Of a stretch of 64,000 nt of DNA, positions 1 to 64,000 are shown piece by piece. The stretch comes from Streptomyces rishiriensis. GTDB taxonomy: Bacteria; Actinomycetota; Actinomycetes; Streptomycetales; Streptomycetaceae. A program made the translations under genes and the position numbers. The notes beneath the pieces were generated by a model. The model was not told where the DNA came from. It ran no database searches and was given only the letters and a program-made list of their open reading frames with translations. The stretch covers positions 5,022,001 through 5,086,000 of the forward strand of contig NZ_JAUSWV010000002.1 in NCBI RefSeq assembly GCF_030815485.1, written 5' to 3'. Position 1 is the first letter of the stretch. Each line of letters opens with the position of its first letter.

Positions 1-417
1 TTGAACAGCAGGATCTTCAGGTTCACGTTCCGTCGCAGGGCGTGGATCAGATGGTTGCCGCCGATGGACAGCGCGTCGCCGTCCCCGGTGACCACCCACA
101 CGCTCAGGTCCCGCCGGGAGGCGGCGAGACCGGTCGCGATCGCCGGCGCCCGCCCGTGGATGGAGTGCATCCCGTACGTGTTCATGTAGTACGGGAAGCG
201 CGACGAGCAGCCGATGCCCGAGACGAAGACGATGTTCTCCTTGGCCAGCCCCAGCTCCGGCATGAAGCCCTGGACGGCCGCCAGGATCGCGTAGTCACCG
301 CAGCCGGGGCACCAGCGCACTTCCTGATCCGACTTGAAGTCCTTCATGGACTGCCGGGCCACGGCCTTGGGGACGAGTGAAAGCGCCTCGATCGTGCCCG
401 TGCCTTCCGTCGAGGTC

Positions 418-425
<8 letters not shown>
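1..425 (-). CDS. korB: 2-oxoacid:ferredoxin oxidoreductase, beta subunit (3' end cut by window)
   Basis: The beta subunit binds thiamine diphosphate and an iron-sulfur cluster and, with KorA, oxidatively decarboxylates a 2-oxoacid (probably 2-oxoglutarate) while reducing ferredoxin. I translated it by hand from the ATG at 425. The protein begins [10 protein letters not shown] and shows WCPGCGDY and [11 protein letters not shown], which supply cluster cysteines, then the ThDP motif [16 protein letters not shown]. About 141 residues are visible and the rest lies beyond position 1. Its ATG overlaps the end of korA by 8 bases, so the pair is translationally coupled. The family is clear. The exact 2-oxoacid is inferred from the actinobacterial KorAB family. 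Confidence 0.93.
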
Positions 426-2364
<1,939 letters not shown>

Positions 2365-2632
2365 TGAACTGGACCTCCCTCGAGGTGGCTGTCCCGGAAG
2401 ACCTTCCCAAAGGCCGTCCACGAATCAACCCTACGTCTGTAAGGGTCGCCTTACCTCGGCCATTCGTATGACGGTTCGCTGTCCCGAGACGGCCCGGCAC
2501 CCCCGCTTTCCATGATTTCCCGCCGCAGGACGCGATTTCGGTGGACGCTCCGGATCACACCACGGTTCACCACCACCTGTGCGCCGCCTCCACCGAGTTC
2601 CCCCGCTCGACGAAAGGCACAGTGCCATCTCG

Positions 2633-3304
2633 CTAGGAATTGAGGTAGGTGAGAACCGCCAGTACGCGGCGGTGATCCCCGTCACTCGGCGAGAGGCCGA
2701 GCTTCAGGAAGATGTTGCTGACGTGCTTCTCCACGGCCCCGTCGCTGACGACCAGCTGCCGGGCGACCGCGGAGTTCGTCCGCCCCTCGGCCATCAGCCC
2801 CAGGACCTCGCGCTCCCGCGGGGTGAGTCCGGCCAGCACGTCCTGCTTCCTGCTCCGGCCGAGCAACTGCGCGACGACCTCCGGATCGAGGGCGGTACCG
2901 CCCTGCGCGACCCGGACCACGGCGTCCACGAACTCCCGCACCTCTGCCACGCGATCCTTGAGCAGATACCCGACCCCGCGGCTGGAACCGGCCAGGAGTT
3001 CGGTGGCGTACCGCTCCTCCACGTACTGCGACAGCACCAGCACCCCGAGCCCGGGATACGTCTTGCGCAGCTGTACGGCGGCCCGCACCCCTTCGTCCGT
3101 GTGGGTCGGCGGCATCCGCACGTCCGCGACGACGACATCGGGCAGCGCGCCCTCGTCGCCGAGCTCGGTGATGGTCTTGACCAGAGCGTCCGCGTCCCCG
3201 ACCCCGGCGACCACCTCATGCCCCCGGTCGGTCAGCAACCGGGTCAGCCCCTCCCTCAACAGCACCGAATCCTCGGCGATGACCACCCGCACCCTGTCCT
3301 CCAC
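2633..3304 (-). CDS. LuxR/NarL-family two-component response regulator
   Basis: A 223-aa DNA-binding response regulator. The N-terminal receiver domain has the acidic pocket E11/D12, the phospho-acceptor D61 in [10 protein letters not shown], a Ser in VLSQY and Lys in LLKDRV. The C-terminal LuxR helix-turn-helix reads [15 protein letters not shown] followed by VAEKH-like recognition residues ([16 protein letters not shown]). Two HisKA_3 histidine kinases lie just upstream on the same strand, so it is probably their output regulator. The 559-bp gap to the nearer kinase carries a long heptamer tandem repeat, so read-through from the kinase may be impaired. Its targets cannot be told from the sequence; the divergent nuo operon and korAB are the obvious neighbours. 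Confidence 0.92.
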
Positions 3305-3619
3305 GATCCTCGGCCCCCCAGCCGTCCACCCCGTTGGTAGAACCAGTCAAGCATTCCAGCAAGTGGCCCGTCTGCACCCGCCGAAAGCCCGGCCCACGCC
3401 GAGGACGGCGCGAACAAGGCCTTGACCCGCCCGGTTTCGGCCTCGGAGAGAGCCGCGAAGAGAGCCTCGAAGAGAGAAACAAGGAACAGGACAACGTCCA
3501 GCGGCCCGCCCGGGCGCGACCCCGGACGGGCGAGTTCGAAGACGGGAGCCTGACAAGCGGGGGACGGGTGCCTGGGGCGTCAGGGCCCCCGCCCGGCCCG
3601 GGGCACTGGAGCCCAGACC

Positions 3620-3651
3620 GGGGACGCGGGGACGCGGGGACGCGGGGACAC
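3620..3651. repeat. Octamer repeat (ggggacgc, 3 perfect plus 1 imperfect copy)
   Basis: Three copies of ggggacgc (3620-3643) and a fourth, ggggacac, lie in tandem in the gap between the response regulator and the kinase. They precede a much longer heptamer array. G-rich on the plus strand. Confidence 0.9.
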
Positions 3652-3693
3652 ACGCTCCGGATCGGGGCACGGGCACGGGGCAAGGGGGACCGT

Positions 3694-3788
3694 GTCGGGG
3701 ATCGGGGATCGGGGATCGGGGATCGGGGATCGGGGATCGGGGATCGGGGATCGGGGATCGGGGATCGGGGATCGGGGATCGGGGATCG
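3694..3788. repeat. Heptamer tandem repeat (atcgggg) x12 in a 559-bp non-coding gap
   Basis: Twelve perfect copies of atcgggg run from 3701 to 3784, preceded by one variant (gtcgggg) and followed by a partial copy. Four or more runs of GGGG separated by three-base loops are a textbook potential G-quadruplex on the plus strand and a C-rich tract in the transcript of the minus-strand genes. The unit length of 7 is not a multiple of 3, so slippage would shift any frame read through it. I see no convincing gene in 3305-3863; the frames through the repeat encode only IPDPRSP-like or GDRGSGI-like low-complexity repeats. Confidence 0.95.
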
Positions 3789-3863
3789 AGGCCGCGGGCC
3801 TGGGGGCGGCATCCCCCGGTGAGGGGAAGGACCAGGGGCGGCAGGGGCGAAGAGACCCGCCCC

Positions 3864-5258
3864 TCAGACTCCGTCCCCGCGCCAGGGCAACTCCGCGGTC
3901 ACCCGGGTAGGCCCGCCCGCCGGCGAATCGACCACCAGGATCCCGTCCACCGCGTCCAACCGCCCCGCGAGCCCGGCCAACCCCGACCCCCCGCCGGAGG
4001 CATCCGCTCCGCCGACCCCGTCATCCACCACCTGCAGCATCAACCGGTCCTCCGCCCGCCAGACATCGACGGAGGCCGACCGTGCCCGACTGTGCTTGCT
4101 GATGTTCTGAAGCAGCTCCGAGACGGTGAAGTACGCGATCCCCTCGATCGCCGGCGCCGGCCGCTCCACCAGATCCACCTCCACCCGCACCGGAACCACG
4201 CACCGCGACGCCACCGCCGACAGCGCCGCGTCCAGTCCCCGGTCCGTCAGCACTGCCGGATGGATGCCGCGCGCCAGGTCCCGCAGTTCCTGCAACGCCG
4301 TCTTCACCTCACCGTGCGCCTCGTCCACCATCCGCGCCGCCGCCCGCGGATCCTCCCGCAGTTTCTCCTTCGCCAGCCCAAGATCCATCGCCAGCGCTAC
4401 CAGCCGGGCCTGCGCCCCGTCGTGCAGATCGCGCTCGATGCGCCGCAGATCGGCGGACGCCGTGTCCACCACGACCCCCCGGTCGGACTCCAGCTCCACC
4501 ACCCGCGCCCCCAGCGACGACGGCCCGAGCAGCCCGTGCACCAGCAGCCGGTCCACCGTCGTCAGGGCCCGGACGATCCACGGCGTGGCCAGCGTGATCA
4601 GCAGACCCACCAGCGCCGTCACGGTGATCTCGAAGGGGTTGTCGAGGTAGACGCTGTGCTGCTCGTCGCCGTACAGCTGAAGCCCGCCCTGGCCGCCGTA
4701 CATCGGGAAGACCCAGAACCACAGCGGGTACGTCAGCATGGTCCAGCCGAAGGACCACACGGTCACGGCGACGCAGAAGGAGAACACCGCCCACGGGAAC
4801 TGCACCACCGCGTACAGCGCCTGCCGCCAGGACGTGCCGCTCTTGAGGACGGCGGCCATCCAGGCCATCGCACCCCTGCCCCGTGGCCTCAGCGGCTCGG
4901 GATCGGCCACCTCCAGGCCGAGCAGCCCGCGCGCCCGGGCCCGTTCCATCGCTGCGAAGCCCCGGCCCGCGGCCAGTCCCGCCGCCAGCACCGGAATGCC
5001 GAGGAAGGTCACCAGCAGGCCCGCCCCCAGCGACAGCATCGTGATCGTGAAGGTGAACAGCACGATGCCGATCGGCAGACCGAGCAGGACATAGGCGAGC
5101 TCCCGCCAGTGACGCGCAGTGAGCGGCTCACGCAACCCCGTCGGCAACAGGTGACGGCGGCCACCGTCGCGGCGCCCGTACTCCGGCCCGTACTGGTCCT
5201 GGCGCCCGTGCTGCTCGTATGGGTCGGGCTGCCCGTACTGCCCGTACTGAGTGGCCAT
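3864..5258 (-). CDS. Two-component sensor histidine kinase (HisKA_3 type), copy 1
   Basis: A 464-aa membrane histidine kinase. A Gln/Tyr/Gly-rich N-terminal tail (MATQYGQYGQPDPYEQ) precedes four or so hydrophobic segments between about residues 55 and 230, resembling the putative sensor domain common in actinobacterial kinases. The dimerisation/phospho-acceptor motif ERDLHDGAQARL places the phosphorylated His at 279. The ATPase domain has the N box YFTVSELLQNISKHS and a G box VVDDGVGG. ATG 5258 was chosen because the open frame upstream to 5495 has no kinase-like sequence. It is paralogous to the kinase at 5509-6804 and lies upstream of a LuxR response regulator. The signal sensed is unknown. 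Confidence 0.9.
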   Translation of the reverse strand: MATQYGQYGQPDPYEQHGRQDQYGPEYGRRDGGRRHLLPTGLREPLTARHWRELAYVLLGLPIGIVLFTFTITMLSLGAGLLVTFLGIPVLAAGLAAGRGFAAMERARARGLLGLEVADPEPLRPRGRGAMAWMAAVLKSGTSWRQALYAVVQFPWAVFSFCVAVTVWSFGWTMLTYPLWFWVFPMYGGQGGLQLYGDEQHSVYLDNPFEITVTALVGLLITLATPWIVRALTTVDRLLVHGLLGPSSLGARVVELESDRGVVVDTASADLRRIERDLHDGAQARLVALAMDLGLAKEKLREDPRAAARMVDEAHGEVKTALQELRDLARGIHPAVLTDRGLDAALSAVASRCVVPVRVEVDLVERPAPAIEGIAYFTVSELLQNISKHSRARSASVDVWRAEDRLMLQVVDDGVGGADASGGGSGLAGLAGRLDAVDGILVVDSPAGGPTRVTAELPWRGDGV

Positions 5259-5508
5259 CGCGTCGTCCGTTCTGCTCGTCCTGCTCGTCGCCCAGCTGTC
5301 GATCCGTACCTCCCACCCTGCTCGGCGGCGGGCCCGCGGACCATGGAGTCCGTCGGCCTCTTGGAAGGGGGGTTTTCCCCACCCCCCTCGGCGTCGGTGG
5401 TGCGCACCACCGACACGGCCCGCCGTGTGGTGCGCACGCCCACGGCCCGGCCGTCCCGGACCACGATCCGGCCGACCCGCTGCCCGCAGCGCCACCGCCC
5501 GTGCCCGG

Positions 5509-6804
5509 CTATCCGCGGTTCCGCCAGGGCAACTCCGCGGTCACCGTCGTGGGACCCCCCGTCGGCGAGTCCACGATGAACAGCCCGTCGACGGCGTCCA
5601 GCCGCTCCGCCAGCCCCCGCATCCCCGACCCGCCGTCGAGCCGCGCCCCGCCCCGGCCGTCGTCCCACACCTGGATGAGCAGCCGGTCGTCGGTCCGCCA
5701 CACGTCGACCGAGGCCGACCGGGCCGCGCTGTGCTTGCTGACGTTCTGGAGCAGCTCGGAAACCGTGAAGTAGGCGATGCCCTCGATGGCCTGCGCCGGT
5801 CGGGACGTCAGGTCGGCGGTCACCTTCACCGGCACCGTGCAGCGCGAGGCCACGGACGACAGCGCCGCGTCCAGCCCCCGGTCGGTCAGAACCGCCGGAT
5901 GGATGCCTCGTGCCAGGTCCCGCAGCTCCTGGAGCGCGAGTTTCACCTCGCCGTGCGCCTCCTCCACCATCGCCGCCACGACGTCGTCGGCCTGCCCCTC
6001 CAGCAGCTTCTCCTTAGCCAGGCCCAGCCCCATCGCCAGGTTGACCAGCCGGGCCTGCGCCCCGTCGTGCAGATCGCGCTCGATGCGCCGCAGATCGGCG
6101 GCCGCCGTGTCGACCACGACCCCCCGGTCCGACTCCAGCTCCGCGATCCGCCGCTCCAGCTCGTCGGAGGGGGAGAGCAGGGCCCGCACCATCGCCCGGT
6201 CCGCGTTGGTCAGCCCGCGCGCCAGGAACGGCAGCACCGGCCACAGCACGAACAGCGAAGGAACGACCACGCTGAACGTCAGGACCCCCCAGGGCAACCG
6301 GATGAGGTCGTACAGCACCGTCCGCCAGGCCACCGGGTCCTTCAACATGAGCCACATCCGCTGGAAAAGCCCGCCCGCCCGGCGCAGCGGCAACGGGCTC
6401 GGCTCGTCGATGCGCACCCCGAGCAGCAGACGCGCCCGCCCCCGCTCGAACCGGCCCATCAGCCGCGCCCCGGCGAGCCCCAGCGCGAGCAGCGGGAACC
6501 CGATGACGGTGACCGTCATCGCAGCGCCGGTGACGATCACCGTCATCACGTAGGTGAACCCGATCAACGACATCGGCAGGTTCGTCAGAAGGTGCGCGAT
6601 CTCCTTCCACGTCTGCGGGTCGTAGGCGAACCGGGCCGGAGGCAGACGGTCGCCGTCCTTCCCGGTCGCGCCCGGCACCGGCACGACGGTCGCGAGGGGA
6701 GCGGCTCCCGGACGGGAGCCGCCCGGTGGGAAGCCGCCCGGATGGGTACCCCCCGTGTGGGAGCTGCTGGGGTCGGAGGCGGATCGGCTGGTCGAAGCGG
6801 TCAT
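5509..6804 (-). CDS. Two-component sensor histidine kinase (HisKA_3 type), copy 2
   Basis: A 431-aa paralogue of the neighbouring kinase with the same plan. A Pro/Gly/Ser-rich cytoplasmic tail (residues 1-50) is followed by hydrophobic segments (about 70-120 and 160-195), then IERDLHDGAQARL with phospho-acceptor His246 and an ATPase domain containing YFTVSELLQNVSKHS and VWDDGRGGARLDGGSG. From the His box to the C-terminus the two kinases are nearly identical, ending LPWR. The start ATG 6804 was preferred over the open frame up to 6885. It is divergent from nuoA with about 200 bp between them. The two kinases could heterodimerise or compete for one regulator (inference). Confidence 0.9.
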   Translation of the reverse strand: MTASTSRSASDPSSSHTGGTHPGGFPPGGSRPGAAPLATVVPVPGATGKDGDRLPPARFAYDPQTWKEIAHLLTNLPMSLIGFTYVMTVIVTGAAMTVTVIGFPLLALGLAGARLMGRFERGRARLLLGVRIDEPSPLPLRRAGGLFQRMWLMLKDPVAWRTVLYDLIRLPWGVLTFSVVVPSLFVLWPVLPFLARGLTNADRAMVRALLSPSDELERRIAELESDRGVVVDTAAADLRRIERDLHDGAQARLVNLAMGLGLAKEKLLEGQADDVVAAMVEEAHGEVKLALQELRDLARGIHPAVLTDRGLDAALSSVASRCTVPVKVTADLTSRPAQAIEGIAYFTVSELLQNVSKHSAARSASVDVWRTDDRLLIQVWDDGRGGARLDGGSGMRGLAERLDAVDGLFIVDSPTGGPTTVTAELPWRNRG

Positions 6805-7001
6805 ATGGGCTAGCCTGCCGCGCCGCACGGCGACGCGCCATGAGGTCTGCTGCCTTCCTCGACCGGGGGAAAACCCCCGCCCCACAAGAGCAGGCGCGAC
6901 GGGCTGCTTACCGTCCCTTTATCAGGGCCTAGACTCCCGTGCGTACAGATCGTCGACGGGCCTGGGTCCAAGAGACTGAGGTCAGGGAGCGAGGGACGGG
7001 C

Positions 7002-7409
7002 GTGCGGGAACGGACCGTCGATGTCGCGGCGGAATTCGCGGCGGACTACTTCCAGTCCTATTCCGTCGTCGGGCTGCTCGCCGTCGTCGGCGTGCTGTTC
7101 GTCGCCGTGGCCTTCGGGGCCGGGCACCTGTTGCGCCCGGTGGTCCCCACCCCGGAGAAACTCCTGACGTACGAGTGCGGCGTCGACCCCGTGGGCGAGG
7201 GCTGGGCCCACACCCAGGTCCGCTACTACGTCTACGCCTTCCTCTACGTGATCTTCGCGGTCGACTCGATCTTCCTCTTCCCCTGGGCGACGGTCTTCGC
7301 GGCCCCCGGCTACGGCGCGGCCACGCTCGTGGAGATGTTCATCTTCCTCGGCTTCCTGGCCGTGGGCCTGCTGTACGCCTACAAGAAGGGCGTCCTGACA
7401 TGGACGTGA
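7002..7409 (+). CDS. nuoA: NADH-quinone oxidoreductase-like subunit A
   Basis: First gene of the ten-gene complex I-like operon. The 135-aa protein has three membrane segments and the hallmark loop [17 protein letters not shown] containing the conserved Cys, plus [23 protein letters not shown], a strong NuoA signature. I chose GTG 7002, with GAGGGA just upstream, over the ATG at 6939, which would add an unconserved Arg-rich leader. NuoA helps form the junction between the membrane arm and the quinone-binding subunits. The stop overlaps the nuoB start by 10 bases. Confidence 0.93.
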
Positions 7410-8146
7410 CGCCGAAAGTGAATGCACCGGAACAGCCCGACCAGCCCGAGCAGCCCGGACGACCGGGACACCCCGAGCAGCCCGGACGGCCGGAACACCC
7501 CGGACAGCCCGAGCGGCCCGAACCGGTGCCCTCGGAACCTGTTCCGCTGCCGGAGCCGAAGCGCCTGGGCACCCTGGCCCGCCTGGCTCCGGAGCCGATG
7601 AAGGTGATCCTGAACTGGGGCCGCCGTTACTCGCTCTGGGTCTTCAACTTCGGCCTCGCCTGCTGCGCGATCGAGTTCATCGCCGCGTCGATGGCCCGCC
7701 ACGACTTCATCCGTCTCGGCGTCATCCCCTTCGCGCCCGGCCCCCGCCAGGCCGACCTGATGGTCGTCTCCGGCACGGTCACGGACAAGATGGCCCCGGC
7801 GGTGAAGCGCCTCTACGAGCAGATGCCCGAGCCGAAGTACGTCATCTCCTTCGGCGCGTGCAGCAACTGCGGCGGCCCGTACTGGGACTCGTACTCGGTG
7901 ACGAAGGGCGTCGACCAGATCATCCCGGTGGACGTCTACGTGCCGGGCTGTCCGCCGCGCCCGGAGGCGCTTCTCCAGGGCATCCTCAAGCTCCAGGAGA
8001 AGATCGCCCGGGAGTCCCTGCACGAGCGCTACGGCCCGGCCCCGTCCCGCCCGGCCGTCTCCCGTCCCTCGCCGGCAGCCCTCCAGAGCGACCTGGTGCG
8101 GCCGCCCTCCGCCGAATCCTCCGCGCCGTCGGAGGAGGGCCGATGA
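7400..8146 (+). CDS. nuoB: NADH-quinone oxidoreductase-like subunit B, Pro-rich N-terminal extension
   Basis: NuoB carries cluster N2, the last [4Fe-4S] centre before quinone. The 248-aa protein has the tandem cysteines C88-C89 ([11 protein letters not shown]), C154 (GACSNCGG) and C184 (VPGCPPRPE), the expected N2 ligands. It begins with an unusual ~50-residue Pro/Glu/Gly/Arg-rich extension of near-repeats such as PEQPGRPGH and ends in a Ser/Pro/Ala-rich tail, both absent from ordinary NuoB (~160-185 aa). Start ATG 7400 lies inside nuoA. The stop codon overlaps the nuoC start (ATGA). Confidence 0.94.
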
Positions 8147-9627
8147 CCACGATCGGCTGGCTCCCCGCTCCTGCCGACGAGCTCTTCGGCCCCCAGGCCA
8201 CGGCCGAGGAGTCCTACGACGTCCTGACGGTCGACGTCCCGCCGACGTCCTGGACCGACGCTCTGCGCGTGGCCCGCGACCGCCTGACCTGCACCTACTT
8301 CGACTGGCTGAGCGCGGTCGACGAACCGGGCACGGGGTTCCGCGTCTCGGCGCACGTGGTGGCCCTGTCCCCGGTGCGTCGCCTGCTGCTGCGCACGACG
8401 ATCCCGCACGAGGCGCCGACCCTCGCCTCCGCCATCGACGTCTACGCCGGTGCGGCCTGGCACGAACGCGAGACGCACGAGATGTTCGGCGTCACCTTCG
8501 CGGGCCACCCCGCCCTGAACCACCTCCTCCTCCCGGAGACCTTCGAAGGCCACCCCCTGCGCAAGGACTTCGTCCTCGCCGCCCGCGTCGCCAAGGCCTG
8601 GCCGGGCGCGAAGGAGCCGGGGGAGTCCGAGCACGGCGGCCCCAAGCGCCGCCAGATGCTTCCCCCGGGCGTCCCCGACCCCAACGAGTGGGGCCCCCTG
8701 AAGGGCCAACTCCCGCCCGCCCCGGCCCGCCCGGCCCGAGCGGCGGCGGGGCGCGCGGCAGGCGACCGCCCGGTCCGCCGCGCCCGCACAGCATCGGAAG
8801 GCTCAGCCAGCCAGCCGCCCTCCCCAGCCCCGGAAACCTCCCCGACTTCCCCACCCCCACAGACCTCGCCAGCCTCTGCTGCCTCTCCTGCTTCTCCGGT
8901 TTCTTCAGGTCCCTCGACTCCGGCCGGACCCCGCCGCGCCCGAAGCGCGAGCGCCGGCTCTGCGTCACAACGGACGAGCACCACGGACTCCCCGACTACC
9001 GCAGGAGCCGAGCCCGCATCCGAGCCCGCATCCGGCCCCGCAGGATCCGGGCCCGCCGCGCCGAAGGAACCGACGGTCCCCGAGACGGCCCCGCAGGATC
9101 CGGCAGGACCGCGCCGCGCGCGCAGCGCCTCCCAGGGCTCGGCCTCCCAGCGCACCCAGCCTCCGACGACCTCGACATCCCCCGACACCCCGCCCCGCGC
9201 CTCCACGGCCCCCCGTAGCTCCGACGCGCCCTGGCATCACGCCCGACCGGCTTTCGACGAGCGGCAGCAGACCCCAGAGCCGAGCGAGCGACGGGAACCG
9301 ATGGGGGAGCAGGGCCAGAAGCCGAAGTCGGACCACACTCCCGCGCCGGAGCCGGAGCCGGAGCAGGAGTCGGTTTCGGACCGGCAGCAGAAGCCCGATC
9401 AGCAGCCGGGGGACCGGCCATCGGCGGCAGAGCCGGACAAGAGGCCGGAGCCGAACCGGGGCGCGGCTCCGGACCCGCAGGGCGCCGCCGGGCAGGGCGC
9501 CGTTGAGCAGGCTGCGTCCGAGCAGCCGGACTCCGTCGGGAAGCCTTCGCCCACCCGTGGCGCGACGGCCCCTGCCGACGGCACGGAACCCCCCGCCCCC
9601 GAGAACCCCACAGGAGGCCCGCAGTGA
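8143..9627 (+). CDS. nuoC: NADH-quinone oxidoreductase-like subunit C with ~300-residue disordered tail
   Basis: The first ~190 residues are a normal NuoC (30 kDa) domain, with the signature [18 protein letters not shown] and [16 protein letters not shown]. The remaining ~300 residues, to a total of 494, are low-complexity Pro/Ala/Ser/Glu/Gln sequence, predicted disordered. The tail holds three copies of a basic Ser-rich motif ([13 protein letters not shown] and RRARSASxGSASQR) at residues 212, 264 and 324. It is not a NuoC-NuoD fusion: no 49-kDa domain is present. GTG/ATGA overlaps at both ends show tight coupling with nuoB and nuoH. Function of the tail is unknown. Confidence 0.9.
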
Positions 9628-10592
9628 ACGACGCTCTCGACGTCGCCCTGCGACTCCTGGTCGTCTTCGTCGTCTTCCTCACCTTTCCCCTGATCGTCGG
9701 TCAGGCCGAGCACAAGGTCATGGCCCACATGCAGGGCCGCTTGGGGCCGATGTACGCGGGCGGCTTCCACGGCTGGGCCCAGCTCGTCGCGGACGGCGTC
9801 AAGTTCGTCCAGAAGGAGGACATCGTCCCCGCGGGCGCGGACCGCCGTATCTTCCAGCTCGCGCCGGCCGTGGCCCTCCTCCCGTACCTCCTGGTGCTGC
9901 TCGCCATTCCCATCGGCCCGGGCGAAGGCGCCGTCGGCCAGGTCGTGGACGCGGGCATCTTCTTCGTGCTCGCGGTGATGGGCGTCGGCGTGCTCGGCTC
10001 CCTCATGGCCGGCTGGGCCAGTGCCAACAAGTTCTCCCTTCTCGGCGGCCTGCGTACCGCCGCCCAGCTCCTCGCCTACGAGCTTCCGATGCTGCTCACC
10101 GCCGCCTCGGTGGCGATGGCGGCGGGCACGGTCTCCCTGCCCGGCATCGTCGACGCCTTCGAGTGGTGGTGGCTGCCCTGGCAGATCACCGGCGCCATCG
10201 TCTTCTTCGTCGCGGGTCTCGCCGAGCTGCAGCGGCCCCCCTTCGACATGCCCGTCGCCGACTCGGAGATCATCTTCGGCGCGTACACCGAGTACACGGG
10301 TCTGCGCTTCGCCCTCTTCCTCCTCGCCGAGTACGCGGGAATCGTCGTCCTGTGCGGCCTGACCACCGTCCTCTTCCTGGGCGGCTGGCACGGCCCCTGG
10401 GGCGCAGACGGCCTCGGCTGGGTCTGGACCCTGCTCAAGGCGGCCGTCCTCGCCTTCCTCGTGATCTGGTTGCGCGTCACCTACCCCCGCCTGCGCGAGG
10501 ACCAGCTTCAGAAGCTCTCCTGGACCCTCCTCGTCCCCCTCTCCCTCGCTCAGATCGCCCTCACCGGCATCGTCAAGGTGGTGATCCGGTAA
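9624..10592 (+). CDS. nuoH: NADH-quinone oxidoreductase-like subunit H
   Basis: A 322-aa polytopic membrane protein with about eight helices, forming the quinone-chamber/membrane interface of complex I. Diagnostic stretches include [45 protein letters not shown] (a signature of the NuoH family) and [18 protein letters not shown]. It starts at GTG 9624, overlapping the nuoC stop (GTGA). Its stop TAA shares its last base with the nuoI ATG. Length is typical of the family. Confidence 0.95.
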
Positions 10593-11176
10593 TGGCCCCC
10601 ATCCCCGGCAGTGGCCTCGCCAAGGGTCTGGCCGTCACCCTCCGCACGATGACGCGCAAGACCGTCACCGAGCAGTACCCGGACGCCCAGCCCGAACTTC
10701 CGCCCCGTACCCGTGGCGTCATCGGCCTGTTCGAGGAGAACTGCACGGTCTGCATGCTCTGCGCCCGTGAGTGCCCCGACTGGTGCATCTACATCGACTC
10801 CCACAAGGAGACGGTCCCGCCCGCCGCCCCGGGCGGCCGCGAGCGCAGCCGCAACGTCCTCGACCGCTTCGCCATCGACTTCGCCCTGTGCATGTACTGC
10901 GGTATCTGCATCGAGGTCTGTCCTTTCGACGCTCTGTTCTGGTCACCGGAGTTCGAGTACGCCGAGACCGACATCCACGAACTGACCCACGAACGCGACA
11001 AGCTCCGCGAGTGGATGTGGACCGTCCCGGCCCCACCCGCCCTCGACCCCGCCGCCGAGGAGCCGAAGGAGATCGCGGCCGCCCGCAAGACGGCCGAGAA
11101 GCTGGCGGCAGCCCAGGCCGAGTCGAACGCACCCCCGGCCGCCGAGCCGAACGCACCCCAGGGAGGAGAGTCGTGA
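10592..11176 (+). CDS. nuoI: NADH-quinone oxidoreductase-like subunit I (two [4Fe-4S] clusters)
   Basis: An 8Fe ferredoxin-type subunit passing electrons to NuoB. The 194-aa protein has two complete cluster motifs: C51-x2-C54-x2-C57-x3-C61-P and C100-x2-C103-x2-C106-x3-C110-P. A charged Ala/Glu-rich tail follows. In a complex lacking NuoE/F/G this would be the most upstream redox subunit present and a plausible docking point for reduced ferredoxin (inference). It overlaps nuoH by one base and nuoJ by four (GTGA). Confidence 0.95.
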
Positions 11177-11832
11177 CCCTCGCTCAGGCACACCACGGCT
11201 TCCTCTCCCCGACCGGTGTCGAGATCGCCTTCCTGCTCGTCGGGCTGGTCACCTTCGGCGCCGCCCTCGTCACCGTGACCACCAGGCAGCTGGTGCACGC
11301 CGCCCTGTGGCTCGTGGTCACCCTCGGCGGCCTCGCCGTCGAGTACCTCCTGCTCACCGCCGAGTTCATCGCCTGGGTGCAGGTCCTCATCTATGTCGGT
11401 TCCGTCGTCGTGCTCCTCCTCTTCGGTCTGATGCTCACCAAGGCCCCCATCGGCCGCTCTCCGGACGCGGACTCAGGCAACCGCTGGGCCGCTCTCGCGG
11501 TGGCCGTCGCCGCGGCAGCCGCGCTCGTCTGGGTGGTCGTGGACGCCTTCCGGGCCACCTGGATCGACCTGGAAGGTCCGGCCGCCGGCTCCACCGAGGC
11601 CACGGGCGCGAGCCTCTTCCAGAACTGGGTCCTTCCCTTCGAGGCCCTCTCCGTCCTTCTCCTCGCGGCACTGGTCGGCGCGATCGTCCTGTCCCGCAGG
11701 GCGAAGGCGGAGTCGAGCTCTCCCCCTGTGAACTCCCGAGCCGCCACCGAGAGTTCCCGACCCGTCACAGAGAGTTCTCTTTCTGTTCCGGATGCCCGGG
11801 AGAACCCGGCCGAGCAGGAAGGCACCCGCTGA
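11173..11832 (+). CDS. nuoJ: NADH-quinone oxidoreductase-like subunit J
   Basis: A 219-aa membrane subunit with about five helices. The segment [19 protein letters not shown] and [22 protein letters not shown] match the conserved NuoJ core containing the pi-bulge helix used in coupling. The C-terminal ~45 residues are hydrophilic and Ser-rich with repeated ESS(R/L) units. Starts at GTG 11173 within the nuoI stop; its stop shares one base with the nuoK ATG. Confidence 0.93.
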
Positions 11833-12233
11833 TGCACCTCGCCTATCCCGCCGTCCTGTCCGCCCTTCTGTTCTGCACCGGCCTGTACGGCGTACTCGCC
11901 CGCCGCAACGCGATCCTCGTCCTGATGTCGGTCGAGCTGATGCTCAACGCCGTCAACCTCAACCTGGTCGCCTTCGACGTCTGGCTCAGCACGACCGCCG
12001 AGGAGACCCTGCACTCCGGTCAGGCCCTGACCCTGTTCACCATCGCCATCGCCGCCGCCGAGATCGGCATCGGCCTGGCGATCGTCCTCGCCGTCCACCG
12101 CAACCGGGGCACCGCGGACATCGACCGTCTCCGCGACACCGCCGAAGGCCACGAGAGCCCCGCGGCCGACGGCCCCGACAGCGACACCACCGCGACCGGA
12201 ACGGCCGCCGAGAAGGCTGAGGCCACCGCGTGA
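11832..12233 (+). CDS. nuoK: NADH-quinone oxidoreductase-like subunit K
   Basis: A small membrane subunit, 133 aa, of which the first ~100 form the usual three helices. The conserved acidic residues of the proton path are in [16 protein letters not shown] (Glu in helix 2) and [16 protein letters not shown] (Glu in helix 3). A ~30-residue hydrophilic Glu/Asp/Thr-rich tail is an addition relative to the standard ~100-aa NuoK. Coupled to nuoJ and to nuoL by overlapping codons. Confidence 0.94.
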
Positions 12234-14224
12234 CCACGACCACCCTCGCCGTCCTCGTCCCCCTCCTCCCGTTCCTGGGCGCGGCCGCCGGACTGCTGCT
12301 GGGCCGCACCGCGCCGGGTTTCGTACGCCCGCTCGCCATCCTGCCGACGCTCGCCGCGCTCGCACTGGCCGCGATCGTCGCCGTGCGCCAGGGCGGAGAC
12401 GCGACCGTCACCGCGGCCACCGAACTGACCCCCACCGGCTCGATCCCGATCGAGCTGGCCCTGTACATCGACGGCTTCGCCGCCCTCGTCGCCGTCCTGG
12501 TCGGCCTCGTCGCCACCTGTGTGCAGATCTACTCGACCGGCTACCTGCGCGAGGACCCCCGCTACCCCTCGTACGCCGCGCTCGTCTCCCTCTTCACCTC
12601 CGCGATGTTCCTCGTCGTCTACTCCGGCGACCTGATCGTGCTGCTGGTCGGCTGGGAAGTCATGGGCATCTGCTCCTACTTCCTCGTCGGCCACTACTGG
12701 GAGACCCCGGAGGCCCGCGCCGCCTCCATCAAGGCCTTCCTCGTCACCAAACTCGGTGACGTCCCCTTCCTCATCGGCCTGTTCGCCCTCGCCACCGACG
12801 CCGGGTCCTTCCGGATCACGCAGATCCTCGCCACCGTCGCCCACGGCGGGCTCGACCACCCGACGCTCGTCGCCCTGCTGCTCCTGGCGGGCGTGGCAGG
12901 CAAGTCCGCGCAGTTCCCCCTGCACACCTGGCTCCCGGACGCGATGGCGGGCCCCACACCCGTCTCCGCGCTGATCCACGCCGCGACGATGGTCGCCGCC
13001 GGCGTCTACTTCATCGCCCGTCTCCTCCCGGTCTTCGAGGCGTCCTCGGCCGCGATGGTGACCCTCGCCGCGATGGCCGCCGTCACCATGGTCGGCTCGG
13101 GTCTGGCGGCCCTCGCCCAGGACGACATCAAGCGGGTCCTCGCCTACTCGACGATCGGCCAGCTCGGCTACATGACCGGCGCCCTCGCACTCGGCGACCG
13201 GGGTGCCGCCGTCTTCCACCTCCTCTCGCACGGCGCCTTCAAGGCGCTGCTGTTCCTCGCGGCCGGCGTGATCATCCACGCCGCCGGCACCAACTCACTG
13301 GCGGCCATGTCCCGCATGAGCCACCTGCGGGACCGCATTCCCGACGCCTACTGGACGATGACCGTGGCGCTTCTCGCGCTCGCCGCGATCCCGCCGTTCA
13401 GCGGCTTCTTCTCCAAGGAGTCGGTGCTCGGTGCCGCCGAGCACATCACCGCGGGCCACACCGAGCACGCACCCGGTGCCGCGGGCTGGATCGTCCTCGT
13501 CGCCGGACTGCTCACCGCCCTCCTCACGGCCGCCTACGCGACCCGCCTGTGGCTGCTGACCTTTTACGGCCGGGGCACCGAGGCCCCCGATCACGGCCGT
13601 CAACCCCTGACCATGACCGTGGTGCTGTGGGTCCTGGCCGTGCCGTCCCTCGCCCTCGGCGGGCTCGCCTACCGCTCCCTGCCCCACTGGTTCGACGGCA
13701 ACGACCTCGCCCCGACCCTCACGACGTCCGTCCTCGGCACGGGTGTGGCCCTGGCCGGTGGACTCGTCATGTACGCCGCCTGGCGCCATCTCCTGGGTCC
13801 GGCCACCCGCGTACCCCTGGGCGCGGTCGCCGCACACCCCGAGGGCGACCCGGGACTCGTCGAGGCGGAGGCGATCGCGACGCACGCGCCGGCCTACGGA
13901 GACGTGGCCTCCGCCCCCGACCCGGCGGACCCCGGACGGCTCCTGCTCGGCCCGCTGCACCCCCACGCCGCAGCCGGGTTCCACCTCGACGCCGCGTACC
14001 AGGCGCTGTTCGTCCGCCCGGTCCAAGCCGGCGCGAGCCTCGTCCGGTTCCTCGACCGCGAGGTCGTCGACACCTACGTGCGTGGCGCGGGCGCCCTGCC
14101 CCGCTGGCTGGGGGCCGCCGTACGGCGCGCCCAGACCGGCAACCTCCAGACCTATGTGAGCGCGCTGCTCGCCGGCACCGTCGTCCTGGCGGTCGCCGCC
14201 CTTCTCGTCGCTTCGGGAGCGTGA
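12230..14224 (+). CDS. nuoL: NADH-quinone oxidoreductase-like subunit L (antiporter-like)
   Basis: The largest antiporter-like proton-pumping subunit, 664 aa with about 16 helices. Seen: [19 protein letters not shown] with the key Glu, [31 protein letters not shown] (split) with the conserved Lys and His of the channel, [18 protein letters not shown], and HAFKALLFL-type helix ([14 protein letters not shown]). The C-terminal part contains a long hydrophilic stretch before the last helix, as in NuoL. Starts at GTG 12230 overlapping nuoK by four bases. Confidence 0.95.
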
Positions 14225-14230
14225 GCGGGC

Positions 14231-15829
14231 GTGATCGATATCAACGAGTCCGTGCTGCAGTTCCTTCTGGCATTCATCGTGGTCGGCCCACTCCTCGGCG
14301 CAGCCGCCGCTCTCCTGCCGGCTCCGCCCGGACTGAAGGGGAAGTCACCCGAGCAGGCCGTGCTGCGCCACGGCATGACCGTGACCGGCGCGATCCTCGT
14401 CGCCGCGATCGTCCTCGCGCTCGGCTTCGACCACGACCATCCGTCGAAGATGCAGGCCACCACGGACATCAGCTGGATCCCCGCACTCGACGTGCGCATC
14501 CACCTCGGCATCGACGGCATCTCTCTCCCCCTGCTGGTCCTGACCGCGCTGCTGACCTTCCTCTGCGCGGTGTACTCCTACTTCAAGCGGCAGCATCAGC
14601 CGCCCACGCCACAGATCGCGGACCCGTCCCCGAAAGCCTTCGTCGCGCTCGTGCTCGTCCTGGAGTCCGGCACCCTCGCGGCCTTCGCCGTCCTCGACCT
14701 GCTGCTGTTCTTCCTCGCCTTCGAGATGGTCCTCGTCCCGATGTACTTCCTCATCGCCCGCTGGGGCGGCGCGGGCCGGACCCAGGCCGCCTGGAAGTTC
14801 ATCCTCTTCACCCTGCTCGGATCCGTGGTCATGCTGCTCGGCCTGCTCCTGATCGGAATCAAGGCGGGCACTTTCGACATGGTGGCACTCGCCACTGACA
14901 ACGGCCGGTCGCTCACCACATCCGTACAGGTCATCGCCGTTCTCGCGATCGGGATCGGGCTCGCCGTCAAGACCCCGATGTGGCCGCTGCACAGCTGGCT
15001 GCCCGACGCCCACACCGCCGCCCCGACCGTCGGTTCCGTCCTGCTGGCCGGAGTGCTGCTGAAGATGGGCACGTACGGGTTCGTCCGGATCCTGCTGCCC
15101 GTCGCGCCGGAGGGCTTCCGCACCTTCGCGCCCTACCTCGCCGCGTTCGCCGTCGTCGGGATCATCTACGGATCACTGGCCTGCCTGGCCCTCGCCAAGC
15201 AGGGCGCGAAGGGCGACCTCAAACGCCTCATCGCCTACTCCTCCGTCGGCCACATGGGTTTCGTCCTGCTCGGCATCGCGACCATGACCCCGACCGGCGT
15301 GAACGGCGCCCTGTTCGCCAACATCGCCCACGGCCTCATCACCGGACTGCTCTTCTTCCTGGTCGGAGCGCTGAAGGACCGCACCGGCACCACCGATCTG
15401 GACACCCTCGCCGAGCAGACCGGCGCCGCGCTGTACGGCAGGACCCCCCGCCTCGGCGGCCTCCTCGCCTTCGCCGCCGTCGCCTCACTCGGTCTGCCGG
15501 GCCTCGCCGGCTTCTGGGGCGAGATGCTGGCCCTGTTCGGCGCCTTCGACCCCGCCGACGACCTCAGCCGCCCCGCCTTCCTCACCTTCATGGCGATCGC
15601 CGCGTTCGGCACCCTGCTGACGGCCGCGTACCTGCTCGTCGTGGTCCGCCGCGTCTGCATGGGCGTCGTCCCGAGGGACGCCCCACGCCTCGCCGACGTA
15701 CAGACCTACGAGTTCGCGGCCTGGGCCCCGCTCGTCGCCCTCACCGTCGTCGCCGGTCTGTGGCCGAAGGCCCTCCTCGGGCTGACCGACCCGGCCGTGC
15801 AGCAGCTCCTCGCAGGAGGCACCCGATGA
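14231..15829 (+). CDS. nuoM: NADH-quinone oxidoreductase-like subunit M (antiporter-like)
   Basis: Antiporter-like membrane subunit, 532 aa with about 14 helices. The conserved LAFEMVLVPMYFLIARWGG (Glu of helix 5), KTPMWPLHSWLPDAHTAAPT and DLKRLIAYSSVGHMGFVLLG place it firmly in NuoM. Starts at GTG 14231, six bases after nuoL ends. The stop overlaps the nuoN ATG (ATGA). Length is typical. Confidence 0.95.
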   Translation: MIDINESVLQFLLAFIVVGPLLGAAAALLPAPPGLKGKSPEQAVLRHGMTVTGAILVAAIVLALGFDHDHPSKMQATTDISWIPALDVRIHLGIDGISLPLLVLTALLTFLCAVYSYFKRQHQPPTPQIADPSPKAFVALVLVLESGTLAAFAVLDLLLFFLAFEMVLVPMYFLIARWGGAGRTQAAWKFILFTLLGSVVMLLGLLLIGIKAGTFDMVALATDNGRSLTTSVQVIAVLAIGIGLAVKTPMWPLHSWLPDAHTAAPTVGSVLLAGVLLKMGTYGFVRILLPVAPEGFRTFAPYLAAFAVVGIIYGSLACLALAKQGAKGDLKRLIAYSSVGHMGFVLLGIATMTPTGVNGALFANIAHGLITGLLFFLVGALKDRTGTTDLDTLAEQTGAALYGRTPRLGGLLAFAAVASLGLPGLAGFWGEMLALFGAFDPADDLSRPAFLTFMAIAAFGTLLTAAYLLVVVRRVCMGVVPRDAPRLADVQTYEFAAWAPLVALTVVAGLWPKALLGLTDPAVQQLLAGGTR

Positions 15830-17361
15830 GCGCCCTGGCCCAACCCGTGTTCCGGCCCCTGGCCGAGTCGGTCGTCCAGTCCGTCGACTGGACGGCCATC
15901 GCACCGCCCACCCTCGCGGCGGTCGTCGCCCTCGTCGTCCTCGTCGCCGACCTCTTCGTCGGCGATGCCCGCAAACCGCTCCTCGGCTGGCTTTCGGTCG
16001 GAGGGCTCGCCGCCTCCACGGCCCTCCTCCTGCCTCTCCTGGACGGCGACCGCTCCACCTTCTGCCTGACCGGCGACCCGCGCGTGTGCAGCTACACGGC
16101 AGACCGCTTCACCCTCGTCATCCAGTTCCTGGTGCTCGGGGGAGCGCTCCTGGCGGCCCTGCTGTCGGTCACCGCCCTGAAGGACGCGCGCGGGCGACTT
16201 CCCGAAGGGGAGTTCTGGTTCCTGCTGCTGTCCTCCGCCGCCGGTGCCGCCCTGCTGCCCGCCTCCCGCGACCTCGCCACCCTTGTCGTCGCCCTGGAGG
16301 TCGCCTCCCTGCCCGCCTTCGCCCTCGTCGGCATCCGGCACGGTGACCGCAAGTCCTCCGAGGCGGCCCTGAAGTTCTTCCTGTCGTCCGTGACCGCGAC
16401 CACCGTCACCCTTCTGGGCATCAGCTTCGTGTACGCGACGACGGGAACCCTCTACCTCACCCAGGTCGCCGACCGCATCCAGCACGTCGACGGCCGACTG
16501 GACACCCTGGCCCAGACCGGCGTGATCCTCACCCTCATCGGCTTCGCCTTCAAGACGGCCGCCGTCCCCTTCCACTTCTGGGTCCCCGACACCTACGTCG
16601 GCGCCCCCCTGCCCATCGCCGCCTACCTGTCGGTCGTCGGCAAGGCGGTCGGCTTCTCCGGCCTCATCCTCGTCACCGTCATCGGCTTCCCCTCGTACGC
16701 CGACGTCTGGGGCCCCGCCCTGGCCACCCTGGCCGCCCTCACCATGACCGTCGGCAACGTCGGCGCCCTCCGCCAGCAAGCCACGCGCGCGTACAGCGCC
16801 GTACGCCTGCTCGCCTGGTCCTCCGTGGGCCAGGCCGGCTACCTCCTCGTCCCGATCGCCGCAGCCGCGTACACCGACGACGCCGAGCACGCCATCGGCT
16901 CCACCGTCGCCTACGCCCTCATGTACGCCGCCGTGAACCTGGGCGCCTTCGCGGTGGCCGCCCTGGTGGGCCGTACCAGCGCGACGAACCGGATCACGGA
17001 CTACCGGGGCCTCTACGCGAAGAACCCGGCGGCAGCCCTCATCCTGGCCTTCTTTTTGCTCTGCCTCGCCGGACTGCCGCCGGGCATCATCGGTCTCTTC
17101 GCCAAGGTCACCGTCTTCTCGGCGGCCGTCGACGCGGGCCTCGGCTGGCTCGCGGTCGTCATGGCCGTCAACGTGGTGATCGCCCTTTACTACTACCTCC
17201 AGTGGACGGCGCTGCTCTTCCGCGCCCCCGAGGGCGAGCCCGAGAAGCACCGCGTCCCCGCCCCGCTCACCGCCGCGATCACCCTCACCGCGGCCCTCGG
17301 CATCGCCCTCTCGGGAGCACCCCAGCTGGTCCTGCGCTTCACCGACACCGGCCTCTTCTGA
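15826..17361 (+). CDS. nuoN: NADH-quinone oxidoreductase-like subunit N (antiporter-like)
   Basis: The third antiporter-like subunit, 511 aa with about 14 helices. Diagnostic stretches are LVVALEVASLPAFALVGI (Glu), FKTAAVPFHFWVPDTYVGAP (Lys and His) and SAVRLLAWSSVGQAGYLLV. It closes the operon; no strong rho-independent hairpin is visible in the ~200 bases before htpX, so read-through is possible. The operon as a whole provides A, B, C, H-N but no D, E, F or G. Confidence 0.95.
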   Translation: MSALAQPVFRPLAESVVQSVDWTAIAPPTLAAVVALVVLVADLFVGDARKPLLGWLSVGGLAASTALLLPLLDGDRSTFCLTGDPRVCSYTADRFTLVIQFLVLGGALLAALLSVTALKDARGRLPEGEFWFLLLSSAAGAALLPASRDLATLVVALEVASLPAFALVGIRHGDRKSSEAALKFFLSSVTATTVTLLGISFVYATTGTLYLTQVADRIQHVDGRLDTLAQTGVILTLIGFAFKTAAVPFHFWVPDTYVGAPLPIAAYLSVVGKAVGFSGLILVTVIGFPSYADVWGPALATLAALTMTVGNVGALRQQATRAYSAVRLLAWSSVGQAGYLLVPIAAAAYTDDAEHAIGSTVAYALMYAAVNLGAFAVAALVGRTSATNRITDYRGLYAKNPAAALILAFFLLCLAGLPPGIIGLFAKVTVFSAAVDAGLGWLAVVMAVNVVIALYYYLQWTALLFRAPEGEPEKHRVPAPLTAAITLTAALGIALSGAPQLVLRFTDTGLF

Positions 17362-17563
17362 GCCCGCACGCGCACGCATGCCCCCGTCCTCACCCGGACG
17401 GCCCACGCCCATGCCCGCAGGCACAAGGGAACTAGTGCCTGCCGCCTGGCGTTGACCAGTACGGGAAGGTGCACTGGAAGTGACACCACGACACAGTGCC
17501 ACCGCACAGGAGCAAGACTCGCAAGCAAAGGGTTCCCCTGCTGCACGACTTGGAGGGCGTACC

Positions 17564-18427
17564 GTGCACCGCCGGCACAACGGGCTCAGGACCGCAGTAC
17601 TCCTCGGGGGACTGTCCGCACTCATCATCGTCATCGGCAGCTTCTTCGGCCGCATGGGCCTGATCGTCGCGGTCCTGATCGCTCTCGGCACCAACGCGTA
17701 CGCGTACTGGAACAGCGACAAGCTGGCCCTACGCGCGATGCGTGCCCGCCCGGTGAGCGAGTTCGAGGCTCCCGCCCTGTACCGGATGGTCCGCGAGCTC
17801 TCCACCCAGGCCCGTCAGCCCATGCCCCGCCTGTACATCTCCCCGACAGAGGCACCCAACGCCTTCGCCACCGGCCGCAACCCGCGCAACGCCGCCGTGT
17901 GCTGCACGGAAGGCATTCTGCGCCTCCTCGACGAGCGTGAACTGCGAGGCGTCATCGGCCACGAGCTCAGTCACGTCTACAACCGGGACATCCTCATCTC
18001 CTCGGTCGCCGGCGCGCTCGCCTCCGTGATCATGTTCCTCGTCAACTTCGCCTGGCTGATCCCGATCGGCCGTTCGGACGACGACGACGGTCCCGGCATC
18101 CTCGGCATGCTTCTGATCATGATTCTCGGCCCGCTCGCCGCCAGCGTCATCCAACTCGCCATCAGCCGCTCCCGGGAGTACGAGGCGGACACCTCGGGCG
18201 CCCAGCTCACCGGTGACCCGCTGGCCCTCGCGAGCGCGCTGCGCAAACTGGAGACAGGCACCAAGCAGCTTCCGCTGCCTCCGGAGCCGCGCATCGAGAC
18301 CGCGAGCCACATGATGATCGCGAATCCCTTCCGCCCGGGCCAGGGACTCTCCAAGATGTTCTCGACGCACCCGCCGATGGCGGACCGTATCGCCCGGCTC
18401 GAGAAAATGGCAGGTCGCCACCAGTGA
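17564..18427 (+). CDS. htpX: HtpX-type membrane zinc metalloprotease
   Basis: Membrane-integral M48 endopeptidase involved in quality control of membrane proteins. I chose GTG 17564 because GGAGG lies 7 bases upstream, giving 287 aa; the frame is open from 17480 but that leader is not HtpX-like. Two N-terminal helices (about 10-45) precede the zinc motif HELSH at 133-137, a second helical pair (about 142-215), and the downstream [11 protein letters not shown] motif that supplies the third zinc ligand. The stop overlaps the GTG of yccF (GTGA), so the two were translationally coupled before yccF was interrupted. Confidence 0.93.
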
Positions 18428-18533
18428 AGACCATCCTGAACGTCATCTGGCTGATCCTGAGCGGATTCTGGCTGTTCCTCGCGTACCTGGCCGCCGGATT
18501 GCTGCTCTGCATCACGATCATCGGCATTCCCTT
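18424..18533 (+). pseudogene. yccF: yccF, 5' half, cut by the inserted element
   Basis: The first 36 codons of a YccF-family inner membrane protein, from GTG 18424 (overlapping the htpX stop) to the TT at 18532-18533, ending in the conserved TIIGIPF. Past that point the frame runs into element DNA and stops at 18586-18588, giving a 54-residue product with a foreign tail. The other half is at 21481-21765. Fusing the two at the TT restores an uninterrupted 130-codon gene whose junction reads IIGIPFGIAAFRIGDY. Confidence 0.93.
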
Positions 18534-20484
18534 CGGGATCGTTCTTCTGCGTTCAGCATCGCGCTCGGGTCGACCCGCCCTTCGATGACCATCGAGGGCA
18601 GTAGCTGGAGCTCCGGGAGAGGGACCTGTTCCACGTCCGCCATGGCAGCGTTCACACGGCTCCAGGTGCCGTCCGACGTCCAGGCGTTGAAGTGCTTCGA
18701 GGCTTGGATCGTGGCACCGGTTTCCTTGAGCACGTTGGGCCACGACTTGCCCGTCCGCGCCTTGTAGAAGATGGCGTCTACGGAACGGCGGACCGTGCCC
18801 CCGCGCCCCTTCGGGAGTAGGGGAGCGACCCTTGCCCACTCCTCGTCGGAGAGCGCAGCAGCAGGGACGGTAAGGCCGGCGGCGGCGTACCAAGCCCGCA
18901 CAGTGCAGGGGACACCGCCACGACGGTCGTCAGGCACCGGGCCGGTGATGGTGACCTTCAACTCCAGCATGGACAAGATGGCCGCTTGCTGCTCAGGGGC
19001 CATGTCCGGGAACGAGTTCTTCGCCATGCTCGCCAGCGCGATGAGATCGCGGGCGTACCTATCGGACTCCTCCATCTCCGCCAGCCATTCGGCCGCTTCG
19101 TCGCGCAGATTCTGGAGCTGCTGAAGTTCCTCGTTCAGCACTGCCGTAGCAGCTTCGATGGCGTCCGAAGACTTGCTCTGCTTGGCGGCTGCGACGATGA
19201 CGGCCGCCATGGACGCGTTCATGCCCTCGATCTGCTGGTCGAGGTCGGCGATCCGGTCGACCAGGGCAGCCGTGTCCCCGGCCGCCATCCCGATCCACTC
19301 GGCCGCGAGCTCTTGCAGCCTTTCGCTGTCGCTCACGATCGCGGTGACGTGCTTCCACACGTGCTTCTCAAGTGCATCCGCATCGATGCGCGAGCAGCCG
19401 CAAGACTCTTGGGCAAGGTCTTTGGGCCCATTGCCGATGCAGCGGTAGAACCGGGCAACTTCCCGATCCGCTGCATAGCCGAATCCCGAGTGGCCCTTCC
19501 CGCAGAGGCTGACAACCCGACCACTCAGCGGGTAGACCCACCGTTTGCCGCTGCTGTGCTTCGCCGTCTCGGCGACCTTGCGCCGTAGCTCTTCACTCTG
19601 TTCCTCGGTCAGGATCCGAGGCAATTCGATCCTGACGGAGTCGCCCCAGATGGGGTCGCCCTTCTCATCCCTCTGGGCATGCTTCCCACGGAAGACGAGG
19701 GTGGCGTCGAGTACCGGCGCTGACATGATGCGATCTCGGAGATTGTCGCGCGTCCAGGTCTTACCGGAGCGGGCCGTGATCCCTTCGCTGATGAGCCGAA
19801 CGGTGGCCTTGCGAAGGTTGAGTCCCTCGCCGACCACCAAGTCGTACACGTGCTTGATGACCTTTGCCTCATCCTCGTCGATCACGAGGTACGAGCCGGG
19901 GGTGCCCTTGTTGGCGATGCGGTATCCGTAGGGAGCTCGGCCGCCGATATGAGCGGCCGGCGTCAGCTCTGCCTTCTCCTGCAAGCCACCTTGAGTGCGG
20001 TCGCGGATCGTCTCCCATTCGGTCTCGGCGTAATCGGCATCCCGGCGCATCTTCTTGCGCCCCTCGGTGGTGGTGTTGTCGTAGTCGTCGGCGACGACGG
20101 CGACGAAGACCCCGATGTCTTCCAGAGCCCAGACCCAACGCCAGAAGGCGCGGCTCTTACGTCCGATCACACGGCCGTCCGGCACGACCACGATGTCGAA
20201 GGGACGCGGAGTCTGCTGGGCGTCATCCATGAGCCGCTTCAGGTCCCGACGGTCAGCCGCTTCCAGGGAGCCCGAGACACCCTCGTCTTTGTAGGTGCCG
20301 ACATGAGTCCACTGCTTGAGCGCGATTGCCGAGTGGTTTTACGGCTCTGCCTGGCTACGCCGTACCTCTTCTTCTGCTCTTCGGTCGAGACGCGTAGGTA
20401 GTCGACCGCACGCAGCGAGCGTGTGCCGACCGTCCGGGCAGCGGTCTCGATGGCTGAAGACAGGGGTGTGCTTACATGAGACAT
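18518..20484 (-). pseudogene. Large serine recombinase with C-terminal DUF4096 domain, frameshifted
   Basis: Site-specific recombinase of the element. Translation starts at ATG 20484 (AGGAG just upstream) and has the catalytic motif DYLRVSTEEQ, whose Ser is the nucleophile. One base appears missing near 20327: the first frame ends at 20239, while the homologous continuation (IALKQWTHVGTYKDEG) is in another frame that stays open to 18518. With one base restored it is ~655 aa: resolvase domain, recombinase domain, zinc ribbon (C..H..C..CGC), a coiled coil of about 80 residues, then LSDEEWARVAPLLPKG ... FNAWTSDGTWSRV (18641-18853), an IS5-type transposase N-terminal domain. The last codons come from host DNA. 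Probably inactive unless the frameshift is a sequencing error or programmed. Confidence 0.85.
18523..18542. other. attL junction
   Basis: Host yccF sequence GGCATTCCC on the left, central TT at 18532-18533, then element sequence CGGGATCGT. The only bases identical on both sides of the alignment with attR around the core are TTCGG. The stop codon of the recombinase gene (18518-18520) lies on the host side of this junction. Confidence 0.85.
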
Positions 20485-20668
20485 GTCGACTCCTAGTCAG
20501 TCGGCCAGCCCCGGGGCGGTGGCAGCCGCTGCCGGGGCGTTTGTCTGAACTCCCAAGGTAACTCGGGGATCTGACATTCCGTCGGGCTTCTTGGAGTTTG
20601 TCCGTCGACGTGCCTGCGGTCCGAACAGGATGCGCAGGAGTAACGCCCGCTCGGCAGACGAGCAGGTG

Positions 20669-20923
20669 TAGCGGCTCGTATTCGCGGAGGCCGCCGAGCC
20701 GCCAGCAGGCCCGCACGAGGGTGCGGACGTGTTCGCTCACGGGAGCCGTCGCTATGTCGTCCAACGTGGTGACCGTGCGGTCGGTGCCGACGCCGGTCTT
20801 GTCCGCGCCCTTGGTGACGTACTTGGCAACGTACGCAGCTACGGCGTCATCGTCGGGACCGTCGCCGTCGGAGCGCAGTGAGCGGATGTCGATCTGTGCG
20901 CCCCAGTTGATCGCTCTGTCCGG
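20669..20923 (-). pseudogene. Fragment of RepSA-like plasmid replication initiator
   Basis: Hand translation on the minus strand from 20923 gives 85 residues: PDRAINWGAQIDIR, then AVAAYVAKYVTKGADKT, then DIATAPVSEHVRTLVRACW and LGGLREYEPL. As I remember it, this is the conserved central part of the replication initiators of pSAM2/SLP1-type Streptomyces integrative plasmids (RepSA). A TAA precedes it directly and the similarity ends after YEPL, so both ends of the gene are missing. It indicates that the element descends from a replicating integrative plasmid. I see no other gene in 20485-20955. Confidence 0.72.
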
Positions 20924-20955
20924 TTACCGCCCGCAATAAGGCATGGTGATGCCTC

Positions 20956-21357
20956 TCAACGAGATCCGAAACCTTCGTCTGAAGAGATAACCTCTCGTCC
21001 GAGAGGCATGAGCGAGATCGGGATCAGCTTCAGGTTGGCCCACCCGAACGGGATGCCGATGATCGACAGGAACAGCGGGATGCTCGTGACCAGGTGGGCC
21101 AGAGCCAGCCACCAGCCCGCGAAGATCACCCAGATCACGTTCCCGATGAAGGACCCTGCCCCAGCACCCGGCCGATCCACTGTGGTGCGGCCGAACGGCC
21201 AGATGACGAAGCCGGCGATGCGTAGGGACGCGATGCCGAACGGGATGGTGATGATCAAGACGAAGCAGATCAGCGCCGCGATCAGGTAGCCGATCGCCAT
21301 CCAGATGCCACAGAAGAAAAGCCAGATGATGTTCAACAGCAGGTTGAAGAGCTTCAT
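20956..21357 (-). CDS. Complete YccF-family membrane protein carried by the element
   Basis: A 133-aa protein starting at ATG 21357 (GGAGAGG about 8 bases upstream). It has the tandem YccF layout, two halves each with a long hydrophobic helix pair followed by I(T/G)IPFG: IITIPFGIASLRIAGFVIWPFGR and SIIGIPFGWANLKLIPISLMPLGR (quoted from two separate stretches). It aligns end to end with the 130-aa host YccF that the element breaks, but is clearly divergent, so it is a homologue and not a recent copy. It lies wholly inside the element, next to attR, in the opposite orientation to the host gene. It may replace the lost function (inference). The role of YccF itself is poorly known. Confidence 0.88.
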   Translation of the reverse strand: MKLFNLLLNIIWLFFCGIWMAIGYLIAALICFVLIITIPFGIASLRIAGFVIWPFGRTTVDRPGAGAGSFIGNVIWVIFAGWWLALAHLVTSIPLFLSIIGIPFGWANLKLIPISLMPLGREVISSDEGFGSR

Positions 21358-21471
21358 GGTCGGTACCTCTCCAGGTCGGTCCATCGGCATGCCTGCTGTC
21401 ACCAGTATCAGCCGGTCAGGCGTTCAGGCGGAACCGCAGCGCCCTTGTAGCGTGATCGGGAACCCTCGGAG

Positions 21472-21491
21472 ACGATCCCGTTCGGAATCGC
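21472..21491. other. attR junction
   Basis: Element sequence ACGATCCCG, central TT at 21481-21482, then host yccF sequence CGGAATCGC. The left arm pairs with the right arm of attL (CGGGATCGT) to form the reconstructed attP palindrome; an outer GTTC/GAAC pair is also symmetrically placed. Confidence 0.85.
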
Positions 21492-21765
21492 CGCATTTCG
21501 GATCGGCGACTACGCGCTGTGGCCCTTCGGCTACACGACGATCGAGCGTCGTGACGCGGGCGCGCCCTCCTGCCTCGGCAATGTGCTCTGGCTGGTGCTC
21601 GCCGGCTGGTGGCTCGCCATCGGGCACATCGTCACCGGCCTCCTCCTCTGCCTGACCATCATCGGCATCCCGTTCGGCGTCGCGAACTTCAAGCTGATTC
21701 CGGTCTCGCTCTTCCCGCTGGGCCGCGAGATCGTGCCCACCGACCAACCGTTCGCGGCGCGCTGA
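21481..21765 (+). pseudogene. yccF: yccF, 3' half, cut by the inserted element
   Basis: Codons 37-130 of the host yccF in frame from the TT at 21481, reading FGIAAFRIGDYALWPFGYTT and, further on, the second YccF half LLLCLTIIGIPFGVANFKL, to TGA 21763-21765. An internal ATG at 21583 could give a 60-residue C-terminal half protein but has no clear ribosome binding site. Together with 18424-18533 it forms the uninterrupted gene after precise excision. Confidence 0.92.
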
Positions 21766-21882
21766 CGGACCGAGTCCGATCCGTTCGTCGGCCACAGCCC
21801 GTCAGTAACCGGCGGGCCGCCGTTCGCGACAGCGGCCCGCCGGTCGTCCCCGTTCGCTCGACGACGCCCGGGCGCTCGCCGG

Positions 21883-21909
21883 TTGTCCACAAGCGGCGGG
21901 TTGTCCACA
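21883..21909. promoter_or_regulatory. Two perfect DnaA boxes (TTGTCCACA)
   Basis: TTGTCCACA occurs at 21883-21891 and again at 21901-21909, same orientation, start-to-start distance 18 bp, just upstream of the SMI1/KNR4 gene. This nonamer is the preferred DnaA binding site in Streptomyces. A pair spaced about 1.7 turns could bind two DnaA molecules and act in DnaA titration or cell-cycle-linked regulation. Confidence 0.7.
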
Positions 21910-21949
21910 GGCCGGTCCGGTTGTCAGTGGCGGACTGCATCATGAACGC

Positions 21950-22549
21950 ATGACCGAGAACGAGCAGTTGTGGGCAAGGGCGGCGGCCGAGGCGGCCAGC
22001 ACCCGCCCCTGCGACCGGCCTTCGTTCCCCGACCCCGTGGACGCGGCCACCGTGGCCCGTGCCGAGGCCGCCCTCGGCTTCCCCCTGCCGCCACTGCTCG
22101 CCGACCCCTACCTGCGTACTGGGGACGGCGGATTCCGCTCGGAGTACGGCCTGCTGCCCCTGCTCGACAGCTTGCCGGCCGGTGAACCCGCCGCCGTCAG
22201 CCCGTACCTCGCCAACCGCGAAAGCGGTCACGAAGATCCCGACCGGCCCTGGCCCGAGGGCGTCCTGCCGATATCCCACTGGGGCTGCGCGATGTACGCC
22301 TGCGTGGACTGCCGCTCCCCGCGGGCTACGGTGCTGCCCTGCGAGCCGAACCCCGGCGACCCCGACCACGCATGGCTCGTCGACGCCCTCGGCCCCACTA
22401 CGTGGCTGCACCCCTGGCTCGTCGACGCCCCCCGCCCCACTGCCTGGCTGCACGCCCGGCTGGACGGCACGGGCTGGTACGGCACCCTGGGCGACGACCT
22501 GGAACCGACCCCCTGGACCGAGTTCCGCATACGCACGGCGGCCGCCTGA
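21950..22549 (+). CDS. SMI1/KNR4 (SUKH)-family protein
   Basis: A 199-aa protein whose first half has the SUKH motif VARAEAALGFPLPPLLADPYL and GDGGFRSEYGLLPL. SUKH proteins are often immunity proteins to toxins or general protein-binding modules. The middle has ISHWGCAMYACVDC. Near the C-terminus a 14-residue unit is duplicated in tandem (WLVDALGPTTWLHP followed by WLVDAPRPTAWLHA), reflecting a 42-bp DNA duplication. No toxin gene is adjacent, so immunity is not supported by context. Two DnaA boxes lie 40-65 bases upstream. Confidence 0.78.
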   Translation: MTENEQLWARAAAEAASTRPCDRPSFPDPVDAATVARAEAALGFPLPPLLADPYLRTGDGGFRSEYGLLPLLDSLPAGEPAAVSPYLANRESGHEDPDRPWPEGVLPISHWGCAMYACVDCRSPRATVLPCEPNPGDPDHAWLVDALGPTTWLHPWLVDAPRPTAWLHARLDGTGWYGTLGDDLEPTPWTEFRIRTAAA

Positions 22550-22633
22550 GGCGACGGCGCCGTAGCGGCCCTCCTGCCACGGACCCGTTGCCCGGGCAGC
22601 TGCCCCTCGCCCTCCGTCGTCACCCTCTCGCGG

Positions 22634-23887
22634 CTACCGCGACCCCGCCCAGCGCCGCCGTATCCCGTAGGCGAGCACGCCCACCGCCAGCACCCCCGCC
22701 CCCACGGCCACCGAGGTTCTAGGCAACGCGAACGCGAGCGCGACGCAGCCCAGGAGCCCCACCGCGGGCAGCACCCGCTTCGCCGGGGCCGGATCGAGCG
22801 TCCAGGCCGACGCATTGGCCACCGCGTAGTACGTCAGCACGCCGAAGGAGGAGAAACCGATCGCGCCCCGGACATCCACCGTGGCGGCCAGGACCGCGAC
22901 CACCGCGCCCACGGTGAGCTCGGCCCGGTGCGGTACCTGGAAGCGCGGATGCACGGCGGCCAGGGCGCCGGGCAGATACCGGTCCCGTGCCATGGCCAGT
23001 GTCGTACGTGAGACGCCCAGGACGAGGGCGAGGAGCGAGCCCAGCGCCGCCACGGCGGCCCCGATCCGCACCACCGGCACCAGCCCGGGCACCCCCGCCG
23101 CCCGCACCGCGTCGGCCAACGGGGCCCCTGCCCGCCCGAGATCGCCCGGCCCCAGCACGGAGAGGACAGCGACCGCCACACCCGCGTACACGACCAGAGC
23201 GATGCCCAGGGCCAGGGGGATCGCGCGGGGGATGGTGCGCGCCGGGTCACGCACCTCTTCGCCCAGCGTGGCGATGCGGGCGTACCCGGCGAAGGCGAAG
23301 AACAGCAGACCGGCGGAGGTCAGCACCCCTCCGACACCGTGGGAGATCCCGACGTCCAGCCGCCCGTCGTCGGACGCGCCGGAGCCCAGGCACACGACCA
23401 CCACGGAAGCGAGGACCGCCAGAACCACCGCCACGATCGCCCGCGTCAGCCAGGCCGACTTCCGGACGCCGCCGTAGTTCACCGCGGTCAGCGCCACCAC
23501 GGCCGCGACCGCCACCGCGTGCGCCTGCCCCGGCCACACGTACGCACCGACCGTCAGAGCCATCGCCGCACAGGAGGCCGTCTTCCCGACCACGAACGAC
23601 CAGCCCGCCAGATACCCCCAGAACGCGCCGAGCCGCTCGCGCCCGTACACGTACGTGCCACCCGAGGCGGGATACAGCGCGGCGAGCCGTGCGGACGACA
23701 TGGCGTTGCAGTAGGCGACCAGCGCGGCGAGCGCGAGTCCGAGCAGCAGCCCGGAACCCGCGGCCTGTGCGGCGGGAGCGAGCGCCGCGAAGACGCCGGC
23801 GCCGATCATCGAGCCGAGCCCGATGACCACGGCGTCGCCGAGGCCCAGTGTCCGCCGCAGTTCGGCGCGTGATCCGGACTGTGTCAT
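22634..23887 (-). CDS. APC-superfamily amino acid permease
   Basis: A 417-aa polytopic membrane transporter, about 11-12 helices. The N-terminus has the APC signature LGLGDAVVIGLGSMIGAGVFAAL split over helix 1, and further on GSGLLLGLALAALVAYCNAMSSARLAALYPASGGTYVYG (two adjacent stretches), typical for amino acid permeases. The start ATG 23887 was chosen over the in-frame codon at 23896. A proton- or cation-coupled importer or exchanger of amino acids is expected; the substrate is not predictable. Confidence 0.88.
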   Translation of the reverse strand: MTQSGSRAELRRTLGLGDAVVIGLGSMIGAGVFAALAPAAQAAGSGLLLGLALAALVAYCNAMSSARLAALYPASGGTYVYGRERLGAFWGYLAGWSFVVGKTASCAAMALTVGAYVWPGQAHAVAVAAVVALTAVNYGGVRKSAWLTRAIVAVVLAVLASVVVVCLGSGASDDGRLDVGISHGVGGVLTSAGLLFFAFAGYARIATLGEEVRDPARTIPRAIPLALGIALVVYAGVAVAVLSVLGPGDLGRAGAPLADAVRAAGVPGLVPVVRIGAAVAALGSLLALVLGVSRTTLAMARDRYLPGALAAVHPRFQVPHRAELTVGAVVAVLAATVDVRGAIGFSSFGVLTYYAVANASAWTLDPAPAKRVLPAVGLLGCVALAFALPRTSVAVGAGVLAVGVLAYGIRRRWAGSR

Positions 23888-24073
23888 GGACCGCACCCTA
23901 GTGATCGGGGGAACCAGCGTGTGTCCTCAGGACGTCGTCGTCATCGACACGAGCCGAACTCGCGTGCGACGCAGGACGCGGGGGGTGACGGAAACGAGCA
24001 CAGCCCGTCCGGAGCGAGTGACATCACAGTGCCCGGACAGCGCGGGCACAGCACGGAAGGGCAGGTTCAGGGC

Positions 24074-24340
24074 ATGAGCATCATCAGCTGGATCATTCTG
24101 GGGTTGTTGGCCGGAGTCATCGCCAAGGTCCTGCTTCCGGGCCGCGACCCGGGCGGCTTCATCGGCACGACCCTCATCGGCGTCGCGGGCGCGTTCATCG
24201 GCGGCTGGATATCGGCCCGCTGGCTGGACCACCCCGTCACCAAGGACTTCTACGACGGCGCGACCTGGGCCGCGGCGATCGGCGGTTCGCTGGTGCTGCT
24301 GATCGTCTACCGCCTGCTGTTCGGCAACTCGCGCGACTGA
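24074..24340 (+). CDS. GlsB/YeaQ/YmgE-family small membrane protein
   Basis: An 88-aa, Gly-rich membrane protein starting MSIISWIILGLLAGVIAKVL and containing PGRDPGGFIGTTLIGVAGAFIGGW, the hallmark of the transglycosylase-associated (GlsB/YeaQ) family. Three membrane segments are visible. Family members are often stress induced, but their role is not defined. The ATG 24074 begins the family-like region; the frame is open upstream from 23921 without similarity. Confidence 0.88.
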   Translation: MSIISWIILGLLAGVIAKVLLPGRDPGGFIGTTLIGVAGAFIGGWISARWLDHPVTKDFYDGATWAAAIGGSLVLLIVYRLLFGNSRD

Positions 24341-24365
24341 GCGCCTGCGCGGCGGGCCGGACGAG

Positions 24366-24396
24366 AAGGGTGGGCACCCGACGGGCGCCCACCCTT
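24366..24396. terminator. Bidirectional hairpin between convergent genes
   Basis: Perfect 10-bp stem AAGGGTGGGC / GCCCACCCTT with an 11-base loop between the convergent GlsB-like gene and yajQ. No T-run beyond TT follows in either direction. Confidence 0.7.
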
Positions 24397-24446
24397 GCGT
24401 ACAACTGGCCGGCTCGTGGCTGGCCGGCTCGCCTCCGGTCGGCCGG

Positions 24447-24935
24447 CTACCGGTAGTTCACGAACTGAAGGGCGAAGTCGAAGTCCTGGCCCTTGAGCAG
24501 GGTGATGACGGTCTGGAGGTCGTCGCGGCTCTTGGAGCTGACACGCAGTTCCTCGCCCTGCACCTGGGCCTTCACGCCCTTGGGGCCCTCGTCGCGGATG
24601 AGCTTCGCGACCTTCTTCGCGTTGTCCTGGGAGATGCCTTCCTTGATCTCCGCGAAGAGCTTGTACTCCTTGCCGGAGAGCTGGGGCTCGCCCGCGTCCA
24701 GCGCCTTGAGCGAGATCCCGCGCTTGATCAGCTTGGACTGGAAGACGTCGAGGACGGCGTTCACCCGGTCCTCGGAGTTCGCCTCCATCAGAATCTTCTC
24801 GCCGGACCACGAGATCGAGGCGCCGACGCCCTTGAAGTCGTAGCGCTGCGAGATTTCCTTGGCGGCCTGGTTGAGGGCGTTGTCGACCTCCTGCCGCTCG
24901 ACCTTCGAGACGATGTCGAAACTGGAGTCGGCCAT
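24447..24935 (-). CDS. yajQ: YajQ-family (UPF0234) nucleotide-binding protein
   Basis: A 162-aa cytoplasmic protein starting [20 protein letters not shown] and ending in the family-typical [17 protein letters not shown], full length for YajQ. Conserved stretches include [18 protein letters not shown] and [20 protein letters not shown]. Some YajQ proteins bind cyclic di-GMP and act as regulators; whether this one does is not evident from sequence. Monocistronic by appearance. Confidence 0.93.
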
Positions 24936-25158
24936 GTCCTGTGGCTCCTTGTATCGGGGTGCGTGTCAGGTGCGTATCGGCGTACGTGGGCGACCGCCGA
25001 GCCCGGCGTGGTCCCGGGCCGCATCCGGACAAGCCTAGTCACCCCGCTCCCTCCGGGCAGCGAGGAATCAGGTGGCGAAGCACCCCTGGGCATCGGGTAT
25101 CGTTTACGTCGTTGCCAGGGAGCACCGCCGAAAAGCGGTTCGAACAGGCGGCAAACCC

Positions 25159-25240
25159 GGCGGTGTGCCCGAGCGGCCAAAGGGAGCAGACTGTAAATCT
25201 GCCGGCTCAGCCTTCCCAGGTTCGAATCCTGGCGCCGCCA
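25159..25240 (+). tRNA. tRNA-Tyr (anticodon GTA)
   Basis: 82-nt class II tRNA. Acceptor stem GGCGGTG pairs with CGCCGCC, the anticodon arm contains CTGTAAA, there is a long variable arm and the T loop TTCGAAT. CCA is not encoded. tRNA-Tyr is the known integration site of SLP1 in S. coelicolor; here nothing is inserted and no copy of the 3' end is seen nearby. Confidence 0.95.
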
Positions 25241-25253
25241 CGCTGAGAGAGGT

Positions 25254-25294
25254 AACCCCTCCGAACTGCGGAAACGCAGAGCGGAGGGGTTTCT
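25254..25294 (+). terminator. Terminator of tRNA-Tyr
   Basis: Stem AACCCCTCCG / CGGAGGGGTT with inner CTGCG/CGCAG pairing, followed by TTTCTT, directly downstream of the tRNA. Confidence 0.9.
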
Positions 25295-25327
25295 TCGTAT
25301 GCGGGAAAGCCTGGGCGGCGGCGCGCT

Positions 25328-25675
25328 TCACCTCCCTTCGGCCGGGTCTGTCGGGTCTGTCGGGTCTTCCGGATCTGCCGGGGCGTCCCGGGGTTCGGGG
25401 GCTTCCGGCGAGGGTGTCTTCGCCGCTCTTTTCACCTCCGCCTCGATGTCGTTGCGTGGTCTGTTCTCGTCCTTGGCATGTTCGGTCACCGCGGCCTGGA
25501 CATCGCGGGCGAGGTCGCGCCATGCGCGCCAGGCGGTTTCGTAGGTGTCGGTCTGGATCTCCGGCCAGGGGGTGGCCGTGGGTGCGCCGTACGTGTCCCG
25601 CAGCGCTTCGACCCTCGCGTGTGCCTCGTCGGCCGCGCGTTGCTTCTCCACGAGTTCCTCGAAGGTATGTGCCAC
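25328..25675 (-). CDS. Hypothetical charged protein with Pro/Asp-rich tail
   Basis: 115 aa from GTG 25675. The first ~80 residues are highly charged and probably helical (HTFEELVEKQRAADEAHARV; WRAWRDLARDVQAAVTEHAK), the tail is Pro/Asp/Thr-rich with PTDPTDP repeats. The frame is open further upstream to 25756, but that part is Arg-rich and lacks codon-bias support. No domain recognised. It lies convergent to the tRNA-Tyr terminator. Confidence 0.65.
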   Translation of the reverse strand: MAHTFEELVEKQRAADEAHARVEALRDTYGAPTATPWPEIQTDTYETAWRAWRDLARDVQAAVTEHAKDENRPRNDIEAEVKRAAKTPSPEAPEPRDAPADPEDPTDPTDPAEGR

Positions 25676-25773
25676 GTGTACGGATGCTAAGGAGCCGGCC
25701 GCACTTCCGCGCGGCGAGCGGGGCGCGTCCCGTCGCGGGGTACCCGCGTGGCCCACTGGGGCAGACTGATCAC

Positions 25774-25995
25774 ATGTCCAGCGCGTCCAGCCGCCGTAGA
25801 ACGTGTCCCGTATGCCGTCGCGAGATCGCCGTCGTCGCCGGACGGTTCGCCCGGCACGACCCGCCGGGGGCGCGCGGGACCGGGGACCTCGTCTCCTGCC
25901 CCGGCTCCCGCAGCCCGGCGCAACTGGGCGCCGCCCAGCCGTCGTTGGACGGGTATGTGGTCCCGGATTTTCCGGGACAGCTGCCCCTCTTCTAG
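25774..25995 (+). CDS. Small hypothetical protein with CxxC motif
   Basis: 73 aa starting MSSASSRRRTCPVCRREI. A CPVC pair, a His (FARHDPPG) and a later Cys (VSCPGS) could bind one zinc ion, as in small treble-clef or ribbon proteins common in actinobacteria. The end is hydrophobic (VVPDFPGQLPLF). Function unknown. Confidence 0.7.
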   Translation: MSSASSRRRTCPVCRREIAVVAGRFARHDPPGARGTGDLVSCPGSRSPAQLGAAQPSLDGYVVPDFPGQLPLF

Positions 25996-26042
25996 CGCCT
26001 CTTCCAGCCCTCGTCAGCGCTACTTCCCGCGCACCGCGTTCT

Positions 26043-26699
26043 TCAGTTCCCCGCCACCGCCTTGACCGCCACCGCCACCGGCGCCGAGCCGCTGATGAGC
26101 TCCAGGGTGAGGCCGGAGGTCGCCGGGGTGTCCAGCAGTTCGGCCAGGACGGCGGCCACGTCGTCGCGCGGGACGGGCCCGCGGCCCGTACGCGCCTCCA
26201 GGCGGACCAGGCCGGTGCCGGCGTCGTCCGTCAGGGCGCCGGGGCGCAGGATCGTCCAGTCGAGGGAGGTGAGGCCCTGCACGTGCGCGTCCGCCTCGCC
26301 CTTGGCGCGCAGGTAGACGTCGAAGACCTCGTCGCCCCGGTGGCCGGGGTCCGCGCCCATGGACGACACGACCACGAAGCGCCGTACGCCCGCCCGGACC
26401 GCCGCGTCCGCGAACAGGACCGCCGCGCCCTTGTCCACGGTGTCCTTGCGGCCCACTCCGCTGCCCGGGCCGGCGCCCGCCGCGAACACCGCCGCGTCCG
26501 CGCCCCGCAGCCGCTCCGCGACCGTCTCGACGGACGCCGACTCCAGGTCCAGGACGACCGGTTCGGCGCCGGCCGCCCGCAGGTCGTCGCTCTGTTCCGC
26601 CTTGCGGATGATCCCCGCGACCTCGTCCCCGCGCGCGGCGAGCAGGCGCTCCAGCCGCAGCGCGATCTGACCATGACCACCAGCGATGACAATGCGCAT
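26043..26699 (-). CDS. NAD(P)-binding oxidoreductase (atypical SDR, NmrA-like)
   Basis: 218 aa. The N-terminal dinucleotide motif MRIVIAGGHGQIALRLERLL (GGxGxI) and the downstream FVVVSSMGAD plus RPGALTDDAGTG are those of the extended/atypical SDR group that includes YwnB-like and NmrA-like proteins. The catalytic Tyr-x3-Lys appears as YLRAK (DVYLRAKGEAD). ATG 26699 was chosen because the Rossmann motif starts there. Substrate unknown. Confidence 0.87.
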   Translation of the reverse strand: MRIVIAGGHGQIALRLERLLAARGDEVAGIIRKAEQSDDLRAAGAEPVVLDLESASVETVAERLRGADAAVFAAGAGPGSGVGRKDTVDKGAAVLFADAAVRAGVRRFVVVSSMGADPGHRGDEVFDVYLRAKGEADAHVQGLTSLDWTILRPGALTDDAGTGLVRLEARTGRGPVPRDDVAAVLAELLDTPATSGLTLELISGSAPVAVAVKAVAGN

Positions 26700-26840
26700 G
26701 CTTCCGACCGTACGCCCGGACCCCCGCATCCGCCGCATGACCTCGCCCGGGCCCCGTCCAACTCCCGGTCCGGTCCCTGCTGTCCCGTCCTTGCTGTCCC
26801 GTGCCCGCTGTCCCGTGCCCGCTGTCCTGTTCAGGCGGTT

Positions 26841-28109
26841 CTACGAGAGTTCTCCGCGTCCCTGCCTCGGCAGGCCCCACTCCGGGGCGGCCGTGGAGTT
26901 GCGGTACTCCCGGACCGCGCTCGTGCGGGCCACCACGCGGCCCTGGTGGATCACGATCCTGCTGTACGCCAGGGACAGGGCGCCCGCCAGTCGGTCGCCG
27001 CGAACGGCCAGGAGGTCGGCCGGGAAGCCCGCCTCCACGCGGACCTCGGGGAGGCCCAGCGCGGCCCGCGCGGACGTGCTCACGGCGTCGTAGGCGTCCT
27101 CGGCACGCAGGCCGTGGCGGGAGGCGAGCAGGTAGGCCGCCTCCAGGGGGTCGCCGCGGCCGACCGGGTTGGAGACGTCCCGCAACGCCCCGCTGCCGGC
27201 GGCGACCCGTACGCCCGCCGCGCGCAACAGCCTTACGGGCGCGGCGTCCCGGTGCTCGACGGTGCCGCAGCCGCCCTGGGGGAGGCAGACCACCGTCACG
27301 CCGGCGGCGGCGAGTTGGTCGGCGGTGCGGCCGGCCGCTTCGGCGGGGAGGTCGTCGAGGCCGCCGCAGGGGCTCAGGGTGACGCCCGGGCGCAGGCCGC
27401 CGGCCATCGCGGCGAGGCGGGCGAGGCGGGCCGGGTCGGCGGCGTCGGTGTGCAGGTCGACGGGGCAGCCGTGTTCGGAGGCGACTTCCAGGACGGTCTC
27501 CACGTAGCCCGTCGGATCGGGGTCGAGGTCCGGACAGCCGCCCACCACCGAGGCGCCCATCTTCACCGCGTCCCGCAGGATCGCGAGCCCGTCCGCCCCG
27601 GCTGCCCCGGTCAGTACCCGGGGCATCGCCACCGCCGTCAGTTCGGCGAGCCCGCGCAGCGAACGCCGGGCCTGGAGGACGGCGGCCAGCGCGCCGAGGC
27701 CCTGGACGTCGCCCACGTGCACATGGGCGCGCAGCGCCGTCGCGCCGTGGCCCAGTTGCAGCAACGCGGCCTCCGTGGCGCGGCGCTGGACGTCCTCGGG
27801 GGCGTACGAGACCGGGCCGTCGGTGTCGGCCGTGAGCGCGGTGTCGGCATGCGCGTGCGGCTCGGCGGGGGCGGGGAGCAGGAGGTAGCCGCCGAGGTCC
27901 ACGCGCGTGCCGCCGCGGGCCGGGCCGGTCGTCAGGCTGCCCGCCGTGCCGACCGCCTCGATACGCCCGCGGCCCAGCCGTACGTCCACGGTCCGGCCGT
28001 CGGCCAGGCGCGCGCCGCACAGCAGGAGGGCGGCCGGGTCCGGCGAACGTCCCGAGGCGCCGGACGCGGACGACGGCCAAGGGGGCGGCTGCGGCTGGCT
28101 GTCGGGCAT
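26841..28109 (-). CDS. Amidohydrolase-superfamily protein (cytosine deaminase-like), active site degraded
   Basis: 422 aa with the overall plan of the cytosine deaminase branch: a short beta-sandwich segment (LLLCGARLADGRTVDVRLGRG), the metal motif PHAHADT, VDLHTDAADP, and a C-terminal sandwich return (AGFPADLLAVRGDRLAGAL). Compared from memory with E. coli cytosine deaminase the first HxH and the His of DLH are kept, but the Glu after it, the His of the next strand (here LSPCGG) and the catalytic Asp (here AAGSGALRD) are replaced. It may therefore lack deaminase activity. ATG 28109 was chosen from the conserved start region; residues 1-25 are Pro/Ser-rich. Confidence 0.82.
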   Translation of the reverse strand: MPDSQPQPPPWPSSASGASGRSPDPAALLLCGARLADGRTVDVRLGRGRIEAVGTAGSLTTGPARGGTRVDLGGYLLLPAPAEPHAHADTALTADTDGPVSYAPEDVQRRATEAALLQLGHGATALRAHVHVGDVQGLGALAAVLQARRSLRGLAELTAVAMPRVLTGAAGADGLAILRDAVKMGASVVGGCPDLDPDPTGYVETVLEVASEHGCPVDLHTDAADPARLARLAAMAGGLRPGVTLSPCGGLDDLPAEAAGRTADQLAAAGVTVVCLPQGGCGTVEHRDAAPVRLLRAAGVRVAAGSGALRDVSNPVGRGDPLEAAYLLASRHGLRAEDAYDAVSTSARAALGLPEVRVEAGFPADLLAVRGDRLAGALSLAYSRIVIHQGRVVARTSAVREYRNSTAAPEWGLPRQGRGELS

Positions 28110-28380
28110 CGCACTCCAGGGGCTCGGCACGGGACTGCGCGGGGACGCGGGTGACGCGCGGTCGCGGGGACGCAAGATCACGCAGAGTGAGTCGAGCCTA
28201 GGACGGCGTTTCGGCGTCAGCGGGGAGGAGCGCAATAGTCGTACCGGTGTGGTCCGGTGGGCGGGAGGTGCTCGGGAGGCCGCTGGGACCCTGCGGAAAC
28301 GGCCCTCCGGGCGGTCCCGGAAGGCCTCGCGAAACGGATTTGGGTGAACGGCTGCGGACCGTGTAATGTCTTCATCGCTC

Positions 28381-28453
28381 GCCCCAATAGCTCAGTCGGT
28401 AGAGCGTCTCCATGGTAAGGAGAAGGTCTACGGTTCGATTCCGTATTGGGGCT
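28381..28453 (+). tRNA. tRNA-Thr (anticodon GGT)
   Basis: 73 nt. Acceptor GCCCCAA / TTGGGGC, D arm CTCAGTCGGTAGAG, anticodon stem TCTCC/GGAGA around ATGGTAA, T loop TTCGATT. No encoded CCA. Confidence 0.95.
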
Positions 28454-28499
28454 CTGGTGGGTGAGGTTCCCGTCGCAAGGCGGGACCTGATCCCATCAA

Positions 28500-28572
28500 A
28501 GCGGTGTAGCTCAGTCGGTAGAGCAAGCGGCTCATAATCGCTGTGTCACCGGTTCAAGTCCGGTCACCGCTA
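28500..28572 (+). tRNA. tRNA-Met (anticodon CAT, elongator-like)
   Basis: 73 nt. Acceptor AGCGGTG / CACCGCT, anticodon loop CTCATAA, T arm ACCGG-TTCAAGT-CCGGT. The first base pair A-T and absence of the three G-C pairs of initiator tRNA suggest the elongator species. 46 bases after tRNA-Thr, so likely co-transcribed. Confidence 0.93.
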
Positions 28573-28577
28573 CTGAC

Positions 28578-28620
28578 AGTAGCCGATTGCGGGGTCGGTC
28601 CTTCGATCGGCTACTCTTTT
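28578..28620 (+). terminator. Terminator after tRNA-Met
   Basis: Perfect 10-bp stem AGTAGCCGAT / ATCGGCTACT with an 18-base loop followed by CTTTT, between the tRNA pair and rpmG. Confidence 0.88.
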
Positions 28621-28661
28621 ATGCGTTATGTCGTCCCATCCGTTCGTCAAGGAGCACTCCT

Positions 28662-28826
28662 GTGGCTGCCACCGACGTCCGCCCGAAGATCACGCTGGCC
28701 TGCGTGGAGTGCAAGGAGCGGAACTACATCACCAAGAAGAACCGGCGTAACAACCCGGACCGACTGGAGATGAAGAAGCACTGCCCGCGTTGCAATGCGC
28801 ACACCGCGCACCGCGAAACGCGATAA
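28662..28826 (+). CDS. rpmG: 50S ribosomal protein L33 (zinc-binding form)
   Basis: 54 aa from GTG 28662 with AAGGAG 6-9 bases upstream. [17 protein letters not shown] begins the protein. It keeps both CxxC pairs (CVEC and CPRC), so it is the zinc-ribbon (C+) paralogue. Position upstream of MaoC-like genes and, further on, secE-nusG is the ancestral actinobacterial order. Confidence 0.97.
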
Positions 28827-28962
28827 ATTCAGGCTCGTATGCGAGGCCGTCCCCGAGTGATCGGGGGCGGCCTCGTGTCGTTGAGCGACCGGTACCGGTC
28901 AGTAGAGCAAGGCTGATCGGTGCAGTGACAGAGCAGCAGAGCAACCAGGAGGTGCCGAGGCC

Positions 28963-29445
28963 ATGGCGCTCGACCAGTCCTTCGTCGGGCGGACCTACCC
29001 GCCCACCGATCCCTATGAGGTCGGTCGGGAGAAGATCCGCGAGTTCGCCGAGGCCGTCGGTGACGCCAATCCGGCGTACACCGACCCGGAAGCCGCCAAG
29101 GCGCTCGGGTACGCCGATGTGATCGCGCCGCCGACCTTCGTGTTCTCGATCACCTTCAAGGCGGCGGGACAGGTCGTGCAGGACCCCCAGCTGGGCCTCG
29201 ACTACAGCCGGGTGGTGCACGGCGACCAGAAGTTCGCCTACCGGCGCCCGGTGCGCGCCGGTGACCGGCTGACGGTCACCTCGACCATCGAGGCGGTCAA
29301 GTCCATGGCCGGCAACGACATCCTGGACATCCGTGGCGAGGTCCACGACGAGAGCGGCGAGCACGTAGTGACCGCCTGGACCAAGCTCGTCGCCCGCGCG
29401 GCGGAGCCGGCTGACTCCGTGGACGCCACGGACGGGAAGGCGTGA
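28963..29445 (+). CDS. MaoC-like N-terminal hot-dog dehydratase subunit (HadA-like)
   Basis: 160 aa. MALDQSFVGRTYPPTDPYEV and FAEAVGDANPAYTDPEAAKA, then VIAPPTFVFSITF, mark the non-catalytic FAS1-type MaoC half. In mycobacteria HadA pairs with HadB as a (3R)-hydroxyacyl-ACP dehydratase and the genes also sit between rpmG and secE. Here the gene is 7 bases upstream of the HadB-like gene, so they surely form a heteromer. The Streptomyces substrate is not defined by the sequence. Confidence 0.88.
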   Translation: MALDQSFVGRTYPPTDPYEVGREKIREFAEAVGDANPAYTDPEAAKALGYADVIAPPTFVFSITFKAAGQVVQDPQLGLDYSRVVHGDQKFAYRRPVRAGDRLTVTSTIEAVKSMAGNDILDIRGEVHDESGEHVVTAWTKLVARAAEPADSVDATDGKA

Positions 29446-29452
29446 GGAACCG

Positions 29453-29881
29453 ATGACGGCGAAGATCGCTTACGACGACGTCGAGGTCGGCACCGAGCTG
29501 CCGACGCAGTCCTTCCCCGTGAAGCGCGCCACACTGGTGCAGTACGCGGGTGCCTCCGGGGACTTCAATCCCATCCACTGGAACGAGAAGTTCGCCAAGG
29601 AGGTGGGCCTGCCGGACGTCATCGCGCACGGCATGTTCACCATGGCCGAGGCGATCCGCGTCGTCACCGACTGGACCGGCGACCCGGGCGCCGTCGTCGG
29701 CTACGGCGTTCGCTTCACCAAGCCCGTCGTCGTCCCGAACGACGACCAGGGTGCCGTGATCGAGGTCACCGGCAAGGTGGGCGCCAAGCTCGACGACAAC
29801 ACCGTGCGGGTCGATCTGACGGTGACCAGCGGCGGGCTGAAGGTCCTCGGGATGTCCCGGGCGGTCGTACGACTGGCCTGA
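29453..29881 (+). CDS. MaoC-like hydratase catalytic subunit (HadB-like)
   Basis: 142 aa. It carries the hydratase motif YAGASGDFNPIHWNEKFAKE with the catalytic Asp and His, and IAHGMFTMAEAIRVV. Partner of the preceding HadA-like subunit; acts on beta-hydroxyacyl thioesters. A strong terminator hairpin follows 20 bases later. Confidence 0.9.
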   Translation: MTAKIAYDDVEVGTELPTQSFPVKRATLVQYAGASGDFNPIHWNEKFAKEVGLPDVIAHGMFTMAEAIRVVTDWTGDPGAVVGYGVRFTKPVVVPNDDQGAVIEVTGKVGAKLDDNTVRVDLTVTSGGLKVLGMSRAVVRLA

Positions 29882-29900
29882 TGCCCAGGCAGCACGTGAC

Positions 29901-29935
29901 GTAAGGGGCGCTCTCCCTGGAGAGGCGCCCCTTAC
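29901..29935. terminator. Hairpin after the MaoC pair
   Basis: 11-bp perfect outer stem GTAAGGGGCGC / GCGCCCCTTAC with an inner TCTCC/GGAGA stem. Confidence 0.85.
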
Positions 29936-29948
29936 GCGTCGGCACGCC

Positions 29949-29978
29949 TTGACCTAGTTAGTGATTGAGTACTAACTT
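29949..29978 (+). promoter_or_regulatory. TetR promoter with overlapping operator, probably leaderless
   Basis: -35 TTGACC (29949-29954) and -10 TAACTT (29973-29978), spacing 18. The operator-like sequence TTAGTGATTGAGTACTAA (29958-29975) fills the spacer. A start site about 7 bases after the -10 would fall on the ATG at 29985, so the mRNA may be leaderless. The same operator recurs at 30613-30630. Confidence 0.65.
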
Positions 29979-29984
29979 AGTCGC

Positions 29985-30554
29985 ATGGTCAGGATGAGCG
30001 CAGACGAGAGGCGTGAGAGCGTCATCCGCGCGGCGACGAGCGAGTTCGCCCGCGGCGGCTATCACGGCACGTCCACCGAGGCGATCGCCAAGCGGGTGGG
30101 TGTCTCGCAGCCGTATCTCTTCAGGCTCTTCCCGGGCAAGAAAGCGATCTTCCTCGCGGCTTCCGAGCGCTGCATGGACGACACGGTCCGTACGTTCGCG
30201 GAGGCCGCCGAGGGGCTGGAGGGCGAAGAGGCCCTGCATGCCATGGCCAACGCGTACACCAGGGTCATCGCGGAGCAGCCCGAACGGCTGATGATGCAGA
30301 TGCAGACATACGTCGCGGTGGCCGCCGCGGAGGCCGAGGGCGACCACGGGTTCGGTGAGGCCGTGCGCGCCGGGTGGATGCGGCTCTGGGACACCGTCCA
30401 CCTGCCGCTCGGCGCCGACGAGGCCGAGACGACGGTCTTCATGGCGTACGGCATGCTCATCAACTGCCTGGTGGCCATGGGATTCCCGCCGGGACACCGG
30501 GTCTGGGAAGGGATGTACCCGTCGGCTCGGCTCAAGGGCCGACTCGAGAAGTAG
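29985..30554 (+). CDS. TetR-family regulator of the adjacent efflux gene
   Basis: 189 aa. N-terminal helix-turn-helix: RESVIRAATSEFARGGYHGT then TEAIAKRVGVSQPYLFRLFPGK. The C-terminal ligand domain is variable, as usual. It lies directly upstream of a DHA2-type MFS exporter and both have the same palindromic operator before their starts, so it very probably represses itself and the exporter until a drug-like ligand binds. Confidence 0.92.
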   Translation: MVRMSADERRESVIRAATSEFARGGYHGTSTEAIAKRVGVSQPYLFRLFPGKKAIFLAASERCMDDTVRTFAEAAEGLEGEEALHAMANAYTRVIAEQPERLMMQMQTYVAVAAAEAEGDHGFGEAVRAGWMRLWDTVHLPLGADEAETTVFMAYGMLINCLVAMGFPPGHRVWEGMYPSARLKGRLEK

Positions 30555-30612
30555 CGCGGACGGCGCGGTGCGCCGGCGCGACCGTTGGGCGTCATTTTTT
30601 TGGACGCGCAAG

Positions 30613-30630
30613 TTAGTGATCGATTACTAG
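30613..30630 (+). promoter_or_regulatory. Second copy of the TetR operator, upstream of the MFS gene
   Basis: TTAGTGATCGATTACTAG, matching 14 of 18 positions (and the same dyad) of the sequence at 29958-29975. The core TAGTGATCGATTACTA is a palindrome apart from one pair. Confidence 0.7.
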
Positions 30631-30659
30631 CCGTAGTTCCATCACCCGCTGGGGGAGCG

Positions 30660-32120
30660 ATGTCAGAGCAGACCGCACGTCGCGGGGGAGCCGTCTGGGC
30701 CCTCGTCATCACCAGCGTCGCCGGATTCATGGCGGCACTCGACAATCTCGTCGTCACCACCGCCCTGCCGTCCATCCGCGAGGACCTCGGCGGCGGGCTG
30801 GGCGACCTCGAATGGACCGTGAGCGCCTACACGCTCACCTTCGCCGTGCTGCTCATGTTCGGCGCGGCACTCGGCGACCGGTTCGGCCGCAGGCGGATGT
30901 TCATCGCCGGGCTCACCGTCTTCACCGTCGCCTCCGCCGCCGCGGCCATGGCGCCCGGCATCGGCTCCCTCATCGCCGCCCGCGCGGTCCAGGGCGTCGG
31001 CGCCGCCGTCATGATGCCGCTGACGCTCACGCTCCTCACGGCCGCCGTGCCCGCCGCGAAGCGCGGGATGGCGTACGGCATCTGGGGCGCGGTCAACGGA
31101 CTCGCGGTCGCCTCCGGACCGCTCATCGGCGGCAGCCTCACCGAGCACGTGTCCTGGCACTGGATCTTCTGGCTGAACGTTCCGCTGGGCCTCGCCCTGC
31201 TGCCGCTGGCCCGGCTGCGCCTCGCCGAGTCCTACGGCACCGGCGCCCCGCTCGACTTCCCCGGCACCCTGCTCGCCAGCGGCGGCCTCTTCGGGCTCGT
31301 CTACGGCCTGGTGCGCGGGCCGGCCGACGGCTGGACCAGCCCGCTCGTGCTGACCGGCCTGTTCGCGGGCGCCGTCCTGCTCGTCGGGTTCGTCCTGCAC
31401 GGCTTGCGGGCCAAGAACCCCATGCTGCCGATGCGCCTCTTCCGGTCCCGCGCCTTCGCCGGGATCAACGCCGCGAGCCTGCTGATGTTCCTCGGAATGT
31501 TCGGCTCGATCTTCCTGCTCAGCCAGTACATGCAGGGCGTCCTCGGCTACTCGCCCACCGAGGCGGGCCTCAGGATGCTGCCGTGGACCGGTATGCCGAT
31601 GCTCGTCGCGCCGATCGCCGGCATCCTCTCCGACCGCGTCGGAGGCCGACCGGTCGTCGCCGCCGGGCTCTTCCTCCAGGCGGCCGGTCTCGGCTGGATG
31701 GCCGCCGTGGCCACCGTCGACGCCTCGTACGCCGTCCAACTGCCCGGTCTGATCGTCAGCGGCATCGGCATGGCGCTGTTCTTCGCCCCGGCCTCCAACC
31801 TGGTGATGTCCAGCGTCCGAGTGCAGGAACAGGGGATCGCCTCCGGTGCCAACAACGCGCTGCGGGAGGTCGGCGGTGCGCTCGGCATCGCGATCATGGC
31901 GTCGATCTTCTCGGCGCAGGGCGGCTACGAGTCCGGCCAGGCCTTTGTCGACGGACTGCGGCCCGCGCTGGTCACGGGCGCGGCGGTGGTGGCCCTCGCC
32001 GGCTTCGCCGCCCTGCTGATACCGGCCCGACGGCCCGCGCCCCCCGCGGCGACGGACTCCGGCGCGGCCTCCGGAACCGGCTCCGGGGCGGCGCCCGTGC
32101 TGGAGCCCGCCGGCCGCTGA
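30660..32120 (+). CDS. MFS drug exporter, DHA2 (EmrB/QacA) family, 14 helices
   Basis: 486 aa starting MSEQTARRGGAVWALVITSV with GGGGGAG 4 bases upstream. It has the DHA2 motifs LDNLVVTTALPSIREDLGG (motif D1), GDRFGRRRMFIAG (motif A) and a motif-C-like stretch AYGIWGAVNGLAVASGPLIGG (two overlapping segments). Fourteen helices can be counted. It should export small hydrophobic compounds in exchange for protons. Regulated by the TetR protein encoded just upstream (shared operator). Confidence 0.92.
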   Translation: MSEQTARRGGAVWALVITSVAGFMAALDNLVVTTALPSIREDLGGGLGDLEWTVSAYTLTFAVLLMFGAALGDRFGRRRMFIAGLTVFTVASAAAAMAPGIGSLIAARAVQGVGAAVMMPLTLTLLTAAVPAAKRGMAYGIWGAVNGLAVASGPLIGGSLTEHVSWHWIFWLNVPLGLALLPLARLRLAESYGTGAPLDFPGTLLASGGLFGLVYGLVRGPADGWTSPLVLTGLFAGAVLLVGFVLHGLRAKNPMLPMRLFRSRAFAGINAASLLMFLGMFGSIFLLSQYMQGVLGYSPTEAGLRMLPWTGMPMLVAPIAGILSDRVGGRPVVAAGLFLQAAGLGWMAAVATVDASYAVQLPGLIVSGIGMALFFAPASNLVMSSVRVQEQGIASGANNALREVGGALGIAIMASIFSAQGGYESGQAFVDGLRPALVTGAAVVALAGFAALLIPARRPAPPAATDSGAASGTGSGAAPVLEPAGR

Positions 32121-32300
32121 GACACGCGGCACACGACGTGCCCGCTCCGTCCGGCACGCGCGCGTACGGTCCCGTCCACCGCGGCGGGGCCGCACGCGCG
32201 CGTGCCGTGCAGTGCCATGCAGGGGGGCGGCCGAGGCGGCCGGTGGATGGCGCTGTCGGAGGCGGGGAGGCGGGGAGGCGGGGCTGTCGGTGGTGTCTCG

Positions 32301-32316
32301 TAGTCTTGGGCGCGTG
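32301..32316 (+). promoter_or_regulatory. -10 element placing murB as leaderless
   Basis: TAGTCT at 32301-32306 lies 7 bases before the GTG at 32314. There is no Shine-Dalgarno sequence between them, so transcription is likely to start at or next to the start codon. Confidence 0.5.
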
Positions 32317-33369
32317 CAGGAACTCCACGATGCCCCGCTCGCCCCGCTGACCACCTTCCGGCTGGGCGGTCCCGCCACCAGGCTGGTGACCGCGACGACC
32401 GACGCCGAGGTGATCGCCGCCGTGCGCGCGGCCGACGCCGACGGTACGCCGCTGCTGATCGTCGGCGGCGGTTCGAACCTCGTCATCGGCGACAAGGGCT
32501 TCGAGGGCACCGCCCTGCGCATCGCCACGCGCGGCTGCGAACTCGCCGGGACCCGACTGGAGCTGGCCGCGGGCGAGACCTGGACCGACGCCGTCGCCCG
32601 CACCGTCGAGGCCGGGCTGGCCGGCGTCGAGTGCCTGGCCGGCATCCCCGGCTCGGCGGGCGCCACCCCGATCCAGAACGTCGGGGCGTACGGCCAGGAG
32701 GTCGCCACGACGATCACCGAGGTGATCGCCTACGACCGCCGGGAGGGCGAGACCGTCACCCTCACCGCCGGAGAGTGCGCCTTCTCCTACCGGCACAGCC
32801 GCTTCAAGGCCGACCCCGAGCGGTTCGTCGTCCTGCGCGTCCGCTTCGAACTCGAGGACGCGGACGGGTTGTCCGCGCCCCTGAAGTACGCCGAGACGGC
32901 CCGCGCGCTGGGCGTCGAGCCCGGCGACCGGGTGCCGCTCGCCGAGGCCCGCGAGACCGTGCTGAAGCTGCGCGCCGGGAAGGGCATGGTCCTCGACCCG
33001 CAGGACCACGACACCTGGTCGGCCGGCTCCTTCTTCACCAACCCGATCCTCACCGACGCCGACTTCGCCGTGTTCCACGCGCGCGTGCGGGAGCGGCTGG
33101 GCGACGGCGCGGAGCCGCCCGCCTATCCGGCCGGGGAGGGGCACACCAAGACCTCCGCGGCCTGGCTGATCGACAAGGCGGGCTTCACCAAGGGGTACGG
33201 CGGCGGGCCCGCCCGGATCTCCACGAAGCACACCCTCGCCCTCACCAACCGCGGCTCGGCCACCACGGAGGACCTGCTGGCGCTGGCCCGCGAGGTCGTG
33301 GCCGGAGTGCGCGAGGCCTTCGGGGTCACGCTCGTCAACGAGCCGGTGATGGTGGGCGTCGGGCTGTAG
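32314..33369 (+). CDS. murB: UDP-N-acetylenolpyruvoylglucosamine reductase
   Basis: FAD enzyme that reduces UDP-GlcNAc-enolpyruvate to UDP-MurNAc with NADPH in peptidoglycan synthesis. 351 aa from GTG 32314. Seen: TTFRLGGPATRLV and LIVGGGSNLVIGDKGF (FAD binding), CLAGIPGSAGATPIQNVGAYGQEV split around the catalytic region, FSYRHSRFK, and AGSFFTNPI (catalytic Ser). C-terminal half contains AAWLIDKAGFTKGYGGGPAR. Monocistronic. Confidence 0.95.
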   Translation: MQELHDAPLAPLTTFRLGGPATRLVTATTDAEVIAAVRAADADGTPLLIVGGGSNLVIGDKGFEGTALRIATRGCELAGTRLELAAGETWTDAVARTVEAGLAGVECLAGIPGSAGATPIQNVGAYGQEVATTITEVIAYDRREGETVTLTAGECAFSYRHSRFKADPERFVVLRVRFELEDADGLSAPLKYAETARALGVEPGDRVPLAEARETVLKLRAGKGMVLDPQDHDTWSAGSFFTNPILTDADFAVFHARVRERLGDGAEPPAYPAGEGHTKTSAAWLIDKAGFTKGYGGGPARISTKHTLALTNRGSATTEDLLALAREVVAGVREAFGVTLVNEPVMVGVGL

Positions 33370-33454
33370 CCCTGGTCCCCGCGCGGATCGCCAAGGGCAT
33401 CGAGGAGCGTCGCCCAGCGGCCCCGAGTGGGCACCGAGGGGTCGGGGAGCGGCC

Positions 33455-34087
33455 CTAGTAGGCCACCCCCACGCCCTGCTTCACCGTCCCCTCGTCCGCC
33501 ACCATCGCCAGCATCGAGTGCGCCACGTCGGCCCGTCCGATGAACCGGCCCCTGCGGGGGAAGCCGCCCACCACCGTGCGGTACGACCCCGTCACCGGCT
33601 TGTCCTGCAGCCGCGGCGGCCGTACGGCCGTCCAGTCGGCGGCGCTGCGCGCCAGCTCCGCCTCCATCTCCCGCAGGTCGGCGTACACGTCCTTCAGCGC
33701 CGCCGACACGATGCCGCGCACGGTGCGGTCCAGGACTCCGTCGCCCTCCGGCTCGGGGCCGACGGGGCCGGCGCTGACCACGAGCAGCCGGCGCACGCCC
33801 TCCGCCTCCAGGGCCGACAGCACCGTGCGCGTGAGCCGGGCGGCCACCCCGGCGTCCTTGCGGCTTCGTGCGCCGAGCCCGGACAGGACCGCGTCCCGGC
33901 CGGTCACGGCGGGGCGCAACGCCGCCGGGTCGGTGAGGTCCGCGCGGACCACCTCCAGGCGGCCGCCGGCGACGGTGAGCCGGGCGGGATCCCGTACGAC
34001 GGCCGTGACCTCGTGCCCGGCGTCCAGGGCCTGTCGGACGACCTCGCGGCCGATGCCTCCGGTGGCGCCGAAAACGGTGAACTTCAT
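33455..34087 (-). CDS. NAD(P)-binding reductase (atypical SDR)
   Basis: 210 aa from ATG 34087 (GGGGAG 8 bases upstream). MKFTVFGATGGIGREVVRQA is a GxxGxxG Rossmann motif; LLVVSAGPVG and WTAVRPPRLQDKPVTGSYRT follow the NmrA-like pattern. Divergent from a TetR gene, with a pair of matching palindromes between them, so it is almost certainly that regulator's target. Substrate unknown, possibly a quinone or reactive electrophile sensed by the repressor (inference). Confidence 0.88.
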   Translation of the reverse strand: MKFTVFGATGGIGREVVRQALDAGHEVTAVVRDPARLTVAGGRLEVVRADLTDPAALRPAVTGRDAVLSGLGARSRKDAGVAARLTRTVLSALEAEGVRRLLVVSAGPVGPEPEGDGVLDRTVRGIVSAALKDVYADLREMEAELARSAADWTAVRPPRLQDKPVTGSYRTVVGGFPRRGRFIGRADVAHSMLAMVADEGTVKQGVGVAY

Positions 34088-34112
34088 GGCGTGCTCCCCA
34101 CTCCGGTCAGGT

Positions 34113-34132
34113 GGGTGAGTGTTCACTCACCC
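34113..34132. promoter_or_regulatory. TetR operator, perfect palindrome
   Basis: GGGTGAGTG-TT-CACTCACCC, 9-bp perfect arms, 25 bases upstream of the reductase start. Confidence 0.75.
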
Positions 34133-34146
34133 CGACTGCCTCTAGA

Positions 34147-34166
34147 GTGGGTAAGCGTTCACCCAC
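34147..34166. promoter_or_regulatory. Second copy of the TetR operator
   Basis: GTGGGTAAGCGTTCACCCAC, an imperfect version of the palindrome at 34113-34132 (shared GGGTrAGyGTTCACyC), 20 bases before the TetR start. Confidence 0.72.
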
Positions 34167-34186
34167 CCGTCAAGAGGGGACCCCGC

Positions 34187-34774
34187 ATGGACCGACCGGC
34201 CCGCGTCCGCATCCTCGACGCCGCGCACGAGCTGATGCTCACCGTCGGCCTGGCCCGCGCCACGACCAAGGAGATCGCGAAGGCCGCCGGCTGTTCCGAG
34301 GCGGCGCTCTACAAGTACTTCGCGAGCAAGGAAGAGCTGTTCATCCGTGTGCTCGCGGAACGGCTGCCCCGGCTGACCCCGCTGCTGAGCAGCCTGGCGG
34401 CCGAGCCCGGCCGGGGCACGCTGGAAGGGAACCTCACGGAGATCGCCCGCCAGGCCGCCCTCTTCTACGAGCAGAGCTTCCCCATCGCCGCCTCCCTGTA
34501 CGCCGAGACCCAGCTCAAGCGGCGCCACGACGAAGCCATGCGGGACCTGGGCGTGGGCCCCCACGTGCCGATCGAGCAGCTCGCGGCCTATCTGCGGGCG
34601 GAGCAGGCAGTGGGGCGGGTCCGGCGGACGACGGACGCGTTCGCCGCGGCATCGCTGCTGATGGGGGCCTGTGCGCAGCGGGCGTTCGCCTACGACGCGG
34701 CGGGGGAGCGGCCGGAGGTGGACGGCTTCGCCGCCGGCCTGGCGCGCACCCTCGTGGCGGGCATCGCCGACTGA
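34187..34774 (+). CDS. TetR-family regulator of the divergent reductase
   Basis: 195 aa. Start ATG 34187 after GAGGGGA. HTH: RVRILDAAHELMLTVGLARA, TTKEIAKAAGCSEAALYKYF. The C-terminal domain has YEQSFPIAASLYAETQLKRR. Divergent from an NAD(P)-dependent reductase with two near-identical palindromes in the 99-bp gap, giving a simple autoregulated repressor/target pair. Its stop is 4 bases from the convergent adenosine deaminase gene. Confidence 0.92.
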   Translation: MDRPARVRILDAAHELMLTVGLARATTKEIAKAAGCSEAALYKYFASKEELFIRVLAERLPRLTPLLSSLAAEPGRGTLEGNLTEIARQAALFYEQSFPIAASLYAETQLKRRHDEAMRDLGVGPHVPIEQLAAYLRAEQAVGRVRRTTDAFAAASLLMGACAQRAFAYDAAGERPEVDGFAAGLARTLVAGIAD

Positions 34775-34778
34775 GGGT

Positions 34779-35810
34779 TCAGGCCGCCAGCCAGTCGTCC
34801 ACGCCGGCCAGCAGCTTCGCCCTGACGTCCTCCGGTGCCGCCGAGCCCCGCACCGACTGCCGGGCCAGCTCCGCCAACTCCTCGTCCGTGAAGGCGTGGT
34901 GGCGCCGGGCGATGTCGTACTGGGCCGCCAGGCGCGAGCCGAACAGCAGCGGGTCGTCGGCGCCCAGGGCCATCGGCACCCCGGCGTCGAAGAGCGTCCG
35001 CAGCGGAACGTCCTCCGGCTTCTCGTACACCCCCAGCGCCACGTTCGACGCCGGGCACACCTCGCAGGTCACACCCCGGTCGGCGAGCCTCTTCAGCAGC
35101 CGTGGGTCCTCGGCCGCCCGCACCCCGTGCCCCAGCCGGTTCGCGTCCAGGTCGTCCAGGCAGTCGCGGATGGACGCCGGGCCGGTCAACTCGCCGCCGT
35201 GCGGGGCGGACAGCAGTCCGCCCTCCCGCGCGATCGCGAAGGCCCGGTCGAAGTCCCTGGCCATGCCCCGGCGTTCGTCGTTCGACAGCCCGAAGCCGAC
35301 GACACCCCGGTCCGCGTACCGCACGGCCAGCCGGGCCAGTGTGCGGGCGTCCAGCGGGTGCTTCATCCGGTTCGCCGCGACCAGTACCCGCATGCCGAGC
35401 CCGGTGTCGCGCGAGGCCGTCTCCACCGAGTCCAGGATGATCTCCAGCGCCGGGATCAGCCCGCCCAGCCGGGGCGCGTACGACGTCGGGTCCACCTGGA
35501 TCTCCAGCCAGCCCGAGCCGTCCTTCAAATCCTCCTCGGCAGCCTCGCGCACCAGCCGCTGGATGTCCTCCGGCTCCCGTACGCACGAGCGCGCCGCGTC
35601 GTACAGGCGCTGGAAGCGGAACCAGCCCCGTTCGTCCGTGGCCCGCAGTTTGGGCGGCTCCCCGCTGGTCAGCGCCTCGGTCAGCGCGTCCGGCAGGTGC
35701 ACGCCGTACTTGTCGGCCAGTTCCAGCACGGTGGTGGCCCGCATCGACCCGGTGAAGTGCAGGTGCAGATGGGCTTTCGGCAGCTCAGAGACATCACGTA
35801 CACGCTCCAT
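34779..35810 (-). CDS. add: Adenosine deaminase-family hydrolase
   Basis: 343 aa from ATG 35810. Zinc ligands in HLHLHFTGS (residues 14-22), SAPHGGELTGP (catalytic Glu), RLGHGVRAAED and the final metal Asp in ALGADDPLLFG. These are the four motifs of adenosine/AMP deaminases; this version with HFTGS instead of HLDGS is common in actinobacteria. It converts adenosine to inosine in purine salvage. The frame is open upstream to 35924 but the family-like part starts at MERVRDVSELPKAH. Confidence 0.9.
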   Translation of the reverse strand: MERVRDVSELPKAHLHLHFTGSMRATTVLELADKYGVHLPDALTEALTSGEPPKLRATDERGWFRFQRLYDAARSCVREPEDIQRLVREAAEEDLKDGSGWLEIQVDPTSYAPRLGGLIPALEIILDSVETASRDTGLGMRVLVAANRMKHPLDARTLARLAVRYADRGVVGFGLSNDERRGMARDFDRAFAIAREGGLLSAPHGGELTGPASIRDCLDDLDANRLGHGVRAAEDPRLLKRLADRGVTCEVCPASNVALGVYEKPEDVPLRTLFDAGVPMALGADDPLLFGSRLAAQYDIARRHHAFTDEELAELARQSVRGSAAPEDVRAKLLAGVDDWLAA

Positions 35811-35891
35811 TCGAGGATCCTGCCGCACCTTCCGGTCGTCCCGGTAGCGCTTTCCCCGATCGTGGTCTTGCTCGCACTCATACACGAAGAA

Positions 35892-35922
35892 GCGGGCCGC
35901 CTCCCCGAGGGAGACGGCCCGC
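35892..35922 (-). terminator. Terminator of aspC
   Basis: 8-bp stem GCGGGCCG / CGGCCCGC with an inner CTCCC/GGGAG stem, in the 135-bp gap downstream of aspC on the minus strand. Confidence 0.75.
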
Positions 35923-35945
35923 ACGCGCGCGTGAGGACGAGGACG

Positions 35946-37172
35946 TCAGTCCCTGGCCTCCGCCAGCAGCTTCTGGATGCGGCTCACGCCCTCGACGAGG
36001 TCCTCGTCGCCCAGCGCGTACGACAGCCGCAGGTAACCCGGGGTGCCGAAGGCCTCACCCGGAACCACCGCGACCTCGGCCTCCTCCAGGATGAGCGCGG
36101 CCAGCTCGACCGAGTCCTGCGGACGCCTGCCGCGGATCTCCTTGCCGAGGAGCGCCTTCACGGAGGGGTACGCGTAGAACGCGCCCTCGGGCTCCGGGCA
36201 GAGGACGCCGTCGATCTCGTTCAGCATCCGCACGATCGTCTTGCGGCGCCGGTCGAAGGCCTCCCGCATCTTCTCGACGGCGGACAGGTCACCGGAGACG
36301 GCGGCCAGCGCGGCGATCTGCGCCACGTTGGAGACGTTCGAGGTGGCGTGCGACTGGAGGTTCGTGGCGGCCTTCACGACGTCCTTCGGGCCGATGATCC
36401 AGCCCACCCGCCAGCCGGTCATCGCGTACGTCTTCGCCACGCCGTTGACCACGATGCACTTGTCGCGCAGCTCGGGCAGGATCCCCGGCAGCGAGGTGAA
36501 CTTCGCGTCGCCGTAGACGAGGTGCTCGTAGATCTCGTCCGTCATCACCCACAGGCCGTGCTCGAGGGCCCAGCGGCCGATCGCCTCGGCGTCCCCGACG
36601 TCGTAGACGGCGCCGGTCGGGTTGGACGGGGAGACGAAGAGCACGACCTTGGTGTTCTCCGTGCGGGCCGCCTCCAGCTGCTCGACCGAGACCCGGTAGC
36701 CGGTCGTCTCGTCGGCCACGACCTCCACCGGGACACCGCCGGCCAGCCGGATGGACTCCGGGTACGTCGTCCAGTACGGCGCCGGGACGATGACCTCGTC
36801 GCCCGGGTCGAGGATCGCGGCGAAGGCGTTGTAGATCGCCTGCTTGCCGCCGTTGGTGACCAGGATCTGCGAGGCGTCCACCTCGTAGCCCGAGTCACGC
36901 AGCGTCTTCGCGGCGATAGCGGCCTTCAGCTCGGGGAGACCACCGGCCGGCGTGTAGCGGTGGTACTTGGGGTTCTTGCAGGCCTCGACGGCCGCCTCGA
37001 CGACGTAGTCCGGGGTCGGGAAGTCGGGCTCGCCCGCGCCGAAGCCGATCACCGGACGCCCGGCGGCCTTCAGGGCCTTGGCCTTGGCGTCCACGGCAAG
37101 GGTGGCGGACTCGGAGATCGCGCCGACGCGGGCGGAGACCCGGCGCTCGGTGGGAGGGGTTGCAGCGCTCAT
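35946..37172 (-). CDS. aspC: Aspartate aminotransferase (class I PLP)
   Basis: 408 aa from ATG 37172. PLP-dependent transaminase converting aspartate plus 2-oxoglutarate to oxaloacetate and glutamate. Seen: [58 protein letters not shown] (Asn of the PLP pocket), [11 protein letters not shown], and [17 protein letters not shown] with the Schiff-base Lys. The C-terminus has the substrate-binding Arg in GYLRLSYAL. Position upstream of tRNA-Trp and secE (divergent) is conserved in Streptomyces. Confidence 0.95.
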
Positions 37173-37388
37173 GGCACCCATGGTTTCAGACGGGTAACCG
37201 GCCCGGTACACGGGTTTCACGGACTGGGCAGCCGACTGAACATCAGAGTGATTCCGATCAAGGCCGCTTTCCGTTCGACGAGGCGCTCAAGACCACGTAC
37301 ACTCACACGTCGTTGGCCTCCAACAGTCGTGCCACATCAGGTGCACACCGAGCACCCGGTCGGATGCGGTACGTTGGGGAACGCACAA

Positions 37389-37461
37389 AGGGTCGTAGCT
37401 CAATTGGTAGAGCACTGGTCTCCAAAACCAGCGGTTGGGGGTTCAAGTCCCTCCGGCCCTG
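37389..37461 (+). tRNA. tRNA-Trp (anticodon CCA)
   Basis: 73 nt. Acceptor AGGGTCG / CGGCCCT, anticodon stem CTGGT/ACCAG around CTCCAAA, T loop TTCAAGT. Located 113 bases before secE, as in other actinobacteria. Confidence 0.96.
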
Positions 37462-37574
37462 CTACACACTCCGTCACCAGGATGTGTGCGCAGCGCATGT
37501 ACGTACAGCAATGCATCGCCGTGCGGCTCAGACCGGGCGCGGCACGGCCACGACCCGGGAACAGGTGAGGACGA

Positions 37575-37862
37575 ATGGCGGATGCCGTGGGCTCCATCGA
37601 CACGCCTGATGCCCAGGACGAGGTGCCTGAGGCGCAGAAGAAGACCCGCAAGGGCGGTAAGCGCGCCAAGAAGGGCCCGCTGAAGCGTCTCGCGCTCTTC
37701 TATCGGCAGATCGTCGCGGAGCTCCGCAAGGTCGTATGGCCCACGCGGAGTCAGCTGACGACGTACACGACCGTGGTGATCGTCTTCGTGGTCATCATGA
37801 TCGGCCTGGTGACCGTGATTGACTATGGACTCAGCCACGCCGCCAAGTACGTTTTTGGCTGA
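37575..37862 (+). CDS. secE: Preprotein translocase subunit SecE
   Basis: 95 aa. A Lys-rich cytoplasmic region ([18 protein letters not shown]), the amphipathic helix [20 protein letters not shown] that is diagnostic for SecE, and one transmembrane helix [20 protein letters not shown]. Essential clamp of SecY. An intercistronic hairpin separates it from nusG. Confidence 0.97.
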
Positions 37863-37874
37863 GCCTAGAGCGAA

Positions 37875-37899
37875 GGGCGCCGAGGTATCCGGCGCCCCT
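37875..37899 (+). terminator. Hairpin between secE and nusG
   Basis: GGGCGCCG / CGGCGCCC, 8-bp stem and 7-base loop followed by CTTTC. It may act as a partial terminator or processing site inside the secE-nusG transcript. Confidence 0.6.
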
Positions 37900-37942
37900 T
37901 TCGCATGTTCCACCCCTATGTATCCAGGAAGAAGCAGCCACC

Positions 37943-38803
37943 GTGTCTGACCAGAACCTGAACGACGCCATCGAGCCGGACGAGTCCGTGGACGACGAGC
38001 TCGACATCGTCGAGGGCTCGGACGAGGTGGACGAGTTCGAGGCTGCCGAGGCCGAAGCGGGCGAACCCGCGGAGGAAGCCGCACTCCACGTCGAGGACGA
38101 GGAAGCCGACGAGGACGTCGAGGCCGAGGACATCGCGGCCGAGGACGTCGTCGACGAGGCCGAGGAAGAAGAGCCGGCCGAGCCCGTCGACCCCGTTGTC
38201 GCCCTGCGCGAGGAGCTGCGCGCCCTCCCCGGCGAGTGGTACGTCATCCACACGTACGCCGGCTACGAGAACCGCGTGAAGACCAACCTGGAGCAGCGCG
38301 CCGTCTCGCTGAACGTCGAGGACTACATCTTCCAGGCCGAGGTGCCGCAGGAAGAGGTCGTCCAGATCAAGAACGGCGACCGCAAGACCATCCGTCAGAA
38401 CAAGCTGCCCGGCTACGTGCTGGTGCGCATGGACCTGACGAACGAGTCGTGGGGCGTCGTCCGCAACACCCCCGGCGTCACCGGCTTCGTGGGCAACGCG
38501 TACGACCCGTACCCGCTGACCCTGGACGAGATCGTCAAGATGCTCGCCCCGGAGGCCGAGGAGAAGGCCGCCCGTGAGGCCGCCGAGGCCGAGGGCAAGC
38601 CGGCTCCGGCCCGCAAGGTCGAGGTCCAGGTGCTGGACTTCGAGGTGGGCGACTCGGTCACCGTCACCGACGGTCCGTTCGCCACGCTGCAGGCCACGAT
38701 CAACGAGATCAACGCCGACTCGAAGAAGGTCAAGGGCCTGGTCGAGATCTTCGGCCGCGAGACCCCGGTCGAGCTCTCCTTCGACCAGATCCAGAAGAAC
38801 TAG
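37943..38803 (+). CDS. nusG: Transcription termination/antitermination factor NusG
   Basis: 286 aa from GTG 37943. Residues 1-95 are an acidic Glu/Asp/Ala-rich extension typical of Streptomyces NusG. The NGN domain starts at [20 protein letters not shown], and the KOW domain is [20 protein letters not shown] near the end. It binds RNA polymerase and couples it to ribosomes or Rho. A strong terminator follows, so rplKA has its own promoter. Confidence 0.97.
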
Positions 38804-38828
38804 CTCTCTGGAACAGATGCCTCCGACC

Positions 38829-38872
38829 AGGTCAGACAGGCTCTCGCAGCCCGTCTGACCTGCTCGGTTTTT
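38829..38872 (+). terminator. Terminator after nusG
   Basis: Perfect 9-bp stem AGGTCAGAC / GTCTGACCT with a TTTTT run shortly after. Confidence 0.85.
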
Positions 38873-38970
38873 GGCCGCGCACAGATACCCGTTATCGTTG
38901 TGCGGTATGCCTCCATCCGGATCATCCGGACCGGACGGCTGAAAACTCTCACTAGGACCCGGAGAGAGCA

Positions 38971-39405
38971 ATGCCTCCCAAGAAGAAGAAGGTCACGGGG
39001 CTCATCAAGCTCCAGATCAACGCCGGTGCGGCCAACCCCGCGCCGCCGGTCGGCCCCGCGCTCGGCCAGCACGGCGTCAACATCATGGAGTTCTGCAAGG
39101 CCTACAACGCCGCGACCGAGTCGCAGCGTGGCTGGGTGATCCCGGTGGAGATCACGGTCTACGAGGACCGCTCCTTCACCTTCATCACCAAGACGCCGCC
39201 GGCCGCGAAGATGATCCTCAAGGCCGCTGGTGTCGAGAAGGGCTCCGGCGAGCCGCACAAGACCAAGGTCGCCAAGATCACCGAGGCGCAGGTCCGTGAG
39301 ATCGCCACGACCAAGCTCCCCGACCTGAACGCCAACGACCTCGACGCCGCGTCGAAGATCATCGCCGGCACCGCCCGCTCCATGGGCATCACGGTCGAAG
39401 GCTGA
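38971..39405 (+). CDS. rplK: 50S ribosomal protein L11
   Basis: 144 aa, [20 protein letters not shown] and the Pro-Pro motif [20 protein letters not shown] (here ANPAPPVG) of L11, ending MGITVEG. Binds the GTPase-associated centre of 23S rRNA. GGAGAG precedes the ATG. Confidence 0.98.
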
Positions 39406-39490
39406 TCCCCAGCCCCGTAGCACCTTCGTAGCACCGTGGCAGGGCCTGCTCGGCCCCAACCACGACTCCTCAAGACACACAGGAGCAGTA

Positions 39491-40216
39491 GTGAGCAAGC
39501 GCAGCAAGTCCCTCCGCGCTGCGGACGCCAAGATCGACCGGGAGAAGCTCTACGCCCCGCTCGAGGCCGTCCGTCTCGCCAAGGAGACCTCCACGAGCAA
39601 GTTCGACGGCACCGTCGAGGTCGCCTTCCGCCTGGGTGTCGACCCGCGCAAGGCCGACCAGATGGTCCGTGGCACCGTGAACCTGCCGCACGGCACCGGC
39701 AAGACCGCCCGGGTCCTGGTCTTCGCGACCGGTGACCGTGCTGCGGCCGCGGAGGCCGCGGGCGCCGACATCGTCGGCTCCGACGAACTGATCGACGAGG
39801 TCGCGAAGGGTCGTCTGGACTTCGACGCCGTCGTCGCCACCCCGGACCTCATGGGCAAGGTCGGCCGCCTCGGCCGCGTGCTCGGTCCGCGTGGTCTGAT
39901 GCCGAACCCGAAGACCGGCACCGTCACCCCCGACGTGGCCAAGGCCGTCACGGAGATCAAGGGCGGCAAGATCGAGTTCCGCGTCGACAAGCACTCGAAC
40001 CTGCACTTCATCATCGGCAAGTCGTCCTTCGACGACACCCAGCTGGTGGAGAACTACGGCGCGGCGCTGGAGGAGATCCTCCGTCTGAAGCCGTCCGCCG
40101 CCAAGGGTCGTTACATCAAGAAGGCCGCGATCAGCACGACGATCGGCCCCGGCATCCTGGTGGACCCGAACCGCACCCGGAACCTTCTCGTCGAGGAGGA
40201 CCCGGCCGCGGTCTGA
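39491..40216 (+). CDS. rplA: 50S ribosomal protein L1
   Basis: 241 aa from GTG 39491 (AGGAG 6 bases upstream). [20 protein letters not shown], the rRNA-binding [20 protein letters not shown] and [20 protein letters not shown] mark L1. Transcribed with rplK, followed by a strong terminator. Confidence 0.98.
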
Positions 40217-40241
40217 GCCTCACAGCTCACCCTCAGTCGGT

Positions 40242-40285
40242 GACGAGCCCCGCAACCTTTCGAGGTGCGGGGCTCGTCCCTTTTG
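40242..40285 (+). terminator. Strong terminator after rplA
   Basis: 16-bp stem GACGAGCCCCGCA-CCT / AGG-TGCGGGGCTCGTC (one bulged A), TTCG-type loop and TTTT. Confidence 0.93.
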
Positions 40286-40347
40286 CCGTACGTCTCTTTT
40301 TCGTACGACTGTCAGTGCCGTGCGTTAGCGTTCAGTGACAGGAATCC

Positions 40348-41268
40348 ATGGGGGTGGGACGAATGAAGCGCACGACCCTGCGCCGCGCGGGCCTCTCGGT
40401 CGCCGCGGTGACCCTGCTGACGGGTGTGACGGCCTGTGGGGGCTCCGGTGGCTCGGACGGCTCCGGCGGCTCGGCCAGGGGCGGGGACGGCAGCCCCCTG
40501 CTCAGCCCGGTCGCGGCCCTGCTCACCGCCGAGAAGTCCACCGACGGCGCCGACTCCGCGAAGGTCGAGTCGACCACGACCATGGGCTCGGTGATGTCGA
40601 TGACCGCCGACGGCGCTCTCGGCTGGGGGGACGGCCTCACCGGCACGCTCACCATCACGTACACCGGCGGCACCATGGCCGACACCATGCGCCAGATGGG
40701 CACCACGTCGATGGAGGCCCGCTATCTGCCCGACGCCTACTACGCCAGGATGGGCGACACCTTCGCGGAGCAGGCCGGCGGCAGGCACTGGATCAGATAC
40801 GCCTACGACGACCTGGAGAGCCTCGGCGGCAGCTCCGGCGCGTATCTGAAGGATCAGATGCAGAACACCACCCCGAACCAGTCGGTGAAGCTGCTGCTGG
40901 CCTCCGGGGACGTGCGGGAGGTCGGCGAGGAGAAGGTGCGGGGACAGCGGACCACGCACTACTCGGGGACGGTCGAGGTGGCGGACCTGGCCGAGAAGAA
41001 CTCCAACCTCGACCAGAGCCAGCTCGACGACCTGAGGAAGACGCTGGAGCAGGCCGGCGTCACCACCGAGACGGTGGACATCTGGGTCGACGACCGGGAC
41101 CTGCTGGTCAAGAAGGTCGAGAAGGGCGAGACCACGGCGGGCGCCTACGCCCAGACCGCCTACTACACCGACTACGGCACCGAGGTCATGGCCGAGGTGC
41201 CTCCGGCGAGCGACACCGCGGACTTCTCGGAGCTGGTGAAGCAGCAGGGGGCGGGTACCGGCTCGTAA
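40348..41268 (+). CDS. Secreted lipoprotein, paralogue 1
   Basis: 306 aa. Signal peptide with a basic start (MKRTTLRRAG), hydrophobic core and lipobox VTACGG; the mature part starts Cys-Gly-Gly-Ser with a Gly/Ser linker. The mature domain shows HWIRYAYDDL, RTTHYSGTVEV and VDIWVDDRDLLVKKV, a pattern of LppX/LprG-like or LolA-like beta half-barrels that bind lipids. The ATG at 40363 is an alternative start. Paralogous to the next gene; both interrupt the rplKA-rplJL cluster. Confidence 0.87.
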   Translation: MGVGRMKRTTLRRAGLSVAAVTLLTGVTACGGSGGSDGSGGSARGGDGSPLLSPVAALLTAEKSTDGADSAKVESTTTMGSVMSMTADGALGWGDGLTGTLTITYTGGTMADTMRQMGTTSMEARYLPDAYYARMGDTFAEQAGGRHWIRYAYDDLESLGGSSGAYLKDQMQNTTPNQSVKLLLASGDVREVGEEKVRGQRTTHYSGTVEVADLAEKNSNLDQSQLDDLRKTLEQAGVTTETVDIWVDDRDLLVKKVEKGETTAGAYAQTAYYTDYGTEVMAEVPPASDTADFSELVKQQGAGTGS

Positions 41269-41361
41269 ATCACGGGACCTCTTCCGATCCCCTGGGATAC
41301 CTTCACGGTCTTGCTGTGCATCGACCGTGTGTTCGCTGTATCGGGTTCTGGGGGAAGTCGG

Positions 41362-42183
41362 ATGAGGTCTGCCGTGGGTGTCCTCGGACTGTCGGCGCTG
41401 CTCGTCGCCGGATGTGCGGCGACGGACGACGCGGAGGGCGCGGGTGACCCGGCCGCGGCGGCCGCCGTCACCCGGGCCGCGGCGAAGGCCGAGGAGGCCG
41501 TGTCCCTGCGGTACCGCATGACCGGCCGGACACCGGGGGAAGGCCGTATCGAGGCAGAGGCCGCGATCGGCACCGAGCCGCCGGTCATGAGCCTGAAGTC
41601 CACCGTGCTCAGCGGGCCCGACCAGGGCACGGGTGAGTTTCGGCTGGTCGGCGGGGTGCTCTACGTGGGCACCGACGAAGCCGGCGAGGACGGCAAGCAC
41701 TGGATCAGGTTCGGGAAGCCGGGCAGCTCCGACACCCCCAGCGGGGTCGAGGTCGACACCGGCACGATGGTGGACCGGGTCCGGGACAACCCCTCCCACG
41801 AGGGCGGCTTCCTCGCCGCGGCCGACGACCTGGAGAAGGCCGGCGCGGAGACCGTCGGCGGCGTCCCCACCACCCACTACACGGGCACCGCCACCGTCGA
41901 CGACATCCGCGCCTCCTACAAGGACGACGACGACAGCGTCCGCCGGCGGACCGAGAAGAGCCTCGCCCAGTACGAGAAGCAGGGTGTGGACGAACTCACC
42001 ATGGACCTCTGGATCGACGCCCAGGACCGTACGCGGCAGCTGCGGATGCAGGGCTTCGGACGGCACGGGGAGCTCGACCTCACCATCACGTTCCTCGACT
42101 TCGGGAAGCCCGTGACCGTGAAGGCGCCGCCCCCCTCGGACACCCTGGACATGGCCGAGGAGCTGAAGAAGGCCGGGGACTGA
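41362..42183 (+). CDS. Secreted lipoprotein, paralogue 2
   Basis: 273 aa from ATG 41362. Short signal MRSAVGVLGLSALLVAGCAA with lipobox LVAGC. The mature domain shares HWIRFGKPG, PTTHYTGTATVDDI and MDLWIDAQDRTRQLR with the preceding lipoprotein at the same spacing, so the two are tandem duplicates. Probably a lipid-binding half-barrel outside the membrane; ligand unknown. Confidence 0.88.
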   Translation: MRSAVGVLGLSALLVAGCAATDDAEGAGDPAAAAAVTRAAAKAEEAVSLRYRMTGRTPGEGRIEAEAAIGTEPPVMSLKSTVLSGPDQGTGEFRLVGGVLYVGTDEAGEDGKHWIRFGKPGSSDTPSGVEVDTGTMVDRVRDNPSHEGGFLAAADDLEKAGAETVGGVPTTHYTGTATVDDIRASYKDDDDSVRRRTEKSLAQYEKQGVDELTMDLWIDAQDRTRQLRMQGFGRHGELDLTITFLDFGKPVTVKAPPPSDTLDMAEELKKAGD

Positions 42184-42213
42184 GCTCGTCCGTACGGCCC
42201 CGTACGGGCGGAT

Positions 42214-42243
42214 TTGCTTGACCGCGCCCCGTTCACGTACTCT
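42214..42243 (+). promoter_or_regulatory. Putative rplJL promoter
   Basis: TTGCTT (42214-42219) and TACTCT (42238-42243) with an 18-bp spacer, at the head of the long leader. TTGACC at 42218 is an alternative -35 but would leave only 14 bp. Confidence 0.45.
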
Positions 42244-42476
42244 CCTCGAGAAGCCAAAGACCGCTGGTCGTTGCCGTGCTCTCGCAAGAGGGGGCGGTGG
42301 CCGAAGGATCCGCTGTAATGCGGACGACCCGCGCAGGTGTCAGTGGATACGCTCCCGGACCGGATCCTCCCACGGATTCGTTCGGTCGAGCTACGCCCCG
42401 TGCGCCTGCGCCGGGGCGTTTCGTTTTGCCAGTCTCCTTCTGAGCGGTCCTCATCACCCGGAAGGAGGCCACGCTT
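42244..42476 (+). ncRNA. L10 leader of rplJL
   Basis: A ~230-nt untranslated leader with several potential stems, which in this gene order is the conserved binding site for the L10(L12) complex that represses its own translation. It ends in an intrinsic terminator-like hairpin (see 42393-42427) rather than running straight into rplJ, so attenuation is likely. Identified from position and structure only. Confidence 0.65.
42393..42427 (+). terminator. Attenuator-like hairpin in the rplJ leader
   Basis: 8-bp perfect stem ACGCCCCG / CGGGGCGT followed by TTCGTTTT, 50 bases before rplJ. Confidence 0.78.
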
Positions 42477-43007
42477 ATGGCAAGGCCCGACAAGGCTGCC
42501 GCGGTAGCCGAGCTCGCGGACCAGTTCCGCAGCTCGAACGCCGCTGTGCTGACCGAGTACCGGGGTCTCACCGTGGCGCAGCTCAAGACGCTGCGCCGTT
42601 CGCTCGGTGACGACGCCCAGTACGCCGTGGTGAAGAACACGCTGACCAAGATCGCGGCCAACGAGGCCGGGATCTCGACGCTCGACGACCTGTTCAACGG
42701 TCCGACGGCGGTTGCCTTCATCACCGGTGACCCGGTGACGTCGGCGAAGGGTCTTCGTGACTTCGCCAAGGACAACCCGAACCTCGTCATCAAGGGCGGT
42801 GTCCTTGACGGTAAGGCGCTGTCCGCCGACGAGATCAAGAAGCTTGCGGACCTCGAGTCCCGCGAGGTTCTGCTCGCCAAGCTGGCGGGCGCCATGAAGG
42901 GCAAGCAGTCCCAGGCTGCCTCGCTCTTCCAGGCGCTCCCGTCGAAGTTCGTCCGCACCGCGGAGGCGCTTCGCGTCAAGCTGGCCGAGCAGGGCGGTGC
43001 CGAGTAA
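42477..43007 (+). CDS. rplJ: 50S ribosomal protein L10
   Basis: 176 aa starting [20 protein letters not shown]. Contains [20 protein letters not shown] and [21 protein letters not shown]10 anchors the L7/L12 stalk and represses its own operon through the leader upstream. GGAGG precedes the ATG. Confidence 0.98.
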
Positions 43008-43118
43008 CTCGGCTCGCACTCTGACCGCTGCCTGACGCAGTGGTCGAAGCGGGCCGAACGTACGCCCGCCGACATGTACATCCGGCACCTGCCGAATTGA
43101 ATGGAAGGATCGCCCACC

Positions 43119-43502
43119 ATGGCGACGAAGCTGTCCCAGGAAGAGCTGCTCGCGCAGTTCGAGACCCTCACCCTCATCGAGCTCTCCGAGTTCGTGAAGG
43201 CGTTCGAGGAGAAGTTCGACGTCACCGCCGCCGCCGCGGTTGCCGCTGCGCCGGCCGGCCCGGCCGCCGCCGCCGAGGTCGCTGAGGAGCAGGACGAGTT
43301 CGACGTCATCCTCACCGGTGCCGGCGAGAAGAAGATCCAGGTCATCAAGGTCGTGCGTGAGCTCACCTCCCTGGGTCTGAAGGAGGCCAAGGACCTCGTC
43401 GACGGCGCTCCGAAGCCCGTCCTCGAGAAGGTCGCCAAGGAGGCCGCTGAGAAGGCCGCCGAGTCCCTCAAGGCCGCCGGCGCCTCCGTCGAGGTCAAGT
43501 AA
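43119..43502 (+). CDS. rplL: 50S ribosomal protein L7/L12
   Basis: 127 aa from ATG 43119 (GGAAGGA upstream). [20 protein letters not shown], Ala-rich hinge, and the C-terminal domain [20 protein letters not shown] with [16 protein letters not shown]. Recruits translation factors. Confidence 0.98.
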
Positions 43503-43573
43503 CACCTCCCGGTCGGCGACGACCGGACGCGAAGGCTGAATCAGTCCCCGCGGGGCTGTAACGCTCACGCACC

Positions 43574-43607
43574 GAAGAGCGATCATCCATCTGGGTGGTC
43601 GCTCTTC
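43574..43607 (+). terminator. Terminator after rplL
   Basis: Stem GAAGAGCGA-TCATCC / GGGTGG-TCGCTCTTC, 15 pairs including G-T, so most rplJL transcripts end before rpoB. Confidence 0.82.
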
Positions 43608-43867
43608 GGCGTTCCTGGGAGCGCGGCCACGGTTGCCTTGCACCCGCTTGACCGGGGGGTATGGTGATCTTCATCGTGTCTCCGAGCGCCTGAGTCCGCG
43701 CAGGGGGGCCTTGACGAACCGCACGCAGCGCGCAATTCTCAGGACGCGTCGTCACAAGGATCCGAATCCGAGGCATGGATCGACGGCAAAGAGGGCAGTA
43801 TCACCGTGCGTTGAGGACTAGCAGACCGAGGGCGTTGAGAACTACGAGGGTCTCGAGAAACCCGCAC

Positions 43868-43896
43868 TGGACATCAGTGTGCCAAGTGGCTACACT
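43868..43896 (+). promoter_or_regulatory. rpoBC promoter
   Basis: -35 TGGACA (43868-43873), 17-bp spacer, -10 TACACT (43891-43896). Predicted start ~43903 leaves a ~155-nt leader. It is the only clear promoter in the 556-bp rplL-rpoB gap, which otherwise holds the terminator above and no gene I can support. Confidence 0.72.
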
Positions 43897-44058
43897 GACC
43901 CTTTGCGCTGCCTGTTAGCTGTTCCCTGCCCGTCACCAGGGGCATGCCCTCACCTGAGCCGGACGACCAGACAATCCCCACCTGGGATTTCTGTCTCTGC
44001 GCGCAGGAGAGGAGCCGGTACGCGCGTAGTGAGTCCGAGCCCTCGGAAGGACCCCCTC

Positions 44059-47000
44059 TTGGCCGCCTCGCGCAACGCCTCGATCGCGAATACGAACAAC
44101 GCCGCCAGCACCGCCCCGCTGCGCATCTCCTTTGCAAAGATCAGGGAGCCCCTCGAGGTTCCGAACCTTCTCGCGCTGCAAACCGAGAGCTTTGACTGGC
44201 TGCTCGGCAACGACGCCTGGAAGGGTCGCGTCGAGGCCGCTCTCGAGTCCGGTCAGGACGTCCCCACCAAGTCCGGTCTGGAGGAGATCTTCGAGGAGAT
44301 CTCTCCGATCGAGGACTTCTCCGGGTCGATGTCGCTGACCTTCCGCGACCACCGTTTCGAGCCTCCGAAGAACAGCATCGACGAGTGCAAGGACCGTGAC
44401 TTCACGTACGCGGCCCCGCTCTTCGTGACGGCCGAGTTCACCAACAACGAGACCGGCGAGATCAAGTCCCAGACGGTCTTCATGGGCGACTTCCCGCTCA
44501 TGACCAACAAGGGCACCTTCGTCATCAACGGCACCGAGCGTGTCGTCGTGTCGCAGCTGGTCCGTTCGCCGGGCGTCTACTTCGACTCCTCGATCGACAA
44601 GACGTCCGACAAGGACATCTTCTCCGCCAAGGTCATCCCTTCCCGGGGTGCCTGGCTGGAGCTGGAGATCGACAAGCGCGACATGGTCGGTGTACGTATC
44701 GACCGCAAGCGCAAGCAGTCCGTCACCGTCCTTCTGAAGGCTCTCGGCTGGACCACCGAGCAGATCCTCGAGGAGTTCGGCGAGTACGAGTCCATGCGCG
44801 CCACCCTGGAGAAGGACCACACCCAGGGCCAGGACGACGCGCTGCTCGACATCTACCGCAAGCTGCGTCCGGGCGAGCCGCCGACGCGTGAGGCCGCGCA
44901 GACGCTGCTCGAGAACCTCTACTTCAACCCCAAGCGCTACGACCTGGCCAAGGTCGGCCGCTACAAGGTCAACAAGAAGCTCGGTGGCGAGGCCCCGCTC
45001 AACGCGGGTGTCCTGACCGTCGAGGATGTCATCGCGACCATCAAGTACCTGGTCAAGCTGCACGCCGGGGAGACCGAGACGGTCGGCGAGTCCGGCCGCT
45101 CGATCATGGTCGAGACCGACGACATCGACCACTTCGGCAACCGTCGTATCCGCAGCGTCGGCGAGCTCATCCAGAACCAGGTCCGTACGGGTCTGGCTCG
45201 TATGGAGCGCGTCGTGCGTGAGCGCATGACGACCCAGGACGTCGAGGCGATCACGCCGCAGACCCTGATCAACATCCGGCCGGTCGTCGCCTCCATCAAG
45301 GAGTTCTTCGGCACCAGCCAGCTGTCGCAGTTCATGGACCAGAACAACCCGCTGTCGGGGCTGACGCACAAGCGTCGTCTGAACGCCCTCGGCCCGGGTG
45401 GTCTGTCCCGTGAGCGGGCCGGCTTCGAGGTCCGTGACGTGCACCCGTCCCACTACGGACGCATGTGCCCGATCGAGACTCCCGAAGGCCCGAACATCGG
45501 TCTGATCGGTTCGCTCGCCTCCTACGGCCGCGTCAACGCGTTCGGTTTCGTGGAGACGCCGTACCGCCGGGTCACCGACGGTGTCGTCACCGACGAGGTC
45601 GACTACCTGACGGCCGACGAAGAGGACCGGTTCGTCATCGCGCAGGCCAACGCCACGCTCGACGACGACCTGCGCTTCACCGAGAACCGCGTCCTGGTCC
45701 GCCGCCGTGGCGGTGAGGTCGACTACGTCCCCGGTGACGACGTGGACTACATGGACGTCTCGCCGCGCCAGATGGTGTCGGTCGCGACCGCCATGATCCC
45801 GTTCCTCGAGCACGACGACGCCAACCGTGCCCTCATGGGCGCGAACATGATGCGTCAGGCCGTGCCGCTCATCAAGAGCGAGGCCCCGCTCGTCGGCACC
45901 GGCATGGAGTACCGCTCCGCCGTCGACGCCGGCGACGTGGTCCGGGCCGAGAAGGACGGTGTGGTCCAGGAGGTCTCCGCGGACTACATCACCACGACCA
46001 ACGACGACGGCACGTACATCACGTACCGCCTGGCCAAGTTCTCCCGGTCCAACCAGGGCACCTCGGTCAACCAGAAGGTCATCGTCAACGAGGGCGACCG
46101 GATCATCACCGGTCAGGTCCTCGCCGACGGCCCGGCCACCGAGAACGGCGAGATGGCCCTGGGCAAGAACCTGCTCGTGGCGTTCATGCCGTGGGAGGGT
46201 CACAACTACGAGGACGCGATCATCCTGTCGCAGCGCCTCGTGCAGGACGACGTCCTCTCCTCGATCCACATCGAGGAGCACGAGGTCGACGCCCGTGACA
46301 CCAAGCTCGGCCCCGAGGAGATCACCCGGGACATCCCGAACGTCTCCGAGGAGGTCCTCGCCGACCTCGACGAGCGCGGCATCATCCGTATCGGTGCCGA
46401 GGTCGTCGCCGGTGACATCCTCGTCGGCAAGGTCACGCCCAAGGGTGAGACCGAGCTGACCCCGGAGGAGCGCCTGCTGCGCGCGATCTTCGGCGAGAAG
46501 GCCCGTGAGGTCCGTGACACCTCGCTGAAGGTGCCGCACGGCGAGATCGGCAAGGTCATCGGCGTCCGCGTCTTCGACCGTGAGGAAGGCGACGAGCTGC
46601 CGCCGGGCGTGAACCAGCTGGTTCGGGTCTACGTGGCGCAGAAGCGCAAGATCACGGACGGTGACAAGCTCGCCGGCCGTCACGGCAACAAGGGTGTCAT
46701 CTCCAAGATCCTGCCCATCGAGGACATGCCGTTCCTCGAGGACGGGACCCCGGTCGACATCATCCTCAACCCGCTCGGTGTGCCGTCCCGAATGAACCCG
46801 GGACAGGTGCTGGAGATCCACCTCGGCTGGCTCGCCAGCCGCGGCTGGGACGTCTCCGGACTCGCGGAGGACTGGGCGCAGCGCCTTCAGGCGATCGGCG
46901 CCGACAGCGTGGCCCCCGGCACCAACGTCGCCACCCCGGTGTTCGACGGTGCCCGCGAGGACGAGCTGACCGGTCTGCTCCAGCACACCATCCCGAACCG

Positions 47001-47544
47001 CGACGGCGAGCGCATGGTGCTCCCGTCCGGCAAGGCGCCGCTGTTCGACGGCCGCTCCGGCGAGCCGTTCCCGGAGCCGATCTCGGTCGGCTACATGTAC
47101 ATCCTGAAGCTGCACCACCTGGTCGACGACAAGCTCCACGCCCGCTCGACCGGTCCGTACTCGATGATCACCCAGCAGCCGCTGGGCGGTAAGGCGCAGT
47201 TCGGCGGTCAGCGCTTCGGTGAGATGGAGGTGTGGGCGCTGGAGGCTTATGGCGCCGCATACGCCCTCCAGGAGCTGCTGACGATCAAGTCCGACGACGT
47301 CACCGGCCGCGTGAAGGTCTACGAGGCCATCGTCAAGGGCGAGAACATCCCCGAGCCTGGCATCCCCGAGTCCTTCAAGGTGCTCATCAAGGAGATGCAG
47401 TCTCTCTGCCTGAACGTGGAGGTGCTGTCCAGTGACGGTATGTCCATCGAGATGCGTGACACCGACGAGGATGTCTTCCGCGCTGCGGAGGAGCTCGGCA
47501 TCGACCTGTCCCGGCGTGAGCCGAGCAGCGTCGAAGAGGTCTGA
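44059..47544 (+). CDS. rpoB: RNA polymerase beta subunit
   Basis: 1161 aa from a TTG start at 44059: GGAAGG lies 8 bases upstream, and the protein then begins (M)[16 protein letters not shown], matching the known length of Streptomyces RpoB. The frame is open to 43879 but that part overlaps the promoter. The rifampicin region reads [20 protein letters not shown] then [18 protein letters not shown], with His437 intact and Asn442 at the position of E. coli Ser531. Further conserved blocks: [35 protein letters not shown] (active-site Lys). Co-transcribed with rpoC. Confidence 0.97.
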
Positions 47545-47641
47545 CGGGAGTTCGGCAGGGCTCACGACGTTGAGCCCTGCCGGCCCCAGGACCCCCGTAT
47601 CAGACCCCAAGACTTACAACCCTGAGAGGGATTGACGCATA

Positions 47642-51541
<3,900 letters not shown>

Positions 51542-51561
51542 GGCGTACGTCTGAAGTACTG

Positions 51562-51600
51562 AAGGGCGGCCACCCCGTTGCGTACGGGGTGGCCGCCCTT
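51562..51600. terminator. rpoC terminator, boundary to the tail locus
   Basis: Perfect 17-bp stem AAGGGCGGCCACCCCGT / ACGGGGTGGCCGCCCTT with a 5-base loop. Works for both directions; only 19 bases separate it from the stop of the first convergent tail-locus gene. Confidence 0.93.
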
Positions 51601-51619
51601 CGGCATGTCCGGACACGAC

Positions 51620-51880
51620 CTAGCGGCCGGTCAGCTCCCAGGCGGTGACGGCGACCGTCGCCACGGCGGCCAGGGCGCCGATGCTGGCGAGCGGCCAGCG
51701 GGAGCGTTCCAGGGCGTCGAGGCGTTGTTCGTGGTCGGCGATCTGTTTGTCGGTCTGGTCGCTGCGCTGGACCAGCAGGGCGAGTGAGCCGTCGACGCGG
51801 GCGAAGCCGGCCTCGACGGTGCCGCGCAGCCTTTCCAGTTCCAGGGCCACGGCGGCCGGGTCGGAGAAGGGTTCGTTCAC
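51620..51880 (-). CDS. Small coiled-coil membrane protein of the lysis module
   Basis: 86 aa from GTG 51880, overlapping the holin stop by four bases. A helix-forming charged region (VALELERLRGTVEAGFARVD; QTDKQIADHEQRLDALERSR) is followed by a single C-terminal transmembrane helix WPLASIGALAAVATVAVTAW. The layout resembles haemolysin XhlA-like or spanin-like lysis accessories, without sequence proof. Confidence 0.75.
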   Translation of the reverse strand: MNEPFSDPAAVALELERLRGTVEAGFARVDGSLALLVQRSDQTDKQIADHEQRLDALERSRWPLASIGALAAVATVAVTAWELTGR

Positions 51881-52125
51881 GCGTCGCTCGTTTCGCTGGG
51901 CTTTCCGCCGGCCGGGACGTCCGTGCGCAGCCACGAGGGCAGCAGGGTCTGTACGGCGGGCAGGGCCATGACCCTGGTCACGCCGCCGGCGGCGGTGAGC
52001 GCCGCGGCGACCCAGGGCAGGGTGCCGGGAATGCCGGCGGCGTGGACGACCGCCGGAAGCAGGACGCACAGGCCGACAGCGGTCTGGAGGACGGTACGGA
52101 GGGTGCGCTTGGCGGCCTCTGACAT
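51877..52125 (-). CDS. Holin-like membrane protein
   Basis: 82 aa. MSEAAKRTLRTVLQTAVGLC, then two hydrophobic helices (AVGLCVLLPAVVHAAGI and LPWVAAALTAAGGVTRVMAL) and a short polar tail. This is the common small-holin plan in actinophages. It sits directly between an amidase endolysin gene and the coiled-coil membrane protein. A role in pore formation to release the endolysin is inferred. Confidence 0.78.
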   Translation of the reverse strand: MSEAAKRTLRTVLQTAVGLCVLLPAVVHAAGIPGTLPWVAAALTAAGGVTRVMALPAVQTLLPSWLRTDVPAGGKPSETSDA

Positions 52126-52141
52126 CGGGGGGCCTCGATTC

Positions 52142-53029
52142 TCAGGAGCTGTAGGGGACCTTGAGCGCCGCCCAGGACGTGGCGCCCGGCCAGCCGTCGG
52201 CGGCGGAACCGGTGTAACCGAGCTTGCGCTGCCACTTGGCGTAGGAGAGCCGGTCGGCCTCGGTCCACTGCGGGCCGGGCCCCGAGGCGTAGGCGGAACA
52301 GCCGACGGCGACCAGGCGCCTGCCCAGCGCGGTGACGATCGCCGACTTCGGGTTCTTCCGGAACCAGGCGGCGCCGGGGAAGGGCTGGTACCGCGGCTCG
52401 CTCGTGCCGGCGCCCGTACCGGTGCCCGGGGTGGTGGGCTTGCCCAGCCGGGCGGTGACCCTGGTGCGGAAGTCGGTCATCGCGAAGCCGCGCGGGTCGA
52501 TCTTCTTGTTCGTCCACTCCTTGTGGCCGATCACGGAGGCGGCCGACCAGCCGTGGGCCCGGCACAGCGCGGCGGAGGCGCGGACCATGGCCTCCAGCTG
52601 GACCGCCGGCCAGGGGTCCTTGCCGTCGCCGAGGTTGACGCACTCGAAGCCGTAGAAGTGGACGTTGCCGTCCGTGTCGTTCTCGTCGGGCGCGGGCAGT
52701 GCCTTCTCGGCGATGACGGCGCGCAGGACGTCACCGTCGCCGCTTCCCGCGTGGTTGGCGCGACCGTTGCCGACGAGGTGGACCGTGCCGTCCTTGGCGA
52801 TCACGCCGTGGCAGAGCGGGCCGGGCAGGGCGGAGTGGCCGTCGAAGCACATACTGACGCTGTTGCTGGTGCCGGAGGTGACGGTGTGGTGGATGACCAC
52901 GCCGTTGACCGGTCCCCAACTTCCCTTGTGGTTACGGTTGTTGGTGCGCCAGCCGGAATGCTCGACGACGCTGACGCCCTCGGCCCGCAGTGCGGACACG
53001 AGGGCGTCGGCCGAGAGGGGGTTGGCCAT
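52142..53029 (-). CDS. N-acetylmuramoyl-L-alanine amidase endolysin
   Basis: 295 aa from ATG 53029. Amidase_2 domain (about 25-185) with the zinc His in VVIHHTVT (His47/48), HAGSGDGD, and VIGHKEWTNKKIDPRG (His169, Lys175). After a Gly/Thr linker the C-terminal ~85 residues (WFRKNPKSAIVTALGRRLVA ... WQRKLGYTGSAADGWPG) resemble a peptidoglycan-binding domain. No signal peptide, so it depends on the adjacent holin. It cleaves the amide bond between MurNAc and the stem peptide. Confidence 0.9.
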   Translation of the reverse strand: MANPLSADALVSALRAEGVSVVEHSGWRTNNRNHKGSWGPVNGVVIHHTVTSGTSNSVSMCFDGHSALPGPLCHGVIAKDGTVHLVGNGRANHAGSGDGDVLRAVIAEKALPAPDENDTDGNVHFYGFECVNLGDGKDPWPAVQLEAMVRASAALCRAHGWSAASVIGHKEWTNKKIDPRGFAMTDFRTRVTARLGKPTTPGTGTGAGTSEPRYQPFPGAAWFRKNPKSAIVTALGRRLVAVGCSAYASGPGPQWTEADRLSYAKWQRKLGYTGSAADGWPGATSWAALKVPYSS

Positions 53030-53140
53030 GGTGGTGCCTTCCGAGGAGGGTGCGGGCATGAGAAAACCCCGGCCGGCGGGGGAGCGGCTCGGGGTGGCGG
53101 GGGTGGCGGCGAGGGCCGTTCTTCTGTCGGTGCGGTGCCC

Positions 53141-53680
53141 TCAGACCATGGCGGGGTCGTCGGCGCCGGTGCCGGTGGTGGCCGCGGTGAGGGTGCCGGT
53201 TTCGGTGGCTGCCTCGGCGGCCGGGTCGGCGGCGGTCTCGGGATCGGCCTCGGTGGCCGGGTCCGGTTCGGTCGCGGGGTCCGGAGTGGTGCCGTCGCCG
53301 TCACCGTTCTCGGCGCCGTCGTCCGGCTGCCACCGGGCGCAGAGGGCGACGTACGCCGCCGCGTTCGTCGCGAAGTCGGTCAGGGCCGCGGCGACCGCTT
53401 GCCGGACGGCCGTCGGGTCGGGGACGACGGGGTCCGCGCCGACGGGCATGACCGTGATGCGGCCGGTGCCGCGCAGGACCGCGCCGCCCTCCCCGGTCTC
53501 GGTGAACTGGGCGGTGACGTTGACCGGCGAGTAGGTCCCGCTGATCGAGTCGGGGCCGATGACCGAGCTGAGGCTGGTGTCGGAGACGTTGACGTGGATC
53601 GTGTGGCCGCTCTCGGTGAGGGTGGCCCGGCCCGCGTAGTCGATCACGAGGCCCCAGGGCTGGGTGGGGTCGATGTCCAT
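53141..53680 (-). CDS. Hypothetical tail-locus protein with acidic repeat tail
   Basis: 179 aa from ATG 53680. Residues 1-90 look like a beta-rich domain (GLVIDYAGRATLTESGHTIH; GTYSPVNVTAQFTETGEGGA), followed by a helical segment with VRQAVAAALTDFATNAAAYV and a disordered tail with DPATE-type repeats. Similar proteins are found near fibres in actinophages as I recall; no domain identified with confidence. Confidence 0.7.
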   Translation of the reverse strand: MDIDPTQPWGLVIDYAGRATLTESGHTIHVNVSDTSLSSVIGPDSISGTYSPVNVTAQFTETGEGGAVLRGTGRITVMPVGADPVVPDPTAVRQAVAAALTDFATNAAAYVALCARWQPDDGAENGDGDGTTPDPATEPDPATEADPETAADPAAEAATETGTLTAATTGTGADDPAMV

Positions 53681-53709
53681 GGACGCGCTGCCTTTCTGTG
53701 GTGTCGGGG

Positions 53710-54450
53710 TCAGGTCTGGCGGCCGTGCATGAGGACCGGGGTGGCGTAGACGGTGCCGGAGGCGCTGGTGACGATCGCCTGGACCTCCACCTTGAGCGTG
53801 GTGGTGTACACGGTGGAGAAGGTGGTGCTGATCAGGTCCGTGTAGTCGAATTCGGTGCCCGCGGCGACCGTGGGGCCCCACTGGGCGCTGTTCACCAGCA
53901 CCCGGACCTGGCCGGCGGCGCCGGAACTGGCCGCGGTGTTCAGCCGCAGGCGCATCTTCGGCTGCCAGACCGGGTTGTACGACATCGCGATCGTCGCCCA
54001 GGCCGTGGAGGTGGTCTGCGGCCAGCGCGTCTGCGCCGCATCCTGCGGGGGCAGCATGGCCAGCCAGGGCCGGGCCAGCCCGCCGCTGTTGACGTCGTCG
54101 GAGAAGATCTCCCGGTTGCCGCTGTCGTAGATCCGCAGCGGCTGGAGCGAGTTCGCGCTGCCGTCCCCGTTGAACAGGGTCATGGCGAGGCTGCCGGTCT
54201 GGCGGTGGATCTCCAGGCCGTACTCGGCGTCCTTCCAGGAGCCGACCCGGAACATCGTGTCGGTGCTGCCGGGCCGCTGGACCAGCAGGGTGCCGCCGTC
54301 GGTGACCTTCAGGGTGCCGTCCTTGATCTCCACCTCGCCGCCGGTGATCGTGTTGAGGGCGGGGCGGGTGTTGACGGCGGTGGACAGCTGCTGGATGCGG
54401 CGTTCCATCTGGGTGAGCCGGTCGATGATGTCTTCGGGGAGCTGGGGCAT
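53710..54450 (-). CDS. Fibre/tip-like tail protein with N-terminal coiled coil
   Basis: 246 aa from ATG 54450 (GGAGG 4 bases upstream). A short coiled coil (DIIDRLTQMERRIQQLSTAV), then an Ala/Thr/Gly-rich beta region GGEVEIKDGTLKVTDGGTLL typical of trimeric phage tip proteins, and a C-terminal beta domain (VWQPKMRLRLNTAASSGAAG). One base overlaps the preceding gene (TGATG). Likely a structural tail-tip or fibre component. Confidence 0.78.
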   Translation of the reverse strand: MPQLPEDIIDRLTQMERRIQQLSTAVNTRPALNTITGGEVEIKDGTLKVTDGGTLLVQRPGSTDTMFRVGSWKDAEYGLEIHRQTGSLAMTLFNGDGSANSLQPLRIYDSGNREIFSDDVNSGGLARPWLAMLPPQDAAQTRWPQTTSTAWATIAMSYNPVWQPKMRLRLNTAASSGAAGQVRVLVNSAQWGPTVAAGTEFDYTDLISTTFSTVYTTTLKVEVQAIVTSASGTVYATPVLMHGRQT

Positions 54451-55592
54451 CAGGCCTCCTCCAGGTAGAGCTCGGCGGTGTCGGGGCGGCCGCGCTGGGC
54501 CGGGCTGACCTTGACGCCGATGATCCGGTAGCGGGCGTCCAGGCCCTCGGTCCACCACTCGTCGGCGATCCGGAGCCGGACGGTGCGGCCCAGCAGCGCG
54601 GACGGCACCAGGTCGTCGAGGCGGACGCTGATCTCGGGGATCACCACGGCGCCGGTGCCCTCGGCGAGCTCGGCGTTGGCCAGGGACCGCAGGATCGTCG
54701 TGCTCGCGATGTCGTTGTGGTCCGAGGCGAGGTCGATCCGCGGGTAGCCGACCTCGATCAGGGCTCGGCCGTCGGGGATGTCGGCGTCGGCGAACAGCGG
54801 GCGGGACTCGACGGCCTGGTTGGTGTTGTCCGTGGCGCCGCGGGCCCGGGCGGTGGTGCCGCCGCGGGTGGCGTCGCGCGGGAAGGTGTACGACAGGATC
54901 GTGCCGGGCCGGTCCATGACCAGGTCGGTGCTGCCGGTGGTGATCTTCGGGCTGCCCAGCCGCAACCGGCGCACCCGGGTGCCGGTGACCGGGTCGCGGT
55001 AGACGGCGATGTAGTGCTCGAAGCCGTTCTCCAGGGCGGCCAGGGCGTCGATCGCCTCCAGATAGACGGTCTCGTCGCCGTCGCGGTACGACACCGCGCG
55101 CGACCGCCCCGAGGTCTCGGTCCCGTACGTGACGCCGATGTCGCCGCCGGTCGGGGCGGGCGGCGTGCCGTCGTCGACGAGCTCGCCGGTCTGGAGGTGC
55201 CGCCACAGGCGCCGTGCCACCTCCAGCTGGTCGTCGCTCCCGGAGAACGTGAGGTCCTGGCGGATACGGCGGCGGCCCGCGTACGACTCGAAGGTGGCCG
55301 CCTGGATGCCGAGGGTGAGCACGCCCCGGTCGTCGCTCTGGAGGGTGGACGTCCAGATGATGCCGCCCCACCACAGGTCGTTGCCGCGCTGGAGGTAGAC
55401 GGAGGTGCGGCCCTCCTCGATGCGGCGGACGCGCGCGGCCATCTCCGCGTTGGGGACGGGCACGGTGCCGGAGAGGGATCCGGCCCTGCCGATGTAGTCG
55501 TCGACGGTGACGTCCCGCAGGGGCAGGATGTCGATGGTGTCGTCGGTGCGCAGATCGCAGAAGATCGCGCGGTAGGGGGTGGTCGTGGTCAT
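54450..55592 (-). CDS. Minor tail protein (ReqiPepy6 Gp37-like)
   Basis: 380 aa from ATG 55592. MTTTTPYRAIFCDLRTDDTI ... LPLRDVTVDDYIGRAGSLSG and later AGRRRIRQDLTFSGSDDQLEV are typical of the Gp37-like tail hub proteins of actinophages, related to the tail-associated/hub fold that closes the tail tube. Ends GRPDTAELYLEEA. Assigned by recognition of the family pattern. Confidence 0.82.
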   Translation of the reverse strand: MTTTTPYRAIFCDLRTDDTIDILPLRDVTVDDYIGRAGSLSGTVPVPNAEMAARVRRIEEGRTSVYLQRGNDLWWGGIIWTSTLQSDDRGVLTLGIQAATFESYAGRRRIRQDLTFSGSDDQLEVARRLWRHLQTGELVDDGTPPAPTGGDIGVTYGTETSGRSRAVSYRDGDETVYLEAIDALAALENGFEHYIAVYRDPVTGTRVRRLRLGSPKITTGSTDLVMDRPGTILSYTFPRDATRGGTTARARGATDNTNQAVESRPLFADADIPDGRALIEVGYPRIDLASDHNDIASTTILRSLANAELAEGTGAVVIPEISVRLDDLVPSALLGRTVRLRIADEWWTEGLDARYRIIGVKVSPAQRGRPDTAELYLEEA

Positions 55593-55629
55593 ACGGCGGT
55601 CAGCTCCCAGGGCCGGTGTCGGTCGGCGC

Positions 55630-56652
55630 TCACAGCACGAAGCAGGCGGAGAAGCGCAGGACGTTGCCCACCGCGATGACACCGCTGGTCGACCAGCTGA
55701 CGAGCTGGACCGAGCCGTCGGCGGCGATCCGGACGGCGCCGTCGGCGTATCCGTCGCTGGCGCAGGCGTAGGTCTCGATGACGGGACGCCAGCCGGCGGG
55801 CAGGGCGCACATCAGCTCGTCGGCGACGTTGCCCGGACTGGTGGTGCCGGCGGCCGTCGCGGTGAGGGCGCTGGTGGTGCGGGTGAGGCCGACGGAGAAC
55901 GAGCACACACCGCGGGTGCGGCGGGCGCCGAACCACGACAGGGACCAGTTGCCCTGGGCGGTGAGGCCGGCCGTGGTCGTCTCCACGACGAGCGGCGGCT
56001 GGTAGTCGGCCCAGGCGGTGCCGGACCAGCGCTGGAACACGCCGTTCAGGTCGCGGTACTGGCCGGGGTACGCGCCGTTGGAGGCGTCGGTGGTCACCGG
56101 GAGGATGCCGCCGACACCGACCGTGGCGGTGCGGCGGCCGACCAGCGCCGTGGCCCAGGCGATGCCGCCGGTGCCCGCGCTCGCCTTGGCCGGGACGGTG
56201 ACCTCGTACAGCGCAAGCGACAGGCCGGGCGCCGCCGGTACCGCCGGGGCGGCGGCCGGGATGCCCGGGACGATCTCGACGACGGCCTCGCTGCGGCCGG
56301 AGCCGTCGTAGGCGTCGTCGTAGATCCGCAGGACGAGCAGGTCCACGCGCTGGTACTGGGCGTCGCCGTCCGCGAACGTCACGGGCAGGTACTCGGTGCT
56401 GGCGACCGGGTAGGCGCCCCTGGCGTCGGTGCTCTGGAGCACGGCACGGCCGGGGCTGACCGTGGCGGACATGCTGTTCGCCGTGCCGCTGAGCGTGAAG
56501 CCGGAGATGCGGTAGGCGCCGTCGGAGGAGCCCGGCAGGACACCGGAGCGGGTGGCGACGGGCGAGGTGGGGGTCAGGGCGCCGAGCGAGACGAGTCGGG
56601 TGTCCTCGCGGGACTGGCTGTCGGGGGAGAGCCATCCGGAGCGCACGGGCAT
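55630..56652 (-). CDS. Modular fibre-like protein 4 (1 central repeat)
   Basis: 340 aa. N-terminal ~190 residues shared by four tandem paralogues: MPVRSGWLSPDSQSREDTRL, VDLLVLRIYDDAYDGSGRSE. One central repeat (GQYRDLNGVFQRWSGTAW, then ADYQPP), followed by a unique C-terminal domain (SWFGARRTRGVCSFSVGLTR ... LRFSACFVL). The shared N-terminus probably docks to the tail; the unique end would contact the target surface (inference). Confidence 0.83.
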   Translation of the reverse strand: MPVRSGWLSPDSQSREDTRLVSLGALTPTSPVATRSGVLPGSSDGAYRISGFTLSGTANSMSATVSPGRAVLQSTDARGAYPVASTEYLPVTFADGDAQYQRVDLLVLRIYDDAYDGSGRSEAVVEIVPGIPAAAPAVPAAPGLSLALYEVTVPAKASAGTGGIAWATALVGRRTATVGVGGILPVTTDASNGAYPGQYRDLNGVFQRWSGTAWADYQPPLVVETTTAGLTAQGNWSLSWFGARRTRGVCSFSVGLTRTTSALTATAAGTTSPGNVADELMCALPAGWRPVIETYACASDGYADGAVRIAADGSVQLVSWSTSGVIAVGNVLRFSACFVL

Positions 56653-56695
56653 GGTCGACTCCTTTCGGGGAGACGTGCGGGAGCGGGCCGCCGGT

Positions 56696-57883
56696 TCAGG
56701 CGATCGGGTCGACGCGCAGGAAGATGGTGTCGAACGCGCAGGTGAAGGTCGCGTTGCTCGACCGGTGCATCGCGGTGACGGTGTAGGTCGAGCCGGCGGT
56801 GAGGGAGGCCAGGCGCAGCTGGGTCGACGTCGACTTGGACACGGCGCCCGAGCCGGACGCGGCCCGCTCGTCGTCCGCCGCCCAGATCACCGTGGAGCCC
56901 AGCGTGACCTGCGGCGACATGTGCGCCTGCGCGGTCTCGCCGCCGGAGGACATCCGGGCGCCCAGGCTGATGATCACGGCGCCGGACGGCGGAGCGGTGA
57001 AGTTGAGCGTGAGCGCCGTGACGGCCGTGGAGGCCAGGGCGGCCGTGTACGTCGTCGAGGCGGTGGTCCCGGCGTCCAGTGACTGCGCGAAGACGGGCCC
57101 CGGCACGGCCGGCTGCCAGGCGCTGCCGTTCCAGCGCTGGAGCTGGCCGAGCGTGGAGTCGCGGTACTGGCCGACATAGCCGCCCGTGGTCAGCACCCCG
57201 GCCGGGACGAGCCCGCCGACGCCCTTCGGGTAGGACACCCAGGCCGTGGAACTCCAGCGCTGGAGCGTGTCGTTGACGTCCCGGTAGTGGCCGGGGTAAC
57301 CGCCGGGAGCGGTGTCGTCGGAGCGGGTCGGCAGGATGCCGCCGAGCGGGACGGTGGTGGGGCGCAGATCGACGCGGGCGCTGTCCCAGTCGATACCGCC
57401 GCTGCCGGCGCCGGCGTTCTTGGCCACGGCGACGGTGAACAGGACGAGGGAGGCGTCCGGGGCGGCGGGGGCCACCGGGGTGGCGGCCGCGGCGCCCTTG
57501 ACGATCTCGACGACGGCCTCGGTACGGCCGGACCCGTCGTAGTCGTCGTCGTAGATCCGCAGGACGACGAGGTCGACGCGGCCGAACTGGGAGTCGCCGG
57601 CGTCGAAGGTGAGCGGGACCGGTTCGGTGACGGCGACCGGATAGGCGCCGCGGGCGACGGACGTCTGGACGACGGCCCGGCCCACCCCCACGGTGGCGGT
57701 CATGCCGCCGGTGGTGCCGTTCAGCCAGAGTCCGGTGACCCGGTACAGGCCGTTCTCGGAGCCGGGCAGGACACCCGAGCGGCCCTTGATGTCGCTGACC
57801 GGGGCGACCGCCCCGATCTGGGTGACCCGGGTGTCCTCCCGGGTCTGGCCGTCGGGCGACAGCCAGGCGGAACGTACGGCCAT
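56696..57883 (-). CDS. Modular fibre-like protein 3 (2 central repeats)
   Basis: 395 aa from ATG 57883. Shared N-terminal domain (SAWLSPDGQTREDTRVTQIG; VLPGSENGLYRVTGLWLNG). Two central repeats (GHYRDVNDTLQRWSSTAW; GQYRDSTLGQLQRWNGSAW). Unique C-terminal domain with TALTLNFTAPPSGAVIISLG and STQLRLASLTAGSTYTVTAM, a beta-sandwich-like sequence. The longer open frame to 59119 is a shadow through the next paralogue. Confidence 0.83.
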   Translation of the reverse strand: MAVRSAWLSPDGQTREDTRVTQIGAVAPVSDIKGRSGVLPGSENGLYRVTGLWLNGTTGGMTATVGVGRAVVQTSVARGAYPVAVTEPVPLTFDAGDSQFGRVDLVVLRIYDDDYDGSGRTEAVVEIVKGAAAATPVAPAAPDASLVLFTVAVAKNAGAGSGGIDWDSARVDLRPTTVPLGGILPTRSDDTAPGGYPGHYRDVNDTLQRWSSTAWVSYPKGVGGLVPAGVLTTGGYVGQYRDSTLGQLQRWNGSAWQPAVPGPVFAQSLDAGTTASTTYTAALASTAVTALTLNFTAPPSGAVIISLGARMSSGGETAQAHMSPQVTLGSTVIWAADDERAASGSGAVSKSTSTQLRLASLTAGSTYTVTAMHRSSNATFTCAFDTIFLRVDPIA

Positions 57884-57921
57884 GATGGTTCCCTTCGTCA
57901 GGTGGCCGGGCAGAGGGCCGG

Positions 57922-59136
57922 CTAGGACGCCGACTCGTAGGTGCCGTGGAGGGAGAGGATGTCGTTGACGGCCCAGGTGAAGGGGGCCGACTTGTCCCAC
58001 GGGCTGGTGCCGGTCCTGAGCGTGTCGCGCAGCGAGCGGACGACCCCGCCGTTGGCCACCGCGAGGAGCCCGCTGCCCTGGTACATGAGGACCGCGGAGT
58101 CGTCGAAGGCCTCCGCGTTCAGCACGCGGCCGTCCAGCTTCCAGGCGGTGGAGACCGGCGTGGCCGGCAGCGAGAAGCTCCAGTCGCCGTTGGCGTCCTG
58201 GGCGGACAGGTTGGTCGTCGAACCGATCTTGAGGTAGATCCGGAAGGTGACGACGGTGCCCGTCTTCACGTACGCCCCGGCCAGCGTGCCGTTCCCGATC
58301 GTGGGCGCCGTGCCGGTGTCGCAGCGCCAGACCGGCGTGTAGTTCGTCCAGGTCGGGACCGGCTGGTAGGTCACCCAGGCGGTGCCGTTCCAGCGCTGGA
58401 GCCCGGCGGGGCTGTCGCGGTACTGGCCGGTGTAACTGGCCGTGCCGACCGCGCCGGACGGGGCGATGCCGCCCAGGGCGCTGGGGTAGGACACCCAGGC
58501 GGAGCCGTCCCAGCGCTGGAGAGCGCCGCCGGAGTCGCGGTACTGGCCGGGGTAGGCGCCGTTGCCGGTGTCGCCGTAGACGGGCAGGATGCCGCCGACC
58601 GCGACGGTGGGCGTGCGCAGGTCGCTCACATCGGTGCTCCAGTTGATCCCGCCCTTGCCGGCGCTGATGCCGGCCCGGACGGCGACCTGGTAGACCGGCA
58701 GCGCGATCCCCGGGAGCGCGGGCACGACGGGGGTGGCCGACGGAGTTCCCCGGACGATCTCCACGGCGGCCTTGGTGAAGCCGGAGTCGTCGTACAGATC
58801 GTCGTAGACGCGCAGCACGACGACGTCGATCCGGCCGTAGGAGGCGTCGCCGTCGGCGAACGTGAGGGTGATCGGCTCGGCCAGGGTGACCGGGTAGGCG
58901 CCCTGGTTGCTGTCGGCCTGGACGACGGCCCGGCCCTCGTGGACGGTGGCGGTCATGGTGCCCGCGCGGCCCTCCAGCCAGAAGCCCGAGAGGCGGTACT
59001 GGCCGTCGTAGGAGCCGGGCAGGATGCCGGAGCGGACGTCCAGCGGGTTGGCCGGGGTGGTCGCGCCGAGCTGGGTCAGGCGGGTGTCCTCGCGGGTCTG
59101 GCCGGTCTCGGCCACCCATGAGCTGCGCAGGTTCAT
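57922..59136 (-). CDS. Modular fibre-like protein 2 (2 central repeats)
   Basis: 404 aa. MNLRSSWVAETGQTREDTRL and RSGILPGSYDGQYRLSGFWL in the shared N-terminal domain. Central repeats GQYRDSGGALQRWDGSAW and GQYRDSPAGLQRWNGTAW. Unique C-terminal domain (WTNYTPVWRCDTGTAPTIGN; WSFSLPATPVSTAWKLDGRV) similar in style to phage beta-sandwich receptor-binding tips. Ends LHGTYESAS. Confidence 0.84.
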   Translation of the reverse strand: MNLRSSWVAETGQTREDTRLTQLGATTPANPLDVRSGILPGSYDGQYRLSGFWLEGRAGTMTATVHEGRAVVQADSNQGAYPVTLAEPITLTFADGDASYGRIDVVVLRVYDDLYDDSGFTKAAVEIVRGTPSATPVVPALPGIALPVYQVAVRAGISAGKGGINWSTDVSDLRTPTVAVGGILPVYGDTGNGAYPGQYRDSGGALQRWDGSAWVSYPSALGGIAPSGAVGTASYTGQYRDSPAGLQRWNGTAWVTYQPVPTWTNYTPVWRCDTGTAPTIGNGTLAGAYVKTGTVVTFRIYLKIGSTTNLSAQDANGDWSFSLPATPVSTAWKLDGRVLNAEAFDDSAVLMYQGSGLLAVANGGVVRSLRDTLRTGTSPWDKSAPFTWAVNDILSLHGTYESAS

Positions 59137-59206
59137 CTGCTGGTCTCCTGTGGTCGTCGGAGGCGAACTCCGGGGTGCGAAGGGTGTGAGGGTCCGTCAG
59201 GACGCG

Positions 59207-60523
59207 TCAGGACTTGAGCCATTCGGCGGCGAAGTTGGTGTAGTAGCCGGAGCCGCCGAGGGTGATGATGGTCGAGCCGGAGTTCTGGAGCCCGTAGAGC
59301 GCGAGCTTGTCGCCGACGGCGCACCTGATCAGGGCGGTGCCGCCGACCGAGGTCGCGCCGGGGCCCGCGCCGACCAGCCAGGTGGCGCGCGCGACGCCGT
59401 TGCCGTTGAGGTAGACGCGCCCGCCGCGCGAGCCCGTGGAGGGCTGCATGAGCCAGGTGACGGACCCCGACACCCGCCACCAGCCGGCCCTCGGCACCGT
59501 GTAGGTGTTGGATCCCGACCAGGCGCCCGCGTCGTCGACGTCGGTGCCCTGCAGGGTCATCTGCGTCCACGTGTTGTGGACCACGGACTGCTCGCTGGTC
59601 TGCGAGACGCTGAGCAGGAGGGTGGTGCGGCCCTCCGCGTAGCTCCAGGCCGAGCCGTTCCAGCGCTGGAGGAGACCGGCGGAGTCCTCGCGGTACTGGC
59701 CGGGGTAACCGCCGGTGGCGACGGCGCCGGAGGGGGCGATGCCGCCGACGGACTTCGGATACGCCACCCAGGCCGAGCCGTTCCATCGCTGGAGCGGACC
59801 GGTGGGGTCCTCCTGGTACTGGCCCGCGTAGCTGCCGGCGGTGAGGGTGCCGGCCGGCGGGATGCCGCCGACGCCCTTGGGGTACGCGACCCAGGCGGTG
59901 CCGTCCCAGCGCTCCAGGACGCCGGCGTTGTCCCGGTACTGGCCGGCGTACGCGCCGCTGAAGCCGGCGGAGGGCACGATGCCGCCCAGGGCGACCGTGG
60001 CGTAGCGCAGGTTGGCGACGGCGGAGTCCCAGGCCAGTCCGCCGGAGCCGGCCGACGCCCCGGCGGGCACCAGGATCCGGTACAGCGGCAGGGTGCTGCC
60101 GTCGGGGCCGACCGGCTGCTGGGGCGTGGCCGCGGGGGTGCCCTTGACCAGGCGGACGCGTGCCACGGTGTCCGCGGTGCCGTCGTAGGCGCTGTCCTGG
60201 ACGACGAGTTCGACCAGGTCGATCCGCTGGTGTGTGGGGTCGCCGTCCTCGACGGTCAGGCTCTCGGGTTCGGTCACCGCCACGGGGTAGACGCCCTGGC
60301 CGGTCCGGCCGCCCTGCACGAAGGCGCGGCCGGTGCCGACCGTGCAGGTCATGCCCCCGGGGGCGCCGGTGAGCGCGAAGCCGCCGGGGACGATACCGCC
60401 GCGGGCCTTGAGCGGGATGTTCTCCGCGACCAGGGCGTTCGGGGTGAGCAGTCCGGACAGGGTGACCCGGGTGTCCTCCCGGGTCTGGCCGGTCTCGGTG
60501 AGCCAGGCGGCTCGTACGGTCAT
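59207..60523 (-). CDS. Modular fibre-like protein 1 (3 central repeats)
   Basis: 438 aa. First of the array, 4 bases after the distal tail gene. Its shared domain is the most divergent (VRAAWLTETGQTREDTRVTL; ARGGIVPGGFALTGAPGG). Three central repeats (GQYRDNAGVLERWDGTAW; GQYQEDPTGPLQRWNGSAW; GQYREDSAGLLQRWNGSAW) and a unique C-terminal beta domain (WTQMTLQGTDVDDAGAWSGS; GWWRVSGSVTWLMQPSTGSR). Confidence 0.85.
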   Translation of the reverse strand: MTVRAAWLTETGQTREDTRVTLSGLLTPNALVAENIPLKARGGIVPGGFALTGAPGGMTCTVGTGRAFVQGGRTGQGVYPVAVTEPESLTVEDGDPTHQRIDLVELVVQDSAYDGTADTVARVRLVKGTPAATPQQPVGPDGSTLPLYRILVPAGASAGSGGLAWDSAVANLRYATVALGGIVPSAGFSGAYAGQYRDNAGVLERWDGTAWVAYPKGVGGIPPAGTLTAGSYAGQYQEDPTGPLQRWNGSAWVAYPKSVGGIAPSGAVATGGYPGQYREDSAGLLQRWNGSAWSYAEGRTTLLLSVSQTSEQSVVHNTWTQMTLQGTDVDDAGAWSGSNTYTVPRAGWWRVSGSVTWLMQPSTGSRGGRVYLNGNGVARATWLVGAGPGATSVGGTALIRCAVGDKLALYGLQNSGSTIITLGGSGYYTNFAAEWLKS

Positions 60524-60527
60524 GGGG

Positions 60528-61448
60528 TCACCACTCCGCTTCTCGCCAGCGCACCGTCATCTGGGCGCCGGTGCCGTAGGTGTCGGGCCGGAAGGCCAGC
60601 TGCGCGCGGCCGGGGGCGAACGCGAAGAGTTCCTCGGGGCTGCTGTCCGCGGCCGCGGTGTGCCGGCGGGAGGCCGTGCCGTTGAGGGTGACCGTGCCGG
60701 CGGCGGTGTCGACGACGAGCTCGTCGCCCGAGGCCAGCGCGATCTCGTAGCGCAGCCGCTGCGCCGAAGTCCGGTCGGTCACCGTCGGGTTGGCGCACGG
60801 GCCGGTGAAGGTGATCACCGGGTGGGTGGGCGCGGAGCCGCCGTTGTCGGCGTTGACGTCCCCCGTGGAGGCCGCCTGACCCCAGTACAGCGGCCAGGTC
60901 AGCGGCCAGGTCAGACCGCTCTCCGGCTGCGGGGCGCCGGTGACGGCGGTCTGCTCGGTGACCGAGTACCGGCGCGGGTCGGTGGCGTACCACTGCACGG
61001 ACGCCCGGGAGACGCCCTGCGTGGTGTACGTCCGGTCGGCGGCCAGCACCCGCTGGCTGACCCGGGCCCGTACGGCCAGCGTCTCGCCGTGCAGCCGCAC
61101 CGCCAGCCAGCGCTCGGCGTCGCCGAGCAGCAGGGCCTGGCGCAGGACGCGGGTCGCGGTGAGCGCTGAGACGGTGTCGTCCTGCGCCGGGACGGTCCAC
61201 ACCGTGCCGCCGACCCTGCGCGGCTTGGCGTAGCGGGCGCCCGGCCAGGCGCCGTGCGCGGTGGGGTGGTCGGCGTCGGAGGAGTCGTACTCCGGCAGGT
61301 CCTCCCAGCCGTTGAGGCCGCCGCGGTCGATCTCGTAGGAGGTGCCGGGGCCCATCAGCAGTCCGGCCCACTGCATCTGCCCGTCGCGGGTGATGAGTGA
61401 GCCGGGGGCCACATCGTCTGTGTATGCGGTTGTCGTGATCTCGGCCAT
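60528..61448 (-). CDS. Phage distal tail protein (Dit / siphovirus tail component)
   Basis: 306 aa. ITRDGQMQWAGLLMGPGTSY and the segment WEDLPEYDSSDADHPTAHGA followed by PGARYAKPRRVGGTVW are the signature of actinophage distal tail proteins; the C-terminal half contains NPVITF-like HPVITFTGPCANPTVTDRT. Dit forms the hub between tube and tip. Position after the tape-measure genes supports this. Confidence 0.86.
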   Translation of the reverse strand: MAEITTTAYTDDVAPGSLITRDGQMQWAGLLMGPGTSYEIDRGGLNGWEDLPEYDSSDADHPTAHGAWPGARYAKPRRVGGTVWTVPAQDDTVSALTATRVLRQALLLGDAERWLAVRLHGETLAVRARVSQRVLAADRTYTTQGVSRASVQWYATDPRRYSVTEQTAVTGAPQPESGLTWPLTWPLYWGQAASTGDVNADNGGSAPTHPVITFTGPCANPTVTDRTSAQRLRYEIALASGDELVVDTAAGTVTLNGTASRRHTAAADSSPEELFAFAPGRAQLAFRPDTYGTGAQMTVRWREAEW

Positions 61449-61460
61449 CGGGCCGTCACC

Positions 61461-61712
61461 TCACTCCTTGTGTACGGGCTTGTGGGCGAGCTGGTGCGGG
61501 CGGGCTTGTGCGCGGCTCGGCTGCGAGCACGGGTGAGGGCTGGTGCGCGGGCTCATGGGGGGACGCGGCTGTCGGCGCATGGGCGGGTGCGGCCGCGTGC
61601 CTATGGGCGGTGGGGGCTGCTGGTTCACGGGCGGGTGCGGGTGCGTGTCCGGAGGCGGCTGCGTGTCTGGGTGCGGCTGTGTGCCCGGGTGCGCGTGCGG
61701 GGTCAGGCGCAT
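61461..61712 (-). CDS. Possible His/Pro-rich small protein
   Basis: 83 codons from ATG 61712 to TGA 61461, starting MRLTPHAHPGTQPHPDTQPP and ending HQLAHKPVHKE. It overlaps the end of the preceding gene by 10 bases and ends 12 bases before the distal tail gene, exactly filling the gap. The G/T-rich low-complexity DNA could also be a non-coding expansion, so the call is uncertain. Confidence 0.35.
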   Translation of the reverse strand: MRLTPHAHPGTQPHPDTQPPPDTHPHPPVNQQPPPPIGTRPHPPMRRQPRPPMSPRTSPHPCSQPSRAQARPHQLAHKPVHKE

Positions 61713-62992
61713 GCGTGGGCCGCGGCCAGGAAGAGCAGGTCCTCCGCGGTGCCCCGGGCGCCCGTGCCCGCGCTCTCGTGGAACTCCTTGACCCGGTACG
61801 GCGGTGCTGAGGTCCGGGCCCGGTGCCGCCGGGCGAGCACGCGCTGCCGCTCCAGGGCGGTCAGCGGCAGCACCCGGCCCGCGCCCCGGGAGGCGCCGGG
61901 GACGGCGATGCCGCCCTCCGCGAGCATCGGGATCTTGTCCAGGTGGATGCCGAACTTCTTGCCGAGGATGGAGAAGCTCAGGGAGTTGAGCCCGTCGATG
62001 ACCCAGTTGGCGAAGGCGATGAGTCCCTGGATCGGCCCCTTGACCACACCGGCGACGGTCTGGGTGCCGGTCGTCACGAACTTCCCCATCGCGTCGAGGG
62101 TGCGGGAGGTGGCCTCCTTGATCCGGGTGAACATCCGGGGGACGTCCCTGGTGATCCACTCCAGCGCCGGCCGCACCGCGTCCTTGAACCCCCGCCAGAC
62201 CGACGACACCTTGCCGCTGAGCGCCCGGGTGTCCCCGGTGGTCAGCGCCTTCATGACGGCGAAACCGGTACCGAGGAGCGTGCCGATGACGGTGAGCGCG
62301 GTGGTGATGACGGCCAGGTATCCGGTGACGTACGTGTTCACCGCGCTCGCGATGCCCTTGAGCAGCGGCGTCATGAGGATCAGATAGCCCTCGACGTACT
62401 TCAGTACGAGGGTGGCGAGCTGCTCCATCAGCCGTTGCCCGGTCTCGGAGGTCAGCGCGAGATCGATCAGCCAGCCGGCGACGGGCAGGAGGAGACCGGT
62501 GACGAACCCGATGGGGTTGGCGCGGGTGAGGGCGTTGATGATCAGCATCACGCCGGAGCCGATGGTCATGGCGGTGCCGAAGGCGCCCATGAGGTCGCCG
62601 AGCACGCCGGAGGCCTCGATCAGCGCACCGACGATGGCGAGGACACCGCCGAACGCGGAGTTCAGGGTGCCGAGCGACTTGCCGGCGCCCTTGGCGCGGG
62701 TGCCGGCCGACTTGATGCCGGAGGCGGCGGCGGTGGCGGTCTGCCCGGCCTTCGCGAGAGAGCGGCTCGCGGCCTCGGCGCCGGTCTTGACCTGACGTAC
62801 GGCGGTGGCGCCCTGGGAAGCGGCGGAACGGACGGCGTCGACGCCGGTGGCGGCACTCTTGATCCGGCCGACCAGGGAGCGCGCCGCGGCGGTGTTCTGC
62901 CCCAGCCGGGACCGGAAGGCCTGGAAAGCCGGTGTCACCCCGGCGAACAGGTCGGCCGCCCCGCCTCCCGCAGGCAGTGCGGCGGTACTCAT
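61703..62992 (-). CDS. Tape-measure-like tail protein, shorter copy
   Basis: 429 aa from ATG 62992, overlapping the preceding gene by four bases. An Ala/Gly/Lys-rich helical N-terminus (residues 30-115), several hydrophobic helices (about 115-260) and a C-terminal segment IPMLAEGGIAVPGASRGAGR ... VLPLTALER. That last segment matches the end of the preceding tape-measure-like protein. Typical of phage tape measures, which are helical and contain membrane-active segments. Two such genes in a row is unusual. Confidence 0.78.
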   Translation of the reverse strand: MSTAALPAGGGAADLFAGVTPAFQAFRSRLGQNTAAARSLVGRIKSAATGVDAVRSAASQGATAVRQVKTGAEAASRSLAKAGQTATAAASGIKSAGTRAKGAGKSLGTLNSAFGGVLAIVGALIEASGVLGDLMGAFGTAMTIGSGVMLIINALTRANPIGFVTGLLLPVAGWLIDLALTSETGQRLMEQLATLVLKYVEGYLILMTPLLKGIASAVNTYVTGYLAVITTALTVIGTLLGTGFAVMKALTTGDTRALSGKVSSVWRGFKDAVRPALEWITRDVPRMFTRIKEATSRTLDAMGKFVTTGTQTVAGVVKGPIQGLIAFANWVIDGLNSLSFSILGKKFGIHLDKIPMLAEGGIAVPGASRGAGRVLPLTALERQRVLARRHRARTSAPPYRVKEFHESAGTGARGTAEDLLFLAAAHACA

Positions 62993-64000
62993 CCGCGTGC
63001 CTTCGCCAGGAACATCAGGGCGTCGGCGGTCCGCTGCGGGCTGCTGCTCTCGGCCGCGTAGTAGTGCTCGATGTGCAGCGCGCCGCCCGGACCGCTCGTC
63101 CCGGCGTACGCCGAGCCCTGCGCCGCGGCCCGCCGCAGCAGCCGGTCCAGCTTGCTCAGCGGCAGGACGGCCTCCGCCTCACCGGCCTCGGCGAGGATCG
63201 CGGGGACACCGCCGGAGCGGGGCATGACGACACCGCCGGTGGCCAGCATCGGAATCCTCGGCAGGCTGACGCCGAAGGTCTTGCCGCCGACGCCCGGGAC
63301 CCAGCCCGGGATCGACACCTTGATGCCGTTGAGGGCGCCGATCGCGCGGTTGATGATGCCGATGACCGCGTTGATCGGGCCCTTCACCGCGCCCTTGATG
63401 CCGTCGAAGGCGCGGCCGGCGATGCCCTTGAGGCCGCCCCAGATGCTGGACAGTTTGTCCTTGACGGCCTTGAAGGCGTTCGGGATCGCGGACTTGACCC
63501 AGTTGACGACCGGCGAGATGACGGCCTTGATGCCCTTCCAGACGCCGGAGACGACCGTCTTGATCGCGTTCAGCGCGGTGGTGATGACCTTCTTCCAGAT
63601 GGCGACGTAGGTCTTGATCACCGTGGCGACGGCCTTCACGACGGCCGAGATCGCCGTCTTGATGCCGGTCCAGACCGACTTGATGAGCTTGGCCGCGTTC
63701 TTCATGATCGGCCCGATGGCCTTCATGACGGTGCTGATCACGGACTTGATGACGTCGAAGGCGGTCTTGAGGACCTTCTGCATGGTCTTCGACCTGGTCG
63801 CCATCTCGACGACCTTCTGGATGAGCGGTGCCAGCAGGTCCATGAGCATGCCGAAGAAGTTGCCCTTCATCGACTTGTTCATCTTGTCCTGGCCCTTGGC
63901 CGCCTTGCCCGCCCCGGACTCGTACTTACCGAGGTTCGTGCCGGCACCGGACCCGGTCTTCCCGGCTTTGCCGAGCGACTTCTCGGCCTGGTCGGAGGCG
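62989..64000 (-). CDS. Tape-measure-like tail protein (5' end beyond window)
   Basis: At least 336 residues; the frame is open to the window edge, and the ATG at 63882 is internal. Visible sequence alternates Lys-rich and hydrophobic helices in near-periodic fashion (SVWTGIKTAISAVVKAVATV; VSGVWKGIKAVISPVVNWVK), as in tail tape-measure proteins. The C-terminus has IPMLATGGVVMPRSGGVPAI and VLPLSKLDRLLRRAAAQG, shared with the following gene. Likely the length ruler and/or DNA-ejection channel protein. Confidence 0.8.
   Translation of the reverse strand, partial: ASDQAEKSLGKAGKTGSGAGTNLGKYESGAGKAAKGQDKMNKSMKGNFFGMLMDLLAPLIQKVVEMATRSKTMQKVLKTAFDVIKSVISTVMKAIGPIMKNAAKLIKSVWTGIKTAISAVVKAVATVIKTYVAIWKKVITTALNAIKTVVSGVWKGIKAVISPVVNWVKSAIPNAFKAVKDKLSSIWGGLKGIAGRAFDGIKGAVKGPINAVIGIINRAIGALNGIKVSIPGWVPGVGGKTFGVSLPRIPMLATGGVVMPRSGGVPAILAEAGEAEAVLPLSKLDRLLRRAAAQGSAYAGTSGPGGALHIEHYYAAESSSPQRTADALMFLAKARG

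Follow-up and report, generated by a model that had tools for sequence, protein, structure and literature searches.

Four adjacent fibre genes of Streptomyces rishiriensis appear to belong to a phage tail that has lost its head and been kept by its host. We consider it probable, at roughly two chances in three, that the locus encodes a domesticated headless siphovirus tail, released by host lysis and carrying two to four receptor-binding fibres, a stable set that arose from one duplicated gene. A siphovirus tail without a head would have been domesticated as an F-type tailocin-like particle, and its single fibre gene would have been duplicated, probably after head loss. Each fibre would be anchored to the baseplate by its N-terminus and continue through between one and three short spacer repeats to a C-terminal knob of its own. 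Positions below are those of the window, by which we mean the whole stretch of 64,000 nucleotides that was analyzed.

Results

Calling and translation of open reading frames placed four adjacent, complete, co-oriented genes on the minus strand at 55630-60523, separated by gaps of 38-70 bases (Table 1); the start of fibre 3, at 57883, lies within a longer reading frame. The N-domains of the four fibres are homologous along their whole length, with pairwise identities of 48-59%, and all four proteins match the phage virion structural protein profile phrog_3398 (E 1.2e-60 to 9.7e-65), in fibre 3 over residues 7-360, that is, extending into the tip. The N-domain is followed by a repeat of about 40 residues, whose core copies, plain in the sequence, number three, two, two, and one in fibres 1 to 4. 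The core copies score 48.6-54.3 bits, though not independently, as the profile was derived from these same eight cores; a candidate third copy in fibre 2 (residues 41-52, 5.9 bits) was rejected as a chance match. Beyond the repeats the proteins part ways: each of the six possible pairings of the four tip families has an hhalign probability below 1% (L082, a related locus, left out of the alignments), and the tips are therefore unrelated at the sequence level. The preliminary description of this DNA, which proposed four paralogues with a common N-domain, 3-2-2-1 repeats, and different C-termini on a modular anchor-spacer-tip plan, is borne out by these identities, core counts, and tip comparisons.

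Table 1. Features of the tail cluster and its left border, in window coordinates unless a locus is named.
Feature	Coordinates	Strand	Details
rpoC	47642..51541	+	left chromosomal border of tail cluster; named from ORF translation
putative holin, named from position alone	51877..52125	-	small protein; homologue in 48/50 multi-fibre loci
endolysin, N-acetylmuramoyl-L-alanine amidase	52142..53059	-	Amidase_2 E 2e-23; phrog_880 E 1.7e-77
tail-region protein	53710..54480	-	phrog_9849 E 7e-48; start codon approximate; coiled coil at N-terminus judged by eye
minor tail (baseplate) protein	54450..55598	-	phrog_1885 E 1.5e-61
fibre 4	55630..56652	-	340 aa; N-domain 56077-56652; repeat core 56002-56076 (n=1); tip T2 55630-56001
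fibre 3	56696..57883	-	395 aa; N-domain 57305-57883; repeat cores 57230-57304, 57107-57184; tip T0 56696-57106
fibre 2	57922..59136	-	404 aa; N-domain 58561-59136; repeat cores 58486-58560, 58366-58440; tip T1a 57922-58365
fibre 1	59207..60523	-	438 aa; N-domain 59957-60523; repeat cores 59882-59956, 59759-59836, 59636-59713; tip T3 59207-59635
distal tail protein Dit	60528..61448	-	SPP1_Dit E 5.9e-12; phrog_5577 E 1.6e-81
tape-measure piece A	61703..62992	-	phrog_3981 E 1.9e-23
tape-measure piece B	62989..64000	-	phrog_3981 E 7.7e-29; continues to 64182 beyond window
tail chaperones, major tail protein, tail terminator	L009:17381-19560, beyond tape measure		profile matches

The array is part of a cluster of tail genes and an endolysin that sits next to an essential gene, between rpoC and rpsL, and the gene order around it is that of phages such as Picard, Attoomi, and Hiyaa. 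Only non-contractile, siphovirus-type tail genes were recognized, and none of the cluster ORFs scanned against PHROG and Pfam matched a sheath; the small protein in the holin position had no Pfam match.

Where is the head? The genome as a whole contains no match to six Pfam families of capsid, portal, and terminase proteins (PF05065, PF04860, PF03354, PF05133, PF11651, PF03237), the last three of which hold the heads of the three nearest phages; among prophage genomes with heads, used as positive controls, G079 matched two of these three families and G090 all three. None of 81 related loci matched any of 11 head proteins from three phages, the search beyond the window, G140, and G012 having used these phages' head proteins within flanks of up to 10 kb, and the genomes G140 and G012 gave no match to the five head families searched. 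With none of the head families searched in the genome matched, we rejected an ordinary prophage. Because six head families went unmatched in the genome, we read the cluster as an F-type tailocin-like element: with its non-contractile tail genes, no sheath, an endolysin of its own, a holin by position, and a stable locus, it looks like a headless tail and not a phage.

Two to four fibres were found in 50 of the 81 related loci, with gene number ranging overall from one to four; the related loci were chosen from 122 as the 80 with the most similar Dit, and the 81-locus counts therefore lean towards close relatives, and three of the 80 (L066, L102, L119) come from records not titled Streptomyces. 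More than one fibre was found in none of 66 viral contigs (one with a frame-split gene) and none of 29 phage records, two sets that overlap (Picard, Attoomi, and others), the second including RefSeq duplicates. An rpoC homologue accompanies 58 of the 81 loci and 47 of the 50 with multiple fibres; it is missing from the stretch examined in L053 and about 20 single-fibre loci. The L053 genome, G140, has a divergent two-fibre cluster away from rpoC, and in G012 the cluster is in two parts about 53 kb apart, so neither the site nor the integrity of the cluster is universal.

The split G012 cluster would fit a decaying prophage remnant without function, as would the failure to find head genes, the apparently frame-broken L082 with its broken T3 fibre, and the fibre slots lost singly with remnants left behind. 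We regard decay as the least probable of the alternatives considered here, since the fibre arrays are open in 50 loci, their types agree with the rpoC tree (below), and the loci carry more fibre genes than the phages, not fewer. dN/dS is moreover below 1 in nearly all genes; the fibre 4 N-domain compared with L066 reaches 1.41, at a dS of only 0.039.

Clustering of 182 tips from the related loci yielded four large families and two singletons. Along the row the tips follow a constant order, T3, T1a, T0, and then T2 or T1b, in 49 of the 50 multi-fibre loci (the array label of L082 was set by hand, against a clustering artefact that placed its frame in T0), and repeat number is mostly constant for each tip, in a count that leaves out L082. 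Freely variable tips are thus contradicted by the few families, the fixed order, and the mostly fixed repeat number. The same regularity would be explained by an obligate hetero-oligomeric baseplate, in which the paralogues are fixed subunits of one asymmetric fibre assembly and not interchangeable tips; the N-domains have also diverged by slot, and C1q, a heterotrimer of paralogous chains, offers a precedent. We nonetheless find such an assembly very unlikely: gene number varies from one to four, slots are lost singly with remnants, and single-fibre relatives exist, and therefore no slot is obligatory.

Array type follows the rpoC tree, with 10 changes against 24.7 after shuffling. This tree covers the 50 loci whose rpoC stretch reaches 1500 bases or more, of the 58 that have any rpoC; among the eight loci outside it are five of the six that carry four fibres (L066, L067, L070, L075, L082). 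The N-domains group according to slot and tip and not according to the genome they come from, with 16 changes where shuffling gives 94.6; of the two overlapping frames in L082, one was omitted from this tree. Both trees are quick trees with many open forks. Gene conversion among the paralogous N-domains, which the preliminary description had raised, is rejected: within-locus and between-locus identities of paralogues are equal to within 0.005, and no local tract rises above threshold. The exceptions are very small: a within-locus excess of 0.005 is seen for slots s3-s4 in each of the two clades and for s1-s4 in clade A, and was equalled or surpassed in 29, 0, and 1 of 1000 permutations (L082 was left out of this comparison).

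Exchange of tips by recombination in the repeats fares better, in part. The last slot underwent at least five changes between T2 and T1b on the rpoC tree, and in all four T2/T1b pairs tried, DNA identity is mostly 70-95% up to nucleotide ~650 and mostly 40-60% thereafter, the drop falling where the last repeat core ends; in a T2/T2 pair, identity stays at 70-90% throughout. Judged from these alignments, it is in the last slot that tip exchange shows most clearly, on an evolutionary scale and with its breakpoint where the final repeat stops. Conserved tips with no variation in gene or repeat number, the outcome that would have spoken against the original proposal, are nearly what we find, but for the gene number of one to four and the last-slot swaps.

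Sequence searches of solved structures with the four fibre families gave no significant match (best E 0.065), and the T1 and T2 tips had no match in a PDB sequence search up to E 1. In predicted models, the T3 tip of fibre 1 adopts a C1q jelly-roll fold (Z 18.4 and 18.0; the N-domain of this model is of low confidence) and the T0 tip of fibre 3 a TNF-like lectin fold, also a jelly roll (Z 12.9). By this fold both tips are predicted to belong to the C1q/TNF-like knob superfamily, a class that is normally trimeric and often sugar-binding, and through it they may be very distant relatives. Residues 1-177 of the fibre 3 model can be superposed on a baseplate protein from Haloferax tailed virus 1 (9h7v_BG; Z 9.7, rmsd 3.9, 132 residues), a likeness of the N-domain fold that is only suggestive because model residues 1-33 and 42-48 fall below pLDDT 50.

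Among phages, the T2 tip of fibre 4, which matches phrog_9468, is matched by 64 records, all from Streptomyces phages, whereas 144 of the 151 records matching the T1 tip come from phages of other genera; the T3 and T0 tips of the window matched nothing in the phage collection at 1e-4. Phages Gibson and Rooney encode two adjacent proteins with T2-like tips on a different N-part, and two such tips therefore do occur on a true phage.

No terminator-like site lies inside the array, the region having two, the same as shuffled sequence, which makes this a weak test. Between 54.4 and 61.5 kb we found only short inverted repeats, 11 pairs, the longest of 29 nt at 72% and the best of 19 nt at 95%, and no recombinase among the cluster ORFs scanned; on this weak negative evidence phase-variable inversion was rejected. 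SOS control was rejected in the absence of an exact GAAC-N4-GTTC box from 51.5-73 kb, and bldA control likewise, the 19 genes checked containing no TTA codon and so giving no sign of it.

These observations bear on the possibility that each particle carries one fibre kind, the paralogues being timed differently or assembled separately to give a mixed population of mono-specific particles. The common anchor of the four fibres would indeed make them compete for the same sites. The tight spacing, shared orientation, and completeness of the genes count against mono-specific particles, as do the lack of an internal terminator-like site, the shortness of the inverted repeats, and the lack of a recombinase among the ORFs scanned, and we judge them unlikely, if the most serious of the rivals.

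Discussion

The preliminary description knew of no system with this plan, which was too strong: phage CBA120 has four tailspikes (PMC8825819), and multiple fibre genes in tailocin clusters are mentioned in PMC10598620. Multi-fibre tailocins and multi-spike phages are thus already known, and the ordered set at one Streptomyces locus is apparently undescribed in the literature searched. That search, by title and start of abstract, with subscription papers and preprints mostly outside its reach, returned no Streptomyces F-type tailocin like this element, nor its ordered fibre set.

Several known systems share some of its traits. F-pyocins are also siphovirus-related, non-contractile tails without a head (PMC10598620 and PMC8910223), but belong to another host phylum; here the fibres are in tandem, homologous, and tipped with conserved, unrelated domains. 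Carotovoricin of Pectobacterium is likewise a genus-wide tailocin at one locus with tail-fibre exchange, although its fibres are highly variable, discordant with the species phylogeny, and also subject to inversion (PMC13195805), whereas the tips described here are few, ordered, and, except for last-slot swaps, mostly follow the host tree. CBA120, a member of the Ackermannviridae, carries in TSP1-4 four receptor-binding proteins of different specificity per particle (PMC8825819), as the tail described here may also do. Its spikes dock on one another via TSP4, while our four fibres share an N-domain, would use equivalent sites, and belong to a headless non-contractile tail; a branched complex of the CBA120 type, with an anchor spike and docking domains, was rejected because the homology of the four N-domains runs along their full length. 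Streptomyces siphophages of the SV1/Picard type share the phrog_3398 fibre family and, in Picard, Attoomi, and Hiyaa, the tail order, but have a single fibre gene and possess head and terminase.

The Streptomyces contractile injection systems (SLP/CIS-Sc) are phage-tail-derived and conserved in Streptomyces, as this element is (PMC8910223), but contractile, as are the Streptomyces tail-like particles in the literature consulted. In S. coelicolor, contractile systems are reported to act on the cell that makes them (PMC10066040 and PMC10020575), and our T2 tips match Streptomyces phages; might this tail, too, be a developmental or self-lytic device, a role proposed for the contractile systems, with tips that bind the envelope of the producer itself, and not an antibacterial weapon? 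We think this distinctly unlikely, given that the cluster has its own endolysin, that its recognized tail genes are only non-contractile, and that the 19 genes lack TTA codons and any bldA sign.

Returning to the domesticated headless tail, its fibres would most likely occupy equivalent baseplate sites, because their anchors are homologous and their genes stand in one co-oriented row directly after Dit; in that case one particle, or one burst, would present several tips at different reach, which could recognize several surface ligands of competing streptomycetes. Particle formation, the joint presence of the fibres on one particle, target range, and killing are what we infer from the genes. 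More tentatively, and at somewhat less than even odds, head loss may have freed the tail from dependence on a single host and led to a conserved multi-tip tailocin, with an ordered set of three or four receptor-binding proteins per baseplate, each differing in tip and reach, in about 50 species-level Streptomyces genomes.

If true, such a multi-tip tailocin would invert the expectation that a tailocin has one rapidly evolving fibre, and the slot that closes the row would be the one prone to swaps. The proposal makes testable the presence of several homologous fibres on a single tail. Streptomyces are the main antibiotic producers, and a widespread non-contractile tailocin bearing a constant panel of tips, if real, would add a second class to the protein weapons of the genus; it would also show what becomes of receptor-binding proteins once a tail no longer delivers a genome.

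Four paralogous fibres in a tail cluster beside rpoC

The four fibre genes of the preliminary description are real, complete open reading frames in the 9.07-Mb S. rishiriensis genome. All four (f1 to f4) match phrog_3398, over the N-terminal ~215 residues in three and over residues 7-360 in f3, and their N-domains are 48-59% identical in pairs. Its count of 3-2-2-1 repeat cores also holds, as does the lack of sequence relationship among the tips, whose pairwise identity of 20-32% equals background. Downstream of the fibres come genes for a minor tail protein, a protein in which a coiled coil is recognizable by eye, an endolysin and, in the holin position, a small protein; rpoC follows. Upstream lie the distal tail protein (Dit) and tape-measure pieces and, past the window, tail chaperones, major tail protein and tail terminator, followed by an HTH gene, a WhiB-like gene (named from its sequence) and rpsL, rpsG and fusA (named from translations). 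The gene order is that of Streptomyces phages Picard, Attoomi and Hiyaa, which carry one fibre gene and a head module.

The first two tape-measure ORFs match the same PHROG, have similar ends by eye and are both present in most of 20 mapped loci, as if the tape measure, too, had been duplicated. The plus-strand ORF beside it has no match in the other 20 mapped loci and is a candidate accessory or immunity gene. The HTH repressor-like and WhiB-like genes, one or both of which recur in four named loci (L046, L051, L052 and L054), are possible regulators.

Coordinates of the fibre array and of features in neighbouring and related stretches
Feature	Position	Strand	Observation
Fibre genes f1-f4	window 55630-60523	minus	
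Tape measure	window 61703-64000 and L009:11703-14882 (stretch that runs on past the window's end)		tandem ORFs of 429, 397 and 229 aa
Stretch between tape measure and chaperones that holds an ORF	L009:14911-17347 (outside the window)	plus	ORF weakly vWA-TerF-like, E 1.3e-4, below the Pfam cut-off
HTH repressor-like and WhiB-like genes	L010:144-1182 (rpsL side of the tail cluster)		
Interval between fibre 1 and the T4-tipped fibre of related locus L103	L103:11048-12030		983 bases without fibre similarity; possible insertion
Divergent tail cluster of related locus L053	G140:C1, L053 3775-11725		away from rpoC; two fibre-like genes, 30-36% identity to f2

PF05065, PF04860 and PF03354 have no match in the window's whole genome. 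Because the heads of the three nearest phages belong to other families, the test was repeated with PF05133, PF11651 and PF03237, again without a match; in the head-bearing prophage genomes that served as positive controls, matches were obtained to all three (G090) or to two of them (G079). No head match was obtained in any of 81 loci (the window and the best 80 of 122). With six head families absent from its own genome while prophage genomes match, the most fitting reading of the cluster is a headless, non-contractile tail.

Relatives and fibre number

The N-domain is present in 26 of 150 genus genomes, the window's own included. Dit is matched in 124 of 392 genomes, and in 59 of 392 (counted by eye) it is of the window's type, a set defined by a score gap (E 2e-126 or better, the next genome at 3e-95); in a family-wide search with a 1e-20 cut-off, 28 of 121 genomes have a match, and several of these belong to other genera and score just as high. 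A genome-contig scan with the Dit alignment gave 122 loci, and among the best 80 the closest by Dit are those of Actinobacteria bacterium OV320 and Streptomyces sp. NBRC 110468. Together with the window, these comprise six loci with four fibres, 38 with three, six with two and 31 with one.

Among 20 mapped loci, six have rpoC and three fibres, three have rpoC and one, and five are prophages with capsid genes and one fibre. L054 has three fibres at a contig end; L050, L057 and L058 have one fibre and neither rpoC nor a head match; and L049 (genome G012) has two, its cluster lying in two parts ~53 kb apart. The last, L053, is perhaps an independent headless system; its genome G140, like G012, has no match to the capsid, portal and terminase families tried. 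Some clusters (L117-L123, L128, L132, L140 and L143) have one fibre, with a T0 tip, and a major tail protein, but within the stretch covered no match to rpoC, to a lysin or to head proteins; they perhaps occupy a second chromosomal site or are distant prophages. Two contigs, G332:C26 and G418:C32, each hold two Dit matches ~2 kb apart, which suggests that Dit, alone or together with the fibre, has been duplicated in tandem.

Sixty-five of 66 viral contigs carry one fibre and the other a frame-split fibre, with head markers in 53 of the 66, and 29 phage records, a set overlapping with the contigs, have one fibre place each. In these sets, then, the phrog_3398 fibre is expanded only in loci that gave no head match. 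Streptomyces phages Gibson (MK305891) and Rooney (MZ648033) encode adjacent minor tail/hypothetical proteins (genes 25 and 26) that both have T2-like tips on another N-part, which speaks against a sharp divide between phages and headless clusters.

Order and history of the tips

The tips are few, ordered and conserved. Of the 182, all but two singletons belong to four large families, with T1 subdivided into T1a (inner slot, 18), T1b (last slot in 14, single-fibre in six) and T1c (three). Of 50 multi-fibre loci, 49 keep the order T3, T1a, T0, then T2 or T1b; in the remaining one, L103, singleton T4 stands between T0 and T1b. Repeat number goes with the tip: T1a has two in 17/17 and T1b one in 19/19, T3 two in 29/32 and three in three, T0 two in 52/69, one in 14 and three in three, and T2 (n=35) one in 10 and two in 25. 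The complete 3-2-2-1 pattern is limited to three loci, the window, L066 and L067; the orthologues in L066 and L067 are 84-96% identical to the window's in tips and 91-97% in N-domains.

The N-domain tree (188 rows) needs at least 16 changes of tip label, against 94.6 with shuffled labels, and the T3 N-domains form one group (support 94); N-domains thus group by slot and tip, not by genome, and the paralogues are, by this tree, old. An rpoC DNA tree built from 50 loci needs 10 changes of array type, against 24.7 with shuffled labels; this tree omits five of the six four-fibre loci, which hold too little rpoC. It places 24 T3-T0-T2 arrays in one clade of 25 loci, and T1a in the window's clade.

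The last slot is, on these comparisons, the exception to tip stability. Its T2- and T1b-tipped fibres are intermixed in a single N-domain clade (10 and 9 rows), and on the rpoC tree the tip changes at least five times. In each of the four T2/T1b pairs tried, DNA identity drops to background level at nt ~650, where the last repeat core ends; a T2/T2 pair shows no such drop. Slots have also been lost: beside Dit, L071 still has a T3-tip remnant of 83 residues, and part of a T0 fibre survives in L076. Gene conversion between paralogues, raised in the preliminary description, found no backing, no tract exceeding the threshold. In comparisons with L066 and L067, every gene or segment for which a ratio was obtained has dN/dS below 1, bar the fibre-4 N-domain (1.41 against L066, dS 0.039).

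Predicted structures, precedents and role

The fibre 3 model (mean pLDDT 78.9, tip mostly above 90) has a T0 tip resembling TNF-like lectins (9ib6, Z 12.9, rmsd 2.3 over 118 residues; BC2L-C, Z 12.2). Fibre 1 (mean pLDDT 58.7) has a T3 tip resembling C1q domains (4ous, Z 18.0, rmsd 1.9 over 129 residues) and a central-spike domain of phage phi812 (Z 18.4). The modelled fibre 3 N-domain is similar in fold to a baseplate protein from Haloferax tailed virus 1 (Z 9.7), and a baseplate anchor would fit.

Tailocins with multiple fibre genes (PMC10598620), fibre exchange in carotovoricin (PMC13195805) and four spikes on one phage (PMC8825819) are already known. The present cluster differs from these systems in that all its fibres share a homologous anchor, order and repeat number are fixed, tips are conserved, and expansion was observed only in loci without a head match; no description of this Streptomyces tail element was found in the open-licence papers searched.

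We propose that headless tails would be expressed and then released by lysis, with fibres fixed next to Dit by equivalent anchors and knobs at differing distances that would recognize different surface ligands, and that killing would follow by whatever means F-type tailocins use. The 64 phage records that T2 tips match are without exception from Streptomyces phages, which points to streptomycetes as the targets. Of the 151 records matched by T1 tips, however, 144 belong to phages of other genera, and tip families are therefore not species labels.
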